From NCBI GenBank assembly GCA_037367355.1, contig CM074698.1, positions 434,001-498,000 on the forward strand: a stretch of 64,000 nt of DNA. Reading direction: 5' to 3'. The notes under the pieces were generated by a model. That model ran no database searches and was not told the origin of the DNA. It saw only the letters and a list, made by a program, of their open reading frames with translations. Source of the DNA: Neoscytalidium dimidiatum (lineage: Eukaryota > Ascomycota > Dothideomycetes > Botryosphaeriales > Botryosphaeriaceae). Of the stretch, positions 1 to 64,000 are shown one piece after another (the stretch's first letter is position 1; the number at the start of each line of letters is the position of its first letter). A program made the position numbers and the translations under genes.

Positions 1-1830
1 TGTGAATATCTTCGACTCTGAAAAGAACGTCCCGGTTCGTGAATCCCCCGTACCTGATGCCTTGGGGCGCGTCTAGCGCAGCCCAAGAAAACGACGGCGC
101 TCGTTCGTTGTTGCGTTTCGATAAATTACCGAAAACACCCTCTTCGAACGTTGGCTCGACGTACCATAGTAGCTGGCTTTCGAGGTATTCGTTCCACAAG
201 CCTGCAACGTATGGATGATGAAGTTTTGGCAACTGCAGGTCCATGTCCAGCCTCATACTGAAGAAATGCCGGGCGATTCCTGAAAGCGCTATGAGCTTAT
301 CACCTCCCACAGTGAGCCTCTTCTGCGAATACACTTCAACAATCCGTCTCCAGAGCTCATACGTATAAAGCCTTGGGAGATCTTTGTCCGGGTCTTCGGC
401 TACCTCCAATCTGGCTTCGCGGAGCGATTTACCCTCTCTTTCTGGGTCGATATTCTTCAACCTGTTCTCATGCACGACTTGTCCAGTTTTGAGCTGGAGA
501 CAAGGAATGCCTTCGGGATAGCGCTCTGAGCAGTCGCGCTCAGAGCACTCCCATGCGATCTGACCATTACAGAAATGCAGAATTCTCGGCGCAAGCAGCC
601 GCTCTTGGTAAACCCATCCCCTCGTGTTGACCGGTGCTTCATCGACTAGGTCATTCCATAGAGAAACATCGATAATGGCGCATTTTCTTAATTTGCTCCT
701 CCGCCTGCCTCGTTTCAAGCATTTGAAAATACCACCAATGAAGTCTATTCCATAGCTTTTGAAAGCATGTTCTTTTTCTTTCTTCCTTGGATTCTCCAGA
801 TCTAGCAAGCCAGCGATATTAAGATCGACATTCTCTTCATGCAGCGCGTCCAAATTTCTCTTTTGGAACAGACCACCGCTACTGTCTGGGGATGTCGCAG
901 CAGAGATATTAAGGTATGCCTTATGGTATACCTTGTCCATGACGGCGGATTGAGTATACCAGTCCTCGGCGTGTAGGCCATGGTCGTCTTCCTCGCTCTT
1001 CTGAACTATACAGAGTGAGTCGATCCAAATATATCGAACTCCTTTGAGATGTCCTGCAACGACTGCGGCATCATGGAAAGTCTTTGGCAAGTCTTGGAGT
1101 GCGATCCCTCTCGTCATTAACTCTTCCATGTTTTGGGCGACCAGCCTGACAGGCACAGGCTTTTGTCCCCAACAGTGGCTTAAAGAGACGTAGCGATTGT
1201 CCTCCGATTTCATGGACTCTTTCTTCTTCCACGCTTCTGAGTTTTGCAGTAGATATACTCTCGCTCTGGAGAGATTAGTTTCTTTGGATCGGAGGGCACT
1301 CTTAATTTCTCGAAGGTCAAGGAGGCGATCAGGGTACCATTCTTGCTTCCCATCCGCACAAGTGCATTCTGAAATCCATCGTTCTGCAAGATTGAATACT
1401 TGCTTCGAATATACATCAATTGAGGAGAGAGTATATTTCTTGGGCCCCTTCTGGTCTACTTTCAGAAGAGAATGTAAGAACTTTGCTCCGCAATTCGATG
1501 AATCGATAACCACTCACCTTTAGGTTGCAGAAAAAAGGTTCCAATCACTCTTCTTTTTAGTAGGAAATCTAGAGAATAATATCTCCGCTTCAACTGACGT
1601 CCCATCATCACGGAGAGGATAGCCTCCAAATGAAGGCCTCGACCATCGTCAAGGTTAGTCCCTGACATCTCTAGCCGTCTGGCCAACACCGAACATATGG
1701 AACATCCCTGCTCCAGAGATAGGAGCAGCGACTTGGTAGATTGATGATGGTCAAAATGTAGGTCAACAAAGACATTCTTACGCAGTCCGGAATGGTCACG
1801 CAACATGCCCGTGCACATGTAACACAGCAT
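1..1830 (-). CDS. HET-domain (heterokaryon incompatibility) protein, C-terminus outside window
   Basis: Exons by eye: 1830-1518 and 1458 to beyond base 1, with a 59-base intron (1517-1459) starting GTGAGT. The start is the Met of a short Cys-containing N-terminus (MLCYMCTGMLRDHSG), which recurs in the decayed neighbour. The HET domain is visible: WYPDRLLDL, then YVSLSHCWG, a region ending in IWIDSLCIVQ, and TRGWVYQERLLAPR. HET proteins act in non-self recognition and can trigger cell death when incompatible strains fuse; the partner of this one is unknown. The frame is open to the left edge, so the C-terminus is missing from the window. The adjacent locus at 2393-4731 is a diverged, broken copy in the same orientation, so this pair came from tandem duplication. 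Confidence 0.88.
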
Positions 1831-2392
1831 TGTTGAAATTGAGAGGAAAAAGTAGAGCTTTCCAAGTGCAAACAAAAGCCAAAGGAGAAAAAAAAAAAGA
1901 TGGTATGGATCTATGTTTGTGTTGCACTGACGGCGTACTTGAATTAATATGATGATTAGGTAGCGAAAAATAAGCGCCGTGAGGTGGGGGCGGCACAGAT
2001 GACTTCCGCAGATCGACATGGAAGTCCGCGTTTAACGCTTGACGGTCATTGGACAATCACATGGCGCCAGGAAAAGAGACCACATACCCAAGATTCAGAA
2101 TTGCGATGACGCATTTCCAATCCCTGTGAAAGCAGCTCAAAAAGCCCTTGTGAACTCAACAGAGCTCATGGAAAACACTTACTGAATGCGTAACTGTCAG
2201 TCAACAGAATAAAAAGAAGGATACACATGAATCCTACAAATTGCTCCTTGACTACGGTCGATAAAGAGAAGGTGGTGTCCTAACTTCTAGAAGCAGAAGT
2301 GTTGCTAAGTTGGAGTAGTAATCCAGACGTTATTATCGAATATATCGCGTCCGGTCAGGTTCAGATGGTTACTTTTACGCTTTAGGAGGCTT
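1831..2392. other. Intergenic stretch between the two HET loci
   Basis: Holds the upstream region of the intact HET gene, with an A-rich run near 1890-1900. I see no further gene; the short open frames here lack start context and family features. Confidence 0.5.
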
Positions 2393-4731
2393 TTAATTTG
2401 CTCCTACGCCAGACCAGAGCTTAATTTTATCTCCTCTCAATGCAGGAAATGAGTTCAGAATGATAAAGTCTATGGTTTCCCACGATGGTGCTGTTGACTG
2501 ACACATAGCAGGAGGGAAAGTAGTTCTTTCAGCTACTTCCCCGAATAAAGATTGAGATTTTGGAAAATCTACTATCCGAACGCCATGATATACTCGAAAT
2601 TTATCAAACAATGCGCATAGTATGCCTGCTTTTTCCATTTCCTGCCGCATCTGCTTCCCAACAAATACAAGGTGATTTCTCATATCCCATAGGTTGTTGC
2701 ATCCGATTTTCATCCTTGTCATCAAGCCCTTACAGTTTCGCCAATCCAATACGCCTGAATGTTCCCGTTATTTTTTGTTTCTGCCTGTAACAGGAGACAT
2801 GTCAGGTTGCCAGAACCATCAGTTTGCCTATCTGAAACTGTCGGCAAACAATAAACCTGGTCATCGGGACTAAAGATATTTGTATCACTCTCCGGGCTAT
2901 CCAGATACAGGATAGTATACTTACTGCCAAACACTTCGCCATCATTCTTTACCAGATCCAAAATATATACAACGCCTTCGTCTCTTACGGCTTTTCTCAG
3001 AACAAATTTCTTGAGCGGTAATTGACTAGTCAGAATCAAATGACCTTGCTTCACTAAAACGAACATGCCCTTGCTCCTGAAGGCCATTGGAACCACTTCA
3101 ATCTCATCGACCTTAATCAACAAACCGTGGTCGAGCAGATCGCCATAAGTTACTCCTCGGTCGGCATCCACAGCTACCCAGGAAATGCTACGAGCCCGCA
3201 AGATTGCCTTTCCACAAGCGCGACGTATGGGGAGCCGATCTCATGATGCAGGCGTTGGGCGACTCCAGAAAGCGCAGTTAGCTTGTCTTCAGATATTGTA
3301 AGTTTCGCTCGGGTATATCTTTCAAGGATGTATTTCCAGGAGGCTCATACTCCTCCTAGAGTTTCATAACCATCTGTAGTTGGTAATTCCTCACGCTTAA
3401 TACACAGGCCTTCTAAGTTCGCGCCGGAAACCAGCTCTTCTGCTTCTCCGGCAGATTTGGTAGACCGTTGGGGTGGCGTTCCGATCTCCTACACTGAAAG
3501 CTCTTCCAGGCAACCTGCTCCCTAATGTAGTTTCCTCGGTGCTATCAGCCTTTCCTGAAGCATCAAACCTCGTCTTTTAACGGGAGTTTGATCAAAATTT
3601 TGACCCCAGAACGATGCGTCAAGAACTGTGCACCTGCGCATTGATTGGTCGTCATTATCCATTCTCCCTCCCAAAAAAAAAACGGTCGGCCACATTGAGG
3701 TCAATCTCGTTATCCCACAGGGCATGTGGTTGTCTCGGGTAGAAGATACCCTCGCCGCCATTCCTCGCAGTAGTAGTAGATATGTTCAGGAAAGAGTCGC
3801 TGCAAACCTCTCCCATTCTCTCTGATTCATACAGCCAGCCATCTTTGTCGTCCTGAACGATGCAGAGGGAGTCGATCCAGATGTATCGGACGTGATCCAG
3901 ACGAGAAGCAAAATCGATTGCGTGGCGGAAGCTCAGAGATAGGTCTTTCAGTGATATACCTTTCTCTAACTATTCCATGTTGCGTTTAATCAGGCGTAAG
4001 GGCGGAATTTCAGCTTTCCCCAGCAATGGCTCAAGGTGACGTATCGATCCATCTTTGCTGCCGGAACTTCTTGGTATTTGTCCGCTAGGTCCTTCGTCAG
4101 CACAAAACAAACGTGGGTTGCTTTCTGCGCTTCAGCTTCATTCATCGGCTGGTCTCTTGGAGGCTTTATCTCATTCAGAGGCATAAGATCGATTGAACGT
4201 GTCGGATAGATTCTCCTGTTGTTCAAATTCACGCAACGGCAGCCTTACGTCACCTGCTGAAGTACTTCATCCGAGCCTAGGTCTTTGGAAATCCGTGTTG
4301 TACACGGTGGTTCACCTCCTTGTTCTTCGTATCAGCATATGTTCGGAATGGAACTCTCTAGACATGGATTCACCGGCTTGTTTCAAGACAAAGCTCTCGA
4401 TCTCGAAGCCCTTCCGATAAAACTCGAGAAAAAAGTCATTGTTGTTGTCAGGTAGTAGGGAAAGACCTGCTCTGGAGTCTCGAGGGTTGCTAGTATGCAA
4501 AAGATGGAGCAGGCGCATGGTGAGCTGAGAAATGGCAAACTTAAGTACTGCTTGGTATCTATTTGACTTTGGTGGTAGCTTATTCGCGATAATGCGGCAA
4601 GTGGAACATGATTTGGCAGACTGATGTAGTTCTTTTTCGTTCTTGTGGCGGTTGAAGTGCAAGTCGTAGATTCCCCTCCACTGGCGCCCTTCATGTCCAC
4701 GAAGCATGAGATAGCAACGATCGCAAAGCAT
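2393..4731 (-). pseudogene. Decayed HET-domain gene, tandem paralogue of the left-edge gene
   Basis: The start near 4731 (MLCDRCYLMLRGHEGR) matches the N-terminus of the intact neighbour. Further down the minus strand come YVTLSHCWGK (near 4020), TPVKRRGLMLQERLIAPRKLH (near 3530) and a C-terminal piece containing ISWVAVDADRGVTYGD (near 3180). These pieces lie in different frames. One base is gained or lost just after SHCWGK. A TAG follows NME in the recovered frame near 3970, a shift follows APRKLH near 3520, and another lies near 3200. The damage is spread along the gene rather than confined to one site, so this is a true pseudogene and not one sequencing error. The last open segment ends at 2393. 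Confidence 0.8.
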
Positions 4732-5971
4732 TCTGAGCGGTCAGAAAATTGTTCAGAACGCTACATGTTGAGCGCTCGAGCTGAGAATATCGAGCCGAGC
4801 TAATAGAGCCGCAATGTTAGAAACTAATACTCGCCCTCACTCACTACAGTATCCCGCTGGAATCTGATTGGGGGCCATCGCCACATTTCAGATATCCTCC
4901 CCTTGTTGGACAGCAGCTCAGGGGTATATTAATGTGAAATGCGTATGCGCCTCTGCCCCACAAATCAGCGGACCAAATCATTTCGAGCTGCTCACTTGCA
5001 TCTCCCAACGCCTCCATCGGGATTTGAAATAGGTGCGCCCTTGACTCACCCATGTTTTTGGCGGCTCCCTCCTTGCACCAATACTTCCACGATACGCGGC
5101 AGTCCCACTAACGCACAGCCACTAATAATGATCCTTTCAGCCTCCGCAGTTGGATAAATTCTGAAGCTAACATTATTTTGGCGGCGCATCTTCAGCTGCT
5201 CTGAATTTTAGTCGGACAGAATTTGGCAGATGCACGTTGCAATTCTCATTGATGTCCTTCTCAGCATGTATCCTGCCCAATTGCTTGGTGATCGAGTCGT
5301 GAAGGGATTCATAGCTCAAACTTATAATGTTCTGTAGCTTTGTATGCATCTGTTTGAGTCAAATCTGTAGATTCTAATCATAGTGTTGAGCCATTGGAAC
5401 TGTAAAGAATGCTTGATCGTATTATCCGTAGCCTCCGTGCGGTCGTGTGAGAGCTCTGAGAAAAGTTGACCGCTCTTGAAAAGCTTGATAGATACTTTGC
5501 CTCATCTGTTGGTCACTGATTGGGCAGGATAATCATGGTTTGTTTCAAGTAATCTCAATCCAATCTTTTAGCGCAGAAACGGAAACGTTTGTGTGGTCGA
5601 AGTCATTTCCCTTTGAAGAAAGTTTCGGGTATTGAGTATCCGAGTTTAACCCTAAAAGTAAGTCGCTGTCTATGTACAGTAATAGAGTGATTTCATGCTG
5701 GTCAGTCACCATAATTAGAAGAGAACCTAGCACCGAAGAACAAATCAAGGGCTGGTTTACTTTTCCTCGAGCTTTGAACTTACCACTTGACCGTGCATCA
5801 GGTAGGAAAACGGACTTTCCGAGAATCCAAGGTTGTGTCCGACGTCTAACAAAATTAGCATTGCTACGATAGACTATATATGGAGTGCAATTCCTCAGCT
5901 TCTCTTCTGTGAATTTTCGTTTGCTGAATTGAGCTCCTTCTATTTTGCAAATAAGTAGAAGCATTAACAAA
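4732..5971. other. Gene-poor stretch upstream of the secreted Cys-rich gene
   Basis: About 1.2 kb, rather AT-rich. The longest open frame is 141 codons on the minus strand (5545-5970). It has no recognisable motif and overlaps the leader of the gene at 5972. I do not call a gene. Confidence 0.4.
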
Positions 5972-6399
5972 ATGAAGCTATTTTATATTATCATCTTTCT
6001 TACTTCTTCATTCGCGGCACCAACTGGTAAAGAAGACGATCAGAGAGAGATTAATGGGAAAGATCTTACGGCCCGAAGCTTTTGGTCAGAGCTTAAGTGT
6101 TTTGGGGTTGGATGGGGTTGTACCGTGTCTGTAAGTACAAAAGCTGAACCTAACAGAATCATACTCACTCGTCCAGGCTGGTCTTGGATGCGCAGATCAT
6201 AATAACTGTAATCAGTGTTGGAAGTGTGGTGTAAGTAAATTATGATTCCTTTGCATGAAGACATGCTGACTGTGTGCAGCTCGTATGTGAATCCTTTCCG
6301 TATATCGTCAAACTTGTTATTGATAGAAAAGTGCTTCGTTGGACACAACCCCTGCGACGACTAAGGGAAAGAATGGTGTTTGGTAGAGGAGGATTTTGA
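5972..6399 (+). CDS. Small secreted cysteine-rich protein (effector-like)
   Basis: Proposed exons 5972-6130, 6177-6230 and 6280-6399. Both introns start GTAAGT, are 46 and 49 bases long and keep frame, giving 110 residues. The N-terminus MKLFYIIIFLTSSFAAPTG is a clear signal peptide with a likely cut after the Ala-rich end. The mature part contains CFGVGWGC and, across the first splice, GCADHNNCNQCWKCG, so cysteines are dense within about 30 residues. The third exon is the weak part. A different splice at the second intron would place the ending CFVGHNPCDD in frame, which adds cysteines and may be the real end. Family unknown; the call rests on leader, size and Cys content. It sits alone between the HET loci and the catabolic cluster. 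Confidence 0.55.
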
Positions 6400-6704
6400 A
6401 TGTCGCACAATCTTTACATTGCGCGGTGTATGCAGTGGCACGAGAATGCTGTGCTGGCTGGCACCGTATTCGTTCAGTACCATTCCTTAGGCTACTTTAA
6501 CCAGCAGCTTTTCTTAGTTACTTGATTCGAGCAATCATTAAGCATGAGTTGCTCATCCATACACGCTTCGAATCTCTGGCGCGGGCATCACGTGGCAACG
6601 GTAAGAATGTGAATGATATATTGAAAGAGCTATCGAAACAAGTAAAGGGTGTACACGACTACATTAACACTAAGCTTTTGGAGCTCTAAATTATTTTGCA
6701 GTGG
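6400..6704. other. Intergenic, 3' side of the transporter gene
   Basis: Contains the downstream region of the convergent transporter gene. No gene or repeat seen. Confidence 0.4.
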
Positions 6705-8448
6705 TCAGATCTCCTTAACATCGTTGTTCTTTTTCCCGAATTCTTGATCGATCCGCTCCACGCTTCCCGACTCCTGTGATTCAATAACTGTGACAAGTGC
6801 CCTCTGCTTATTCGCCTTACGGCGCATTTGCCAAAACGGTCCTTCGAACAGTGCATCCAATTGCTCTAAGCTTAAGCCAGCCGTCTCAGGCACGGCGACG
6901 AAGACGTAAATAAGCGCCACAAAGCACCACCCCGCGAAGAAGAGAAAAGTGCCCCAATTATGCATGCTGGAAAGCATAGAAGGCGTGCCTTTGTTGACGC
7001 CAAAGTAAAAGAGCCAATGGAATGTCTGCGTGAGGGCGCTACCGAAGGAGCGGATGTTGTTGGGCCAGAGTTCAGCACCGAAAACGTAAGGGAGTACGAG
7101 AAGCCCTGGGATGAAGATTAGCCTCTGCGTCATTTCATTGTGATCATTGTGCGCTCACCGACTGCATATCCAAAGCCATGGATATAGATGGCAGCAATGG
7201 CAGCCTCGGAGGATCCTGGTGCTACTGAAGCAGCTTGCTTGTACTTGAGGAATACACCGATATAGATATCGGAGATCATCTGCACAATGATACCTACGAA
7301 CAACGACTTGCGACGGCCAAGAGCGTCGACAAAGAAGAAGGATGCGATGAGCGTGTAAAAGAATTTGGCCATGGAGTACATGCCCGTCAAGAACATTGAC
7401 CGGTCAGTGCTTCCACCCTGGCCGATCATGGTGAGGATAGGAACGAGATAGCTCGTTACGGAGTTGGCCCCAGACAATTGCGCGAGGATGTAACAAAGGC
7501 AGGACTGTTGCACACGGCGAAGATTCGCAGGTACAAGGAACGTCTCTCTGAGAACGGCTTTCATGCTACTTCCAGCAGCATCTCCATACCTGGCGTGCTC
7601 GCCTTCGATTTGAGCGCGGATGTCTGCAAACTCCGAGGCTACTCGAGGATGGCCCGCTGGAAGTCCGCGGAGCGCAACCAAGGTCTGCAGCGCCTCTTCC
7701 TCTCTGCCCCTTAGCATCAACCAGCGAGGCGACTCGTACATGACGAAGAAACTTGCAACGATGATGATGGCTATAATGATGCAGGGCACGAACCAGACAA
7801 CCTGATACTGTAATGTGCTGCTGGCAATGTGCAGAAAGCTGGCGTAGACAACAAAACAGCTGACCGTCAAGCTGAGCAGCATGACGACACTGAACCAAGT
7901 AGCCAGCAATCCGCGTATCTCGTGTGGTGCAACTTCGACGATTGACATCGGGCCAGTTACCGTTAGAGGGCCGATACCGAGACCTGATATGAAACGAGCT
8001 GTGTATAGTGTGCTGAGATGACCGGAGGAGAAAGTTGCGACGAGTTGACCAACGATCCAGATGGCCATGTACAGGCGCAGAGACCAAAGACGGCCGATGC
8101 GGTCGTTGATGAAGAATGACAGGCCGGATCCCACGCCTGCTGTTAAATAGACGAAGGAGATGAAGTTTGAGATCTGGGACGGGTTCGCTCCAGACGAGAT
8201 GCCGAAGGCGTGTTGGAATCCAGGAAGTGATGGTACAATTGAAGACGAGCCCTGGTCCCATGCTGAAGCAAAATTAGCCAGATGGACGATGTAATTCAGA
8301 CACGAGCGGAAAACGTACTGATTGGTATACCAGACATGGCGTACAATGCCGCGGTCACCAGAAGCCGCCGATTGAAGATAAGTTCACGCGGCGAGCTCTT
8401 GATGGCGCGAACATATTTTGCCAAAGTGGAGTCGGATAGGATGGTCAT
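6705..8448 (-). CDS. MFS sugar-porter family transporter
   Basis: Exons 8448-8319, 8262-7159 and 7105-6705 give 544 residues; introns are 56 and 53 bases (GTACGT..CAG, GTGAGC..CAG) and frame is kept. Family marks in order: SSPRELIFNRRLL in the N-terminal cytosolic part; DRIGRLWSLR after helix 2; ESPRWLMLRGREEEAL before the central loop; AQLSGANSVTSYL in helix 7; DALGRRKSL; and VPETAGLSLEQLDALFEG at the end of the last helix. This is the fungal hexose/quinate-permease type, a proton-coupled plasma-membrane importer. The substrate cannot be read from sequence. It is transcribed divergently from the FAD oxidase, sharing a 557-base promoter region, so it probably imports the cluster's substrate. 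Confidence 0.92.
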
Positions 8449-9005
8449 GTCTGCGGTCCTCGTCCATCTACTCTTGTGAGGTTTGCGGGAGACGGTATCG
8501 ACGCGGAGGGTGGAGAAGAACGACGTGGTCTCCGGGCATCCGGAGATATAGTACTATTTCTCACATATCTTTGTGTATGGCGTTGAGATAACCTTTCTGC
8601 ATCCTTATGAGTAATGGAGGACGCCCATGTGCCTGGAGCAGGGATCGCTGCTGGGTGCACGGCCTATCGCGTCCGGGGAAGGCTGGACTCGGAGGAATCC
8701 GAACCCCGCCATTCGAGAGTCTACCTCGAGCGCCGTCCGAACTTCGGCACATTGGTCTCCTTATCGGCATCTCCATATCTTTCTCCATTCAGTTGCCTGC
8801 AGGATCGGCTTCGCCTCCCGTAGCCTGAGAGTAACATTGCACAGTCCACAATGTTGGGTCTTGTTCTGGACGTCATCTCTTACATGTTTGCTGCGTTTTC
8901 TTTTACTTAACTTTCTTCATTCAAGAAAAGAATAATCCTGGCTCTGTAAGGCAGTGAATCAAAGTCGAAGGAACACTACATCAATCGGATAGCCGCTGCG
9001 GAAAC
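8449..9005. promoter_or_regulatory. Shared divergent promoter, transporter / FAD oxidase
   Basis: This 557-base region separates the two start codons. It holds a perfect inverted repeat at 8531-8544 (TCCG-N6-CGGA). CGG/CCG triplet pairs are what Zn2Cys6 dimers recognise, and a Zn2Cys6 gene lies in the same cluster. The link is inference. Confidence 0.45.
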
Positions 9006-10472
9006 ATGGCACGCGCACCGCCCAGCAAAGACGCACCCATCAACATTGTTGGAGCGGGAATCTTCGGGCTCAGTACAGCTCTCCATCTTGCACGGCGCGG
9101 TTACAAAAATGTCACCATTTTCGATAAACAGCCGTATGACACCACACTCTACTCCTATCTGGACGGTTGCGATGCCGCTTCTGCCGACATGAACAAGATC
9201 ATCCGCTCAGCATATGGCAGCCAGGTTGAGTACCAAGAGCTCACTTTCGAAGCAATCGAGGAATGGAAAGCATGGAATGATGAGCTCTCAAAGGGTGTGA
9301 ATCTACCCCCGGGTTTGTCGACCAAAGACCGAGTGTTCTACAACACTGGGAATCTGAACATGATAGACGGGAACGAGCTTCCTGAATTCGAACTGGCAAC
9401 GATAAGGTCAATGGAAGAGTGTGGACACAAAGACACACAGCTTGTTACCACCAACCCGCACCATGTTGCCATCGCGGATTCGAAAGGTTTGGCTGCCGCA
9501 ATGGATCCCTTCGAACGGTCTAGGCGAGGCAAATCGAACACCGGAGTCCTGGACTCGACTGGAGGAGTTGCAGTGGCAGACAGGGCATGCAGGTTTGCGC
9601 TTCACAAGGCTCGCACGTACGGTGCACGAACCATCTTCGGCCCAACAAGAGGTGCGCTCAGCAACTTCATGGCATCCCCGACGGGCGAAACCACTGGGAT
9701 CGTTACCAAGGACGGCAAAAAGTATCCTGCTGTCCTCACAATCATGGCCTGTGGCGGCTGGACACCAGGCCTCGTTCCAGCACTTGACGGTCTCTGTGAA
9801 GCAACTGCTGGCTCAGTCGTTCTGTTCAAGATACCGCGAGGGTCAAAGCTGTGGGACCGCTTCGCCGCAGAAAGATTCCCCACGTGGATGTACAAGATGA
9901 GAGATGGGGCAGAAGGGGGTCTGTACGGCTTCGCACGCGATGAGCGAGGGTACCTGAAGATCGGATACCGAGGCATCAAATATACCAATCCAACTACTCA
10001 ACATGACGGAAAAGAAAGAAGCACGCCGATCACGAGATGGAGCGAGGGCGAGAAGCTCACACAGATACCAAAACAAGCCATGAAAGTCATTCGCGACTTC
10101 GTGGACGAGTATCTGCCTGAGTTACGAGATGAGGACATCGATGTGGTAACGACCCGTGTTTGCTGGTATACAGATTCGTTCGATAACCATCTAGTCATCG
10201 ACTACGTCCCGGGACAGAAGAATTTGATGGTAGCTACCGGCGGCAGTGGGCATGCGTTCAAGTATCTGCCCATTATCGGCAATTGGGTCGTTGACATCAT
10301 CGAAGGCATTGGAATGGAGAGGCCTCAGGTGGAGGCCTGGAAATGGAGAGCGCTTGATGGAAGGAAGCCAGTCAACATATTGATGGAGGGTAAGCAAGGA
10401 GCGAGGGCTCTGGGGAACGTGCCCTTAATCAACGATGCAGATTTGAAAGGAGAAGTTACGGCGAGGCTTTGA
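9006..10472 (+). CDS. FAD-dependent amine oxidase (fructosyl-amino acid / saccharopine oxidase-like), peroxisomal
   Basis: A single exon of 488 residues. The N-terminal Rossmann motif is VGAGIFG (15-21) with Asp40 ending the second strand. ASADMNKIIRSAYG (58-71) is the flavin-side motif typical of fungal fructosyl-amino acid and saccharopine/pipecolate oxidases. RVCWYTDS (384-391) carries Cys386 at the place where this family binds FAD covalently, and GGSGHAFKYLP (412-422) closes the flavin site. The protein ends in ARL, a plausible PTS1 tail, which fits an H2O2-producing enzyme kept in peroxisomes. The likely reaction is oxidation of a secondary amine or N-substituted amino acid, giving an imine, then an oxo acid. 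The exact substrate is unknown. Neighbours suggest lysine- or amino-acid-derived compounds (inference). Confidence 0.88.
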   Translation: MARAPPSKDAPINIVGAGIFGLSTALHLARRGYKNVTIFDKQPYDTTLYSYLDGCDAASADMNKIIRSAYGSQVEYQELTFEAIEEWKAWNDELSKGVNLPPGLSTKDRVFYNTGNLNMIDGNELPEFELATIRSMEECGHKDTQLVTTNPHHVAIADSKGLAAAMDPFERSRRGKSNTGVLDSTGGVAVADRACRFALHKARTYGARTIFGPTRGALSNFMASPTGETTGIVTKDGKKYPAVLTIMACGGWTPGLVPALDGLCEATAGSVVLFKIPRGSKLWDRFAAERFPTWMYKMRDGAEGGLYGFARDERGYLKIGYRGIKYTNPTTQHDGKERSTPITRWSEGEKLTQIPKQAMKVIRDFVDEYLPELRDEDIDVVTTRVCWYTDSFDNHLVIDYVPGQKNLMVATGGSGHAFKYLPIIGNWVVDIIEGIGMERPQVEAWKWRALDGRKPVNILMEGKQGARALGNVPLINDADLKGEVTARL

Positions 10473-10902
10473 ATGGACATACTGGTCGTGGAACTAAGTC
10501 TGAAAGAACTTTATTTAAATGAACACTACCCATCACTCCATGTCACATTTATGAGTCCCAGGGCACAATACTTAAGTTGCTGAGTCTCAGGGTGGTATAT
10601 TTAAGTTTTCTGAAGTCATCTAGGCCATGATATGACGATTGCCATCAAGACGCACTTGGTTGAGGCAGAAGGTATACCACAACGAACCGCCAAGGAGCTG
10701 TATGCGTGCGGATCACGTACTGAAGTTATGACCAACTATAGCCAAATTATTTGAAATTAAGACAAAAGACGACTAACAGGAATACTTTTTGCACTAGATA
10801 GGTAGCCGTTGTACCAGCCGTAATCACTGAAGTTCATTGAGTAATGTTGGGCGTCATGCGCCCACAACCGTAGCATAGTGTATGCATTTACCTACTATAC
10901 AC
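10473..10902. other. Intergenic between convergent oxidase and dehydrogenase genes
   Basis: About 430 bases between two 3' ends. There is a near-repeat of 'gggcacaatacttaagttgctgagtc' type segments around 10560-10610 (an ACTTAAGTT-like core followed by GCTGAGTC or TTCTGAAGTC). Nothing coding. Confidence 0.35.
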
Positions 10903-12011
10903 CTACCGCTTCTCCAAGCGGTCGAGATTTACTGGGGAATTTGCCCTCCCTGTCTCGAAATACGCCCTGATATTCTCAAAACACTCTCTTTCCGCTTTTT
11001 GATACGCCACATCTGTCAACCCTCCCAAGTGCGGTTGCAAAATCACATTTTCTTGCTCAAAGAACCAAGGGTCGACATTCGGCTCGTTGCATAAGACATC
11101 CAGACCCGATCGAGCGACTTTTCCGTTCTGAAGAGCAACCTTCAGCGCTGCTTCGTCAATCACGGCGCCGCGAGCAGTGTTGATCAGGAACGTTCCATCT
11201 TTCATCGCATTGAACTCAGCCGTGCTGATCAGATTTGTAGTCTTCTCATTCAGCGGGCAGTTAAGAGAAACGATGTCCGAGGACGAAAGGAGCTCATGGA
11301 GTGAGCTGCAATACGTGGCGTTGTACTCCTCCTCCTGAGCAGCAGGCAGTTGGCGGCGGTTGTGGTACCTGATCTTCAGATTGAACACCGCAGCCTTCCT
11401 CGCAAGATGCTGTCTCAAGCCGTCAGTCTCCACACTCACACCCACGGATCAGCCTTCCCTCATCCGCCAAAGCTCACCTTGCCAATCGCGCCCATGCCCA
11501 CAATCCCCAGCGTCAACCCCGCCGGATCCCTCGCCGGGATCAGCCCACCATCCGGCCCGCCCCTCCACCTCCCCGCCCTCGCGCTCTGCTCGGCGCGGCT
11601 CGTGTTCCGCAGCGTGGCCAGCAGCAGGAAGACGGCCATGTCGGCCGTCGCCTCGGCGACCGCGTCCACCGAGTTGCAGAAGACGATGCCCTCGCGGCTC
11701 ATCCAGCCCACGTCGAACTCGTTGTACCCGGCGCTCGCGGACGCGACGATCCTGCAGCCCGGCACCAGGGCGGAGAGGAGGCCCGCGTCGAACGGCTCGT
11801 AGGGCGGCGTGCCCATGCGGATGATGAAGGCGTCGACGGGCCCCCTTGTCGATACCAGCTCCGGGAGCTGGGCGATCGTCTCGGCGCGGTCGTTGGCGTG
11901 CAGGACGGAGAATTGGAACTTTTGGGAGAAGGAGGCGAGGTAGTCGTCGCCGGCGTATTTGGGGGTGCCGAGGCACACGACGTGCGGCTTTCGCTCTGCG
12001 GTGGAGCCCAT
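10903..12011 (-). CDS. D-isomer-specific 2-hydroxyacid dehydrogenase
   Basis: Exons 12011-11478 and 11409-10903 (68-base intron, GTGAGC..CAG) give 346 residues, the usual family length. The NAD(P)-binding glycine motif is VGMGAIG (171-177), with the intron just after it. Catalytic residues are in place: Arg258 in NTARGAVIDE, Glu287 in LDVLCNEP and His305 in LQPHLGG. The family reduces 2-oxo acids such as glyoxylate, hydroxypyruvate or longer oxo acids to D-2-hydroxy acids, or does the reverse. The start MGSTAER was chosen over an upstream in-frame Met at 12143 because homologous proteins begin close to the first strand (HVVCLGTP). It is divergent from the racemase-like gene. The first exon is much more GC-rich than the second. 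Confidence 0.9.
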
Positions 12012-12616
12012 TGTGCTGCGGTGGGATTGAGCTGGAGCTGGACAGTCGCTTTGGTGCGATGTAGGCGGCAGGATAGCTGAGACGCGCCTCGAATTCGTTG
12101 CGGAGGGAATAAAAAGGATATTGAAGTTACAATGACTTGCCACGTGATTGAGGACGTGTTAGCTATAGCGGGATGATTGTGGTAATACTGGAAGCGACCG
12201 GGTTTGCAAGAAGGGAATGCCGCACGGGAAGTTACGAGAGACGGCCTTGGGCACAAGACGTTATCTTGATATTGTTTTGGACAATATGCATCTTCAAGTC
12301 CGAATCCGGACCTGTAGATCCAACGGGGTGGAGCTTTAGGATTCTCCCGAGCTTCAAAGGTGGGGTTGACGCGGCTGCAGGGACCATCTTCCCGCAAGCT
12401 CGGATTCTCCCGAGCGTCCTTTATCACGCGACAGCACGACATGCGAGCCCTGGACATGAGGTGATTGAGTTCTCCCAACAAGAGGGGGAGAAGATGTTGC
12501 GAGTTTTCAGGAAGCAGGCAGTTAACACTGAGAATTGCTGCCCAGAAACCTCTCTCTTGCCAATACCCTTTCAGCCTGTGTTGTTCATCAATTAGACAAA
12601 TTTTTGATCATCCACG
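12012..12616. promoter_or_regulatory. Shared divergent promoter, dehydrogenase / racemase-like gene
   Basis: A 605-base region. A 14-base word (GGATTCTCCCGAGC) occurs at 12339 and again at 12402, 63 bases apart. The second copy forms the inverted repeat CTCGGATTCTCCCGAG (12399-12414), a CGG-N6-CCG pair of the Zn2Cys6 type. TCCG-N4-CGGA lies at 12299-12310. Confidence 0.5.
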
Positions 12617-13345
12617 ATGTCATCCTCAGACCTCCCACCTCTTGGTTTCCTCGCTGTGGAAGTCAATATTCACAGGCCACCGGGCGATCCATACAATCCC
12701 CGCACATGGCCCTTCCCTCTGATTCACGAACTCGTCCCCGGCTCTCGAGAAAGTCAGATAGTCTCAAAGGAGGCCTACGACGCCGAATTCATCAACCGCT
12801 TCGTCGATTCTGGAAAGAACCTGGCCAAGAAGGGCTGCGTCGGCATCATCACTAGCTGTGGCTTTCTGGCGCTGGCGCAGAGACAGTTGAGCGAACGAAT
12901 TGGTATTCCCATCTCGACGAGTGCGTTGGTGCAGATTCCAAGCGTACGAGCATTTCTGGGTCCAGAGAAGATAATTGGAGTTTTGACGTATGACGATGAG
13001 CGGCTCGGTGAGCGGCATCTGCGAGAACTGGGCGTAGATCCTGCGACGATCCGGATTCTTGGATTACCCGCAACTGGCCACACGCGGAAGGTGATACAGG
13101 ACGGGATCAAATATGATAGCACGGAGATGGAGCAGGAGATGGTTGATTCGGCGGTAAGGCTTGTAGAGGGTATCAAGGAAGAGGGAAAGGAAGTTGGCGC
13201 CTTGGTGTTGGAGTGCACGCAGATGCCACCGTATGCAGTTGCCATTCAAGAGAAAGTAGGTGTTCCTGTGTACGATGTATACACGATGGGTTTGTGGTTT
13301 TATTCGGGTTTGGTGAGGAAGACTTCCGTAGCGTGGATATCGTAG
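12617..13345 (+). CDS. Asp/Glu/hydantoin racemase superfamily protein
   Basis: A single exon of 242 residues. The protein shows the two-cysteine layout of the superfamily: GIITSCGFLAL with Cys81 and ALVLECTQMPPYA with Cys200, each at the end of a strand in one of two pseudo-symmetric halves. Members use the Cys pair as acid and base to racemise Asp, Glu or hydantoins, or to isomerise or cleave small acids such as maleate. Length fits the cytosolic racemase/decarboxylase group. The N-terminus (EVNIHRPPGDPYNPRTWPFP) and LECTQMPPY resemble a fungal and bacterial subgroup of unknown substrate. Its place in a cluster with a D-hydroxyacid dehydrogenase and an aldolase suggests a role in processing chiral acids (inference). 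Confidence 0.82.
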   Translation: MSSSDLPPLGFLAVEVNIHRPPGDPYNPRTWPFPLIHELVPGSRESQIVSKEAYDAEFINRFVDSGKNLAKKGCVGIITSCGFLALAQRQLSERIGIPISTSALVQIPSVRAFLGPEKIIGVLTYDDERLGERHLRELGVDPATIRILGLPATGHTRKVIQDGIKYDSTEMEQEMVDSAVRLVEGIKEEGKEVGALVLECTQMPPYAVAIQEKVGVPVYDVYTMGLWFYSGLVRKTSVAWIS

Positions 13346-13687
13346 ACGCATAGTAGTACCAAGGCAAATATCCTACCGGAGGTGTTGCCAAATCGATGAC
13401 CCTCATGCACCCTTAATTTACCAATTGCCCACGCATGCTTCCTGCTTCTCGTACTAAATATATTCTTTGTCCGAAATGAGTGAAAGAAAGATTTCAGCGC
13501 TCTCCGGTCGAGGATGAGCTGCTTGTCGGTCATGTGGAAGTCTTACTCTCTGGGTAGAAGCAAGCGTATGCCTATTTAGTTCGCAATCAAGCCTTCTCCC
13601 GTTGGACTGAGTACCTATAGATCTCTGACAACAGGAAAAAATGTCTGTATAAATAAATCATAGATATTTCAACCGGTCTTGCCCCAC
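13346..13687. other. Intergenic between convergent racemase-like and aldolase genes
   Basis: About 340 bases, two 3' regions. No gene or repeat seen. Confidence 0.4.
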
Positions 13688-14749
13688 TCAGACCAAGAAA
13701 TCCCCTTTCGTCTCCTTCAAAATCATCTGGTACTCAGGCTCGAATTGCATGTACATAACCTCCGGGCTACCCGTATTCCTCTTCGTATACTCCGCCTCCT
13801 CGTCGCTGACGATCGTCTTCTTCAACTGGCTCCCATCGGGCGCCACAGCAGCCTCAGTCAGCAACTGGCAGCGGCACGCCCTCTCCAACGCAATGAAGAA
13901 CGCCGCGGCTTCCGCGATCGTCCCGCCACACGTCAGAATGCCATGATTCTGCAAGATGACGTTCTTCTTGGTCGGCCCGAGCGCGTCCGCCAGCCTCGCG
14001 CCCTCCTCCTTGGCGAAGACCACGCCGCCGAAGTTCGCGTACACGGCCAGGTCGTCGTAGAACATGCAGCTGTCCTGGTTCAGCATGTCGAGCGGGCGGC
14101 CGAAGTTCGACCACGCGCGCGCGTACGGGCTGTGCAGGTGGCAGGCGGCGTGGACGTCCGGCCGGCGCGCGTGGACCGCCGCGTGGATGATGAAGCCCGC
14201 CGTGTTGACCAGCCTGTCCGCGCCGCCGACCCGGCTGCCCGCCGCGTCGACGCGGACCATGTCCGAGACGGTCAGCAGGCCGAAGTGCACGCCGTACGGG
14301 TTGATCCAGAAGGTGTCCGGCTGGACGGGGTCTGGAAGGGATTAAATGTTTGTGCGAGAGTTTCGATGGATAGGTGTGCTTAACGGACCTCGGAGGCTGA
14401 TATGCCCGCTTCCTCCGTCCGCGAAGCCGAGCTTGGCGAAGATACGGAAGGCCCCGGCCATTTGCTCGAGTTGCCATTGGCGTTGCGCTTCTTTCGTTGC
14501 TGGCCACGGGATGTGGTATCGGCTACGGCCGCCGCCTGATGTGCCGGCATCCCTGTTCAGGATTGAAGAATTGCCTTTGGCTTGCACTCCAGGTGAAGCT
14601 TCTGTCATCGTGGCGGTGGACGACATGGTGCGTGGATTGACGAAGCTGCGAGAGTTGGACATAGAGAGAACATCGGCAGAGGGTCTAAAGAATAGCTGGA
14701 GTGGCGCTGACTCGGTGCTCCCCGCACTTAGCATCCATGCATGAGCCAT
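13688..14749 (-). CDS. Class II aldolase/adducin-family protein
   Basis: Exons 14749-14389 and 14331-13688 with a 57-base intron (GTCCGT..CAG) give up to 334 residues. The zinc site is visible: CHLHSPYARAWS (HxH) in the middle and NHGILTCGGTIAEAAAFF later, both hallmarks of the class II aldolase fold, preceded by GSGHISLR and FWINPYGVHFG. Members cleave or epimerise short sugar phosphates, or decarboxylate small acids, using the metal to hold an enolate. Two later Met codons (14662, 14629) could be the true start, since the first about 40 residues are of low conservation character. It is divergent from the DUF1338 gene with a 260-base shared promoter that contains CCG-N6-CGG at 14759-14770. 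Confidence 0.88.
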
Positions 14750-14758
14750 CGGCTTCCC

Positions 14759-14770
14759 CCGAGCTCACGG
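14759..14770. promoter_or_regulatory. CCG-N6-CGG everted triplet pair (candidate regulator site)
   Basis: CCGAGCTCACGG lies in the 260-base region between the aldolase and DUF1338 starts. It has the same triplet arrangement and spacing as the site at 8531-8544. Short motifs like this can occur by chance, so support comes only from recurrence in the cluster's divergent promoters. Confidence 0.3.
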
Positions 14771-15009
14771 AAGCAGTATCCGAACCCTTTTCCGATCACT
14801 CCGACCGGGGTCTCTCTTTAGATGCCCTCGAATAGACAATCTTCACGCAAACAGCCGGTTAGTTCCGGGATGATATCATGCCGTCCGACTTCAAGAAGGA
14901 TGGCTTGAGTAGAGGCTTGGATCGAGAACTTAAGCACACACCTTCAATGCGTTCCCGTGTTTAAGGAAACGACAATACTATAGAGGCAGCCTCTGCAATC
15001 GAACCGGAA

Positions 15010-16443
15010 ATGGAGGATCCGCACGACTATGTCGACACCGATGAACTTCGAACCACCTTTGCGGTGGCTATGTCAGCCATGTACAAAAAGGAAGTGCCCT
15101 TGTACGGCACGCTGATCGATATCGTGCAGGAGGTCAACAACGAAACACTCGTGAACTCCAACGACCCAAAAGTCACAGCTCTTCGCGCCGGCAGCGTTAC
15201 TTCCGAGAGACTCGATCTGGAGAGACACGGTGCGATTCGGCTTGGAACTCCATATGAGCTTCAGACGGTGCGCCGCATATTCGCCATCATCGGCCTCCAC
15301 CCAGTCGGCTATTACGATCTATCTCCTGCCGGGCTGCCGATGCATGCAACATGTTTCCGGCCAACGACCGACGAAGCGCTGAAGAGAAATCCGTTTCGAG
15401 TGTTCACGACCTTGCTGAGACCTGGTCTGCTCAGAGAACCCGGATCAAAGGATGTCGCGTTGGCTTTGCTGCAAAAGCGCAGCATCTTCAGCCCTGAGCT
15501 TCTCAAGCTTCTTGACGTTGCGGAAGCTCAAGGTCTGCGCCTTGGGCCAGATCGAGCTCAATCATTTGTTTCCGAGGCGATGAAGACTTTTGGGTGGCGG
15601 CCTGTGGCAGCAGCGTCAAAAGGCGTGTACGAGGAGTTAAGAGAGGAGCACCCGATCCTGGCTGATATTGCATGCTTCCAGAGCGCACACATCAATCATC
15701 TCACCCCCCGGACTCTCGATATTGGGGCATGCCAAGAAAGGATGAAGGCGAATGGACTGGCCGTGAAAGAGCGGATTGAAGGTCCACCACTCAGGGGCTG
15801 TCCCATTCTCCTGCGACAGACGAGTTTCTTGGCGCTCGAAGAGTCCATCAGATTCCCAGAGGGCGATGGAACACTGGCGCAAGGATCCCACAAAGCTCGG
15901 TTCGGCGAGATCGAAGAAAGTGGTGCTGCAGTGACCCCCAAAGGAAGAGCACTCTACGATCGCCTCATGACTAAAGTCAGGGACAAAATCTTGCGTGCGG
16001 GGACTTCTTATGAGCCCTGCGAACAAGATCGGATTCTGTCAGAAATCTTCGCGGAATATCCCGATACGTGGGAGGCTCTTCGAAAAGAGCATTTGGTGTA
16101 CTTCACATACCGGTGTACCAAGGGTGCGGAGGCGTGGGGTGGTGCCTCCACTGAGCTTTCGCGAGAAGATCTGCTTGCAAGGGGGGTCTTGGAAGCCGTA
16201 CCAATAACGTACGAGGATTTTCTCCCCTTGTCTGCCGCTGGCATCTTCCAGTCCAATCTTGGAAAGCGACGAGACTCTTCCGTGGAAATTCATGTCGCAT
16301 TCGCTGATCAATCAGGTTTAGAGAAGGCGCTGGGGTGCGCTGTAAAGGACTCGGATAGAGCGTACGCTGAGGCACAGGAAGCAAGTTTGAGAAGCTGTGC
16401 GAGGGTCCTTGGTATTGATGAGGCACGTCTTCTTTTCTCATGA
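15010..16443 (+). CDS. DUF1338 protein, 2-oxoadipate dioxygenase/decarboxylase (HglS/YdcJ) family
   Basis: A single exon of 477 residues, the usual full length. The motif ERHGAIRLGT (71-80, His73, Arg77) matches the N-terminal metal His and substrate Arg of the family. SAHINHLTPRTLDI holds the second His (probably His230), and RFGEIEESGAAVTPKG holds the acidic ligand (probably Glu300). Characterised members use Fe(II) and O2 to turn 2-oxoadipate into D-2-hydroxyglutarate in lysine breakdown. Residue roles are assigned by motif, not structure. The gene is divergent from the aldolase and ends 86 bases from the convergent Zn2Cys6 gene. With the amine oxidase, it suggests a route from an aminoadipate-like amine through an oxo acid to D-2-hydroxyglutarate (inference). 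Confidence 0.85.
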   Translation: MEDPHDYVDTDELRTTFAVAMSAMYKKEVPLYGTLIDIVQEVNNETLVNSNDPKVTALRAGSVTSERLDLERHGAIRLGTPYELQTVRRIFAIIGLHPVGYYDLSPAGLPMHATCFRPTTDEALKRNPFRVFTTLLRPGLLREPGSKDVALALLQKRSIFSPELLKLLDVAEAQGLRLGPDRAQSFVSEAMKTFGWRPVAAASKGVYEELREEHPILADIACFQSAHINHLTPRTLDIGACQERMKANGLAVKERIEGPPLRGCPILLRQTSFLALEESIRFPEGDGTLAQGSHKARFGEIEESGAAVTPKGRALYDRLMTKVRDKILRAGTSYEPCEQDRILSEIFAEYPDTWEALRKEHLVYFTYRCTKGAEAWGGASTELSREDLLARGVLEAVPITYEDFLPLSAAGIFQSNLGKRRDSSVEIHVAFADQSGLEKALGCAVKDSDRAYAEAQEASLRSCARVLGIDEARLLFS

Positions 16444-16529
16444 AGTTCTGTCTTTAGTATGTAGCCTGCAGCCTTGGATTGAATGAAGACAAACCGGCAT
16501 TAAGCATGGAACCGATTCGAGTACGGCAC

Positions 16530-18764
16530 CTAGCCCGTGAAATCACGCAAATCATCGAATCCGAATTCAGGTTGCTGGAAGTCTCTCATCCCCTGTAATA
16601 GCTCGTTGAACAGCCACTCAGCCTCATGAGGTACTGACAGATCGTCCAGACCCATGATCCAATCTTGAGATGAAGCAGCGTGAATTCCTTGCTGTTGTGT
16701 GCCGCCTGCGTCTGACCGGTGCAGATCGAAATCTGAAGTTTTGCTTCTTTCGTTGCAGACCATGTTGATTGTCCTTTCAGATAAAGTCTCGAATGCGTCT
16801 CGGTAGGTGGTGGCCTGGCTCCAACGCTCTGCAATGATGACAAGCACAGTGTTGCAGGCCATACACGTGCTGATGACATCGGACTGCCTAGAATTTTGGC
16901 GAACCTTTTCAGATTTCCACAAGCAGTAGAGATAAGTCATTCCGCCAACAAAAAGTATGTGAAGGGAACCCCAGGTGAATTGGATGGTCGGGCTCTGGTA
17001 AAGCTTCCTGTAAAGTAAACACATTTCTCGAGCCCGATATGCGCATTCTTCAAACGCTTTCTCTACGCCCTTCTCTTCCCCTGGTGGGGAGGAAATTATT
17101 ATGTGGTGCCGGTAGAGGAGGAGTATTGAGTGGTCGTATGCGATCTGAAACCACGCTTGTGAAGCGAAAACCGACAGTGGAGAAGAGCCGGGATTGTCAA
17201 TGGGGTCGGGTATCGCAGCATGCCACTCCTCAAGTTCTTGACGTAAACGATCAACAACTACCTGTCCTGTCATGTTGCGGGGCGGTATATCTTTAGTGGC
17301 AGTCTGGTATAGATTGGATGCAAACTTGGACCACAGCCGACGGAGTTTGATGACATGAATTGCTCCGGTCATGTACGTTGGTTGATCGGCAGAGGACGAA
17401 CGAGGCTCCTTCCTTAGACCATCTCTGGCAATATACTCATCCTCGAGGTCCAGCGGCATCTCCACATCTATAGCATCGTCTGGAATGCCTACAGGTCGTC
17501 CAAGGATACACGCGGCCACCCGATCAATGTCGTAGGCTACCCAGAAGCACCTACGTGACATTTCAGCGGCGAGAACGTCCGTATATTTGCGATACTTCGA
17601 TACGCTTCTGTGGTAGCCGAGCTCGATGCAATGCCGGATTGCCATGCCGGAGATCTTCCACAGACTGACACCGACTGGTGACCTTATCGAGTAGACCGCA
17701 CAGCAAAGGATACTCTGTATTGACTCAAGTCCATCAAGGTCAAGAACTGTCGCTTGGTGGTCAAGCGCCATGACATAGTAAGCCTCAGCTGCATCGCGAT
17801 GTGCGGGGCCGAGGGCGAGAGAGCCAATTGCGTACACCATCAAGACAAAGAACAAGGCTAGATCTCCAGCTTCAGAGAGAGCGTTAGCCGCATTAGCTCT
17901 GAGGCAAGCTTGCTCCCAGGCGAGAAAAGTGGGCTTATGGAGAAATGGATACTGCGGATGAATGTTCTTGAAATACGCTTGGGTCAGGGTCGCGGCCAAA
18001 GCTGAGGACGGGAATGACACCGACACGGTCCGCTGTATCTCCGGTCCGTGTGTTTCAGGGACTGTGCCACTGTACTGAGAGCTTCCATGGCGTTTTGGTA
18101 AGCCCATAGTTGTGCTCACGATGCGCGAAAACGACACGGCGCAGGACGAGCCGAAGTAGTGCGGCTCGCGGCCCGCCGCACTCAGGCATAGAACCGCAAC
18201 ATCGGTAGTTAGGTCGTCAACTTGCTCATCCTCAACATCTCTTGTCGCTACTGGAAACGCATCTTGGAAGGCGGGTGATTCGGTCCCGGTTTGGGGAGGT
18301 AGAGAGCCGTGAAAGATAGGTGGTGGTCTTGCACTTGATGCTTGGCCAAGATTTTGAGAGAAGCGCGGCTGACCGGATCCATCGAAGTGATCCGATGCCA
18401 CGTCAGGTCGCGTCTCCTGCAGTAGGGCCTCAAGATAAGCGACACGAGTCTCGAGCGACTTCAGGTAGTCTCTCGGCCTGTGCAGTCCTGTCGCAGGGTC
18501 CTCGACTAAGCAATCTGGCCTCGATCAACGCCGTATTCACTGTATAGTCGTTTTAACAAAATTACCTCGTCCGGTCCGAACGCAATTTTGACATTTTGGG
18601 GCCTGGCCATCGCACTGGGCTTGGGTCAGCCTGTGCGCCGCCTCGGGTTACGTTGAAGAAGACTGATAAAACACCTTTAGCTTCTTGCTTTTGCAATGGA
18701 TGCAAGCGAGCATCGTCCGCTCACCAAGACGTGCCCGCTTTGGGCCGGGGCGATCCATACTCAT
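16530..18764 (-). CDS. Zn2Cys6 transcription factor with fungal-specific middle domain
   Basis: Exons 18764-18675, 18614-18566 and 18514-16530 give 707 residues; introns of 60 and 51 bases split the zinc cluster. Assembled, it reads ACIHCKSKKLK, then CDGQAPKCQNC, then VRTGRDCLVED: six cysteines in Gal4-type spacing, preceded by basic residues. YLKSLETRVAYLEALL follows as the dimerisation coil. The fungal_trans domain is recognised from YFKNIHPQYPFLHKPTF, SLWKISGMAIRHCIELGYHR and CFWVAYDIDRVAACILGRPVGIPD. The open frame alone would start at a GTG near 18401 and lack the DNA-binding domain; the spliced start adds it. It lies at the edge of the metabolic genes and is the likely cluster activator, binding CGG/CCG pairs (inference). 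Confidence 0.9.
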
Positions 18765-19489
18765 AATTGTACGGGTTAAGGCGTACGAAGAAGGCACACG
18801 ATGATGTTAAGGTGGGGTTGGGAAAACGAGTGCACATTAGCGTCGGCGGTTACATACTTGAGGCCGGTTCAGATGACTAAGCAGGTGGACGACTTTCTTC
18901 GCTTCTCTACGCTTGGAAAATATATAACGAAATTATTTTGACTGAATTTCCTCGGAAATGGGTTAAGTCACTGGCTGAGGCGAGAAACATATTCAACATC
19001 GTGCTATGCAACGAGATATATCACTCTTTGCAATGCCTTCTTTCAAAAGTGCGAAACTTGAATGCCATTCGATCAGTTGACTAGCCGTCCAGCAGCTATA
19101 CTTGTTAATACAATGCCACAGCGAAGTATAATCTCCTTAGACCAAGCGCAGTAGTCTTAACACCAATCTCATGTGGACTCCCCAATAAGGCAAAAAAAAA
19201 AAAAAAAAGCTCGAGCATTCACGCCATTCCAAAAGCAACTCAAACACTCTGAAAGCCCGCATTACAAACTCCTGCCATATTGATGCTCTCGGCCAGCCGC
19301 CACAACACGCACCGAAACCGATACGTATGAAAAGAACACCCTCATCAAGAACGCCGTAAAATACCAAAAAAAAAAAAGAGCAAGGAAAAAGAAAACAACA
19401 AATCCTCATCCCAATTTGGATCTAAAGAAACCAAGACAGCGCCTCCACGTACTGCACACATACACACACACACACACACACAAATACGC
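18765..19489. other. Intergenic with poly(A) tracts
   Basis: Upstream region of the Zn2Cys6 gene and downstream region of the giant repeat gene. A-runs lie at about 19193-19208 and 19364-19375, and a (CA)n tract at about 19459-19481. No gene seen. Confidence 0.5.
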
Positions 19490-22400
19490 TCACCCCACCG
19501 TCGCGACAGTAACAAAGCTCCCACCAGGCCCATACGTCCCGACAACCTGCTTGTACCCGGGAATGCATGCGCTCGGTTCGGGCACGAACGAGGTGATGAG
19601 GCCGGCCGGGCGGGTGCTGGTAAGGGTCGCAAGCGTAGTGGTTGGGGGAAGGGACGGGAGGGGAATGACTGGGATGGAGAGAGGAGCGGAAGGCAGCGAT
19701 GGCGACGACGGAGCTGCGGATGGGGAGCTGGGGGCCTGGGCGGAGACGGGTGGTTGGGCGGAAGGCGCAGATGGGGGCGCTGCCGAGGGCGCCGATGGCA
19801 CGACTGGAGGCGCTGCGGAAGGCGCGGACGGGGCAGCGGGCGCTGGTGAGGAGGGCGCGGGCGGGGCGATGGGAACCGGTACGGAGGACGGTGAAGATGA
19901 TGCTTGAGGCGAGGTAGAAGGGGAGGTAGGCGAGATGGAGGTTGTAGATGGTAAAAGCGGGGCTGGCGGTGAAGGGGGGACGGGTGCCGCGATGGAGGGC
20001 GCAAGCGGCGGTGGTGCGGATGGAAGAGAAGACGCTGTTGTAGATGAAACGGCCGCTGTGGCTGTCGCGGTAGGGATATTAACGAGCACAACGGTCGTGG
20101 AGACCAGCTGGCTGACCATCGTGCCAACCACGCTCGTGAATAGGAGTGACCCGGATGTCTGGACGATTGTGAGGACATTTCCTGGTGGGGGATTCGAGGA
20201 GGGTGAGGCCGCGGGCGGGGACGCGAGAGGAATAATGGGACCGGGAACCGAGGGCGGGACTGCCCCCGAGGGACTAGCTGTCGGCGGGCCTGTACCCTCA
20301 GTCGATGCAACAAGCGCAGAAAGAGCCCCAGATGCGGAAGTAGGAGTTCCGATAATGACTGTCGGAGGATCTGGGCTTGTCGGAAAGAGGGTGAAAACAG
20401 AGATAGTGCTTCCAGGAATACCCGCAGTACGAGTAGTCATGGATACTGTGACGGGAGCGGTAATGCTTGTAGGGGTCAGATGGTATACGGTCGGCAGGCC
20501 GATAACCTGTCTTCTCAGTTCAAGCACCGGATCCAGAGTAATTACGAATTGCCTTACACCAGGTGAGTAACCAGCTGTGCGGACAACTTGTAGTCCAGAG
20601 GGTAGAGGTGGCTGGGTGATGGTGGGAAATTCCGCAGAGATGCTTATTCCTGCTCCAAGCGACGCTTCAAGAGTAGCTCCGAGAGTTACGTCAATGCCAT
20701 TTGGGTGTGATGTGGGCAAGTTGGTTGATGGCGTGCTCAAAGATGGCATCGAAATGGAGGGAAGCACGGCGGATAAGCTGATTGATGGTAGGCTGGCAGA
20801 TGGAAGTGAGACACTGGGTAATGAGATTGACGGAACTGTGGTAAGCAAGCTTATTGGTGGTAAGCTTGCAGATGGCAACGAGATACTTGGGACTGATATG
20901 GATGGTACATAGGTGGCCACGCTGATACTAAAGCTTGAAAATGTTGGAAAAGCTGTAGGAAAGGTAAGTAGAGTGGTCGGCGCGGACAAAGAGAGTATCA
21001 ACAAGCTGGGCACCGACAGGTTCGGGAGCGAGACGCTCGGAACGGAAATAGGCGGCACCAACAAACTTGAAGTCGACAGTCCTTGGATTGAAACATTCGG
21101 TATTGAAAAGCTTGGGACTGGTAGAGTAGGTATCGACAGGCTGGGAATAGAAAGGCCGGGGCTGCTCAGTCTTGGCAAACTCGGACTTGGTGCATTTAAG
21201 GTAGGTACGTTCAAGCTCGAAAGGCTCAGGTTGGGCTCACTTAAGCTAGGGGCGCTGAGACCTGGAATACTCAAGCTTGGGACATTTAAGCTTGGAACGT
21301 TTAAGCTCGGGATACTGAGACTCGGAATGTTGAGGCTGGGAATGCTGAGAGTGGGAATGCTCAAGCTCGCGATACTAGGGATGCTGAGACTCGGAATGCT
21401 TAAGCTGGGTATGCTGAGACTTGGAATACTAAGGCTTGGCACATCCAGAGACGGGAGGCTCGGATTAGGAACGGAGAGACTTGGCACGGAAAGGCTCGGG
21501 ATCGCTAAGCTTGGGATGGGCAGACTGGGAGCCGAGAAACTGGGTATAGAGAGACTCGGAATGGGTAAACTGATGATTGACAAGCTTGGGATTTGGAGCG
21601 TCGGAATAGCTACGCTGGGAACCGAAAGCGTAGGCACGGAAAGGCTCAGAGTTGGCAGGCTAGACAACAAGAGCGTTGGGACCGATACTGAAGGCAGCTC
21701 CAGACTGAGGATAGAAAGCGACGGCAGGCTGGGAGCTGATATAGATAAGGATGATATTCCAGGACTCGGAACCGGGATACTCGGGAGCGCCAAGCTGGTG
21801 ATACTGAAGGGCGGAATAGATAAAGTTGGTAATTCGATGCTTGGGATGCCTAGAGTAGTCGGTATGCTCAATGGTGGGAGTGAAAGAGTAGGAAGTGGCA
21901 GGGACGGTACACTTATTGTCGGTAGCCCTGGAGTACTGGGAGGTGGGACCGAAAATTGCGGAGGCTGTACCGAAAGAGCAGTTGGGGAAAGTGAGTTTTG
22001 CGGTACAATCGGCGGCGGTCCGCTTTCAGCTCCATATGGGACTGGGTCTGATATTAAAGCCGTCAATGGGATCCCAAAACCCAGCGACGGGACATTGGGC
22101 GATTGGACTGAGATCGAGACGGCCGGGGGAGATAGGGAAGGGAGCGTGACAGAAGGCCCACCTGGAAGAAGGCTGTTTGTCGGGACAATTGGAGCGGGGC
22201 CGCTTTGAGCGCCATTGGGGATCGGATCGGGTATCAACGTTGTCAATGGTATCTCGATGTCAAGGGATGGTGGACTGACTGGAGGAACTGTAATCGAGAT
22301 GGACGGCAGGAATGCTGAGGGCAAACTCAAAGCGACAGAGGATAGGGCAAGCGACGGAAGGCTCAGCGAAGGCGCGCTCAGAGAAGGGACGCTTAGCGAT

Positions 22401-25400
22401 GGAAGGCTCAGCGACGGCAAACTGAGTGATTGAATACTCAATGATGGTAAGTTGAAGGCCAAAACACTTGAAGAAGGCACGCTTAACGGCGGAAAACTTG
22501 GCGAAGGCACACCGAGAGACTGAATGCTTATAGGGGGTGCGTTGAGGGATGGCACGCTCAATGACGGAACACTTAGAGGTGGTATGCTGAGTGAAGGTAC
22601 ACTAAGAAACGGAGTACTCAGTGAGGGTGCAGAGACCGAAGGAAGCGCGTTCGACAGAGAAAAGCCTGGAAGAATGAGTGATGGCACACTCAGAGAGGGT
22701 ACACTCATCGAGGGCAGGCTGAGCGACGGAAGCAAGAACGAAGGAAGTTCCGTTGGGATAGATAAGCTTGGCGCGCTGATTGGTGGTAGACTGAGTGAAG
22801 GGATACTCAGAGACGGTATGCTCAAGGAAGGAATGCCGAGAGCCGGTAGAGACAACGAAGGAACGTTCATTGACACAGAGAAGCTCGGCAGGGTGAGTGA
22901 CGGCGCACTCAACAATGGTAGACTGAGCGAAGGTAGGGGGAGTGAAGGGATCCCCGTCAATAGAGACACACTTGGCGCACTGAGTGCAGGGACACTGAGT
23001 GAAGGGACATTCAGTGAAGGAACGCTGAGTGAAGGAACGCTCAGAATTGGCACACTCGGGGATGGCAAGCTCAACGGCGGCAGGTTCGGCGATGGCACCG
23101 ATAGCGAAGGGACATCAGTCGGTAGAGACAAGCTCGGAACGCCAACCGACAACGCGCTCAAAGATGGAATGCTGAGAGACGGCAAAACCAGCGACGGAGA
23201 ACTCAACGAAGGTAGACTCGCACTGAGCAACGAGAGCGAAGGGAAAGTCGTCGGGACCGACAGCGACAATCGCGGCAAACTCAGGGATCCCGCCAAAGTC
23301 GGCAGACCTCCCAACTCACCACCACTACTCGCAGATCCCACATTGCCACCACCAGGTAGTCCCGTCGCCAGCAAGCCCGTCGGGAATGCGATGCTCAGTG
23401 TAACGCCAACTCCCAACGTCGGCAGCACCGCTGGTGGAATTAGCACGGCAGCGATCTTGCTAGGGTCGACAACGAGGTCGGTAGACTGGGTATAGCACTG
23501 GCAGTTGGTCTGGCTGGTGAGATCGAGGTCGATGGCGGCACCAGCGTAACCGAGAAGCACGCAGGTGCCGAGACAGAGGCCGATGTCGTTGTCGCTGCCG
23601 CTGCTGAAGAGCTGCGGAATGGCCAGGCGCAGGCCGATGCTAATGCCGCAGCGGATCTGGAAGGTCGCGCTGGCGACAGTGACAAGGCTGCCGTCGTCGT
23701 GTGGACAGTGGAAGAGCGGAGGCGTGGTGATTGGAGCGCCCGGTGCGGTCGCGGAGGGGGCTGCGAAGGATGAAGGGCCGCCAGAGGGAACAGGTATGAT
23801 TGCAGGGGCGGATGCACCGGGTAACAGGGCTGAAGGGAGGACCGACGATGGAATTGAGATCGCAGGCGTCTGGAGTGAGAGCGGAATGACGGATGGGAGA
23901 GATACTGCTGAACTCTGAAGTGAGAAAGGAACAGAGGGCAGGCTGACCGATGGCAAGGAAATCTCAGGAATCTGAAGCGGGAGGGAATTGGAAGGCAAGG
24001 GCGCCGAAGGGAGGGAAAGTGCGAGACTAGGAACTGCGAGAGAAGTAGACGGTAGAATCGCCGATGGGATGGACAGTATAGGAGTTTGGATTGATAGAGG
24101 CGGGGATGAGACGCCTGTTGATGGAAGCAAGAGCCCTGGGAGCGAAAGGCTTGCGGATGGGATGGAGAGAGCCGGGGGCGAAAGACTTGCCGATGGGATG
24201 GAGAGAGCCGGGAGCGAAAGACTTGCCGATGGAATCGATACAGCCAAAGACGAGACGGCTGCAGATGGAAGCGAAATGAACGGAGGTGACAGACTTGCTG
24301 ATGAAATTGATAGTGCAAGAGATGGAATGGAGAGAGATCCGGAAGGCAATGCAATTGAGGGCACTGAGAGCGATGCCCCAGGAATTGAGATGCTGAGTGC
24401 TGAGACCAAGATGGATGAGGGAAGAGCTCCTAAACCAGAGGACAGGACCAGAGTGGAAGGTATTGAGACACTAAGGATCTGTGGAAAACTCAATCCTGCT
24501 GCGGAGGAACTAACAGCTGGTGGGCTTCTGACCGCTGTCGAAGCTCCCGCAGCTGGAGAGGATACAGCACCGGATGATAGAGCACTCAGAGAAGGAGCCG
24601 CAGCGGAGGACAGCAGGTTTGCGGATGAAATTGAAGCGGAGAAAGCGGGAGGCGCGATGCTTATGCTGACGCCTGCTCCAACAGATGCTTGAACTGATAT
24701 ACCAGCGGAAGCACTAACAGCTATTAGAGGCTGAGGAGCGGACAGACTTGTGGCGACGATTGAACTCGACAGTGACGACGTTGGGCGGATTGTTGAAAGG
24801 CTTGCAGAAGACGGAAGAACTTGTGGTAGGTTTAATTGCTTCTTGTCGAGAGTCGGGGAAGAAGAGAGCGGGAGCGCCACGAGCGTCTTGATTGATACGC
24901 TTGGTAAAGCCGATGCCAATGCACCAGGTAGTTTAGAAATGGATGGATGATCGATACAATTGTCCATGACACCAAGTGCAGTTGCAGCGCATGAAATAAC
25001 CCCAGCAGTCGTCATATCAGCGGCCTGAAGGCAGTTCTGCACAGTGTCCAGTCTGTGAATCTGTTACTTGTCTCCTGTCAACAGCTTGCGAAATCGGAAC
25101 ATGCTTACGTTTCGGAGTAACAGGCGGTGAAAGCTGCCCTCGCTGGGTCGCATTTGGTGAGATCCAGCGGGTTGTTGGATGTCTGACATGTCTGAAGAGT
25201 TGTGAACCTCCGTTGGCAAGTTGCTGTAAGGATGCATTGAAAGCCAGTGCCAAGACGGAGAACGCATCCGCTGTCGGCTGTGACGCACGTAGCACTGATC
25301 GACTGCTCAAAAACACTCGTTAGTAGAAGGGAAAGAGAAAGAAAGGAGTTTAGAAGCGGAATACGCGTACGGCTAGCAAATTTCCGAGACTCCCGACCGG

Positions 25401-25532
25401 ATTGGCATTTCGTTTGTCTTCCTCTTTTGGTGCCCGCCTTGCCAAATGGAAATCTCCCGGTAATAGCGCGCCATGAACTGGAAGCAGTGAGAGAAGAAAA
25501 CAATATGCTGTCAAAAACACCAAACGGTACAT
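19490..25532 (-). CDS. Giant secreted Ser/Pro/Leu pentapeptide-repeat protein with Cys-rich and PAN/Apple-like modules
   Basis: Exons 25532-25371, 25302-25109 and 25052-19490 give 1,972 residues. MYRLVFLTAYCFLLSLLPVHG is a signal peptide. Residues about 55-160 are Cys-rich (TCVTADSGC, FQCILTATC, CQTSNN, NCLQAADM, VMDNC). A second Cys module at about 563-640 begins CPHDDGSLVTV and ends NCQCYTQ, resembling fungal PAN/Apple domains. Between and after these, hundreds of residues repeat the unit S-[LIV]-S-[LIV]-P, most regularly at about 700-1560, with almost no charge. The C-terminus is Pro/Ala/Ser-rich; I see no GPI signal or membrane helix. A wall-associated or adhesive role is inference. The second splice stays in frame only with the acceptor at 25054-25053. 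Long open frames on the other strand are a by-product of the repeats. Confidence 0.82.
20760..23300 (-). repeat. Tandem short-period coding repeat (15-base / 5-residue unit)
   Basis: The DNA follows a 15-base period that encodes S-[LIV]-S-[LIV]-P variants. Within it a larger module of about 55-60 residues is duplicated (around 22000-22270; PIPNGAQSGPAPIVP versus PVPYGAESGPPPIVP). The copies are diverged at the base level, so the array is old rather than freshly expanded. Confidence 0.75.
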
Positions 25533-27445
25533 TTTCGATAAGGAGCGAATGGTTGATAGTTCCAGCTAAGGCCGAGAAATGAGGTAGTCACTGCAGCAAC
25601 TTGATGACGGGGCAACGGGGAAGTGACCTCAATTATATTCACTTTCGCAGCGTGCCATTAAAGCGAAGGAATGAAAGTCTTTGTGCTGATTTTGACTTGG
25701 CACCTTCTATAAAGAGAGTGGCCAATGATGGGATCGATGCCAAGAGTTCGCCTTCTGGTTGGTCAGCCAATGCGGACGGACCCCGTAGCGTCTGGGCTTT
25801 TGCCGAGAAGAATGCCCTCAACATTCTGATTGCGAGTCACAACAGACTCAGTAGTTTTTGTCCGACAAAGAAAGCAAAAGGATAAGGCTGATCGCGAATT
25901 TAGGATAATAGAAACAGAACAGAACGGTTCTGAAGAGGTGCTACCGCAACTGATTGTTGTGGAAAGGCGGCCAAGAGATAACGCCATCAGACACCAAAAA
26001 ATGTGTTATGACATGAAGTTTCACTATTAAAGATATCAATGTGACTTACGAAAACAATAGCTTCACTATCGACTCCTAACACCGCTGTAGTCTTCAAGGT
26101 TATAAAGTAGTGTCGTACTGTCAACACATAAGACCAATTGAGTTATGAGAGTCGATGTGGTGAGGCGGGTCTGTACTTGAGAGCGTATCTATTGTGAACG
26201 CCAAAATCGAACCGTTCTTGACTTATCAGATAGGGAGACACCTGGCGCCCATTGTGCTCCGGGCGAACAAAGGGGCCTGCTTGGCTTTAACAGCACTAAG
26301 CCGACCAACGGGAACCAGGACATTGGTTTCGACGTTTCACAGTACGGCGACGCTTTGAAGAGGGGTCCCAGAATCGAGATCGAACACCGATCCCGCAACT
26401 AAACTTGCAGTGACGTGAATTTGACCGTTATTTTCCTGGTCAAGGTGAAAGGAAACCCCCAAATCGCCCAGCCAGATTGCTTCAGTTGAAAAATAGTAAC
26501 ATCACTACAAGTGGGAGCCGTTCTTTATCCTCACCAACGTTTCCTGCGTAGCTCCATATGCAGTGGTTGATTTTAGGTAACAGAGAGTTCCCCTTTGGGA
26601 TTAGATCATGTGCTATTCAGGTTTCGTCTTGAGAGTGACGGGTAGCGGACGGAGGAAATCGGGAAGTGCCGAAAATCTGCTGCCATGTGAAACAGTAGGC
26701 TGTCCTCGGACCACTCCTTTTTGATCGGATGGAATGTGGATGGAGAAGATGGATAGTTGTGCAAGCTAAATATTAGCGGCCCGCAAAGCGAGGGAGAACA
26801 CCAGCCCTGAATGACAAGACGTCTCCGGTTACACAATAACCGTCCAGACATCCTCACCTAGTGATTTCCTTACAAAAGGCGGGCGGAACGCACTATGGTT
26901 CAGTAGCTGGTAATGAAATTCCTGAATTCCCAATTTCATCAGAGTAGTAGGTAAACGTTATGACCGGCATCATCTCACACACAAGCCACACAAACAGATG
27001 AGAGCAAACTCAGATGAGGCGCAGACGAGCCGGGGGACAGGAGGAATGTACAGTACACAAGCGTTGATAAGGTTCGGGAATGTGGCGTCGTTTCCGTTCC
27101 GCTCCGATCACTCAGTAGTGCGGCCTCGAGCTGGTAGTGCAGTGCAGTTCCGGAGGTCAGACCGGAGGGAGCGAGTCATGTCATGACGCGGAGAAGGGCC
27201 GGTGAGAATGGAGACCCCGTGGGTGAGGGGTGTGTGGCGTGCGGGCGTGACTGGTGAAGCATCCGGCCAGCGTCGGAGCGCGGCTCTCGGCGACGGGAAA
27301 AATAGTATTGCCGGCTGTGCCGAGGTACTTGCCCGATTCATGGCATCATCGAGCCGATACGTACTTTAACTCACGCCCATCTCCACAATGCTCTTCTCAC
27401 CCTTCACCCCGTCAATTCACCCCTCATTGCCCCATACCCACCAAA
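25533..27445. other. Long intergenic region between repeat gene and acyl-CoA oxidase
   Basis: About 1.9 kb. It should hold the promoters of both divergent flanking genes. The open frames are under 115 codons with no family features. I checked a tRNA-like stretch near 26370 and rejected it. I see nothing else. Confidence 0.5.
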
Positions 27446-29675
27446 ATGGCACCCATAATCCCCACTCCTGACTGGGTGAAGGCCCTCAAGCCGTCCGGTC
27501 CCCAGGGCCATGAACTCCTCGCCAAGGAGCGTTCTCGGAGCAACATTCCCGTCGAGAAGCTCTCCGAATTTCTCTTCACCAAGGAGGCCCTTGAGCGCAA
27601 GAGAAGAATACTGAAGATTCTCGAGTCCGAGAGTGTCTTTGACAAATCGCAAAACTACTTCCAGGGCCGCATTGACCGCATCGAGACCTCTTTGGCAAGA
27701 GCCAAGAGACTGCGTCAGCTTACGGTGAAGCATGGCTGGACCGAGGATGAGTTCCGTTGTGCTACCGACTTGATTAGCGAGCCAACCCCCTATGGCCTGC
27801 ACGAGAGCATGTTTCTGGTATGATCTCAATCATGTTTGCCGTGGACGCTCAAACTGACCCCCCCAACCAGGTCACTCTTCGCGACCAGAGCACCCCCGAG
27901 CAACGCAAGCTCTTCTACGAGAAGGCCGCAAACTACGAATATATGGGATGTTACGCACAGACTGAGCTGGGCCATGGTTCTAACGTGCGGGGACTTGAGA
28001 CACTGGCCATTTGGAGCCCTGAAGATAAGAGCTTCATAATACACTCTCCACACTTAACCGCTGCGAAGTGGTGGATTGGTTCGCTGGGTCGCACTGCAAA
28101 CCATGCTGTGGTCATGGCTCAGCTGGTCATCAACAATAAGCCTTATGGCCCGCACCCTTTTGTTGTCCCCATTCGGGATCTCAAGACACATCAGCCGCTT
28201 CCGAATATCCACATCGGCGATATCGGACCCAAATTCGGATACAAGTGAGCATCCCTGCAGACACCCCTGCCATTACCCAGAATGGTAACCCGCTGACGTC
28301 TTCCATCTACAGCACTATGGATAATGGTTTCCTGCTCTTCAACAAGGTCAAGGTTCCGCACGTCAACATGCTCGCGAGATTTTCCAAGGTCGATCCCAAC
28401 ACCGGAAAATATATCCGTCCCGAGAGACCTGCCTTGGTCTACGGTACCTTGACGTGGGTTCGCAGTAACATCGTCATGCAAGCTGGTAGCACACTTGCAC
28501 GCGGTGTCACCATTGCGACGAGATACTGCGCTGTCCGGAGACAGTTCCAGGATAAGGACGCGACGGACAAGAAGAGCGGTGAGACTCAGGTTCTCGACTA
28601 CACGATGGTGCAGATCCGTCTCTTGACACTACTGGCTGCCACATATGCCCTCCACTTCACCGGTAAGAGCATGATGGCACTGTACCAGGAGAATCAGAAG
28701 AGGATGAACCAGGACGTTGGAAAGTTGGGGAGTACAGAGCGTGGTGCTGGTCCTGAGGAGACACACTCTGGTAGCGACCTGCTTGCAGATCTGCATGCCA
28801 CGTCCTGTGGTCTCAAGTCGCTCGCCAGTTCCACTGCCGCCGAAGGCCTTGAGGTCTGTCGCCGTGCGTGCGGTGGTCACGGATACAGCAACTTCTCCGG
28901 TATCGGAACGTGGTACTCAGATTACCTCCCCACTGTGACCTGGGAAGGTGACAACTACATGATCACACAGCAGGTCGCCCGTTATCTCCTGAAGTCTGCT
29001 CGCAGCGTTCTTCGCGGCGAGAAGCCAACTAACGACACTACCACCATTCTTAAGACCTTCCTCGATAAGTCCGATATGGGCGCGGCCTTCGACGTGCTCG
29101 GCAAGGATGAGGATATCGTCGCCGCCTTCGCCTGGCGCGCCGCGTTCCTGACCTTTGAGGCTCTCAAGCACCGCGATGAGCAGAAGAAGGCCTGGAACGA
29201 CCTCCTCGTCGACTTCTACCGTCTCAGCAAGGCGCACTCGCAGTATTTGGTCGTCAAGAACTTCTACGAGTCCATTCAGGCTTCGGAGTTCAACCGCGAG
29301 CTCGATCCAGAGACGCAGACCATCATGTACAAGCTCTTCCGTCTCTACGCCCTCCACACCCTCGAGAGCGAGGCATCCGAGTTCTACACGTCCAGTGCCG
29401 TCACAGTCCGCCAGATCCAGCTCGCCCGCACCAGCGCTGTCATGAAGCTGCTCGCCGAGATTCGTCCCCACGCTGTGCGTCTCGTCGACTCGTGGGACTT
29501 CCCTGACTGGCAGCTGGACAGTAGTCTGGGACGTGCGGATGGCAAGGTATATGAAGATATGTTCTACCGCGCCAGTGAGCTCAACCCGCTGAACAGCATC
29601 ACGTTCGATCCGTACCCGGATAGCCCGGTGCTGTTCAAGGAGAATAAGAGCCAGGAGTATAAAGCCAAGTTGTAA
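27446..29675 (+). CDS. Peroxisomal acyl-CoA oxidase
   Basis: Exons 27446-27817, 27871-28244 and 28313-29675 (introns of 53 and 68 bases) give 702 residues, the normal length. The signature CYAQTELGHGSNV marks the flavin-binding middle domain; LYGTLTWVRSNIVMQA and ARGVTIATRYCAVRRQF follow, then RRACGGHGYSNFSGI near the catalytic region. The last residues AKL form a PTS1 tail, so import into peroxisomes is expected. The enzyme performs the first step of fatty-acid beta-oxidation, acyl-CoA to trans-2-enoyl-CoA with release of H2O2. The start MAPIIPTPDWVKALKP has a good context (CACCAAAATGG). Codon use is strongly biased to C-ending codons, consistent with good expression. Confidence 0.95.
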
Positions 29676-31222
29676 GAATTTGGGCCACGTTCTGGGATGA
29701 ACTTTTTTTACATGTACACTGTTTAGTACAGCTTCTACAGACTTTCTTGTTTACAACATGCACGTCGGGATATTGTCGAAATTTGCAGCATAGACATGAC
29801 CACGGATCGGATAGAGAATAGAGCGTCCAGAATCTCTCCTGCCTAATTTTGTCTCGATGTTCGTATGTGCTTGTTGTGTGCTTCCTGCGCGACTTCAGCT
29901 TTTTCTTAGGCTTGCGCCGCTTTCCTCCCTTTCACACGTGCGTCTTTTTTTCACATGTGAAGATGACCTCACACCGGACCACCTTGCTGTCCGCGTGTGC
30001 ATCTTATCTTTTTGATCAGGGGGAGCTGGACAGGCCGAAGTCGGCCCTTTTTTCCCATCCGGGGCGTCCGTCTGGGGGCTGTGCACGTGCTGATGGGTGC
30101 ATGTGAAATTGTCTGAGCGTTTTGCCAACGACCACCAACGGCTACGTAGTACGCGTGACCGGTGGACGGCGTTTCAGCCTCGTCCAGCCTTTTTGTCCAC
30201 CCTGTCCATTGGAGGCGTTTTGTTGAAGTAGCGTGGCCCGGACTTGGGCATCGTCCGGTAGGCGATAGGTGTTTACTCAGTTCAGGCTACGAGTAGAGGG
30301 TATGTTGTATTTTGTTCATCTGGCCGCAGCACAGCGCATCTTGCAGAATAGGCATTTTGCGATGCATTTCTCTCCGTTATTTGACACTACGGAGAGCGGC
30401 TTGAATTGCCGCCTCGATGGCCTTACCGTTGCAGTTGCAAAGTCACTGTGACGCGCAGATGTCGCTGCCTAGCGTGTAGCTATGCTTTACAGGGGGGTGC
30501 GCAGAGTAATACTTATAAAACATACAACAGCTCATCCCAACCACTTCAAAATTCTCAACAATGCCTTTCAAAGACTCAAAGCTCTTCAAGGTTCATGGCA
30601 GCTGCTAACGACTCGTGGGCAACAATTGTGAAGGTCTTCAGAGCTTCGTCCATTTGTTTACTATACACGCTTCGAAGTCTCATTTACGATGAATTGGACA
30701 CTAATTTAATGCTCGATTATACTTAATTCGTGGCCGAAGTGTATACGGAAGCTACTGTCTTTCTCATCAAGGATTATGATGCACCAGAATTTCTATTCCT
30801 ACGAGATAAGTATCTCCAGTTGGATCGGCCTACCTGAATTCTAGATTTCGACTGTGCTACCTGTCCGAAATCGCATATGAACGTGGATCCATTTTCCGTT
30901 CTGAGCTCAGTGCATTTTCCGCCATCCTGTGTTGAATGTGAGGGCAGTCCAGTTGGGTAGCATCAATAAGTCTTGGGGGCATGACGGCTACGAGCTGTTC
31001 AGCATGCCAATCCTCGATTTCCGCGACGCAGCAAAAGTTTCCTTTCGTAACATGAACAAGGAAGATAAATTGCCCTTATTGGCAATTGTGGACAGGGTTG
31101 ACTGGATTCTCTGTAATCGATATTGGTGCTTGTCACAAGAAGGGATGCCTGAGTTTGTTAACCACGTGCTTGACTGGTCCGGTGTTGAAGAAGGCGTTTT
31201 ATAACCCACCTTTGCTCATTGC

Positions 31223-31384
31223 ATCTCGTACAGATACACCTTGTGAATGAGAATGTACGACGGATACATACCTCCTCTCTGCATACGCACCTACTTCACG
31301 AGAAATCACGATTACGCATAGATCCCTGGCTTCTGCAGATACACCTGGCGGACGAGAGTGGACGATAATGCAGACCCACCTGGC
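31223..31384. repeat. Three degenerate 54-base tandem repeats
   Basis: Read on the minus strand, the three units translate as ARWVCIIVHSRPPGVSAE, ARDLCVIVISREVGAYAE and RRYVSVVHSHSQGVSVRD, so an 18-codon period is visible. No gene is supported here. Confidence 0.45.
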
Positions 31385-32097
31385 TTCTTCGGCCATCGCC
31401 ATACAAAGTCGCGTAATCTGGAAGACTGTGCGACGAAGGTGTCTTCGCTGGAGTCCGTCGGCGTTAACGTGAATATTGATACCGTTTGCATCTTAAGGCA
31501 CAGTAGTGGCGCGCTTTATTGAGTCAGTGGTTTAGAGTCGACTGTGAGCTTCCAGACGTCCTCAAATGCATTAAACCGGGATTTGGATATTTGGGGGGCC
31601 GGGTTCCTCATAAAATTTTAAAGTATTTATTCGACAACAGTGGAGGGATTTTAGTACCCAATGCATGTATCGAATCTCAGGATTTCTTCCAGCAGATCGG
31701 AAATTTCCAGAGAGCGTTGGATAAGCGCGGAAAAGACTGCTTTATTTTCGTTACGGAGAACAGCTTTGGGCTTCGCCCAAGAGCCTGTTAAAATGGGGTA
31801 AGATCTTCTCGATCCTTGGTGCGAGGATCTGGCCGTTCCGAGGCAGTTCGAGGATGGGAATAAGTTCGTTGGGCCATGCTGGCTTCTCGGTGCGCAGCCG
31901 ATAAGGCTGCGACCACAGCCTGCGCCGTAGGAGATGGGGCCTGGAGTCAAGATTCAAGGAGAAAATTGTTGCAAGGGAAGGAGAGAACAGTTTGAGTTTG
32001 ACCGCATTTCTATTCACTGAGTAAGCTTTAATCACCGCTTGTGGAGCGTTTGGCAAGGGCACGCTTCTGCCTGTGCAACTGTCAAACTGGAAAAATG

Positions 32098-32133
32098 CGA
32101 CGCCGCACTTACGCCGCACTTACGCCGCACTAT
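32098..32133. repeat. 11-base tandem repeat, three copies
   Basis: The unit CGCCGCACTTA occurs three times head to tail, the last copy with one change. Confidence 0.7.
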
Positions 32134-32495
32134 TTCCAGTGCTGGCTAGTGGTCTTAACATTGTCCTACATCATTATAGCAGCTAGTTTTCGAAGACGGG
32201 AAAAGGTGCAATACTATCAGCCTACCAAGACTACGGCTTTCCACACGTTCCATCAAAAGACCAAACTTTTCATGTTGTCCTACCAAAAGACATGGTGCTT
32301 GCGTTTTTCCAGCTTCGGAAGCGCCTGTCAGCATACTTTCAGCCTCAGAGTGGGGGCGAATTCCATCTTGGCCGATCATTCGTCCGGAGCCAATGTTGGC
32401 CCCCCAAAAAAAAACACTGCCCCCGGCTCGGATTCATATTTGACCCGGCTGGCTTCCTGCTCTCAGAGCTGAGCGACTTCAATAAGCGCAACGCA

Positions 32496-35406
32496 ATGTT
32501 CACCGGCGACGGTGCTGTTCCACCCTCGGAGATGGATATCATCCGGGAAGAAGGCACAACGAGTCAAGATTCCTTGGATGGGGTGGCGGATGGGCAACCT
32601 AAAGAGAAAGTGGAAAATGCAGGGGTTCGCGGGCCTGGCCTCCAAAGGCGGAGAACGATCAAAGGTAACTCCGTGGCAATACTCAGCACATTCTGGAGCT
32701 AACAAGTTACAAAGAAAATGCGTCCGTAAGTATTCAGTAAACCGAATTAGCCAAAATTACTGCTTAACAAATTAGTGGCTTTGCGAATCTTGTTCGAAAC
32801 TGGGTCTTTCCGTCGATAAATTCCTGATCAACAATAGATCGACGGCTGCAGCTCGTGTCCATGTTACAGGGGATTCGCCGTCCATCTTTTCGCCTAAGTC
32901 AGCAAATAGCAGGTACCCTTTGGGCACATACGGACTTATCGCAAGCCGTCGCAAGCTCTGCCGCTTTTGCGACCTTGTTGTACAGTCTGTTGCGAAGCCG
33001 GAAGAAGGCGAGAACGACCACAAGACGGACTTCCAAAAGAATGCAATGTGCTATTTGTCCTGGGAAATTGACGGCCGAAGCATAGGTCCGTACGAAGGGT
33101 CAGTCAAAGCGCGCACGAGGCGGATCCATTTACAGTGGCAGGACGATCTTCTGGAGGATGCATATCTGGTCTTAGTCACTCCGAACCAGTACAATACGAT
33201 CTACTCCGATGCAAGGAATATCTGGCAGACTGAATCTCATTTCCTCGCCCGGAAGGTCTCTAAGGACGCGAGTAGGGCAACCCTGATCAAGAGCTGGTTG
33301 GATGAATGCGTCAAAGGACACAAGAAAGGCTGTAGGCATGATCCGGAAGAGAGAAAAGCCTTCGTAGAGGTGACGAGGCAGTCCTATTTTGGCGTCATCG
33401 ATGTGGAGCAGATGTGCTTGACCGGACTTCCTCTAAGACCTCCCAAAGTATACCACGATAGGTATAACGACTCCTATCAATCCGATAGTGATTCCGATGA
33501 TGCTGGTGAGGAACGGCATATGCCTTACGTTGCACTGAGCTACGTATGGGGTGGTCAGAATGCGGAGCTGACTGTCCACGAGAATGTTCTCTCACGGCTC
33601 TTGCCAGGTGGATTGGAGGAGTCTCTGAGAAGAATGCCAATGGTCATCCGGAACTCGGTAGAGCTTGTTCGCCGGCTGGGATATCGATATCTCTGGATAG
33701 ACTCCATATGCGTTGTTCAAAACAGCAGTCGGTCCTGGAAGCTCAACGCCGAGGTCATGGATACTATCTACGGAAACGCAGATCTGACAATCTGTGCAGC
33801 CGACGGATTGGACGATACTACGGGGCTGAAAGCTCTCACCAATCCATCAAGTACACAGGTGATGGCAGAATGCGCCCCGGGCGTCCAACTTATGGTTTCA
33901 CGTCTGGTAGAGGCATGTATCCGGAAATCTAAATGGAACACACAAGCGTGGACGTTCCAGGCGCGGCTGCTTTCGAGACGCTGTCTCATATTTACCGAAG
34001 GTCGGGTGTTCTTCCAATGCCGTTCTGCTACAATGTCGGAGGACATCGTAACGTCTCCAGAAAGCGCTAGCATGTCATCAAGCTGGTCACTGGACCTGGT
34101 CCAATCACCACTCAAGCTTTTGGACTCTCTGAAGTGGCGCCCTATTTGGTTTTACATGAACTGCATCCCACTTTACTCTGCCAGGGAATTCACCAGATCT
34201 GGCGATATCGTAGCCGCCTTCAACGGCGTTGCGAACCGGATTGAGAACGCGCTCAATTCGCCTTTGGTTTTCGGTCTGCCCACTTCCCATTTCGATCTCG
34301 CACTTCTCTGGGTTCCAATGGGGGCTGCGGAACGCCGTGAACGCGAGAATAGGAAAGATGGAAACTTCAAGGATGATTACCAGACACGCGAACAGGATTT
34401 CCCGATTTGGTCTTGGTGTGGCTGGAAAGGAGCAACTATAGATTATCTGACCAACAGCATGATCGATGACTGTCTTATAGACGTCCACGATTGGTTAATG
34501 AAGCACACCTGGATCAAATGGTACATCCGCGATGGGCGTGGCCGTCTACGACCCTTATGGAGCGCTGCCGATGCTCGAAAAGACCTGAACTCGGAGAAGC
34601 GGTGGATGGGCTACAAGGCTGGTTCGGTCTCACATTACCACTCTGACGACGATAGTACCGCTACTGATCCTCGTCGCCCTCAACGACATGTTGAAGGCGA
34701 CACAAGCTCCCACTCCGTCGAGATCGTACGCGGGATCATACGCGAGAGACGGCCAAGCTCCCGCAAGGGCGCACGTTCCATATACCCCGTGAGACCGTAT
34801 GTAGGGGGGTACCGTTTATATCACCCAGAATCGACCCTTGCCCCGGCAAACCGCAGCCACGTCGCGCCCCAAACCAATTTCTCCTCCAGTAACCCCTTCC
34901 GCACCGCCTATGAGGACCGAGCGCCCACATATCGAGAAGCCGTTCCTCCAGTAGCGTACCCACACACTACCAGCGCCCCATTTCCCGGCGCCCCTCCGCC
35001 GGCGCCAGCCTACTACAACCACAACACCTACGACAACTACGCCTACAACAACGCTTACACCAACTACGCTCCTCCGCCCTCCGCAAGCATCCACTCTCCC
35101 TCGCCCCGCTCCGGAGAACCCACGATCCCGGAAACCGACGCCTACGGCCGCACGCCGCCGGCGCACGCGCGCAGCAAGCACGGCAGCACGAGCGAGTTCT
35201 CGCGCACGATCCCGGAGAGCCCGTACAGGGTCAACATGGCGCGGTACGCACCGGACAAGGACAGGGAGTACCCGGACTCGCCGATCCTGCAGTTCTGGAC
35301 GCACTCGGCGCACCTCCGCCTGCACCCGTTCGAGGAGGACGCCACGTGGACGGGCGATCGCCCGGGCGTGCTCAAGTTCAACATCGCGGACGCGTCGAAC
35401 GACTGA
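32496..35406 (+). CDS. HET-domain protein interrupted by an in-frame TGA
   Basis: Proposed exons 32496-32664, 32715-32725 (an 11-base microexon) and 32776-35406 give 936 residues. The large exon is clear from WLCESCSKLGL at 32776 onward: an N-terminal Cys/His region, the HET domain (YVALSYVWGGQNAELTV, YRYLWIDSICVVQ, WNTQAWTFQARLLSRRCLIFTEGRVFFQC) and a long Ser/Pro/Tyr-rich tail. The first exon and microexon are less certain but keep frame and have good GTAACT and GTAAGT donors. The stop at 35404-35406 is followed in the same frame by 103 more codons that look like a normal HET C-terminus, so the gene is probably truncated by a point mutation (a CGA-to-TGA change would do it). Confidence 0.78.
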
Positions 35407-35718
35407 TGCGGCTCGATCCTGCTGTCGAGCGCGTGGGTCGTGCGGGAGGAGGCGCGCCGGGGGCACAGCTGGGAGGCCGAGCGGTACGAGTTTCTGGCGT
35501 TGTCGGAGGCGAAGAGGTTCACGAGGGAGGAGTGCGGGGCTTGGACGTACTATATGCCCGTGGAGAGGAAGCAGTCGGAATGGAATCTGTTTTTCGTGCT
35601 GTTGGTTGAGAAGAGGAATGGGACTTGGAGTCGGATCGGGCTGGGGAAGGTCTTTGCGACGGCGTTTGAGAACGGATTGGGTGGACCATCGGTATGGAAG
35701 GAGATAGTTCTTGTATGA
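35407..35718 (+). pseudogene. Orphaned C-terminal part of the HET gene
   Basis: In the same frame as the upstream HET gene, 103 open codons run to a TGA at 35716-35718. The text SWEAERYEFLALSEAKRFT, then YYMPVERKQSEWNLFFVLLV and VGLGKVF-like (IGLGKVFATAFE), is the usual end of this HET class. The segment continues the protein past the TGA at 35404 and has no start of its own. Confidence 0.7.
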
Positions 35719-36006
35719 TGAGTTGGTATTGGGAGTGAGGGTGTGGATTGCACCATTTCACAGAATATGTGCAAGTATCTAAGTAAATGGTATTAAGTGG
35801 GATAGAAAACATCTGAGACCTGACTGGGCTAGAGTAACCCTGCGCAACCATGAAAGCAAATGAACATAGCCGTTAAGAATGTGAAAGAGCCGTAAACACC
35901 TCAAACAGTCCCACGATTGCCTACACTTAACCAATTTAGGCCACTATACTGAACACATGGACCTCAATGTATGTCACTACAACTCCATATTCATCAGAAA
36001 CCGTCC

Positions 36007-37317
36007 TTAGAGTCCACGGCGCACCTTCTTGCCGGTGAACAATTGGCGCCAAGCGTCCTCCGCGTTTTCCGCGTGGGTTTCGACCTCGTTGCGAGCGTCA
36101 TCGAAAGCGTTACCAGCATCATCAAACGCGTTGCCGATATCGAAGCGCTTGCTCTTGACCTTCCCGATCGGCGGGCGGCCCTGCGGCTGACCCTGAGCAT
36201 GAGCCTGACGAAGACGCTCAAGAAACTCGCGCTCAACCCTATCCTCTTCAACATCAAGCCGGTCCTCACGGATGTCCTCCTCGCGCTCGCGAGCACTTTC
36301 CTCCGAAGTATCGTCCTCATCGCGCTTGGCCGGGGGACGACCTTGGCCTTGACCCTGCCGACCCTTCCCCAGGCTCTCGAAGAACTCGCGCTCCAAGCGG
36401 TCCTCCTCAGCATCAAGCCGATCCTCGCGAAGATCCTCCTCGCGCTCGCGGGCGACCTCCTCAGGCGTGTCACCCTCATCGCGGCGGACGGGCCGACCGC
36501 CGCGACGACCCTGGCGGAAGAACCTCTCGAGGGCCTCGCGCTCCCGCCGATCGTCCTCGGCATCGAGGCGATCCTCGCGCAGCTCCTCCTCCCTCTCGCG
36601 CGCAACCTCTTCCGGCGACTCGTCCTCGTCGCGCTTAGCGGGGCGACGACCCTGCCTCAGGCGCTCCCAAACCTCCCGCTCGCGCCTGTCCTCCTCGGCG
36701 TCAAGGCGGTCTTCCCGCAGCTCTTCTTCACGCTCCCGCGCGACCTCCTCAGGCGTGTCATCATCATCACCGTCGTCGTCGTCATCGTCGTCGTTGTCGC
36801 GGTCCCGCCGCTTGAGCGAGCTGCGCACCTTGATGCGCTGGGGCCGGGCGTTCTGAGTCTGGCCCTGCCCCAAGCGCTCCAGGAACTCGCGCTCCAGCCG
36901 GTCCTCTTCCGCGTCGAGCCGGTCCTCGCGGATGTCTTCCTCGCGCTCGCGCGCGATCTCCGCGGGCGTGTCGTCGGCATCGTCGTCGTCGTCCAGGCGC
37001 TTCTTGAAGCTGTCGCGGACTCGGATGCGGAACACGTCGTCGTCGTCGAATTGGTCGTCGAACTGGTCATCGACTTCGTTGATGTGGTCGAGGTCGTCGT
37101 CGTCGAAGCGGCCGTTGCGGCCGTGGCCGGGGGCGAAGGAGAGGCCGAAGGGGTTGTTGTTGTTGTTGTTGTTGTTGTTGACGCTGGCGCCGCCGGGGTT
37201 GCCGGCTTGTTGAGGGACGCCTTGGTTGTCGGTGTTGGTGTTAGGGGCAGGTGGGAGAGCTGCGCCGCGGACGAGGGCGGCGGCGAGGAGGAGCTGGGTT
37301 GTTGTGGTGAAGCGCAT
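36007..37317 (-). CDS. Secreted repeat protein with dibasic (Kex2-type) sites
   Basis: A single exon of 436 residues. MRFTTTTQLLLAAALVRGAA is a signal peptide. A Pro/Asn-rich linker (21-60) and an Asp-rich stretch (71-95) follow. Then come five repeats of 50-65 residues (about 108-170, 172-229, 230-279, 280-332, 333-391). Each holds AREREE-[DE]-[LI]-REDRLDAEEDR and a helical end such as REFLERL, and each finishes in KR or RR: 169-171, 228-229, 278-279, 331-332 and 390-391. The tail 392-436 (FDIGNAFDDAGNAFDDARN) differs. This is the architecture of kexin-processed precursors, which yield several similar peptides after cleavage in the Golgi. A structural charged-helix protein is the alternative. 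A TATATAAA box lies at 37511-37504, about 190 bases before the start. Confidence 0.8.
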   Translation of the reverse strand: MRFTTTTQLLLAAALVRGAALPPAPNTNTDNQGVPQQAGNPGGASVNNNNNNNNNPFGLSFAPGHGRNGRFDDDDLDHINEVDDQFDDQFDDDDVFRIRVRDSFKKRLDDDDDADDTPAEIAREREEDIREDRLDAEEDRLEREFLERLGQGQTQNARPQRIKVRSSLKRRDRDNDDDDDDDGDDDDTPEEVAREREEELREDRLDAEEDRREREVWERLRQGRRPAKRDEDESPEEVAREREEELREDRLDAEDDRREREALERFFRQGRRGGRPVRRDEGDTPEEVAREREEDLREDRLDAEEDRLEREFFESLGKGRQGQGQGRPPAKRDEDDTSEESAREREEDIREDRLDVEEDRVEREFLERLRQAHAQGQPQGRPPIGKVKSKRFDIGNAFDDAGNAFDDARNEVETHAENAEDAWRQLFTGKKVRRGL

Positions 37318-37503
37318 TGTGGAAGTGTGGTTTGGTTATTCGTAAGTGGCGCTGAGGAAAGATCTCGAAGAGAAAGAAACAAGAGAGGTAAGACGGCAAT
37401 ACGCTTGGGATGTTTAGGTTTCTATCTGATATACTTGAGATGATGGTTGACGTTATGAATTGACTTAATGTTTAGGAATACTTTGAGACCGCGAAGGAGC
37501 AGA

Positions 37504-37511
37504 TTTATATA
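37504..37511 (-). promoter_or_regulatory. TATA box of the repeat-precursor gene
   Basis: TATATAAA on the minus strand, about 190 bases upstream of the ATG at 37317. Distance and orientation fit a core promoter with a leader of ordinary length. Confidence 0.4.
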
Positions 37512-39244
37512 CCTAGCTTTCTACACCGCTTGATTCTATTCCTGGAATCCACTCATCGCCATACGAAGATCACAGTGTCTCTCCACGTAGACTATGTCTC
37601 CTTGGGAACGATCGGATCGAGGCTGTGAACGGGGGGCCTACGACAACAGCAAGGACGACAACGCCGACATTGACGACGACTGACGCCCAACATCATGTTT
37701 TCGCGCTCGACTCATGAAAAAAATTGCGTATTCACGACCGCTTCGGTGGCTTAGCTATAGGCCGGCCGTTAGAGAAGATGGCCATGTACCTTGCATGAGG
37801 GAAAGGTCCAAGAAACAAAACGACGAGGCACAGGAGAGAAATCATGGCATGTGGGGAGAGGCCAAGCGTGGCTGCGCGGATGATCCGCGACGCCTGATTG
37901 CGGGGAGTAGAAACGGCGCAGGCTATATGATTAAACTTGGCTGTACGCGTCCGCGCCGAGCGGAAAAACAGCTTGGCCGACCAGTCTCTGTGCGCACCGT
38001 TGCGGTAGCCCGATCTTGGGGATGACGCTGCTCGCCCGGGCTCGGCTGTGGCGTGCTGTCTTGGCTTTCTTCGAAGGGCCTCTTCCTTCGCCAGTTCTGA
38101 CTGGGATAATCACCCTGCTGTGAGGCTTCATCAGGTTGAGTAGAGTTATGATGGACTTGGCTTATAGCGAACAGCGAATGGGCAACCATATTGTTCTACC
38201 CTAGTCCGCATGCGGTAATTAAAACGTCGCATTAGTCTGTACATAGGTTAGCGGCTGTAGGTACGCATTTAAATTTAGCTCAGGCGGAGCCGAAGCCTAT
38301 TGCGATATGCAGCGCCATGTTTGCATGAACTTCCAGAAACTGACTTCAACAAATGACATGGAACAGCACGTGAGTCTTGTCTTGTTTTGCGTGAGCCCGT
38401 CCCGCCCAGTAGAGACATCGAGAATGTTACTGCTCCATGCCACGGTGAAAAGATGGTCTTCAACCTTTGTTGATCAGTGCCGTACTCACACATCGCCCCG
38501 CTGTTTTTCGTATAGAAAGGGCCGGAAGGCATTTAGAGAAGGCTTCATATCTTACTCCGCCTTATTCCACCGCACTCTACCTGCACAGTGGGCTTGGTGA
38601 GGGATATAAAATGGTGATATTCATTTATATTACGTAAATACAAATGTTCCATCGGCTGAGAACGGGGCCTGAAACCCACTGAAGCTCACAATATGTAGGT
38701 GAAAGTTTACAAACAGGGACGGAGAGTGACACAAAAGAAAAAACAATGCCATTGCTCCGGGAAAGAAGCGATGATTCTTGAACGTTGAGGAAGCATGGTC
38801 GTGACCAGCATGGTTGAAGGGTGGGGAAATAGGAATAGGCTTGATCGAAAAACTGTCCGCTTACCTTGGAAACATGTGACAATACGAGAATCACTTCATC
38901 CTGATTACCTTAGGCATTAAAAACATCAAGGAGTAAAGCCTGCCTAGATGGTGTAAGGAGTGTGGGAATTCTGCCTTTTTCTAAGCAGAGGAACTGACCC
39001 TACTGTTAGATTTAGCATATGCACTACTCCCATCGCAGAAAGGCATAGTCTCACCAGTTGCTCCTTAAAGGGAGAAAAAGAATTCAGAGCCGATCCTGTT
39101 CGACCGCAAGTCGCCATCTATCACGTCCAGTCCGCACCGGCTACCAGAATATTACTACATTCTCTATTCTCATTACGCTCACAAGAGTCCGTCTATTCCG
39201 TCTACAATCCTTTCAACCCAATATATGCAAACAAACACCGAATC
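37512..39244. other. Gene-poor stretch
   Basis: About 1.7 kb. Frames at 37714-38025 and 38307-38600 have no recognisable features and no introns that would join them. I see no gene or repeat. Confidence 0.45.
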
Positions 39245-40752
39245 TTACAACCGCGCCTTCGGGAGAGCGCGAGACTTGGGCGACCATTTCGCGTAAGGGT
39301 GATCGACGGTCGAGGGTATCAAATGGTCCACATCCAGCGTATTCACCAAGCCCGGATGTACCTGGCTCAGATCCGTAATACCGAGCAACTTCATCGACGT
39401 CTCGAGTTCATCGCGCATGACTTGAAATCGACCGTCAGCAAAGATACACATCAGCAGGAGCAGAGGAGAACGACTTACTGTCAATGAAATGCTCCACGCC
39501 CTCCCTCCCGTAATTCAGCGCATACAGAAAGTGCCTCCCCATCCCGACCGCCGTCGCGCCCAGGCACAAGCACTTCAAGATATCCGTGCCGCGCCTAACG
39601 CCGCCATCCACGTACACCTCCAACTTCTCGAACACCTCGGGCGCACACTTCTGCAGCTCGAGCAAGATCAGCACCGCGGGGGGACTAGTATCCAGACTCC
39701 TGCCGCCATGGTTACTCAAGACGATGCCCTGGACGCCCGCCTCAGCGGCGAGGCGCGCATCGGCCGCGCCCTGGACGCCCTTCAGCACGATGGGCAGATC
39801 GGTGACGCGGCGCAGCCAGCGCAGGTCGTCCCACGTGAGGCTGGCGTCGATGTAGGAGCCCATGATGCGGCCGAGGCCGCCGCCCTTCTTGTCGTTGCGG
39901 GCCTTGGCGCCGGTCATCGGCGCCGAGAGGCTCTCGTCCGCGGCGACGCGCTCGTCGGCCTCGCGCTTGCCCGGGACGGGCGCGTCGACGGTGACGAAGA
40001 TGGCCTTGATCCCGCGCGGCAGCGACGCCAGCAGCCGCTCCGACGCCGCGCGGTCCTTGTTGACGTACAGCTGGAAGAAGAACGGGTGGTCGGGCGGCGC
40101 GTGCGGCAGGATCTGGTCGACCGGGTACGAGGCGTTCGTCGAGATCTGTGGGAGGACGAAAGAAAAAAAGGACGAATTCCGTTAGCCCGCCATGTTCCCG
40201 CCTTCGCTGTGCAGATTTTCCCCCGAGGAAAACGTCCTCCGCTGTGTGGACAGCCTAAAAAAAAAGAGAAAAAAAAAAAAAACTCACCGTTTGCGCCACC
40301 CCCCTGCTCCCGCACGCCGCCGCCATGGCCTTCTCGCCCTCCGGATGCACCAGCCGCGCCATCGCGGCCGGGCTCACGAACAGCGGCACCTGCACGTCGC
40401 AGCCCAGGATGCGGGAGCGCGTGCTCACGGCGGCCACGTCGCGCAGCACGCGCGGCCGCCACCAGATGCGGTCGAAGCTGCTCTTGTTCGCGTCGCGCGT
40501 GATCTCGTCCGTGGCCGCGCTCGAGTAGAACGCCCACGTCTTCTGCGCCAGCGTGCGCGACGCCACCGCCTCGAAGTCGTACGCGTTCAGCAGCGTCTCC
40601 AGCGGAGGTTTGGCGTGCGCCTGCAGCTGCGGCGTCGCCGTCGGCGGCGGCTTCACGAAGCCTTGCTTGGCGTCCGGCGGGTGCGAGGGCTTGGTGGTGA
40701 GCTGCGCCTCCAGGTCTTCTATCCGGTAGGGTAGTTGCTTAGGATCTGCCAT
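39245..40752 (-). CDS. FMN-dependent 2-hydroxyacid oxidase/dehydrogenase (L-lactate/glycolate oxidase family)
   Basis: Exons 40752-40288, 40145-39479 and 39420-39245 give 435 residues. The first intron (142 bases) is unusually rich in T runs. The TIM-barrel family is clear from RPRVLRDVAAVSTRS, LFVSPAAMARLVHPEGE, LPIVLKGVQGAADARLAAEAG, the active-site SNHGGRSLDTSP with the catalytic His, and EVYVDGGVRRGTDILKCLCLGA. It oxidises L-2-hydroxy acids to 2-oxo acids with FMN. There is no cytochrome b5 domain, so it is not flavocytochrome b2 proper. The C-terminus ends KARL, a possible PTS1, so a peroxisomal oxidase is plausible. The start MADPKQLPYRIEDLE was chosen over an upstream Met at 40869, which has no conserved text behind it. 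Confidence 0.92.
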
Positions 40753-41498
40753 GGTGGGGGGTATATATGCGAGGCGAGAAATACTCGAACACAGAAGGGG
40801 AGGAATGAAGGATGCGCGTTGAGGGACACAATTGGGAATATCTGCTAAGGTATACTGGGGATGGGACAATTAAGAAGCAGCCACATCAAAGCTCCAGACA
40901 GCTCCAATGGACGGAAAATTGATTCCGTCATGACAGCAACACCACAAGGCCCAAGCCACGAAGGCGTATCGTCGAATGCCGCACCGGGGAAGCTGGTGGA
41001 TCGCGGGGTGGTGGTGGCGGGAAGGCGGGTGACGTCGGCGCGTCTCCCCGCAAATCGAGCCAGAGCAGTTGCCGCTCGCCGACGCGTTTCGGCTGCATCG
41101 GTGAGAAGACCGGCCGACCTTTCCGATGTCGGCTATCGGGATACAATTCCCAACGTGGTTTTGGACGCTCGGACACTCCTGCCCTGTATCGTGAGCTCTC
41201 CATGTCGACTCATAAATTCTGGAGACCCCAGAACTCTCAGTAATAAGACTGGGCTGGATCGCCATGGCATCTCTCAGATTTCTTCCACGAACCAGAGGCT
41301 GCAAAATCTGTCTGAGCGTCGGAATGGTATCTTCAAATCCTCTACTGCTTTTTACACAAGCCGAAGCTTGCTATTACCTTGTTGAACTTTTGGCCCTCCC
41401 TAAACCACCGTAATCGCGAGATCATGAGCATGTTGAAGCCTTCGTCACTCTTCTGGCCTGGCCATTCCTTTCCTTATCTCCATCCAGCGCTCAGCACC
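40753..41498. other. Intergenic between FMN oxidase and ECT1
   Basis: About 745 bases holding the promoter of the FMN oxidase and the downstream region of ECT1. No gene seen. Confidence 0.45.
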
Positions 41499-43101
41499 CT
41501 ACGACCGTCTCTCCCTCTCAGCTTCACGTTCCGCCTCTTTAGCTTTGGCTTCCCTTTCCATCTCTTCCCTACGCTTGATTGCTTCCTCACCCGCTCCCTT
41601 GACGCCTTTCTTGCGTTGTCGCTCTTCATACAGCGCACGACTGGCCATGATACGTTGAACAATTTCACCAGCGTTGACGTGCTGGAAGTCGTGTGCAGGA
41701 ACCTCGCGGAAGATGCCCAGAGTCTTCGCATCCTGGTAGGGATCTTCCACAGACGGCATGAAAGATGTAGGTCCATGATAGACTACGTCGGGTGTCCCAT
41801 ACGGCAGCGAGTTCAAGAACGCAGGGGTGGGGGTGAAAGGGGCAGAGAAGACCACAGCTTGGATGTACTGTGAGTTTGCGGTTAGCAGATCAATGGACAT
41901 TTGTTGACGTTTACTGCATACCTTGCACTGCAGAACGCACAGCCCACGCTCAAAGATGTTCATGATCGGATAGTTGATCCCCTTCCAGTGGTTGATCACT
42001 TCATCATCGTGGACGCCGGCAACCACGTAGTAGGGACTGTAATCCGAACCGGTCTCAGCGATGCGCTGCTGAACAGCCTCAGGAGAGTACCATCCACGCT
42101 TCTTGCCCTCTTCTTCCTCAAGGATAGAGACCTGTCGCAGAAATTCAATGTGGCCGGAGGAAAACAGGTCGAAGCCACCGTCGACGTAGACAATACGCTG
42201 ACCTTTCCGAGGAGCATTGCCCGCCACCATCCTAGTGCACTTGCCTGTCCCACTGGCTGCACTCGGTTCTGCGGCTGCATTCTGTTGACCGTGCCAGACC
42301 CATACTTCGCTGCCGGGGGCCAGACCTGATTCATCCGTTGCGTAGGCCCTGATCCTCTCGCGCATTTCCTCTCCTGTGCGCTTCTTCTCCTCATCACTGC
42401 CACTACCCTCTTCGCCATCCAGAACTTTCTCCAAACTCTTGATGAAGTGTCCCTTCGTGCATAGGAGCATGCGCCCTACCAAATCGGTAGTGGAGATGCC
42501 TGGCGTGCGCTTCACGATCTTGAAGCGACCAGCAGCCTTCACGAAGCGGTAGCAATCCTCGCCCGATGCATCCGATGTGATATCGTCGCCGTGCACGACG
42601 TATTTGCAGCCGTAGTGCGAGATCCAGGGCAGCGAGGTCACGTAGGGTGCGTGCGGAATGGACTTGGTGGCCCAGCGACAGGCATCGACAGCAGCAATGC
42701 TGGGCTCGGGATCAGCGAAGGGCGTTCGCGGGGCAGAGATGGGACTGACCGTTCGGCCAACGTCATGACCGTGGGACCCTTGTTCTCGAGGATGGCTTCG
42801 TCCGAGTGTACGCCGACGAGCAGCTCTTTGCCCAGCTGGCGGGCCTGCAGCATGGCGCCGGCATGGCCTAGAGCAGTGGAGTGTTACTCAGGGGTGCGCG
42901 CAGAGGGTGCGATGCGATGGGAATGCGCACCGTGATGGCTGAAGTCGAAGCAGCCGTCAATCCAGATGCGGTCCTCGGCGATGGGGACGTCCTCCTGCGG
43001 GTCGACGGGCCATTGGCCGGGCTGGGGCACGTATTCGGCCTGAGGCAGCGTTCAGTCAGCGCGGGGGAGCCAGGGCCAAGGGCAGCGTGGCGTACGGTCA
43101 T
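41499..43101 (-). CDS. ECT1: Ethanolamine-phosphate cytidylyltransferase
   Basis: Exons 43101-43096, 43039-42931, 42867-42750, 42699-41922 and 41867-41499 give 459 residues. It transfers CMP from CTP to phosphoethanolamine in the CDP-ethanolamine branch of phosphatidylethanolamine synthesis. Two nucleotidyltransferase halves are visible: IWIDGCFDFSHHGHAGAML (the HxGH site) with YVVHGDDI later, and YVDGGFDLFSSGHIEFL in the second half, where the first His of HxGH is replaced by Ser. The first coding exon is only ATGACC. The last intron (41921-41868) is 54 bases, in frame and free of stops, but has GTATGC..CTAAC..CAG and is almost certainly spliced. The C-terminal 50 residues are Glu/Arg-rich. 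Confidence 0.92.
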
Positions 43102-43617
43102 GACGGAGTGCGCGACGACGGGCGCGAGCTTAGGGGAGAGCGACGGGGCGGTTTGGGAGCTTGGTTGACGGGGCTCATGGCGGCGAGAGGGGCCTGAGGG
43201 GCAGCGCGGGGTGTCGCGGCGGCGCTCAGGGACCAGGTTTCAGCTTGTCAGGCCAGGCACAGGCTCGCAACGCGCGCGCGCGCCATCGCTCCACGCACGC
43301 CCGCCCGAGTCGGCGGCCCACCATGCACATGACTCGGCGGGCACTGGCCTCCGTCTTGCACGTCCGCCGCCCTCAATGCCTCGACGATCATGTCGCGCGC
43401 TCTCAGCAGCGCAATTTCGTGCGCGTCTTTCATCAGCGGGTGCGCGCGCTGCCAGACATAGACATGTCCCACTGCGACTCCGACTCCGCTTGCCAGCCCC
43501 GGACGCCGCGCCTGTAGCCCAGCCAGACGAATCGCGGCTCGCAGCTGAGAAGCGCGCCTAAGCCAATCGTGAGGCGCCGACAGTCACCACAGCCTCTCCC
43601 GTCCCCGGTGGCCCCTG
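43102..43617. other. Divergent promoter region, ECT1 / conserved fungal gene
   Basis: About 515 bases, GC-rich, between two outward starts. An alternative upstream ATG for the ECT1 transcript (near 43174) leads to a short frame that ends at the real start (...CCGTCATGA). No other feature seen. Confidence 0.35.
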
Positions 43618-45129
43618 ATGGTGTCCTCCTCGACCGCGCCCTCCTCGACCTCGGGCGTGTCCTCGCACTCGTTCCTGCCGCGAAAGCCCTCCCTCTTCCG
43701 CCGGGACCGCTCGCGCAACAAGGACGCCGCCGACCTGCCTCCCCGCAGCAGCACGCCCCAGCCCGCCAGATCGGTGACGCCCGTCCCGCCTATCGACGAG
43801 TCAGAGCCCGTTTCGACCAGCTCGCCGTCGCATCGTAAAACCCATTCCTCGCGGCACAGCTTCGCCTCCTCCGTCGCAGACTTCGGCTCCAGCCTGCGCA
43901 GGTCCGCCTCCCTGCGCTCTTCGTCCTCCAATTCCGCCAAGGAGCAGCCGCTGTCGTCTTCCCTGGCCCAGGCCACCATCTCCCCCGACAAGCCCACCTT
44001 TGCTGCCAATGCCTCGTCCAAGCACACCCTCTCCATCGCCACCTTCACGCGCGGTCGCCAGAAATCCCACGACGCCAGTGCAGCAGCAGCCAAGCTGCCC
44101 GACGACTCCAAGCTCTCCGCAGGAATGGCGTCCAACAGCGCAGCCGCCGTGCATCCTCTCTGGGCCTCGCGCCCGTCTGGCACCGCGCATTCGAACCTGA
44201 ACTTTGGCCAGAACAGCACTCCGCTGGGTGCTCCCGCCAACATCCCGCCCGTCCCGTCCGCTGCTGGCGGACACAACCCGAATGCCGTCTTCCAGCACAT
44301 CCACGACATGTCGTCAAAGCGCATATCCACCTTGGACTACCTCCGCAAGGCGTAAGTCGCGCCGCCAATCGACGGTATGGCCTCACTGACAATCGCTCGC
44401 AGGCACGACGGCAGGGTATACTGGTTCAACACGCTTCTTTTCAGCAAATCCGACCTCAACAAGCTCCCATACTTCTCACCACGGAACCTCTCCAAACGCG
44501 CGACCAACTATCTGCTGCTCGGCTTCTCGCTCCCAACCATCCTCGACCTCAATTCCAACAGCGCCGCCGACTACCTCCGCGCCCTCAACGCCCTGCTCAT
44601 CGAGTTCGAGACGTACCAATCGATCCACCCGCCCGACGGCAGCGTGCCCAGCAGTCTGAGCCGCGGCCGCGTGGCCGGCATGTTCAAGCGGGCCACGCAC
44701 GCCGCGTCCGGGGCGGCCAAGGGGCGGCGGCAGAGTTCCGCGACCGAGATCGGCCTGATGGAATTCAGCGACGCGGGGTCGACGACAGCATCCATGATGG
44801 TGCCGAGCGGCGATCACAACGACCACCTGCTGCCCGGCGAGGAGTACACGCACCTGATGACGCCGCACCTGCCCTTCGAGCCCGACTTCTTCGAGACCTT
44901 CTCGACGCTGTGCGACGTGCTGATCGACTGCTACACCAAGGTCATGAGCCTGGTCAACGGGCCCGAGGCGTGCGGCCCCGGCGTCGGCGAGCTCTTCCAG
45001 AAGGCCGACGCGCGCGTGCGCAAGATCATCGTCGCCGGCGTCGTGCGCGAATTCGAAGACGCCAGCCGTTCCGGCGTGAAACAGGAGGTCGCCGGTGTTG
45101 GGAAGGTGGTCCTGGGTGGGCTGATGTAG
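43618..45129 (+). CDS. Conserved fungal protein of unknown function (Ser-rich N-terminus)
   Basis: Exons 43618-44351 and 44403-45129 with a 51-base intron (GTAAGT..CAG) give 486 residues. The first 230 residues are Ser-, Pro- and Ala-rich with many basic phosphosite-like stretches (RKPSLFRRDRSRNK, SLRRSASLRSSSS). The second half is globular and hydrophobic: FQHIHDMSSKRISTLDYLRKA, then HDGRVYWFNTLLFSKSDL, NYLLLGFSLPTILDLN and FFETFSTLCDVLIDCYTKV, ending in GLM. I recognise the style of a protein widely kept in filamentous ascomycetes but cannot give it a function. No signal peptide or clear membrane helix. It is divergent from ECT1. Confidence 0.85.
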
Positions 45130-46184
45130 GTGGGGGATCGGCGCATATACCCCGGCCTATTAACAGGGTCCTCATATTTCTATCTTGCAAAGAGTAGGGA
45201 GGGGGCGTTTTATTTCTGAGTAGGAGAGGTAAGCTGTGGGCTTTAGGGATCTCTTTTTTGGGCCGGCATTAGCAGGGTACGACTGCATGACCATGGCATT
45301 GCATTGGGCACATCTAACGCGAATTTCCTTTATTTCCCTTTCCCCCTCTTCCCTCCCCCCCCCCTTTTTTATTATATTGGACAGAGGAGGAACAACGGAC
45401 AGCACTTGATACCTTCCAATCGTGAACCTTTTCTCGAGCGGATATCTGGGGGAGGTAGGGTTGGTTCAGTCTTTTTTTTTTGCGATTTGTTTATCTGCAT
45501 CATATACCACACTCAGCTTTTCTTTTTTGTTGATCTTTAGTGGCATTGGGCGGTCGTTGAAGTGCAATTAGTGCGCGAAAGTTTTAATAGGACAGAGTTT
45601 GGTGGCGGATCGGTGGTAGGTGGTGAGTTTGTGGAAGCTTAAAGCGGGGAAGTTCGGAGTTAACTGGGCATGGGAGCGGACAAGGCGGCGACAAGCAATG
45701 CGAGCGTGTCTAATAGTAATCACATGAAATCAAACGAACGGTTGCAATTATTGGGTCTGAAGCTTGAAGGATCGTTCCTGAGTATCAGGCTTACCAGCAA
45801 TTCTCCAAGCTCTTTAGGCGGATGAAGGCCGAAAAGCGAGACGTGATATCTGCGAAGGATCCCGGGATCTGTGCGCCGGCCGGCCGCTGCCATGGCATGC
45901 AATGCACGGTGGGCCGATCCGACCGGCGGGCTTGGGTTAGTTAGGCGGTCAGGCAGAACAAACCCCCGGCCGAAGCTGGCGTATGGTGACGACATGAGCT
46001 TAACGACCTATCCCCGGTCAAGCAGCGACAAAGTGCTCGATGCACCCTGCGTGAGAGCTAAATAAGCTGTCATCATCCCCGTCACGTTCCGGTTAGACTT
46101 GTTGTCAAATTTCCCCGCTTCTGCTCCTGCTTCTCTCCTTCAACGGTGCCATTCGCGTCCCTCACACCACGAAGGGGCAATACC
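45130..46184. other. Intergenic with pyrimidine-rich tracts
   Basis: About 1.05 kb. C- and T-runs at 45342-45371 and 45472-45481 belong to the 3' flank of the previous gene. The rest is the promoter side of the reductase gene. No gene seen. Confidence 0.45.
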
Positions 46185-47333
46185 ATGGCGATTATCCAGA
46201 ATTGGCTCCCGCCGAGCCGCGAGAATTGGGAGCTCATCAATTCCGTGTGGCAGTTGTTTCCTCTGGTATGTAAATTCCCCATCTCCTGCGTGGGAACCGA
46301 AAGTGCTCCGTGGTGCGCAGGCGAAGCGTCGTGATGCTGCGCTCTCACCACCACCGCCTGCGCAGAACTTGCACCCATTCCCTCCCGCTTTCGCACCTCT
46401 GCTGAAGCTCATGCTAACGAGATGACATGCCACAGTTCACAGCTGTCCAATGGATGACCGACTGGTATCCACAAGGCAAGACGTCAACCGACTCGCGCTG
46501 GAACCTGCCAGGTAAATGGGCATGGTTCACGATGGAGATACCCGGCTTCATCACGCTGCTCTACATCATGTACAGCCTCCCCAAAGAGCTCAACCTCACC
46601 GAGCCGCTGCCCTGGGGCAACTGGACGATGGCAGGCATGTTCGTACGTCACCCTCCCCCAAACCACCCCCCTCCGGGGGACCACCACTCCAAACACCCGA
46701 CTAACAACAACCGAAAAAAATCAACAGACCATCCACTACCTCTACCGCGCGATCCTCTCCCCGCTCGTCCTCAACCCCAGCATGTCGCCCATCCACCCGC
46801 TCGTCTGGGCCTTCGCCACCGCGTGGCAAATCACCAACGGCACCTGCCTGGGCGGCTGGCTCGCGGGCCACGGCCCGCGCACGCCGCACGACTGGGCCGG
46901 CCACCTCTACCACATGGAGATCGGCCTGGTCGTCTGGGGCTGGGGCCTGCTCGCCAACATGTACCACGACGACGACCTGCGGGAGATCCGGCGCGCGGCG
47001 GCGCGGCGGCAGCAGCGGGCCAGGGAGGCGGCGAGCGGCGGCGGCGGCGGCGGCGGCGACGGCGAGGGCGTCGCGGGCGTGGAGAAGGTGTACATGCTGC
47101 CGAAGAACGGGCTGTTCCGGTGGGTGCTGTACGCGCACTACCTGTGCGAGTGGGTCGAGTGGGCCGGGTTCTGGATGGTTGGCGGGTGGGCGTGCACGCC
47201 TGCGAGGAGCTTCTTGCTGAACGAGGTCGCGACGATGCTGCCCAGGGCGATCCAGGGGAGGCGGTGGTACGTGGAGAAGTTTGGGGCGGATAAGGTGGGG
47301 AATAGAAAGGCGGTGATTCCGGGGTTGATTTAG
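46185..47333 (+). CDS. 3-oxo-5-alpha-steroid 4-dehydrogenase (SRD5A) family membrane protein
   Basis: Exons 46185-46265, 46436-46642 and 46728-47333 (introns of 170 and 85 bases) give 297 residues. Family features: EIPGFITLLYIMYSLP early; TIHYLYRAILSPLVLNPSMSPIHPLVW, the typical segment around the NADPH site; several membrane helices (TWQITNG..., HMEIGLVVWGWGLLANM); and near the C-terminus LYAHYLCEWVEWAGFWMVGGW with a last stretch GADKVGNRKAVIPGLI, close to the usual KxRKALIPF ending. Enzymes of the family reduce the delta-4 double bond of 3-oxosteroids or related enones with NADPH, in the endoplasmic reticulum. In fungi the substrate is mostly not known. An insert of Gly residues near 276-291 of the third exon region is low-complexity. 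Confidence 0.85.
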
Positions 47334-47713
47334 GTTTGGAGGGGGTGGGCAGACTGCGTGATAGCGGCTTGGTGGTTACGATGGTGGACTGATGCAGCAG
47401 GAGTGCGGAGCGGCGGTTGGCCGAAGAATGACTGGATGATAAAATAATGTTTATTCCTTATGTACGTAGGAGACCGAACTTCGCATTTAGACCTCCCAGC
47501 CATGGGTTCTATAACGGTGAAGAGAGACATTAGATCGTGCAGCACCTAGCCATGAGCAATCTACCAACCAAGAATAAGCCGTACGCTCCACGAAGAACAA
47601 GGGTATCATCAACGGTAACCAGCCTCGCTCTTCCACTTTGTAGCCTCCTCCCCCCTGTCAACAAGTCCTCCACCTCCAAATCACCTCCCTTCTTTCTCCG
47701 TCCCATCTCTCCG
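47334..47713. other. Intergenic between convergent reductase and MIC12 genes
   Basis: About 380 bases, two 3' regions. Nothing else seen. Confidence 0.4.
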
Positions 47714-48176
47714 TTATTTGCCACCACCACCGCTCGCCTTCCTCACCCTCTCCACCAACCCCCAAAACGCCCCCTCGACCTCGTTCCCCACCTCCCTCCA
47801 ATCCGTCTCCTGCACCCGGCGCACCGCTCTCTCGACCTCCGTGTTCCACCGATCCTTCGCTATGTCGGCTATTCCAGCCGTCCGCGTGCGCAGCGAAGGC
47901 GGCGTGTAGGTGCGGTCCGGGTCGTAGATCTGCTTGAGCGTGTGCGAGGACGAGCGCAGCGTGAGGGCCTGCTGGAGCCGGTTGCGCTGGTGGACGAGGG
48001 TTGAGAGGTAGAGCGCAGAGGACGTGAGGGTGAGGCCGCCGAGCTGTGAGGGCGATTAATCAGGGTTGGCGAGAAGATGTGGGAGTGAGCGGTTTGGTGG
48101 CGCGTGGGGGGGAGATGGGGGCGGTTGTAAGGGGCGATTGGAGTACGGGACGTACGAAGCCTGCTGTGAAGCCCAT
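47714..48176 (-). CDS. MIC12: MICOS complex subunit MIC12 (AIM5-like)
   Basis: Exons 48176-48156 (7 codons) and 48043-47714 with a 112-base intron (GTACGT..CAG) give 116 residues. The protein starts MGFTAGF and continues across the splice LGGLTLTSSALYLSTLVHQRNR, one N-terminal membrane helix followed by basic residues. Then comes DPDRTYTPPSLRTRTAGIADIAKDRWNTE, an amphipathic stretch, and EGAFWGLVERVRKA. This order is that of fungal MIC12, a small inner-membrane subunit that links the Mic60 and Mic10 parts of the crista-junction complex. It is too short and too split to appear as one open frame. It is divergent from ALG10, sharing 491 bases. Confidence 0.82.
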
Positions 48177-48667
48177 CGTCGGTGATTGGAAAACAGTTCG
48201 GTAGCGCGACTGTAGAAAGAGTTGCGAGGCTTGATAATCTTGCGTCGAGGTGCGTCGTCACAGGGAGGGTAAGCTGCGGCGTATGGTGCAAGCTTGATTG
48301 TGGTGTTGCGCGGGGAGGATCGGGCTGCTCGAACGAGGCTCTTAAGTGACGCTGACGTGACTGTGAAGCTCCGCGGCGCTCTGAACTCGTCAGGAGTAGG
48401 TCTTGCACAGTTGACAGGAAAGACAGTGGGAATGGTGGAGCTCCGAGCACGGCGGCGATAGTGAGAGATTATCAGAGGAGCACGAGCTTCGGACGAGCTC
48501 CGTTTTAGTCCGAGGTTCTCCCGAACGGGCTTCGTGGAGCCTGCGCGCTGTCGGCTGCGCGTCACTGGCCATCCGTTTCCTTCCCTTTCTCATCCGCTCT
48601 CTTGGGCCATCTTTTCTTCGCTCGTGGCTTGGCAGTGGCCCAATAGAGCGACTCAAAACTTGCCGCC
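48177..48667. promoter_or_regulatory. Divergent promoter region, MIC12 / ALG10
   Basis: A 491-base region between outward starts. I found no TATA box or clear operator. Open frames here are shadows. Confidence 0.3.
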
Positions 48668-50734
48668 ATGGACCCCTCCGCCAGCTTCAAGGTCCTGGCC
48701 TTGGGCTTCACCTTGCTTCTCATTCCGTCTTGGGAGTGGCTCTCGAAAACTTCTGATGTTGTTCCCGAGCCTTACCTCGTAAGTATAATTTGGAATCAAG
48801 AATGAGGTCGTTGTGCGTTGAATGCTCATGTCATATCAGGACGAGGTCTTCCATGTTGGCCAAGCTCACGTTTACTGCGCCGGAAATTTCTCTCATTGGG
48901 ATTCCAAGATCACCACCCCGCCGGGGCTGTACGTTGCGAATGCATGAATGTTTCGTGAGGAATTGCTGACATAAGTCAAGGTACCTTCTCTCGTACCTGG
49001 TTTTCAGAGTCACGGGACGTTGTGATATTTACGTCCTTCGGGCTCTCAATTGCTCGCTTGCTCTCTTGATTGCCCAAGTCTCGTTCTCCATTCTCGCCAG
49101 ATTATATGGCCTCTTGAAGTCGAAAAGTACTACCGAACTTAATGCTCCATCCAATGAACGGCAAGCGGCTCTTTTCGCCAATGCTGTGCATACCGCTATC
49201 AACATTTGCCTCTTTCCGCCACTGTTCTTCTTTTTCGGACTCTACTACACAGATGTTCCATCAGCTTTCTTCGTGCTGCTGAGCTACTTCTTTGCTCTTA
49301 AGAATCAGCAACAAAAGGCGAAATTCATGAAATTCCCTTCCGTCGTCAATACCGTCGTGCTTGGCGTCGCAGCATTGTTCTTCAGACAAACGAACATCTT
49401 CTGGGTTGCAGTCTTCCCTGCCGGTCTTGCCGTCGTCCAGGCGCTCAAGAAGTCGGCTCATCCTACGCCCGACGATGCCAAGGAAGACAGCATCGGGGAT
49501 GTCTTGCGAAATAGCCTGATGTACATGTCTGTATACGACAGACCAGTACGCTATGCGTCCATTGAAGGTAAAAAGCTTCTCCCCTTTAGATTTGCTCTAA
49601 ATGCAATGCTAATCGAAAGCCGCAGACTACATCAAGATGATCATTTCCCTCACCGTTGCCGCTCTACGCAACCCAGTCACAGTCATCTACTCCGCCACCC
49701 CCTACGCTGTTCTTGTTGCCTTATTCGGCGGCTTCGTAGCCTGGAACGGCGGCGTCGTCCTCGGTACGATAACCGCGCCCATGGACCTCCCCTCTCCTCC
49801 AAAAAGAACACCCACTAATAACCTTCCAGGCGACAAAACCAACCACATCACCACCCTCCACACGCCCCAAATGCTCTACATCTGGCCTTACACCACCTTC
49901 TTCTCCTTCCCCATCCTCGCGCCCTCCGTCATCTCCACCCTGCTCTCCCTGCTCCCGGAATCCGTCGTCCCCGCCCCGCTCGCCTCCCTCCGCCAACCCG
50001 GCCAGAAACACCTCCTCCCCCGCCCCTGGGTCCTCCTCGCATGGACGGCCCTGGGCGCCGCCGCCGTCCACCTCAACACCATCGTCCACCCCTTCACCCT
50101 CGCCGACAATCGCCACTACGTCTTCTACGTCTTCCGCATCCTCCGCCTGCACTGGGCGATCAAGTACCTCGCCGTCCCCGTCTACGTTGCCTGCGGCTGG
50201 GCATGCGTGCAGGCGCTGGGCGCGGGGTCGAGGGCTACGGTGGCCGAGAGGATCAAAGCCGTGCCGCCTGAGGAGCAGGATGACGCCGAGAAAGAGGAGG
50301 ATGGCGAAGGCGCGAAGGAGAAGGAAAAGGCGAAGGAGCAAGTGCGGCTCCCGCCGGGCATCTCGCGCGACGACCTCGTCGAGGAGGGGTGTCAGGCCAG
50401 CTTCGTCCTCGTGTGGCTGGCGACTGCGACGCTGAACGTCGTCACGGCGCCATTGGTTGAACCGCGGTATTTCATCTTGCCGTGGGTTATGTGGAGACTG
50501 CATTTTCCGATCGGCGCGGAGAGGGATGGGGAGGTCATGTTGGGGGCGGCGGGGAAGGGTGAGAAGGAGAAGGCGGAGGGGGGTGAGAAGGGGCGGAGGT
50601 ACGGGCATAATAAGGCGCTGTGGGGAGAGACGGCGTGGTTTCTGTTTGTGAACGCGGTGACGGGGTATATTTTCTTGAAGTGGGGGTTTGCGTGGCCGCA
50701 GGAGCCGGGGAAGGTGCAGCGGTTTATGTGGTAG
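48668..50734 (+). CDS. ALG10: Dol-P-Glc:Glc2Man9GlcNAc2-PP-Dol alpha-1,2-glucosyltransferase
   Basis: Exons 48668-48778, 48840-48928, 48981-49567, 49626-49763 and 49830-50734 give 609 residues. It adds the last glucose to the lipid-linked oligosaccharide in the ER lumen, the signal for efficient N-glycan transfer. Family marks: [13 protein letters not shown], then [17 protein letters not shown] (split by an intron at the Leu), [32 protein letters not shown] and [19 protein letters not shown]. At the C-terminus are [19 protein letters not shown] and a last membrane helix ending FMW. A charged loop of about 45 residues ([21 protein letters not shown]) is inserted before the last helices, as in other filamentous fungi. 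Start context GCCGCCATGG is strong. Confidence 0.94.
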
Positions 50735-51822
50735 GAGATAAGTTTCCTTGCTTAGCCTCTGCCGCTCGGAGAACGGGCCCTGAGAGGAAAGAGCATAGAG
50801 AAGCCTTTATATTTGATATAATTGATTGGTGGTTGTTTTCTCCGTTTGGGATAGCACCGACTATTACATCTGACGAATAGTACGAACAGAGTTACTTCAG
50901 AAAGGGTTGGAGGACGGCGCATGTCTTCGTACGTAAACAGCGTCTGAAACACCAACGTCACCGGTAGAACGCGATCCATTGTAATGGGATATGACAGCCT
51001 GGTGCTATCATCCCAAGCCCTACCTAGATAAGATAAATATCACACTGAGATGATTTATGGCAAAAATACGACGACTACATGCTAGACATTAAGCACAAAT
51101 ACGTTGACGAGCGATCATAAGACGGAGTCAGCGTCGAACGAGTTTAGGTTAACGTGATTGAGCGGGCGCGATGGGGATGAAGTAGATCAGTCGGTGCTAT
51201 GAGAGGAGAAGGTCTGAGGTATTTGTAACTTAACGTCTTGGCTCTGGAGAATATCTGTACATCGATTGACATAGCGGTAGTAAAGCACGGCTCTATAGAT
51301 GAAATCATGCCTTTGGCACCTGATTCCCATGTTGAGATTGTGCAGACGATGGAAAAGAGAGGTGGGGGAGGGGACGGGGGAAGAGAAACAAGTGAGAGAA
51401 AGTCATAGAGGAAGAAGAGAGCAAGACTTATGAAAAAGACAACTAGTGGAGGATGAGAGTATATCGGTGAGAGGAGAGGGACGGTTGATAATCCTGAGAA
51501 ACGGCGTACGGTGTGGCTGCTAGATTCATCACTCGAATGCATTAGCAATTGTGTTGTGTAACCTCGTACGCAAGCAAAGCTAGTACGTGATGTTACTAGC
51601 AAAGAAGAAAAGCGCCTCGGTAAAGATCGGCAAGACTCAATACTCGCACAAGTAGCCTTCTTGGCAAATGAAAGACATGTGGGGAAAAATGTCTTATGTC
51701 GGCTGCAGGGTTCTTTCAGCTGAGTGGGTCTCCGCGCAATATGTTTCGGCTCTGTGTAGGTGCGTCAGCCCTCAGTTTTCGAAAAGGGTGACTTGCGCCA
51801 AACGCTAGCTATCCACGTGTCT
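50735..51822. other. Intergenic, downstream of ALG10
   Basis: About 1.1 kb, AT-richer than its left flank. The minus-strand frame 51144-51602 has hydrophobic text (FFISLALFFLYDFLSL) but no start context or family resemblance. No gene called. Confidence 0.4.
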
Positions 51823-54800
51823 ATGGCATCTCCAGAGGAGAGTGATCCTATTCTTAAAGAGGAGAGTATTGAGCAAGATGAGGCCCAGGGTGGGGCTGAC
51901 GGATCTTCTCAATACGTCACAACAAGTGAGTCCAAGAGGAAAAAGTGCAGTTTAAACCTCATCTCTAATGCAGTCTTCTCAAGGCGAATGGAAGACCGAG
52001 CCCTTATCCACTCACCGAATCAAGATCCCGGACAATCATTCCCAATACAAGCCACGCAATAGGAAAACTTACGCATCCTTTGGTGACTGTGGTACGACAG
52101 CAAGTGTCAACGCAAATGGACACATCATGCAGATATCCCGTTTTTTGAACTATGGCCGATCTGGGTTCTTCTGCGTAGACCTACCAGACACTCCCGAACC
52201 ATACCTCGTCGAACGCCGTATGGAAAGACTCACAGAAATATCCAACGACCTTCACACAGGGATTCGGCTTGAATTTGAAAGAGATTTTAATTCCTGCTGG
52301 ACTTCCGACACGACCTGCCAAACAGTTGAATTTGTCCACGATCGTTGGCCGTTATACAAGCTACAAAAATCTGATGGTTCGACTGGACATAGTACCAACT
52401 CTGGTTGCCTTTCGGTGCAATACTTTTGCGATAGCTACACCGTTTTTCAGAAGTACACCTGGGAAGACTCCTCCAAGCCCATTCGAGACTTTCCTCGACT
52501 CAAGTTCAATTCTGACCTACGAATTCGAGACTTGGACTTTGTGGATCCTAATAATCACTTCAACGATAGGGAGTGGTATTATTTTCGTGAAACTAGCTTC
52601 TACAATAACGCTCTGGTCCTCAAGCACCAGTTGATTCCAAATTCCGGGCACGAAGAAGGCAAAATTTCAAGAAACGAAGATCCTCTGCCAGCCGTGTGCT
52701 TGGTCATTACCCCTTTCGCATACGGCATGCCCCAAACGATAGGTTCGGCGTCAGAGAATACGATGTATGAGATTATCCTCTCCAAGGAAGCGAGAGATGA
52801 GTATGGAAAGCACGGGACCCTACAAATTACTATGGCCTACACGCTAGAGCTGATGTCATCGAGCGAGAAACGAGGGCCTTCCACGACCGCCGCCGATGGA
52901 TTGCGAATCATGGAGGCAGCCATTGCATCACGCACGAGCAGTCCATTCCAGAAAATCAAGTTTTCAGCTCATAACCACCTTGACTTTTTCGTTCGACGCC
53001 AGCTGGAACACATACTATCAGTCTGTAGTATTCCTGTGCCAACAAAACCTTCCAGTGGTTCCCAATTTCTCGACAAGGCAGAGGTAGCCATCGCATTGAC
53101 GTGTGGAGATATATCTGGCCATCGTATTTCATCAAAAGCTAGCTTGTATGCCTTCCAGTAACTTTGGACGTTGAATTTTGCTGATATTATTTAGTTTTGC
53201 TTTCCAATTCTTACTTTCAATTAACAAGTATCTCACAGATAAGCGCGACACCCCAAGAATGTGCCTTCCAGACGAGCACATAAAACAGTGCCGATGCAAT
53301 GAGAAGGAAAAGGGTAATTTCTGTACCTCTTGTACAGCAATGCAACTCTACATCGACCACCTTCGCAACCGAATCAATGAAATATGCCGAGGGCATGTTC
53401 ACTGGGTATGTGAAAAGGCAGAGTCAACTTCGGGAAAAGGACACTTCGCGCCTCATTACTGGGCTACGGGAGAAGTGATAGAAGACACAAGATATTTGTC
53501 TCCTGCTTCGATTGCCGATACTCCTTTTCAGATTCTCAAAGTCTCTGACTTCTGCTCGCACATATACCAAGAGAGGTACCCCGACTCGTCGACTGGAAGA
53601 ACGTACCCGTTTACTTTTCTTTACGAAAATTCTCTGAACATGAGAACGAAAATTAGGTGTTGGATCAAGACTTTAGATGAAGTCAACATCCGTGGCAAGT
53701 ATGCATTCGCGCGAACGTCCGAGGGCAAGGATGATGACAAATATTATCTGGAGGACTACGTATGGATCTGTAGAGCCGTTCAGTCCGTCGAACTCCTCTC
53801 TCTCCGGGAACTACTTGAACGATCCGATCGAGACAGAGACCAAACGGAGCATGAAAAATCTCGGCTGCTAAACGAATATTGCTATGATGATATCAAAAAG
53901 TCAGTCTTGAAGAGGTTCAAAACGGAAAATCCTTTTTCCAAACATCAAATGCTTGCAACTTGCCGTACCTGCTCAGAGAGCAGGTTCTTGTTCCACTCGA
54001 AGGATACTGTCTTATTCCACGCAATGGAAACAGACTTCTTCCGGAAGCAAGAGAAAGTGGGATCACAAAAGCAGAAAGAAAACGGAAAAACAAAGACAAA
54101 GAGGCCGGAAAAAGCGATGAGATACATGATTGATGTGTGGAAGGCAACAGTCGACGCACAGTCATATCACGACGATTACGAAGACTTGGAATGGACCAAA
54201 CCTTTGTGGTATGCCCTGGTACTCATAATGGCTTCCATGAAACAACGAGTCAATTCAGCTACCGCGGAGAATGCTTTTGAAATCGCGTCCAATGTTCTCT
54301 TTCACAGTTCTTCCCTGAATGGTTTGTTTCCTGGACTCCTCGATGAATGGCAAGAGCCAACGTTATACGAGGACGAAATCAAACAGGATATCTACTGGGA
54401 CACAGCATTCGAGCTTCCATACATACTTTGGGTATATGGAAAGTATCATCTTGATAGAGAGTCTAGAGGAAATCAATCTCCTAGAGAACCTCAGGATACT
54501 AAAGACCCAGGGAGCGCTGGATTAGTGAAAGACAGCGGAAGGATCGGAAAACTGACCGCCAAAACGTTTCCATTCGTCAACTTCAGCAATCTCATCGACA
54601 AGAAAGGTCTCGTAGAAGTGTCTGACGATTGGCTTCAAGATGCGCCTGCCGTATTAAACTTCACATTCGAACCAGATTTCACGAAATTCCGAGAGAAGTC
54701 CTCCGAGCTTTCTCGCGACATCGTCATGGCGGCCAATGGGTCTATTAAGGTCATTCAGTCAGCTTCAACGGCCTATCTATTTACGCCAAATCTCTTCACT

Positions 54801-55268
54801 GATGAAGTAGGTAAAAAGGGGGTCGTTATTGACATACCTAAAAAGAGCAAAGGACAAGAGATCAAGAATCAACAGGTCGGTAACGAGGAAATCCTTTCAA
54901 TCTTGGAGAAGCGACGGACAGTTCAAGATGCCAAGAAAAGGTTAATCTGGCTCACTGGCGGAGATGAAGAGACCGCTTTGCTTTGTTACCTTGCATCTCC
55001 TGCAGCCGAAAGAGGTAGCTTGTCATCCTTTTTCGACAGACATAATGATTATGAGAAGTTTTTTTTTGACGGAACAACAGCTGCCTCGAATGTGTGGGAA
55101 ACGGAACTCCACCTTTCGTTCTTCGCTCTAGTCGGCAAATCATGGGAAGAAAAACTCAACGACTCCAGGATGCGGGATAATATACTTCCCAACCCAAGCT
55201 TTGTCAAGATCAAAGACGAGATTGGAGATCGAGATGCTGAGAGAGAGAGAGACAACAATAGCACGTAA
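51823..55268 (+). CDS. Long fungal CorA-like protein, N-terminal and middle part (frame breaks at the end)
   Basis: Exons 51823-51925, 51984-53145 and 53195-55268 as read. The introns (58 and 49 bases) start GTGAGT and GTATGC; the second has the branch-like GCTGAT and removes an in-frame stop, so the two long open frames on either side are one gene. The N-terminal region ASFGDCGTTASVNANGHIMQISRFL and the late segment KFFFDGTTAASNVWETELHLSFFALVGKSW belong to a large family of fungal proteins of about 1,500 residues that end in a CorA-like membrane domain. Their function is unknown. The reading frame ends at 55268, 16 bases after a (GA)7 tract, although the expected continuation lies in the next frame from 55253 on. 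See the next entry. Confidence 0.75.
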
Positions 55269-56598
55269 AACCATGAGTTTCCGATTCGTCGGCGACTTTT
55301 TTGATCGCAATTGGACGTGCCACTTCTTGGAGCACGACCTGCAGGAATCCAATCAAAGCTTAGACAAGCGCCTCTCGGGATTGGAGCTCATTCAACATAC
55401 CGACACTTGCTCCTACGGTGACGACAAACATGCTTGGCAGCAACGAAAAGTGCTCGAACTTCTTCTTTTCAACCAGATTATGGAAGAATTTTCGGCTAGC
55501 ACAGAGGCTATCTTGGCTTGGGCACAAAGAAATATTCTTGAGTCTCCGACAGAGAGTTTGGCCGCCAGAAGCTCCGCATCTCCAAGCTTGGAACGCGTCT
55601 TCGAGAGGGGCCCCTTCAGCGCGAAAGCATCTCCATACAATCCTCTCGCTAAGGCTCTTAAGGAAGTGTTTAAGCTGACTGAACGAGGAAATGGCGAGAA
55701 TTACTTTTCCGTCATTGAACGCTGGCTGCTATTTGAACAGATCCTCCAGGCTATAGAGGATAATTTAGGAGATAATTTGGAAAAGATTGAGCAGTGGACC
55801 CGGCGTGAAAAAGACCGCGAGCCAGAACGACCTCGGTGGACCAGACAGGATGAAAAATCCTACCGCCCAGCCATCACCAAACTGACTGTTCTGCACCAAA
55901 GAAAGATCCGCGACTTGGAGTGCTTGAAGGCAAATATCAAGTCATTCCGAGATTCTCTTACAAGCAGATTAGCCTCTATTCGAGAGGAGAACAGCTTTCG
56001 AGGGTCAGAAAACATTAACCTCTTCACTTACGTTACCGTGGTTTTCCTTCCTTTGGGGTTTGCTACAGGAATATTCAGTATGAGTGAGGCTCCGAGTCAT
56101 TCCACCTTGATCAAAATGATAGAGTTAGCTTTTATCGCTATAGCTCTCACCATATTTGCCTTGGCAAATGCCAATACAACCGGAAGAGAGATCGTACGGC
56201 CAGTCATTTGGCTTTTCCGCCGTATCAATGACTTGGTGCTATCCCCTTTCATACAAGCCTCGTACTTCACCTGGAATTTGCTTTCCTCACTAGTAATTTT
56301 TTTCTATTGTCGATACATCAGCATCCCATTACATTCCTACCTCAATTTGACGGAGCGTTGGGGTTTGAAGAAAATCAAGAACAATGTCGATGCGGTCGAG
56401 TTCTATCCGAGCGGTAATCCGCGCCCCGCGAAGGCAGCAGCGGACGCCTACGCAACGTCTAGAGAGTATAGAAGACTGGAGAGATTTTCTCGGCTTGCTA
56501 AATTGTGGATCGATATTAGGCGGCCGAGGGCGCACGGCGTTGTGAAAGAAGATAGCCGCACCGTGGGCGTAGGGCAGGGTAACGTTGAGAATGTCTGA
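55201..56598 (+). CDS. CorA-like C-terminal part of the same protein (other frame)
   Basis: The open frame runs from 55201; the conserved text starts with MSFRFVGDFFDRNWTCHFLEHD (about 55273), a block that in this family directly follows the segment ending the previous entry. Later come WQQRKVLELLLFNQIMEEF and coiled-coil stretches (REEN, LHQRKIRDLECLKANI). NLFTYVTVVFLPLGFATGIFSMSE is the CorA-type first helix, with GIFSM in place of the GMN motif of true Mg2+ channels, and a second helix (ELAFIAIALTIFALANAN) follows. Lack of GMN argues against a standard Mg2+ channel. Joined to the upstream part by a two-base gain, the product would have about 1,556 residues. Confidence 0.75.
   Translation: MSRSKTRLEIEMLRERETTIARKTMSFRFVGDFFDRNWTCHFLEHDLQESNQSLDKRLSGLELIQHTDTCSYGDDKHAWQQRKVLELLLFNQIMEEFSASTEAILAWAQRNILESPTESLAARSSASPSLERVFERGPFSAKASPYNPLAKALKEVFKLTERGNGENYFSVIERWLLFEQILQAIEDNLGDNLEKIEQWTRREKDREPERPRWTRQDEKSYRPAITKLTVLHQRKIRDLECLKANIKSFRDSLTSRLASIREENSFRGSENINLFTYVTVVFLPLGFATGIFSMSEAPSHSTLIKMIELAFIAIALTIFALANANTTGREIVRPVIWLFRRINDLVLSPFIQASYFTWNLLSSLVIFFYCRYISIPLHSYLNLTERWGLKKIKNNVDAVEFYPSGNPRPAKAAADAYATSREYRRLERFSRLAKLWIDIRRPRAHGVVKEDSRTVGVGQGNVENV
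55239..55252. repeat. (GA)7 microsatellite inside a coding region
   Basis: Seven GA units at the exact place where the reading frame of the CorA-like gene changes. Loss of one GA unit from an eight-unit ancestor would produce the observed shift. Confidence 0.8.
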
Positions 56599-57351
56599 CA
56601 CACGTGAATTCATAGAGTGACAGTTTTCCATTGCCTTCTGTCATATCTACTATCCCCCTATTATCTTTCTAGCTGTTCCCTTTAGTAATAGTTCTCTATT
56701 GGAATTTATTGAATGGGTTTTTAATCGATATACGGAAATTTTACACTGATCTATTTTATTCTCTTAAGTTTCAAGACCTTCTATGATGTATACCACTAGA
56801 TCGGCAAGAGTTGGTGAGGACAGAGACAAGAAGATGAGGGCGCGAAGCAAATGGACGAACGCCGCTCGGGGTTCAGAGACGAGCAAAGAGAGAGGTGTTG
56901 GAACAAGCCTTAGCTAAGGTATGTAGTAGGTAGGAGAGTTAGTGATTGGTGGACTATCTGAATACTGACTAACTGACTTAGTAGATATGTTAGCTACGTA
57001 AAGTAATAAGTCCTGACTAAGTAGGAAAATGCTTGATTTGTGGATTCTAATAGAGGGCGCTGAAAGAAGATAGGGATATAGCGCCAGATGGTAGTACTAA
57101 TTGAATCTCAGGGTCGAGGTAGTATCGGGTGGAGAGCGGATCTATGGTCCTGCTCGGAGTACTGCTGGAGCCTATCGTCTCTTCACCATTAGGATCCTCG
57201 TTGCACCATCCTCTGTAGGTACAAGACACATCTTTTTCATAGAATCCAGGCTGCTCTAAGGATAGAACAAAGTTGTACGAGTGGATGAGATGAACTCTAC
57301 GGTTATAGTAACCCAGAGAGCGAGGCCCGGCCATAACATAATTTCTATCAT
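56599..57351. other. Intergenic, A/T-richer
   Basis: About 750 bases. A cluster of GTAGTAGGTAGG and GACTAACTGACTTAG-like short repeats lies at about 56919-56985. No gene seen. Confidence 0.4.
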
Positions 57352-58131
57352 TCACCCACTCTTAGCTGTTCCATACAGCTTGAAAACCCCAGAAACAGAT
57401 TTCTCAAATAGCTGTGATGGATCAAACTTACCCGCGATCTCCTGCAACAGCGCCAAATTATTCTCGCCGTGCCCCTTAATCGGATGCTGCCACTTCGCCG
57501 CATAGTTAGCGAAAACATACTCATTGACCAACGCCAGCTCCCTCGCCACGACCCCCGCATCCTCCATCAACACCCGCACCGCGCTCTCCACCTTCTCTCC
57601 GTGAGCAGCCTCCGGCTGCTCGATCGTCAGGCACATGATCATCAAGACCTCATCGCCATCGCCTTCCAGGCCCTGGAAACTTCCGCCGCCGTTCTCCCGC
57701 GCCCGCGACAGGATGACACGGTTGAACGGCTGCGCGCTGACGACGAACAGCAGCGCCGTGATTTCCACAAGCGCGCCGACCGCAGTCGCCGCCGCCGCCA
57801 GCTCGTGGAAGCGGCGTAGCATCGCGCTGCTGGCGCCGTACGTCGTCGTCGCGAACAGCCGGCGCGGCTCGCCCGAGCGCGGCGACCTGAGCTCGATGGC
57901 GAAGTCGGTCAGGCTGGCGACGCGGAAGGTGGTGGAGGATGGCGGCACGGCGGCGATGATGGGGCGGAAGAGGGCAGGCACGTTGGCACTGGAGGAGGAG
58001 GAGGAGGAGGAGGAGGAGGAAGGCCGCGTCTGCGTGTAGTGCATGTCCGCCATGGCGAAGGGATGGCCCGCCATCCAGCCGTAGAGCAGGGTCAGCTGCG
58101 GGTGCTCGTCATAGCCGTCGCTGGCAGCGGG
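57352..58131 (-). pseudogene. C-terminal fragment of a berberine-bridge-type FAD oxidoreductase
   Basis: Open text from near 58131 (SDGYDEHPQLTLLYGWMAGHP) to the stop at 57352, about 260 residues. The end is the BBE domain: NEYVFANYAAKWQHPIKGHGENN and DPSQLFEKSVSGVFKL. The N-terminal FAD-binding half, about 300 residues in intact family members, is absent. Directly upstream the sequence changes to AT-rich, non-coding DNA. So the gene lost its front half at a breakpoint near 58135. A 12-Ser run from a (TCC)n-type tract lies at about 57985-58020. Intact relatives oxidise alcohols or alkaloid precursors, often in secondary-metabolite clusters. Confidence 0.78.
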
Positions 58132-59159
58132 TATAGATTTTCACTTAATTATTTAAAATTTGACTTATTTCTTTAATATCGTTCATAGCTGTAGAGAGGA
58201 AGCTTTAGCGAATTGCACATATACGGGTTATAAGAAAAGAAATAAGTATTTCTTAGAAATCGTCCGTACGCGCGTATACGAAATAACTAGAAGTATTAGA
58301 AGTACCTAGAAGTACTAGAATCTCTATAGTCGGGCCGGACTATAAATTAAGGTTGTAGTCCCTACGTTCTAACGCGGGTCGGTATAGGGTCGACATAGGG
58401 TCGACAACTTACTGGCTTGGCGCTCGGGGAATTTTGCTGATGCAGGGAAACCGACCGCGAAAGACAGACAAACCTTCGGTAGATTACCAGCCGAGCCAGA
58501 ATTTTGCGCTATTATACTTTTAAAGGTGCCGATATGCTTCCGTTGTAAATATATCAAGTACATCAAGATTTTTCCTTCTGTTACTTCAAAAAATGACATT
58601 TGGAACTATAATCAAGCGTTGGAGATAGCGTTGGACAAGCTAACCCTGCATTTCATACCTGATATATTTAGTTTGAATTCACTGGATTGTTCCCGATTAG
58701 CCAGTCACTATCTCACTTTCTGAGTGAAAATAGAACAGACACTAAGCCATCTCCATACAGATTTGATCAGGCTACGTATCTGGTGGTCTTGCTCGTCTTC
58801 AGACAAGCTACATTTTGACATCGAAAGTCACTGAGACGGGATTTTCGTAGTCTTGTCATTGTCTCGGAGTCCGTGACCCCAACCTGGTAACGTGCGCTCG
58901 TACTGACACGTGGCGTGACGCCAGTGGACGGCCTTGGAAAAAAAAATAGGCTTGGAGTATTGGCACTGAGCAATGCACATTGCCGAATACGGGACCGTTG
59001 TTTATGATTTAAACTCCGGTTCCATCAATCTAAGCTAATCTATTCTGGTCGATTTATGACTATGACTTTCCTCGAATTCCAGTTTTTGGTCATACTTTTT
59101 CCTGTTTATTCAAAGAGAGCTATCTCCAACAGACCCCAAAGCCTTGGAATGAGAGCATC
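58132..59159. other. AT-rich block with short palindromes and repeats
   Basis: Base composition shifts sharply to A/T from about 58135. It holds repeated AGAAGTA words (58285-58318), a near-palindrome TATAGTCGGGCCGGACTATA (58325-58344) and a doubled TAGGGTCGACA (58391-58409). This looks like decayed repeat DNA, possibly changed by RIP (repeat-induced point mutation), but no transposon protein is readable. Confidence 0.5.
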
Positions 59160-60503
59160 ATGTCCGCATATAATTCTGTCTCATCTCCTGTCGTATCAGG
59201 CCTAAAGCCTTTCGAAGTATGCATCCCTGACGTTAAATTGAAGACCTTGAATCAGCTACTGCGATTGCTCCCGGTTGTACCAGAACCTAGCGATGCTCAA
59301 GGCCATGATGACAGTGGTAATCGCGGAGGCGCCACATCCGCATGGCTCAGTGAAGCAAAAACGGCGCTAGAAAAAGCTGACTGGTAGTCAACTCAACACT
59401 TCTCGAAGTAGAGGTTGCTAACTGACTGTTCAGGCGTGTCGAGGAGGAACGCCTCAATTCTTTCCCAAATTATAAAATAGCATTAGAAGATCAAACGCAC
59501 GGAGAAACGCACACCATCCATTTCATCGCACTGTTCAGCACATCTCCAAGTGCTGTCCCCATCGTTCTCCTCCACAGCTGGATCGGGTCATTTGTCGAGT
59601 TCTTACCCATGCTGTCGCGTATCATGGCGCGTTTCCCGGATGCTTCGGAGCTTCCGTACCATGTCGTGGTTCCATCGCTTCCAGGTTATGCTTTTTCATC
59701 GACCCCGGCGCGGGACAGAAATTGGACAAATGAGGACAATGCGCGCTTGGTAAATCAACTGATGGTCAAGCTGGGCCTTGGAGCCAAACAAGGCCGTATT
59801 GGCGGCTATATGGCGTATGGCGGAGGTACTACTTCTTACATATGCCATGTACTGGCGAGGGAGTATAACGATTGTGCAGGTGTGCACTTGGTCTACGATC
59901 CACTGCAGCATCCGCTTTTTGCAGGCACCACGAGCGACGAGTACGACCCTGAAAGCTTAGCGATCATCGGAAATCTCTCCACAGATCAATCAAACAATGA
60001 TGATGACGCTCAAGAACATGGAGGAATCGATCTCGTGGACCTGGCTATCTCAAGCAGCCCGGTATCTTTGCTAGCTTGGATTGGGGATCGACTTCTTGGA
60101 TGGACAGACAAGAAAATCAGCCTCCGCATGATCCTACTCATTGTCGGGCTGCATTGGCTGACGGACACTTTCCCGAGCTCCTCACATGGACAGGTGTGTG
60201 TTGATCGAGTGATTCAGCTTTCGACAGAAACAAATCAACTAACGCCGAGAGAAGAGACCACCTACGGATAACATGGCGAGTATTTTTGAGGCCTTGATTA
60301 CTAATTCGGCGAAATCTGGGAAGCCTATTGCTATTTCTTATTTTGCTCACGTCGAACCACCCCGTGACAATTTTCACACTACTGCGGGTAATCGACTTAT
60401 TTGGAGAAAGCACCATATTGGCAGAGGCTACCTCGCCCTGGAAAGACCCGAGGAGCTCTTGAAAGATATTGAGGACTTCGTCGGATGGCTCAAAGCCAGG
60501 TGA
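59160..60503 (+). CDS. Epoxide-hydrolase-like protein lacking catalytic residues
   Basis: Exons 59160-59383, 59434-60193 and 60252-60503 (introns of 50 and 58 bases) give 411 residues, the usual length. The order follows the epoxide hydrolase family: N-terminal EHN domain, then VPIVLLHSWIGSFVEF at the HGWP position, YHVVVPSLPGYAFSSTP, GRIGGYMAYGGGTTSYICHVLA at the nucleophile elbow and RGYLALERPEELLKDIEDF at the end. Active enzymes have HGWPGS, GGDxG (Asp nucleophile) and GGHFAALE (His base). Here Pro is Ile, the nucleophile position (residue 206) is Gly, and the final His is missing. The frame and splices are intact, so this may be a dead enzyme kept for another role, or a young pseudogene. 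Confidence 0.75.
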
Positions 60504-61360
60504 TTTTGCAAATAACTACGCCTTTGTTGGGATAGAGGTGGATCCGGCTTGGCTGGATCATCTTCGTGGAATCCTTAGTATAATGGAAGAGAAGCTTTAC
60601 CTGAGGGCACAGAATGATAGAATCGCTGTTTTATATCAAGTTGGGGCGGCCTAATGACTTATTCTGACTGAGTTGGCAGAGGTAAGCTCGGAGACTCGCA
60701 GACATATTCATTTACAATGCCTCGTGCAAGAGAAGGGAGGCCGATGACCTTCTTGCAGATAGTATGGCACATGATTGAAAGAAGTTTGCTTGGACGAGGG
60801 GAGTGCTAGAGTCTGGACGAGAAGAGTGGTGTCTTACCGTTAGTTAACTTAGTCTCCACCGCTCTCGTCCCGGACGTGAAGGACAACCACTGTACAGGAC
60901 TTCGCAAAGCTTGTACTCACCAAGCATCAAGCACCTAGACGACATCAATAAAATAAACAGCGACATAGATCATTGTAATGATTGAAACTATTTCAGCATT
61001 CCGGACACACGATCTGCTATCCGTGCACTGATGGCAATGGTCTCAGGTCAGCAACGCAGTTGTATAGATATAATGGAGATCGACTGTATAATTAATATGG
61101 ATTGAGGATTGGAATCAAGGCCTAGAAATGGGATGGAAGAGTGATTAGAGCTTCTGTCGTAGGCTCCGCCGCACTATTCTACACCTCTTCGAATTCGTCT
61201 GGTCTTAAGAGTAAAACGATTGCGCCGCTAGACCACGTCCACCAAGATTGGTCAGATTTCTGAGTAGATCAAAGCATCAAGAGGTGCTTGGTGTGATACA
61301 GTGCGAGCAGCTTTCACATCTCTTCCAGATGTCGTAGACTGATAATATCACTAGTCCAAT
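60504..61360. other. Intergenic
   Basis: About 850 bases with no coding signal. Short words such as GTCTGGACGAGAAGAG and GAGGGGAGTGCTAGAG look repetitive but form no clear array. Confidence 0.35.
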
Positions 61361-61960
61361 TCAAACATTCGTGTCCCTCTGAAACGTGCACGTTAAAGGT
61401 GATAGATTTTCTCGGTTTTTCTCTTCTTTTCTCTTCTTTCTATTCCACATACGATACAACGTCATATGGCTCTTGATGAGGTCCAGAGTGACGAGGGTGC
61501 TGCAAATGCTAAGCTTGTCGACGAGCACGGTTGCGGCGATGATATGGGGCAGGCGGGCGGCGTGCCCGGCAGCTCCAGCATCGCGGACTGGGGCGTCGGC
61601 TCGGTGCCTCCTCCGCCGACGGTGCCCACCTCGATGAATGGCATGGTCACGGAAGCCTTCAGGCCGCCCTTGTGCGTTCTGCGACAGGGAGTCAGCACCG
61701 GGAGCGCTACACACGGGACGGGACGGGCCGGGCCGGGCCGGGCCGGCTTACTTACTGCTCCAGCAGGGCGAGCCAGTTGCCGCTGGCGATGACGACCTGG
61801 GCGACATCCACGCCGGTGGTGAGGAAGATGGCGGCCTGGGCGTTGAAGCCACCGACGCAGGAGAGGTTGGCGGCGGCAGCTGCGCCGACGATGTTCTCGT
61901 GTGCGGCGCAGTACAGCCGTGACCCGATGACTACGCGAGACCTCGCCGCCGCCGCCACCA
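61361..61960 (-). pseudogene. Relic of the C-terminal end of an HMG-CoA reductase
   Basis: Three pieces in order on the minus strand match the end of the HMG-CoA reductase catalytic domain. They are HENIVGAAAA, then VGGFNAQAAIFLTTGVDVAQ (about 61890-61780); after an apparent intron starting GTAAGT, KASVTMPFIEVGTVGGGGTE (about 61660); and in another frame LPHIIAATVLVDKLS with LIKSHM (about 61550-61465). The usual NAHAxN, QDPAQN and ESSNC texts are changed, a frame shift separates the second and third pieces, and the conserved segment between them is lost. The N-terminal two thirds of the enzyme are not present. The product cannot be active. In clusters, a second HMG-CoA reductase usually serves terpenoid formation. 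Confidence 0.68.
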
Positions 61961-62437
61961 CCACCACCACCACCAGCATCGACACCGCACCGCTTCGGAT
62001 GCACATCACCGGCCGCGCCGCCGCTAGTTGCGCGACTTCTCCGTTGCACCGCAGTGGCTCCATCGCGCGGCTCTCGGCATGCAGCTTCAGGCACGTCTCC
62101 AGCGTCGAGCGCGGCGCCTGCTCGAACTCCGCCGTCGGGCTGGCGTGGCTTGAGTCGTGGAATGCGTTGTCGACACCGCCGTATTCGCTTTTGCCTTCTT
62201 TCTCTTCTTTTTCTTCTTCTTCTTCGTCGTCGTTCTAGACGTGACCTATCGTAATACGCTCATCCGCTCCTCCCATTACTATTGTTGATAGGGAATTCTG
62301 CAATCATCTACATTCCACAGAAGACATCACGTTCAGCGTTTCAGCATGCAGCCGAGGCTCCCTTGCAAAACATGATGCAAAACCAAAAGCTCATTGACTA
62401 AAATCTCCGCAGGTGCATTAAATCATCGTCGCCATCA
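61961..62437. other. Intergenic with CT-rich and GCC tracts
   Basis: CACCAC and GCC triplet tracts at about 61945-61975 and a TTC-rich tract at about 62195-62230. No gene seen. Confidence 0.4.
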
Positions 62438-63450
62438 TCATGTCCACCTACGACGCCCAGAGTCCAGCTCCACATGCGGCGGCAAGTCACCCGGCGCCTC
62501 ATGCACCGTCCCATGCGCCAACCAGGACGTATCCGAATCAGGCGCCTCGACCACCGGCGTCCCCTTCTGATCCACTCCTCCTGCAGACAGCGGTTCCCGC
62601 TGCCAGCCTGCACCCGGCTGCGGATGCATGGCGTCGTCCCAGCCGTCGGGATGGTCCCCGTTGCGCGACGCTGCGCGCCGCTGCCGCACGGCTTTGAGGC
62701 CTATCCAGATGCCGGTGAAGAGCACCAGCGGGATGCCGACGCCTAGACCGACGCCCAGTGCGACTTTCACGATGGAGGCGTCGGGAAAGTCAGATGTGGT
62801 GGACTTGCCGAAGGCGACTGTGCTGCTGACGGTCACCGGGGTGGCTGCTGTCGTCGGCCGTGCGGATGCGACGAATGTGCTGATGGCGGCGCTGCTCGTG
62901 CTGGACGGTGTGGAGGTGGTGGATTGCGATGTTGTGGACGAAGTGGTCGCCGAGGACGAGGCTGCCGCGCTTGCGGTTTCGACTTCCTTGGTGATGTTGA
63001 AATAGTGGGAGGTGAAGCCGGTGGAGCTGCCCGGGTTGATCCAGAAGAAGTAGATGTGTGATTTGGTCCGGTTTGCGCCGTACGTCTGAACCGTCCATTT
63101 GAAGGACTGGTCCCCTGAGCCGCCGCCTTCGAAGGCTTGTTGTGGGTCACTGTCAGCCTTGCGTGTGCCCTCCGTCGTGTTTGCGCAGACCTACTGTGAA
63201 TCGTCTCAATCTGGATCCCGGACTCAAGGTCGATCTGTTGTTGAAAAAGTGCAATATAGTAGGAGCTGAGTGTCGTGGTCCATTCGATGGTCTGAATCGA
63301 ACCAAGTGCAAAGGCTGGGTTGGCTACGAAGTTGTTCGAGGGCCCGGGCTCGGTCGGATAGATCCAGAGATTATCATCATCGGCGACGGCAGCAAATACT
63401 AGTAGACTGAGCAATATGAGGCCTAGAAGGAAAGCATTCCATGCGGCCAT
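62438..63450 (-). CDS. Type I membrane protein with Ser/Thr-rich stalk (sensor- or wall-protein-like)
   Basis: Exons 63450-63195 and 63135-62438 with a 59-base intron (GTAGGT..AAG) give 317 residues. MAAWNAFLLGLILLSLLVFAAVA is a signal peptide. An ectodomain of about 110 residues (WIYPTEPGPSNNFVANPAF, IQTIEWTTTLSSYYIALFQQ, then SFKWTVQTYGANRTKSHIYFF and SGFT-like SSTGFTSHYFNITKEVE) has the look of a small beta-sandwich. A Ser/Thr/Ala stretch of about 60 residues, suited to O-mannosylation, leads to one membrane helix (VALGVGLGVGIPLVLFTGIWIGL) followed by basic residues (KAVRQRRAASR). The cytosolic tail is about 85 residues long. The layout equals that of fungal surface sensors with one membrane span. 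The ectodomain family is common in ascomycetes but not characterised. Confidence 0.82.
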
Positions 63451-64000
63451 TTGAAATGAGCGAGGTTAAAAACGATCTTGTACAAAGGTAACTTGCAAGG
63501 ACTAGTACATGCAGGGTAGAAGCCACTTATGGATGATATACGCGTGTGCGGGCGCGGTTCTGCACCAAAGCATGGCGGCTGAAGGATGGCCTCGGGGGGC
63601 CAGTAAGATCACGACGCGATAGACAGCAAACATGACGCTAGTCCAATGACGGAGGGGCCTGCGGCTCCCGCGCGCTAGATGGAACGTATCTCGGTTCTTC
63701 GTGTTGATCCATTGGCTTTGTAAATCCTTCTCCTGCTTTCCACTGTGGCACAGTAGTTGAACGTCCAGCAGAAACACGGCACTCGGTTATTTCAAGCGCC
63801 AGCTGTGACGAAAGAGGAAAGAACTCCGATAGAGAAACGTGAAATACAGTCAAGTGGAGCTGTGAATCGGATGTGCGTGCCCCGCTTAGTCCAACAATTC
63901 CATTGGGTGACATGGATCGCACCCATGTGCGGCGCGGTTGTCATGCACGGACATGGCCTCTGTATATCCTTATCTGGTCCCTCCGGTCGCCCCGAGTCGC
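63451..64000. other. Right-edge stretch, upstream of the membrane protein
   Basis: About 550 bases holding the promoter of the gene at 63450. Open frames of about 90 codons are present but none has recognisable text. A gene may begin beyond the edge. Confidence 0.35.

Follow-up and report, generated by a model that had tools for sequence, protein, structure and literature searches.

Arrangement of the seven-gene locus

Do seven neighbouring genes that combine a transporter, several enzymes and a Zn2Cys6 regulator form one catabolic pathway, and if so, for what compound? The genes lie in a 64,000-nucleotide stretch of Neoscytalidium dimidiatum contig CM074698.1 (the window). A sequence-only reading had proposed three divergent pairs beside a regulator, jointly dedicated to uptake and breakdown of one class of compound. 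Gene models and Pfam searches confirmed this arrangement, with seven neighbouring genes filling positions 6705-18764 exactly, the same outer ends as first proposed, and with the Pfam family of every gene compatible with its earlier label. Introns were placed by visual inspection of GT..AG borders and reading frame, giving sequence-based predictions with intact reading frames in all seven models.

6705-8448, minus strand: gene A, MFS transporter of sugar-porter type, 544 aa; two introns (8318-8263, 7158-7106); Sugar_tr 1e-67
8449-9005: divergent promoter A/B; ATG-to-ATG gap 557 bp
9006-10472, plus strand: gene B, FAD amino-acid oxidase, sarcosine/pipecolate/fructosyl-amine oxidase family; one exon, 488 aa; C-terminus ARL, PTS1-like
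10903-12011, minus strand: gene C, D-2-hydroxyacid dehydrogenase of NAD type, 352 aa; one intron, 11477-11428
12012-12616: divergent promoter C/D; ATG-to-ATG gap 605 bp
12617-13345, plus strand: gene D, Asp/Glu/hydantoin-racemase superfamily (PRK07475); one exon, 242 aa; both cysteines present (C81, C200)
13688-14662, minus strand: gene E, PRK06208/TqaM-type protein with a class II aldolase fold, 305 aa; one intron, 14388-14332; metal histidines present, Gly at aldolase Glu73
14663-15009: divergent promoter E/F; ATG-to-ATG gap 347 bp; three CGG-N6-CCG sites
15010-16443, plus strand: gene F, HglS (PF07063, DUF1338); one exon, 477 aa; metal triad H73, H230, E300 plus R77
16530-18764, minus strand: gene G, regulator with Zn2Cys6 and Fungal_trans domains, 707 aa; two introns (18674-18615, 18565-18515); DNA-binding domain closest to that of Ppr1

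Gene F is a predicted 2-oxoadipate oxygenase

F matched PF07063 at 486.9 bits (cut-off 25) and the NCBIfam HglS model NF049974 at 548.8 bits, just under its cut-off of 550. Residues H73, H230, E300 and R77 aligned with H70, H226, E294 and R74 of Pseudomonas putida HglS (6w1g), of which we take the first three to be the metal triad positions and R74 binds the substrate. An HGAIR motif was present in 117 of the best 120 F homologues listed, and viral contigs gave no F match. In the available text of PMC7286885, the metal triad of HglS is HHE, and DUF1338 proteins with the Arg74-type arginine are predicted to act on 2-oxoadipate. DUF1338, no longer a family without a function, is identified here as HglS, with metal triad and specificity arginine retained, and F is predicted from these alignments to act as a 2-oxoadipate dioxygenase/decarboxylase.

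Genes A and B raise the question of a glycated substrate

Both Pfam and solved structures placed A with sugar porters rather than amino-acid permeases, the nearest structure being STP10 (8e-27). B combined a DAO domain (109 bits) with a PTS1-type C-terminus, as for peroxisomal oxidases of the sarcosine/pipecolate type; strict PTS1 ends were found in 76 of the best 120 B homologues listed. By sequence and by fold, the nearest solved structures to B were fructosyl-amine and fructosyl-peptide oxidases. Together with the sugar-porter type of A, this would fit a pathway for sugar-amine adducts (Amadori or opine-like) in which a glycated compound enters through A and is deglycated by B, with the remaining enzymes processing the released parts.

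Alignments of B tend to speak against such a role. R322, invariant in 40 aligned B sequences, stands opposite Glu280 in the amadoriase II alignment, two FPOX alignments show a gap at that position, and no Glu of B falls at the FPOX E278 position in three alignments, among which the placement varies. We infer that amadoriase II Glu280 corresponds to FPOX Glu278, which is listed among conserved sugar-binding residues in the available text of PMC10616090. With an arginine or a gap where the sugar-binding glutamate is expected, an amadoriase function for B is not favoured, nor are glycated amino acids as the substrate class. Deglycation also would not call for HglS, and we regard the sugar-amine pathway as quite improbable.

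Genes C, D and E

The nearest solved structures to C were glyoxylate reductase and D-mandelate dehydrogenase. D had the fold of the Asp/Glu racemase superfamily with the two catalytic cysteines present; its top Foldseek rank was arylmalonate decarboxylase, not a racemase, and NCBIfam names the PRK07475 family "hypothetical protein". Separately, one source name (P0133) prompted the idea of an Alma1-type DMSP lyase for D.

Among solved structures, E scored 219.2 bits against TqaM, 219.1 against 4xxf (named fuculose-1-phosphate aldolase), 163 against NovR and about 41 against FucA. Histidines were present at FucA positions 92, 94 and 155, which we take to be the metal-binding histidines, and glycine occupied the position of FucA Glu73, presumably the catalytic glutamate of the aldolase, in both E and the TqaM fragment; two bacterial sequences (L082, L083) also have this glycine, which makes it non-diagnostic when taken by itself. 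The earlier label of "aldolase" therefore holds for the class II fold and metal histidines, but not for the catalytic glutamate, and TqaM is as close as any solved structure. A true aldolase function is weakened by the missing Glu73 rather than closed off, as 4xxf ties with TqaM as best solved relative. Because of this tie, we lowered our estimate both for E as a TqaM-like oxidative decarboxylase, a tentative assignment that is somewhat more doubtful than probable, and for the pathway with two oxygenases described below.

A shared site in the three divergent promoters

Each divergent promoter contained one TCGG-N6-CCGA site, and the sites align as TCGGMTTCYYCCGAG.

8688-8702, minus strand: predicted regulator site TCGGATTCCTCCGAG (CGG-N6-CCG), promoter A/B
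12400-12414, plus strand: predicted regulator site TCGGATTCTCCCGAG, promoter C/D; one-mismatch near copy at 12337-12351
14749-14763, plus strand: predicted regulator site TCGGCTTCCCCCGAG, promoter E/F

This 15-mer was common to all three promoters at two or fewer mismatches, a result reproduced in 0 of 1500 shuffles. The 43.76-Mb genome held four matches to the 15-mer consensus, three of them in these promoters; as the consensus was built from those three sites, the informative figure is the single further match (G000:C5:2211812), compared with two genome matches for the control pattern read backwards. Of the candidates scored (11 of 69 for aldehyde dehydrogenase, 9 of 33 for class I/II aminotransferase), none lay near the fourth match.

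Simpler CGG arrangements were less specific. CGG-N6-CCG occurred at five sites over the three promoters, versus three copies each, also once per promoter, for everted N6 and direct N15 arrangements. A family-wise control found any one of 48 CGG arrangements in all three promoters in 668 of 4000 shuffles, and in 49 of 4000 when at least five copies were demanded as well. The whole-window count of CGG-N6-CCG was not above chance (20 versus 19.1 expected), and the 500 bp upstream of G contained no such site. Given the family-wise control, the bare triplet scan on its own is moderate evidence, and the weight for a shared element rests on the 15-mer shuffle test and genome counts. Where co-regulation had been inferred, a shared candidate control element is now present in all three divergent promoters.

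G carries a Zn2Cys6 domain with a Ppr1-like linker, alongside the predicted CGG-N6-CCG sites, and its DNA-binding domain was nearest, among solved structures, to Ppr1 (1pyi, 4.3e-12, versus 7e-6 for Gal4), whose CGG triplets we take to be spaced by N6. This resemblance suggests that G pairs with the TCGG-N6-CCGA sites.

Linkage recurs in other fungi

Fungal protein searches covered B, D and F, using the best 120 F matches, the best 120 B matches and 92 of the best 120 D matches; the remaining 28 D matches (P0212-P0238, P0240) were yeasts, unnamed contigs and one mould, Clonostachys rhizophaga, absent from the B and F lists. Genes were scored as on the same contig when species name and size of the longest contig were equal. 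Among the matches listed, B and F shared a contig in 17 of the 21 named Ascomycota species present in both lists (different contigs in 4), F and D in 10 of 17 named species (different in 7) and B and D in 16 of 27 (different in 11), with all three on one contig in 6 species. In five other species the locus tags of F and D differed by two, enough for a single gene in between, as E sits here; linkage of E elsewhere is predicted from such locus-tag gaps. The best 120 F matches included none from named Botryosphaeriaceae, whereas the B and D matches did include them.

Rather than being scattered in related genomes, B, D and F are thus mostly linked in other Pezizomycotina, though some species split pairs. 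One could still propose that these are neighbours with no joint pathway, their linkage incidental and the promoter motif that of a general regulator, since divergent pairs are frequent in fungal genomes and, in some relatives, a single contig carries just part of the set. Against this, B/D/F linkage recurs with altered spacing, among the matches listed, across what we take to be several ascomycete classes, and three of the four genome matches to the 15-mer consensus fall within these promoters, leaving incidental linkage highly improbable. Because the 15-mer is common to the three promoters and B/D/F linkage recurs in other fungi, the grouping of the genes goes beyond chance.

Bacterial neighbourhoods and the pipecolate alternative

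Within 10 kb of bacterial D relatives, we found a DAO (DadA-like flavin) oxidase at 75 of 80 loci (57 of the 80 titled Bradyrhizobium, the count of 75 covering all loci), a thiamine-diphosphate enzyme at 67, a family-3 solute-binding protein at 41 and a D-2-hydroxyacid dehydrogenase at 33. The non-Bradyrhizobium count used 19 loci, with L017, L022, L035 and L079 left out. F was present at 2 of the 80 loci, and no A, B or E homologue was found there at 1e-8. Bacterial HglS loci, 40 in number, came from 40 of 46 positive genomes among 398 and mostly spanned 8 kb on either side, some being cut by contig ends; their recurrent neighbours were aldehyde dehydrogenase (13/40), aminotransferase (13/40) and DAO oxidase (9/40). 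At 1e-5, homologues of A, B and D were absent from these loci, and E and C turned up once each. Neighbour families were BLAST clusters with one member each run through Pfam or NCBIfam, except LysR, which was named by eye. The bacterial DAO oxidases form a separate branch, with B matching none at 1e-8 (D loci) or 1e-5 (HglS loci). These counts speak against a copied bacterial operon as the origin of the cluster: in the loci scanned, HglS and D rarely occurred together, A and B were absent from both sets, and C-like genes, though present at 33 of the 80 D loci, were found at one HglS locus.

The HglS neighbours do resemble a lysine/pipecolate pathway like the AmaA-AmaB-HglS route of D-lysine/pipecolate catabolism in P. 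putida. By analogy, B would be an L-pipecolate (or saccharopine) oxidase, consistent with source annotations of some B homologues as sarcosine/L-pipecolate or L-saccharopine oxidase, the aldehyde dehydrogenase and aminotransferase steps would rely on genes outside the cluster, and side roles would fall to C, D and E. Pfam found neither of these two enzymes among the seven cluster genes, and the bacterial route needs both. The racemase and E would also have no clear role, despite the D/F spacing conserved in five species, and B lacks a match at 1e-5 to the HglS-adjacent DAO oxidases. On this evidence the pipecolate pathway is rather unlikely, though the strongest of the alternatives.

A proposed pathway through 2-oxoadipate

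On balance, and with modest confidence, we favour one co-regulated fungal pathway for uptake and breakdown of an amino acid that yields 2-oxoadipate, either directly as its 2-oxo acid or by later conversion of that acid. Candidate substrates would be 2-aminoadipate of either hand, pipecolate or another lysine derivative, with A to F presumably sharing a single substrate and being expressed together. A would bring the amino acid in, D would interconvert its two hands, and B would oxidise it, probably in peroxisomes, to a 2-oxo acid or an imine, with H2O2 as the other product. F would then convert 2-oxoadipate and O2 to D-2-hydroxyglutarate and CO2, and C would carry the D-2-hydroxy acid to 2-oxoglutarate, while E may instead remove CO2 oxidatively from an (R)-2-hydroxy acid. 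G would turn on all six genes via the TCGG-N6-CCGA site in each divergent promoter. In its favour are the HglS match and key residues of F, the recurrent B/D/F linkage, the 15-mer common to the three promoters, the Ppr1-like domain of G, the PTS1 ends of B homologues and the oxidases that neighbour bacterial D and HglS genes. The sugar-porter type of A, the closeness of B to fructosyl-amine oxidases and that of C to glyoxylate reductase and D-mandelate dehydrogenase count against this scheme. So do the lack of an aldehyde dehydrogenase and aminotransferase, the first Foldseek rank of D, the 4xxf tie of E, the score of F just under the HglS cut-off, the species with split pairs, the lack of a named Botryosphaeriaceae among the best 120 F matches, the rarity of bacterial loci with both HglS and D, the separate branch of the bacterial DAO oxidases, the chance-level window count of CGG-N6-CCG and its lack upstream of G.

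A more specific version is unlikely: a CoA-free pathway under one dedicated regulator that shortens an amino dicarboxylic acid carbon by carbon via two different O2-dependent oxygenases. Here the racemase and flavin oxidase would yield 2-oxoadipate, HglS would yield D-2-hydroxyglutarate, a TqaM-like E would take off the next carbon to yield succinate, and C would be a branch to 2-oxoglutarate.

Comparison with known systems

According to the available text of PMC7286885, DUF1338 proteins occur widely among fungi, hardly any lysine catabolic pathway of fungi has been characterised in full, and the role of fungal HglS in lysine catabolism is open. The cluster places a fungal HglS in a genomic context, together with a regulator, a candidate binding site and enzymes that are candidate partners, which makes the question testable. 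Two families with little definition so far also gain a lead, PRK07475 racemases and class II "aldolases" without the aldolase glutamate. More speculatively, if the substrate were pipecolate, the cluster would bear on how plant-associated fungi deal with a plant defence signal, and in such fungi these genes might consume pipecolate as an immune signal of the plant. A literature search on fungal DUF1338/HglS, lysine-pipecolate clusters and this family combination, with subscription journals mostly outside its reach, did not find the cluster described.

Several known systems share parts of this logic. The P. putida AmaA-AmaB-HglS route has the HglS-type 2-oxoadipate oxygenase, and a DAO oxidase lies by some bacterial HglS genes, whereas the fungal cluster lacks the aldehyde dehydrogenase and aminotransferase and has in addition a TqaM-like protein, a D-2-hydroxyacid dehydrogenase and the racemase, the last of these absent from all 40 bacterial HglS loci. 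Bacterial PRK07475 neighbourhoods likewise place a DAO oxidase and D-2-hydroxyacid dehydrogenase near a racemase of D's family, but with components of amino-acid ABC transporters plus a thiamine-diphosphate enzyme in place of A and E, and rarely with HglS. The Aspergillus nidulans nicotinate hxn cluster, as far as the accessible portion of its source goes, also sets several catabolic genes beside their own regulator, with other enzymes and with a Cys2His2 protein, HxnR, as opposed to the Zn2Cys6 regulator with a Ppr1-like domain here. Saccharomyces cerevisiae Ppr1 has the closest solved DNA-binding domain to that of G and, in the part of the source available, binds paired CGG triplets, but controls pyrimidine genes, as its name in the PDB listing indicates. 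Finally, TqaM of tryptoquialanine biosynthesis, tied with 4xxf as top solved relative of E, shares the metal histidines and the glycine; in the available text of PMC11880133 it serves 2-aminoisobutyrate synthesis, acting on an (R)-2-hydroxy acid, whereas E sits among catabolic genes.

Organization of the cluster

Seven intact genes, A to G, occupy window positions 6705-18764 and very probably form a real, co-regulated and conserved cluster. The three divergent pairs alongside a Zn2Cys6 regulator, as described in the sequence-only reading, were recovered:

A/B: transporter and FAD oxidase, head to head, 557-bp promoter
C/D: D-2-hydroxyacid dehydrogenase and racemase, head to head, 605-bp promoter
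E/F: class II aldolase-fold protein and HglS-type protein (DUF1338, predicted 2-oxoadipate oxygenase), head to head, 347-bp promoter
G: Zn2Cys6 regulator, minus strand, after the E/F pair

Searching the 43.76-Mb host genome returned a single match each for D and for F, several paralogues of E, and one closer paralogue of B (45% identity). Two other features flank the cluster:

5972-6250, plus strand, left: apparently intron-bearing gene for a small secreted-looking, cysteine-containing peptide
19490-25063, minus strand, right: 1857-codon open frame, mostly SLSIPSLSVP-like repeats

Neither a 71-residue version of the peptide (spliced by eye) nor the repeat frame had a Pfam match; the frame contains several 15-base repeat arrays.

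A shared promoter element

Ppr1 binds triplets spaced by N6, and among solved structures Ppr1 was the nearest to the DNA-binding domain of G (4e-12), followed by Gal4 (7e-6), a result independent of the promoter scan below. Two papers describe the Ppr1 target as paired CGG triplets whose spacing is set by the linker (PMC5559640, PMC4245848). Of 48 arrangements of paired CGG triplets scanned over the divergent promoters of the three pairs, the most prominent was CGG-N6-CCG, with five copies and at least one per promoter, a copy count matched by none of 4000 shuffles and a three-promoter distribution seen in 5 of 4000. Two further CGG arrangements were also present once per divergent promoter, and as a family-wise control, at least one of the 48 arrangements did equally well in 49 of 4000 shuffles. 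CGG-N6-CCG was not enriched across the whole window (20 seen versus 19.1 expected), and the 500 bp upstream of G itself held no such site.

The 64-kb window contains four copies of the extended motif TCGG-N6-CCGA, and each divergent promoter has one of them. At its genome density of one per 72 kb (604 sites), the probability of one copy in each promoter is ~3e-7, and no shuffle of 4000 placed it in all three. A CGG-free test converged on the same element: the single C/D 15-mer with at most two mismatches to both other promoters was the TCGG-N6-CCGA site, and 1500 shuffles produced no such three-promoter 15-mer. The three sites, oriented and aligned, are:

TCGGATTCCTCCGAG
TCGGATTCTCCCGAG
TCGGCTTCCCCCGAG

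A near copy of the 15-mer lies at window position 12337. We infer that G would bind these predicted promoter sites.

The consensus TCGGMTTCYYCCGAG matches four places genome-wide, three of them in the cluster, the consensus having been derived from those same three sites. The sole match outside (contig C5 of the host genome, G000:C5:2211812-2211826) is a possible further target of G; two family searches gave no scored candidate in its vicinity (aldehyde dehydrogenase, 11 of 69 scored; class I/II aminotransferase, 9 of 33). The core CGGMTTCYYCCG was matched inside the frame of B's closest paralogue (G000:C1:846324-847661; 45% identity), which may be chance.

Linkage in other fungi

A search of 5.8 billion proteins gave relatives of F, D and B, the best 120 of each being listed, and a shared contig was judged from equal contig size and species name. 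For named species with matches listed for both genes, a shared contig was seen in 17 of 21 for the B-F pair, 10 of 17 for F-D and 16 of 27 for B-D. All three were on one contig in six species among the matches listed (Clonostachys chloroleuca, Thelonectria olida, Melanomma pulvis-pyrius, Colletotrichum phormii, Periconia macrospinosa and Boeremia exigua). Counting against linkage, the compared genes were on different contigs in the remainder, including B in Fusarium nematophilum and D in Aspergillus karnatakaensis and A. heterothallicus. Some of these cases may be paralogues or other strains.

In some species the locus tags indicate genuine proximity. Those of F and D differ by two in Boeremia, Didymosphaeria, Neocucurbitaria, Capronia and F. 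nematophilum, leaving space for one gene between them, which matches the place of E in the window. For B and F the tags differ by two (Boeremia), three (Paraconiothyrium) or five (Thyridium), and for B and D by three (Pestalotiopsis fici), versus four genes (B-F) and two (B-D) in the window, so spacing, and in Boeremia also order, varies while linkage persists. An Aspergillus oleicola gene model fuses the D homologue with a fungal regulator domain, which fits an adjacent regulator in that species.

Among matches listed, the closest named relatives were from Macrophomina (84% identity) and Neofusicoccum (83%) for B and from Macrophomina (85%) for D, which makes a Botryosphaeriaceae host probable. 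Also counting against linkage, the best 120 matches of F included none from named Botryosphaeriaceae. D homologues at 43-48% identity also occur in yeasts, among others Candida boidinii, Wickerhamomyces, Lachancea and Pichia, a hint of some further role for this racemase family beyond the cluster.

Proposed pathway and bacterial relatives

The literature searched yielded no published description of this cluster, and its role is likely amino-acid catabolism. In the scheme that probably applies, A would take up the substrate, D would racemize it, and B would oxidize it in peroxisomes to a 2-oxo acid. F would convert 2-oxoadipate, the intermediate we lean towards, to D-2-hydroxyglutarate, which C would oxidize to 2-oxoglutarate or, less surely, E would convert to succinate, with G as the switch for all of A-F. 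That E is a decarboxylase like the oxidative decarboxylase TqaM is a tentative assignment, less favored because 4xxf, an entry named fuculose-1-phosphate aldolase, ties with TqaM in similarity to E.

In 80 bacterial loci of the D family (57 titled Bradyrhizobium), neighbors within 10 kb included a DAO flavin oxidase (75), a thiamine-diphosphate enzyme (67), an amino-acid-type solute-binding protein (41), a D-2-hydroxyacid dehydrogenase (33) and an aminotransferase (22). The DAO oxidase was near the D family in 15 of the 19 non-Bradyrhizobium loci counted, out of 23 such loci. Bacterial HglS was present in 46 of 398 genomes, and in the 40 loci read its recurrent neighbors were LysR-like proteins in 20 (identified by eye), aldehyde dehydrogenase and aminotransferase in 13 each, and DAO oxidase in 9. 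Both neighborhoods indicate amino-acid breakdown. The fungal gene set occurred in none of these 80 and 40 loci, and B itself did not match the neighboring oxidases of either set.

In many alphaproteobacteria the PRK07475 racemases of the D-family loci ('hypothetical protein' in NCBIfam) have as neighbors a DadA-like oxidase, a PRK08199 thiamine-diphosphate enzyme and parts of an amino-acid ABC transporter, possibly marking an uncharacterized amino-acid pathway.
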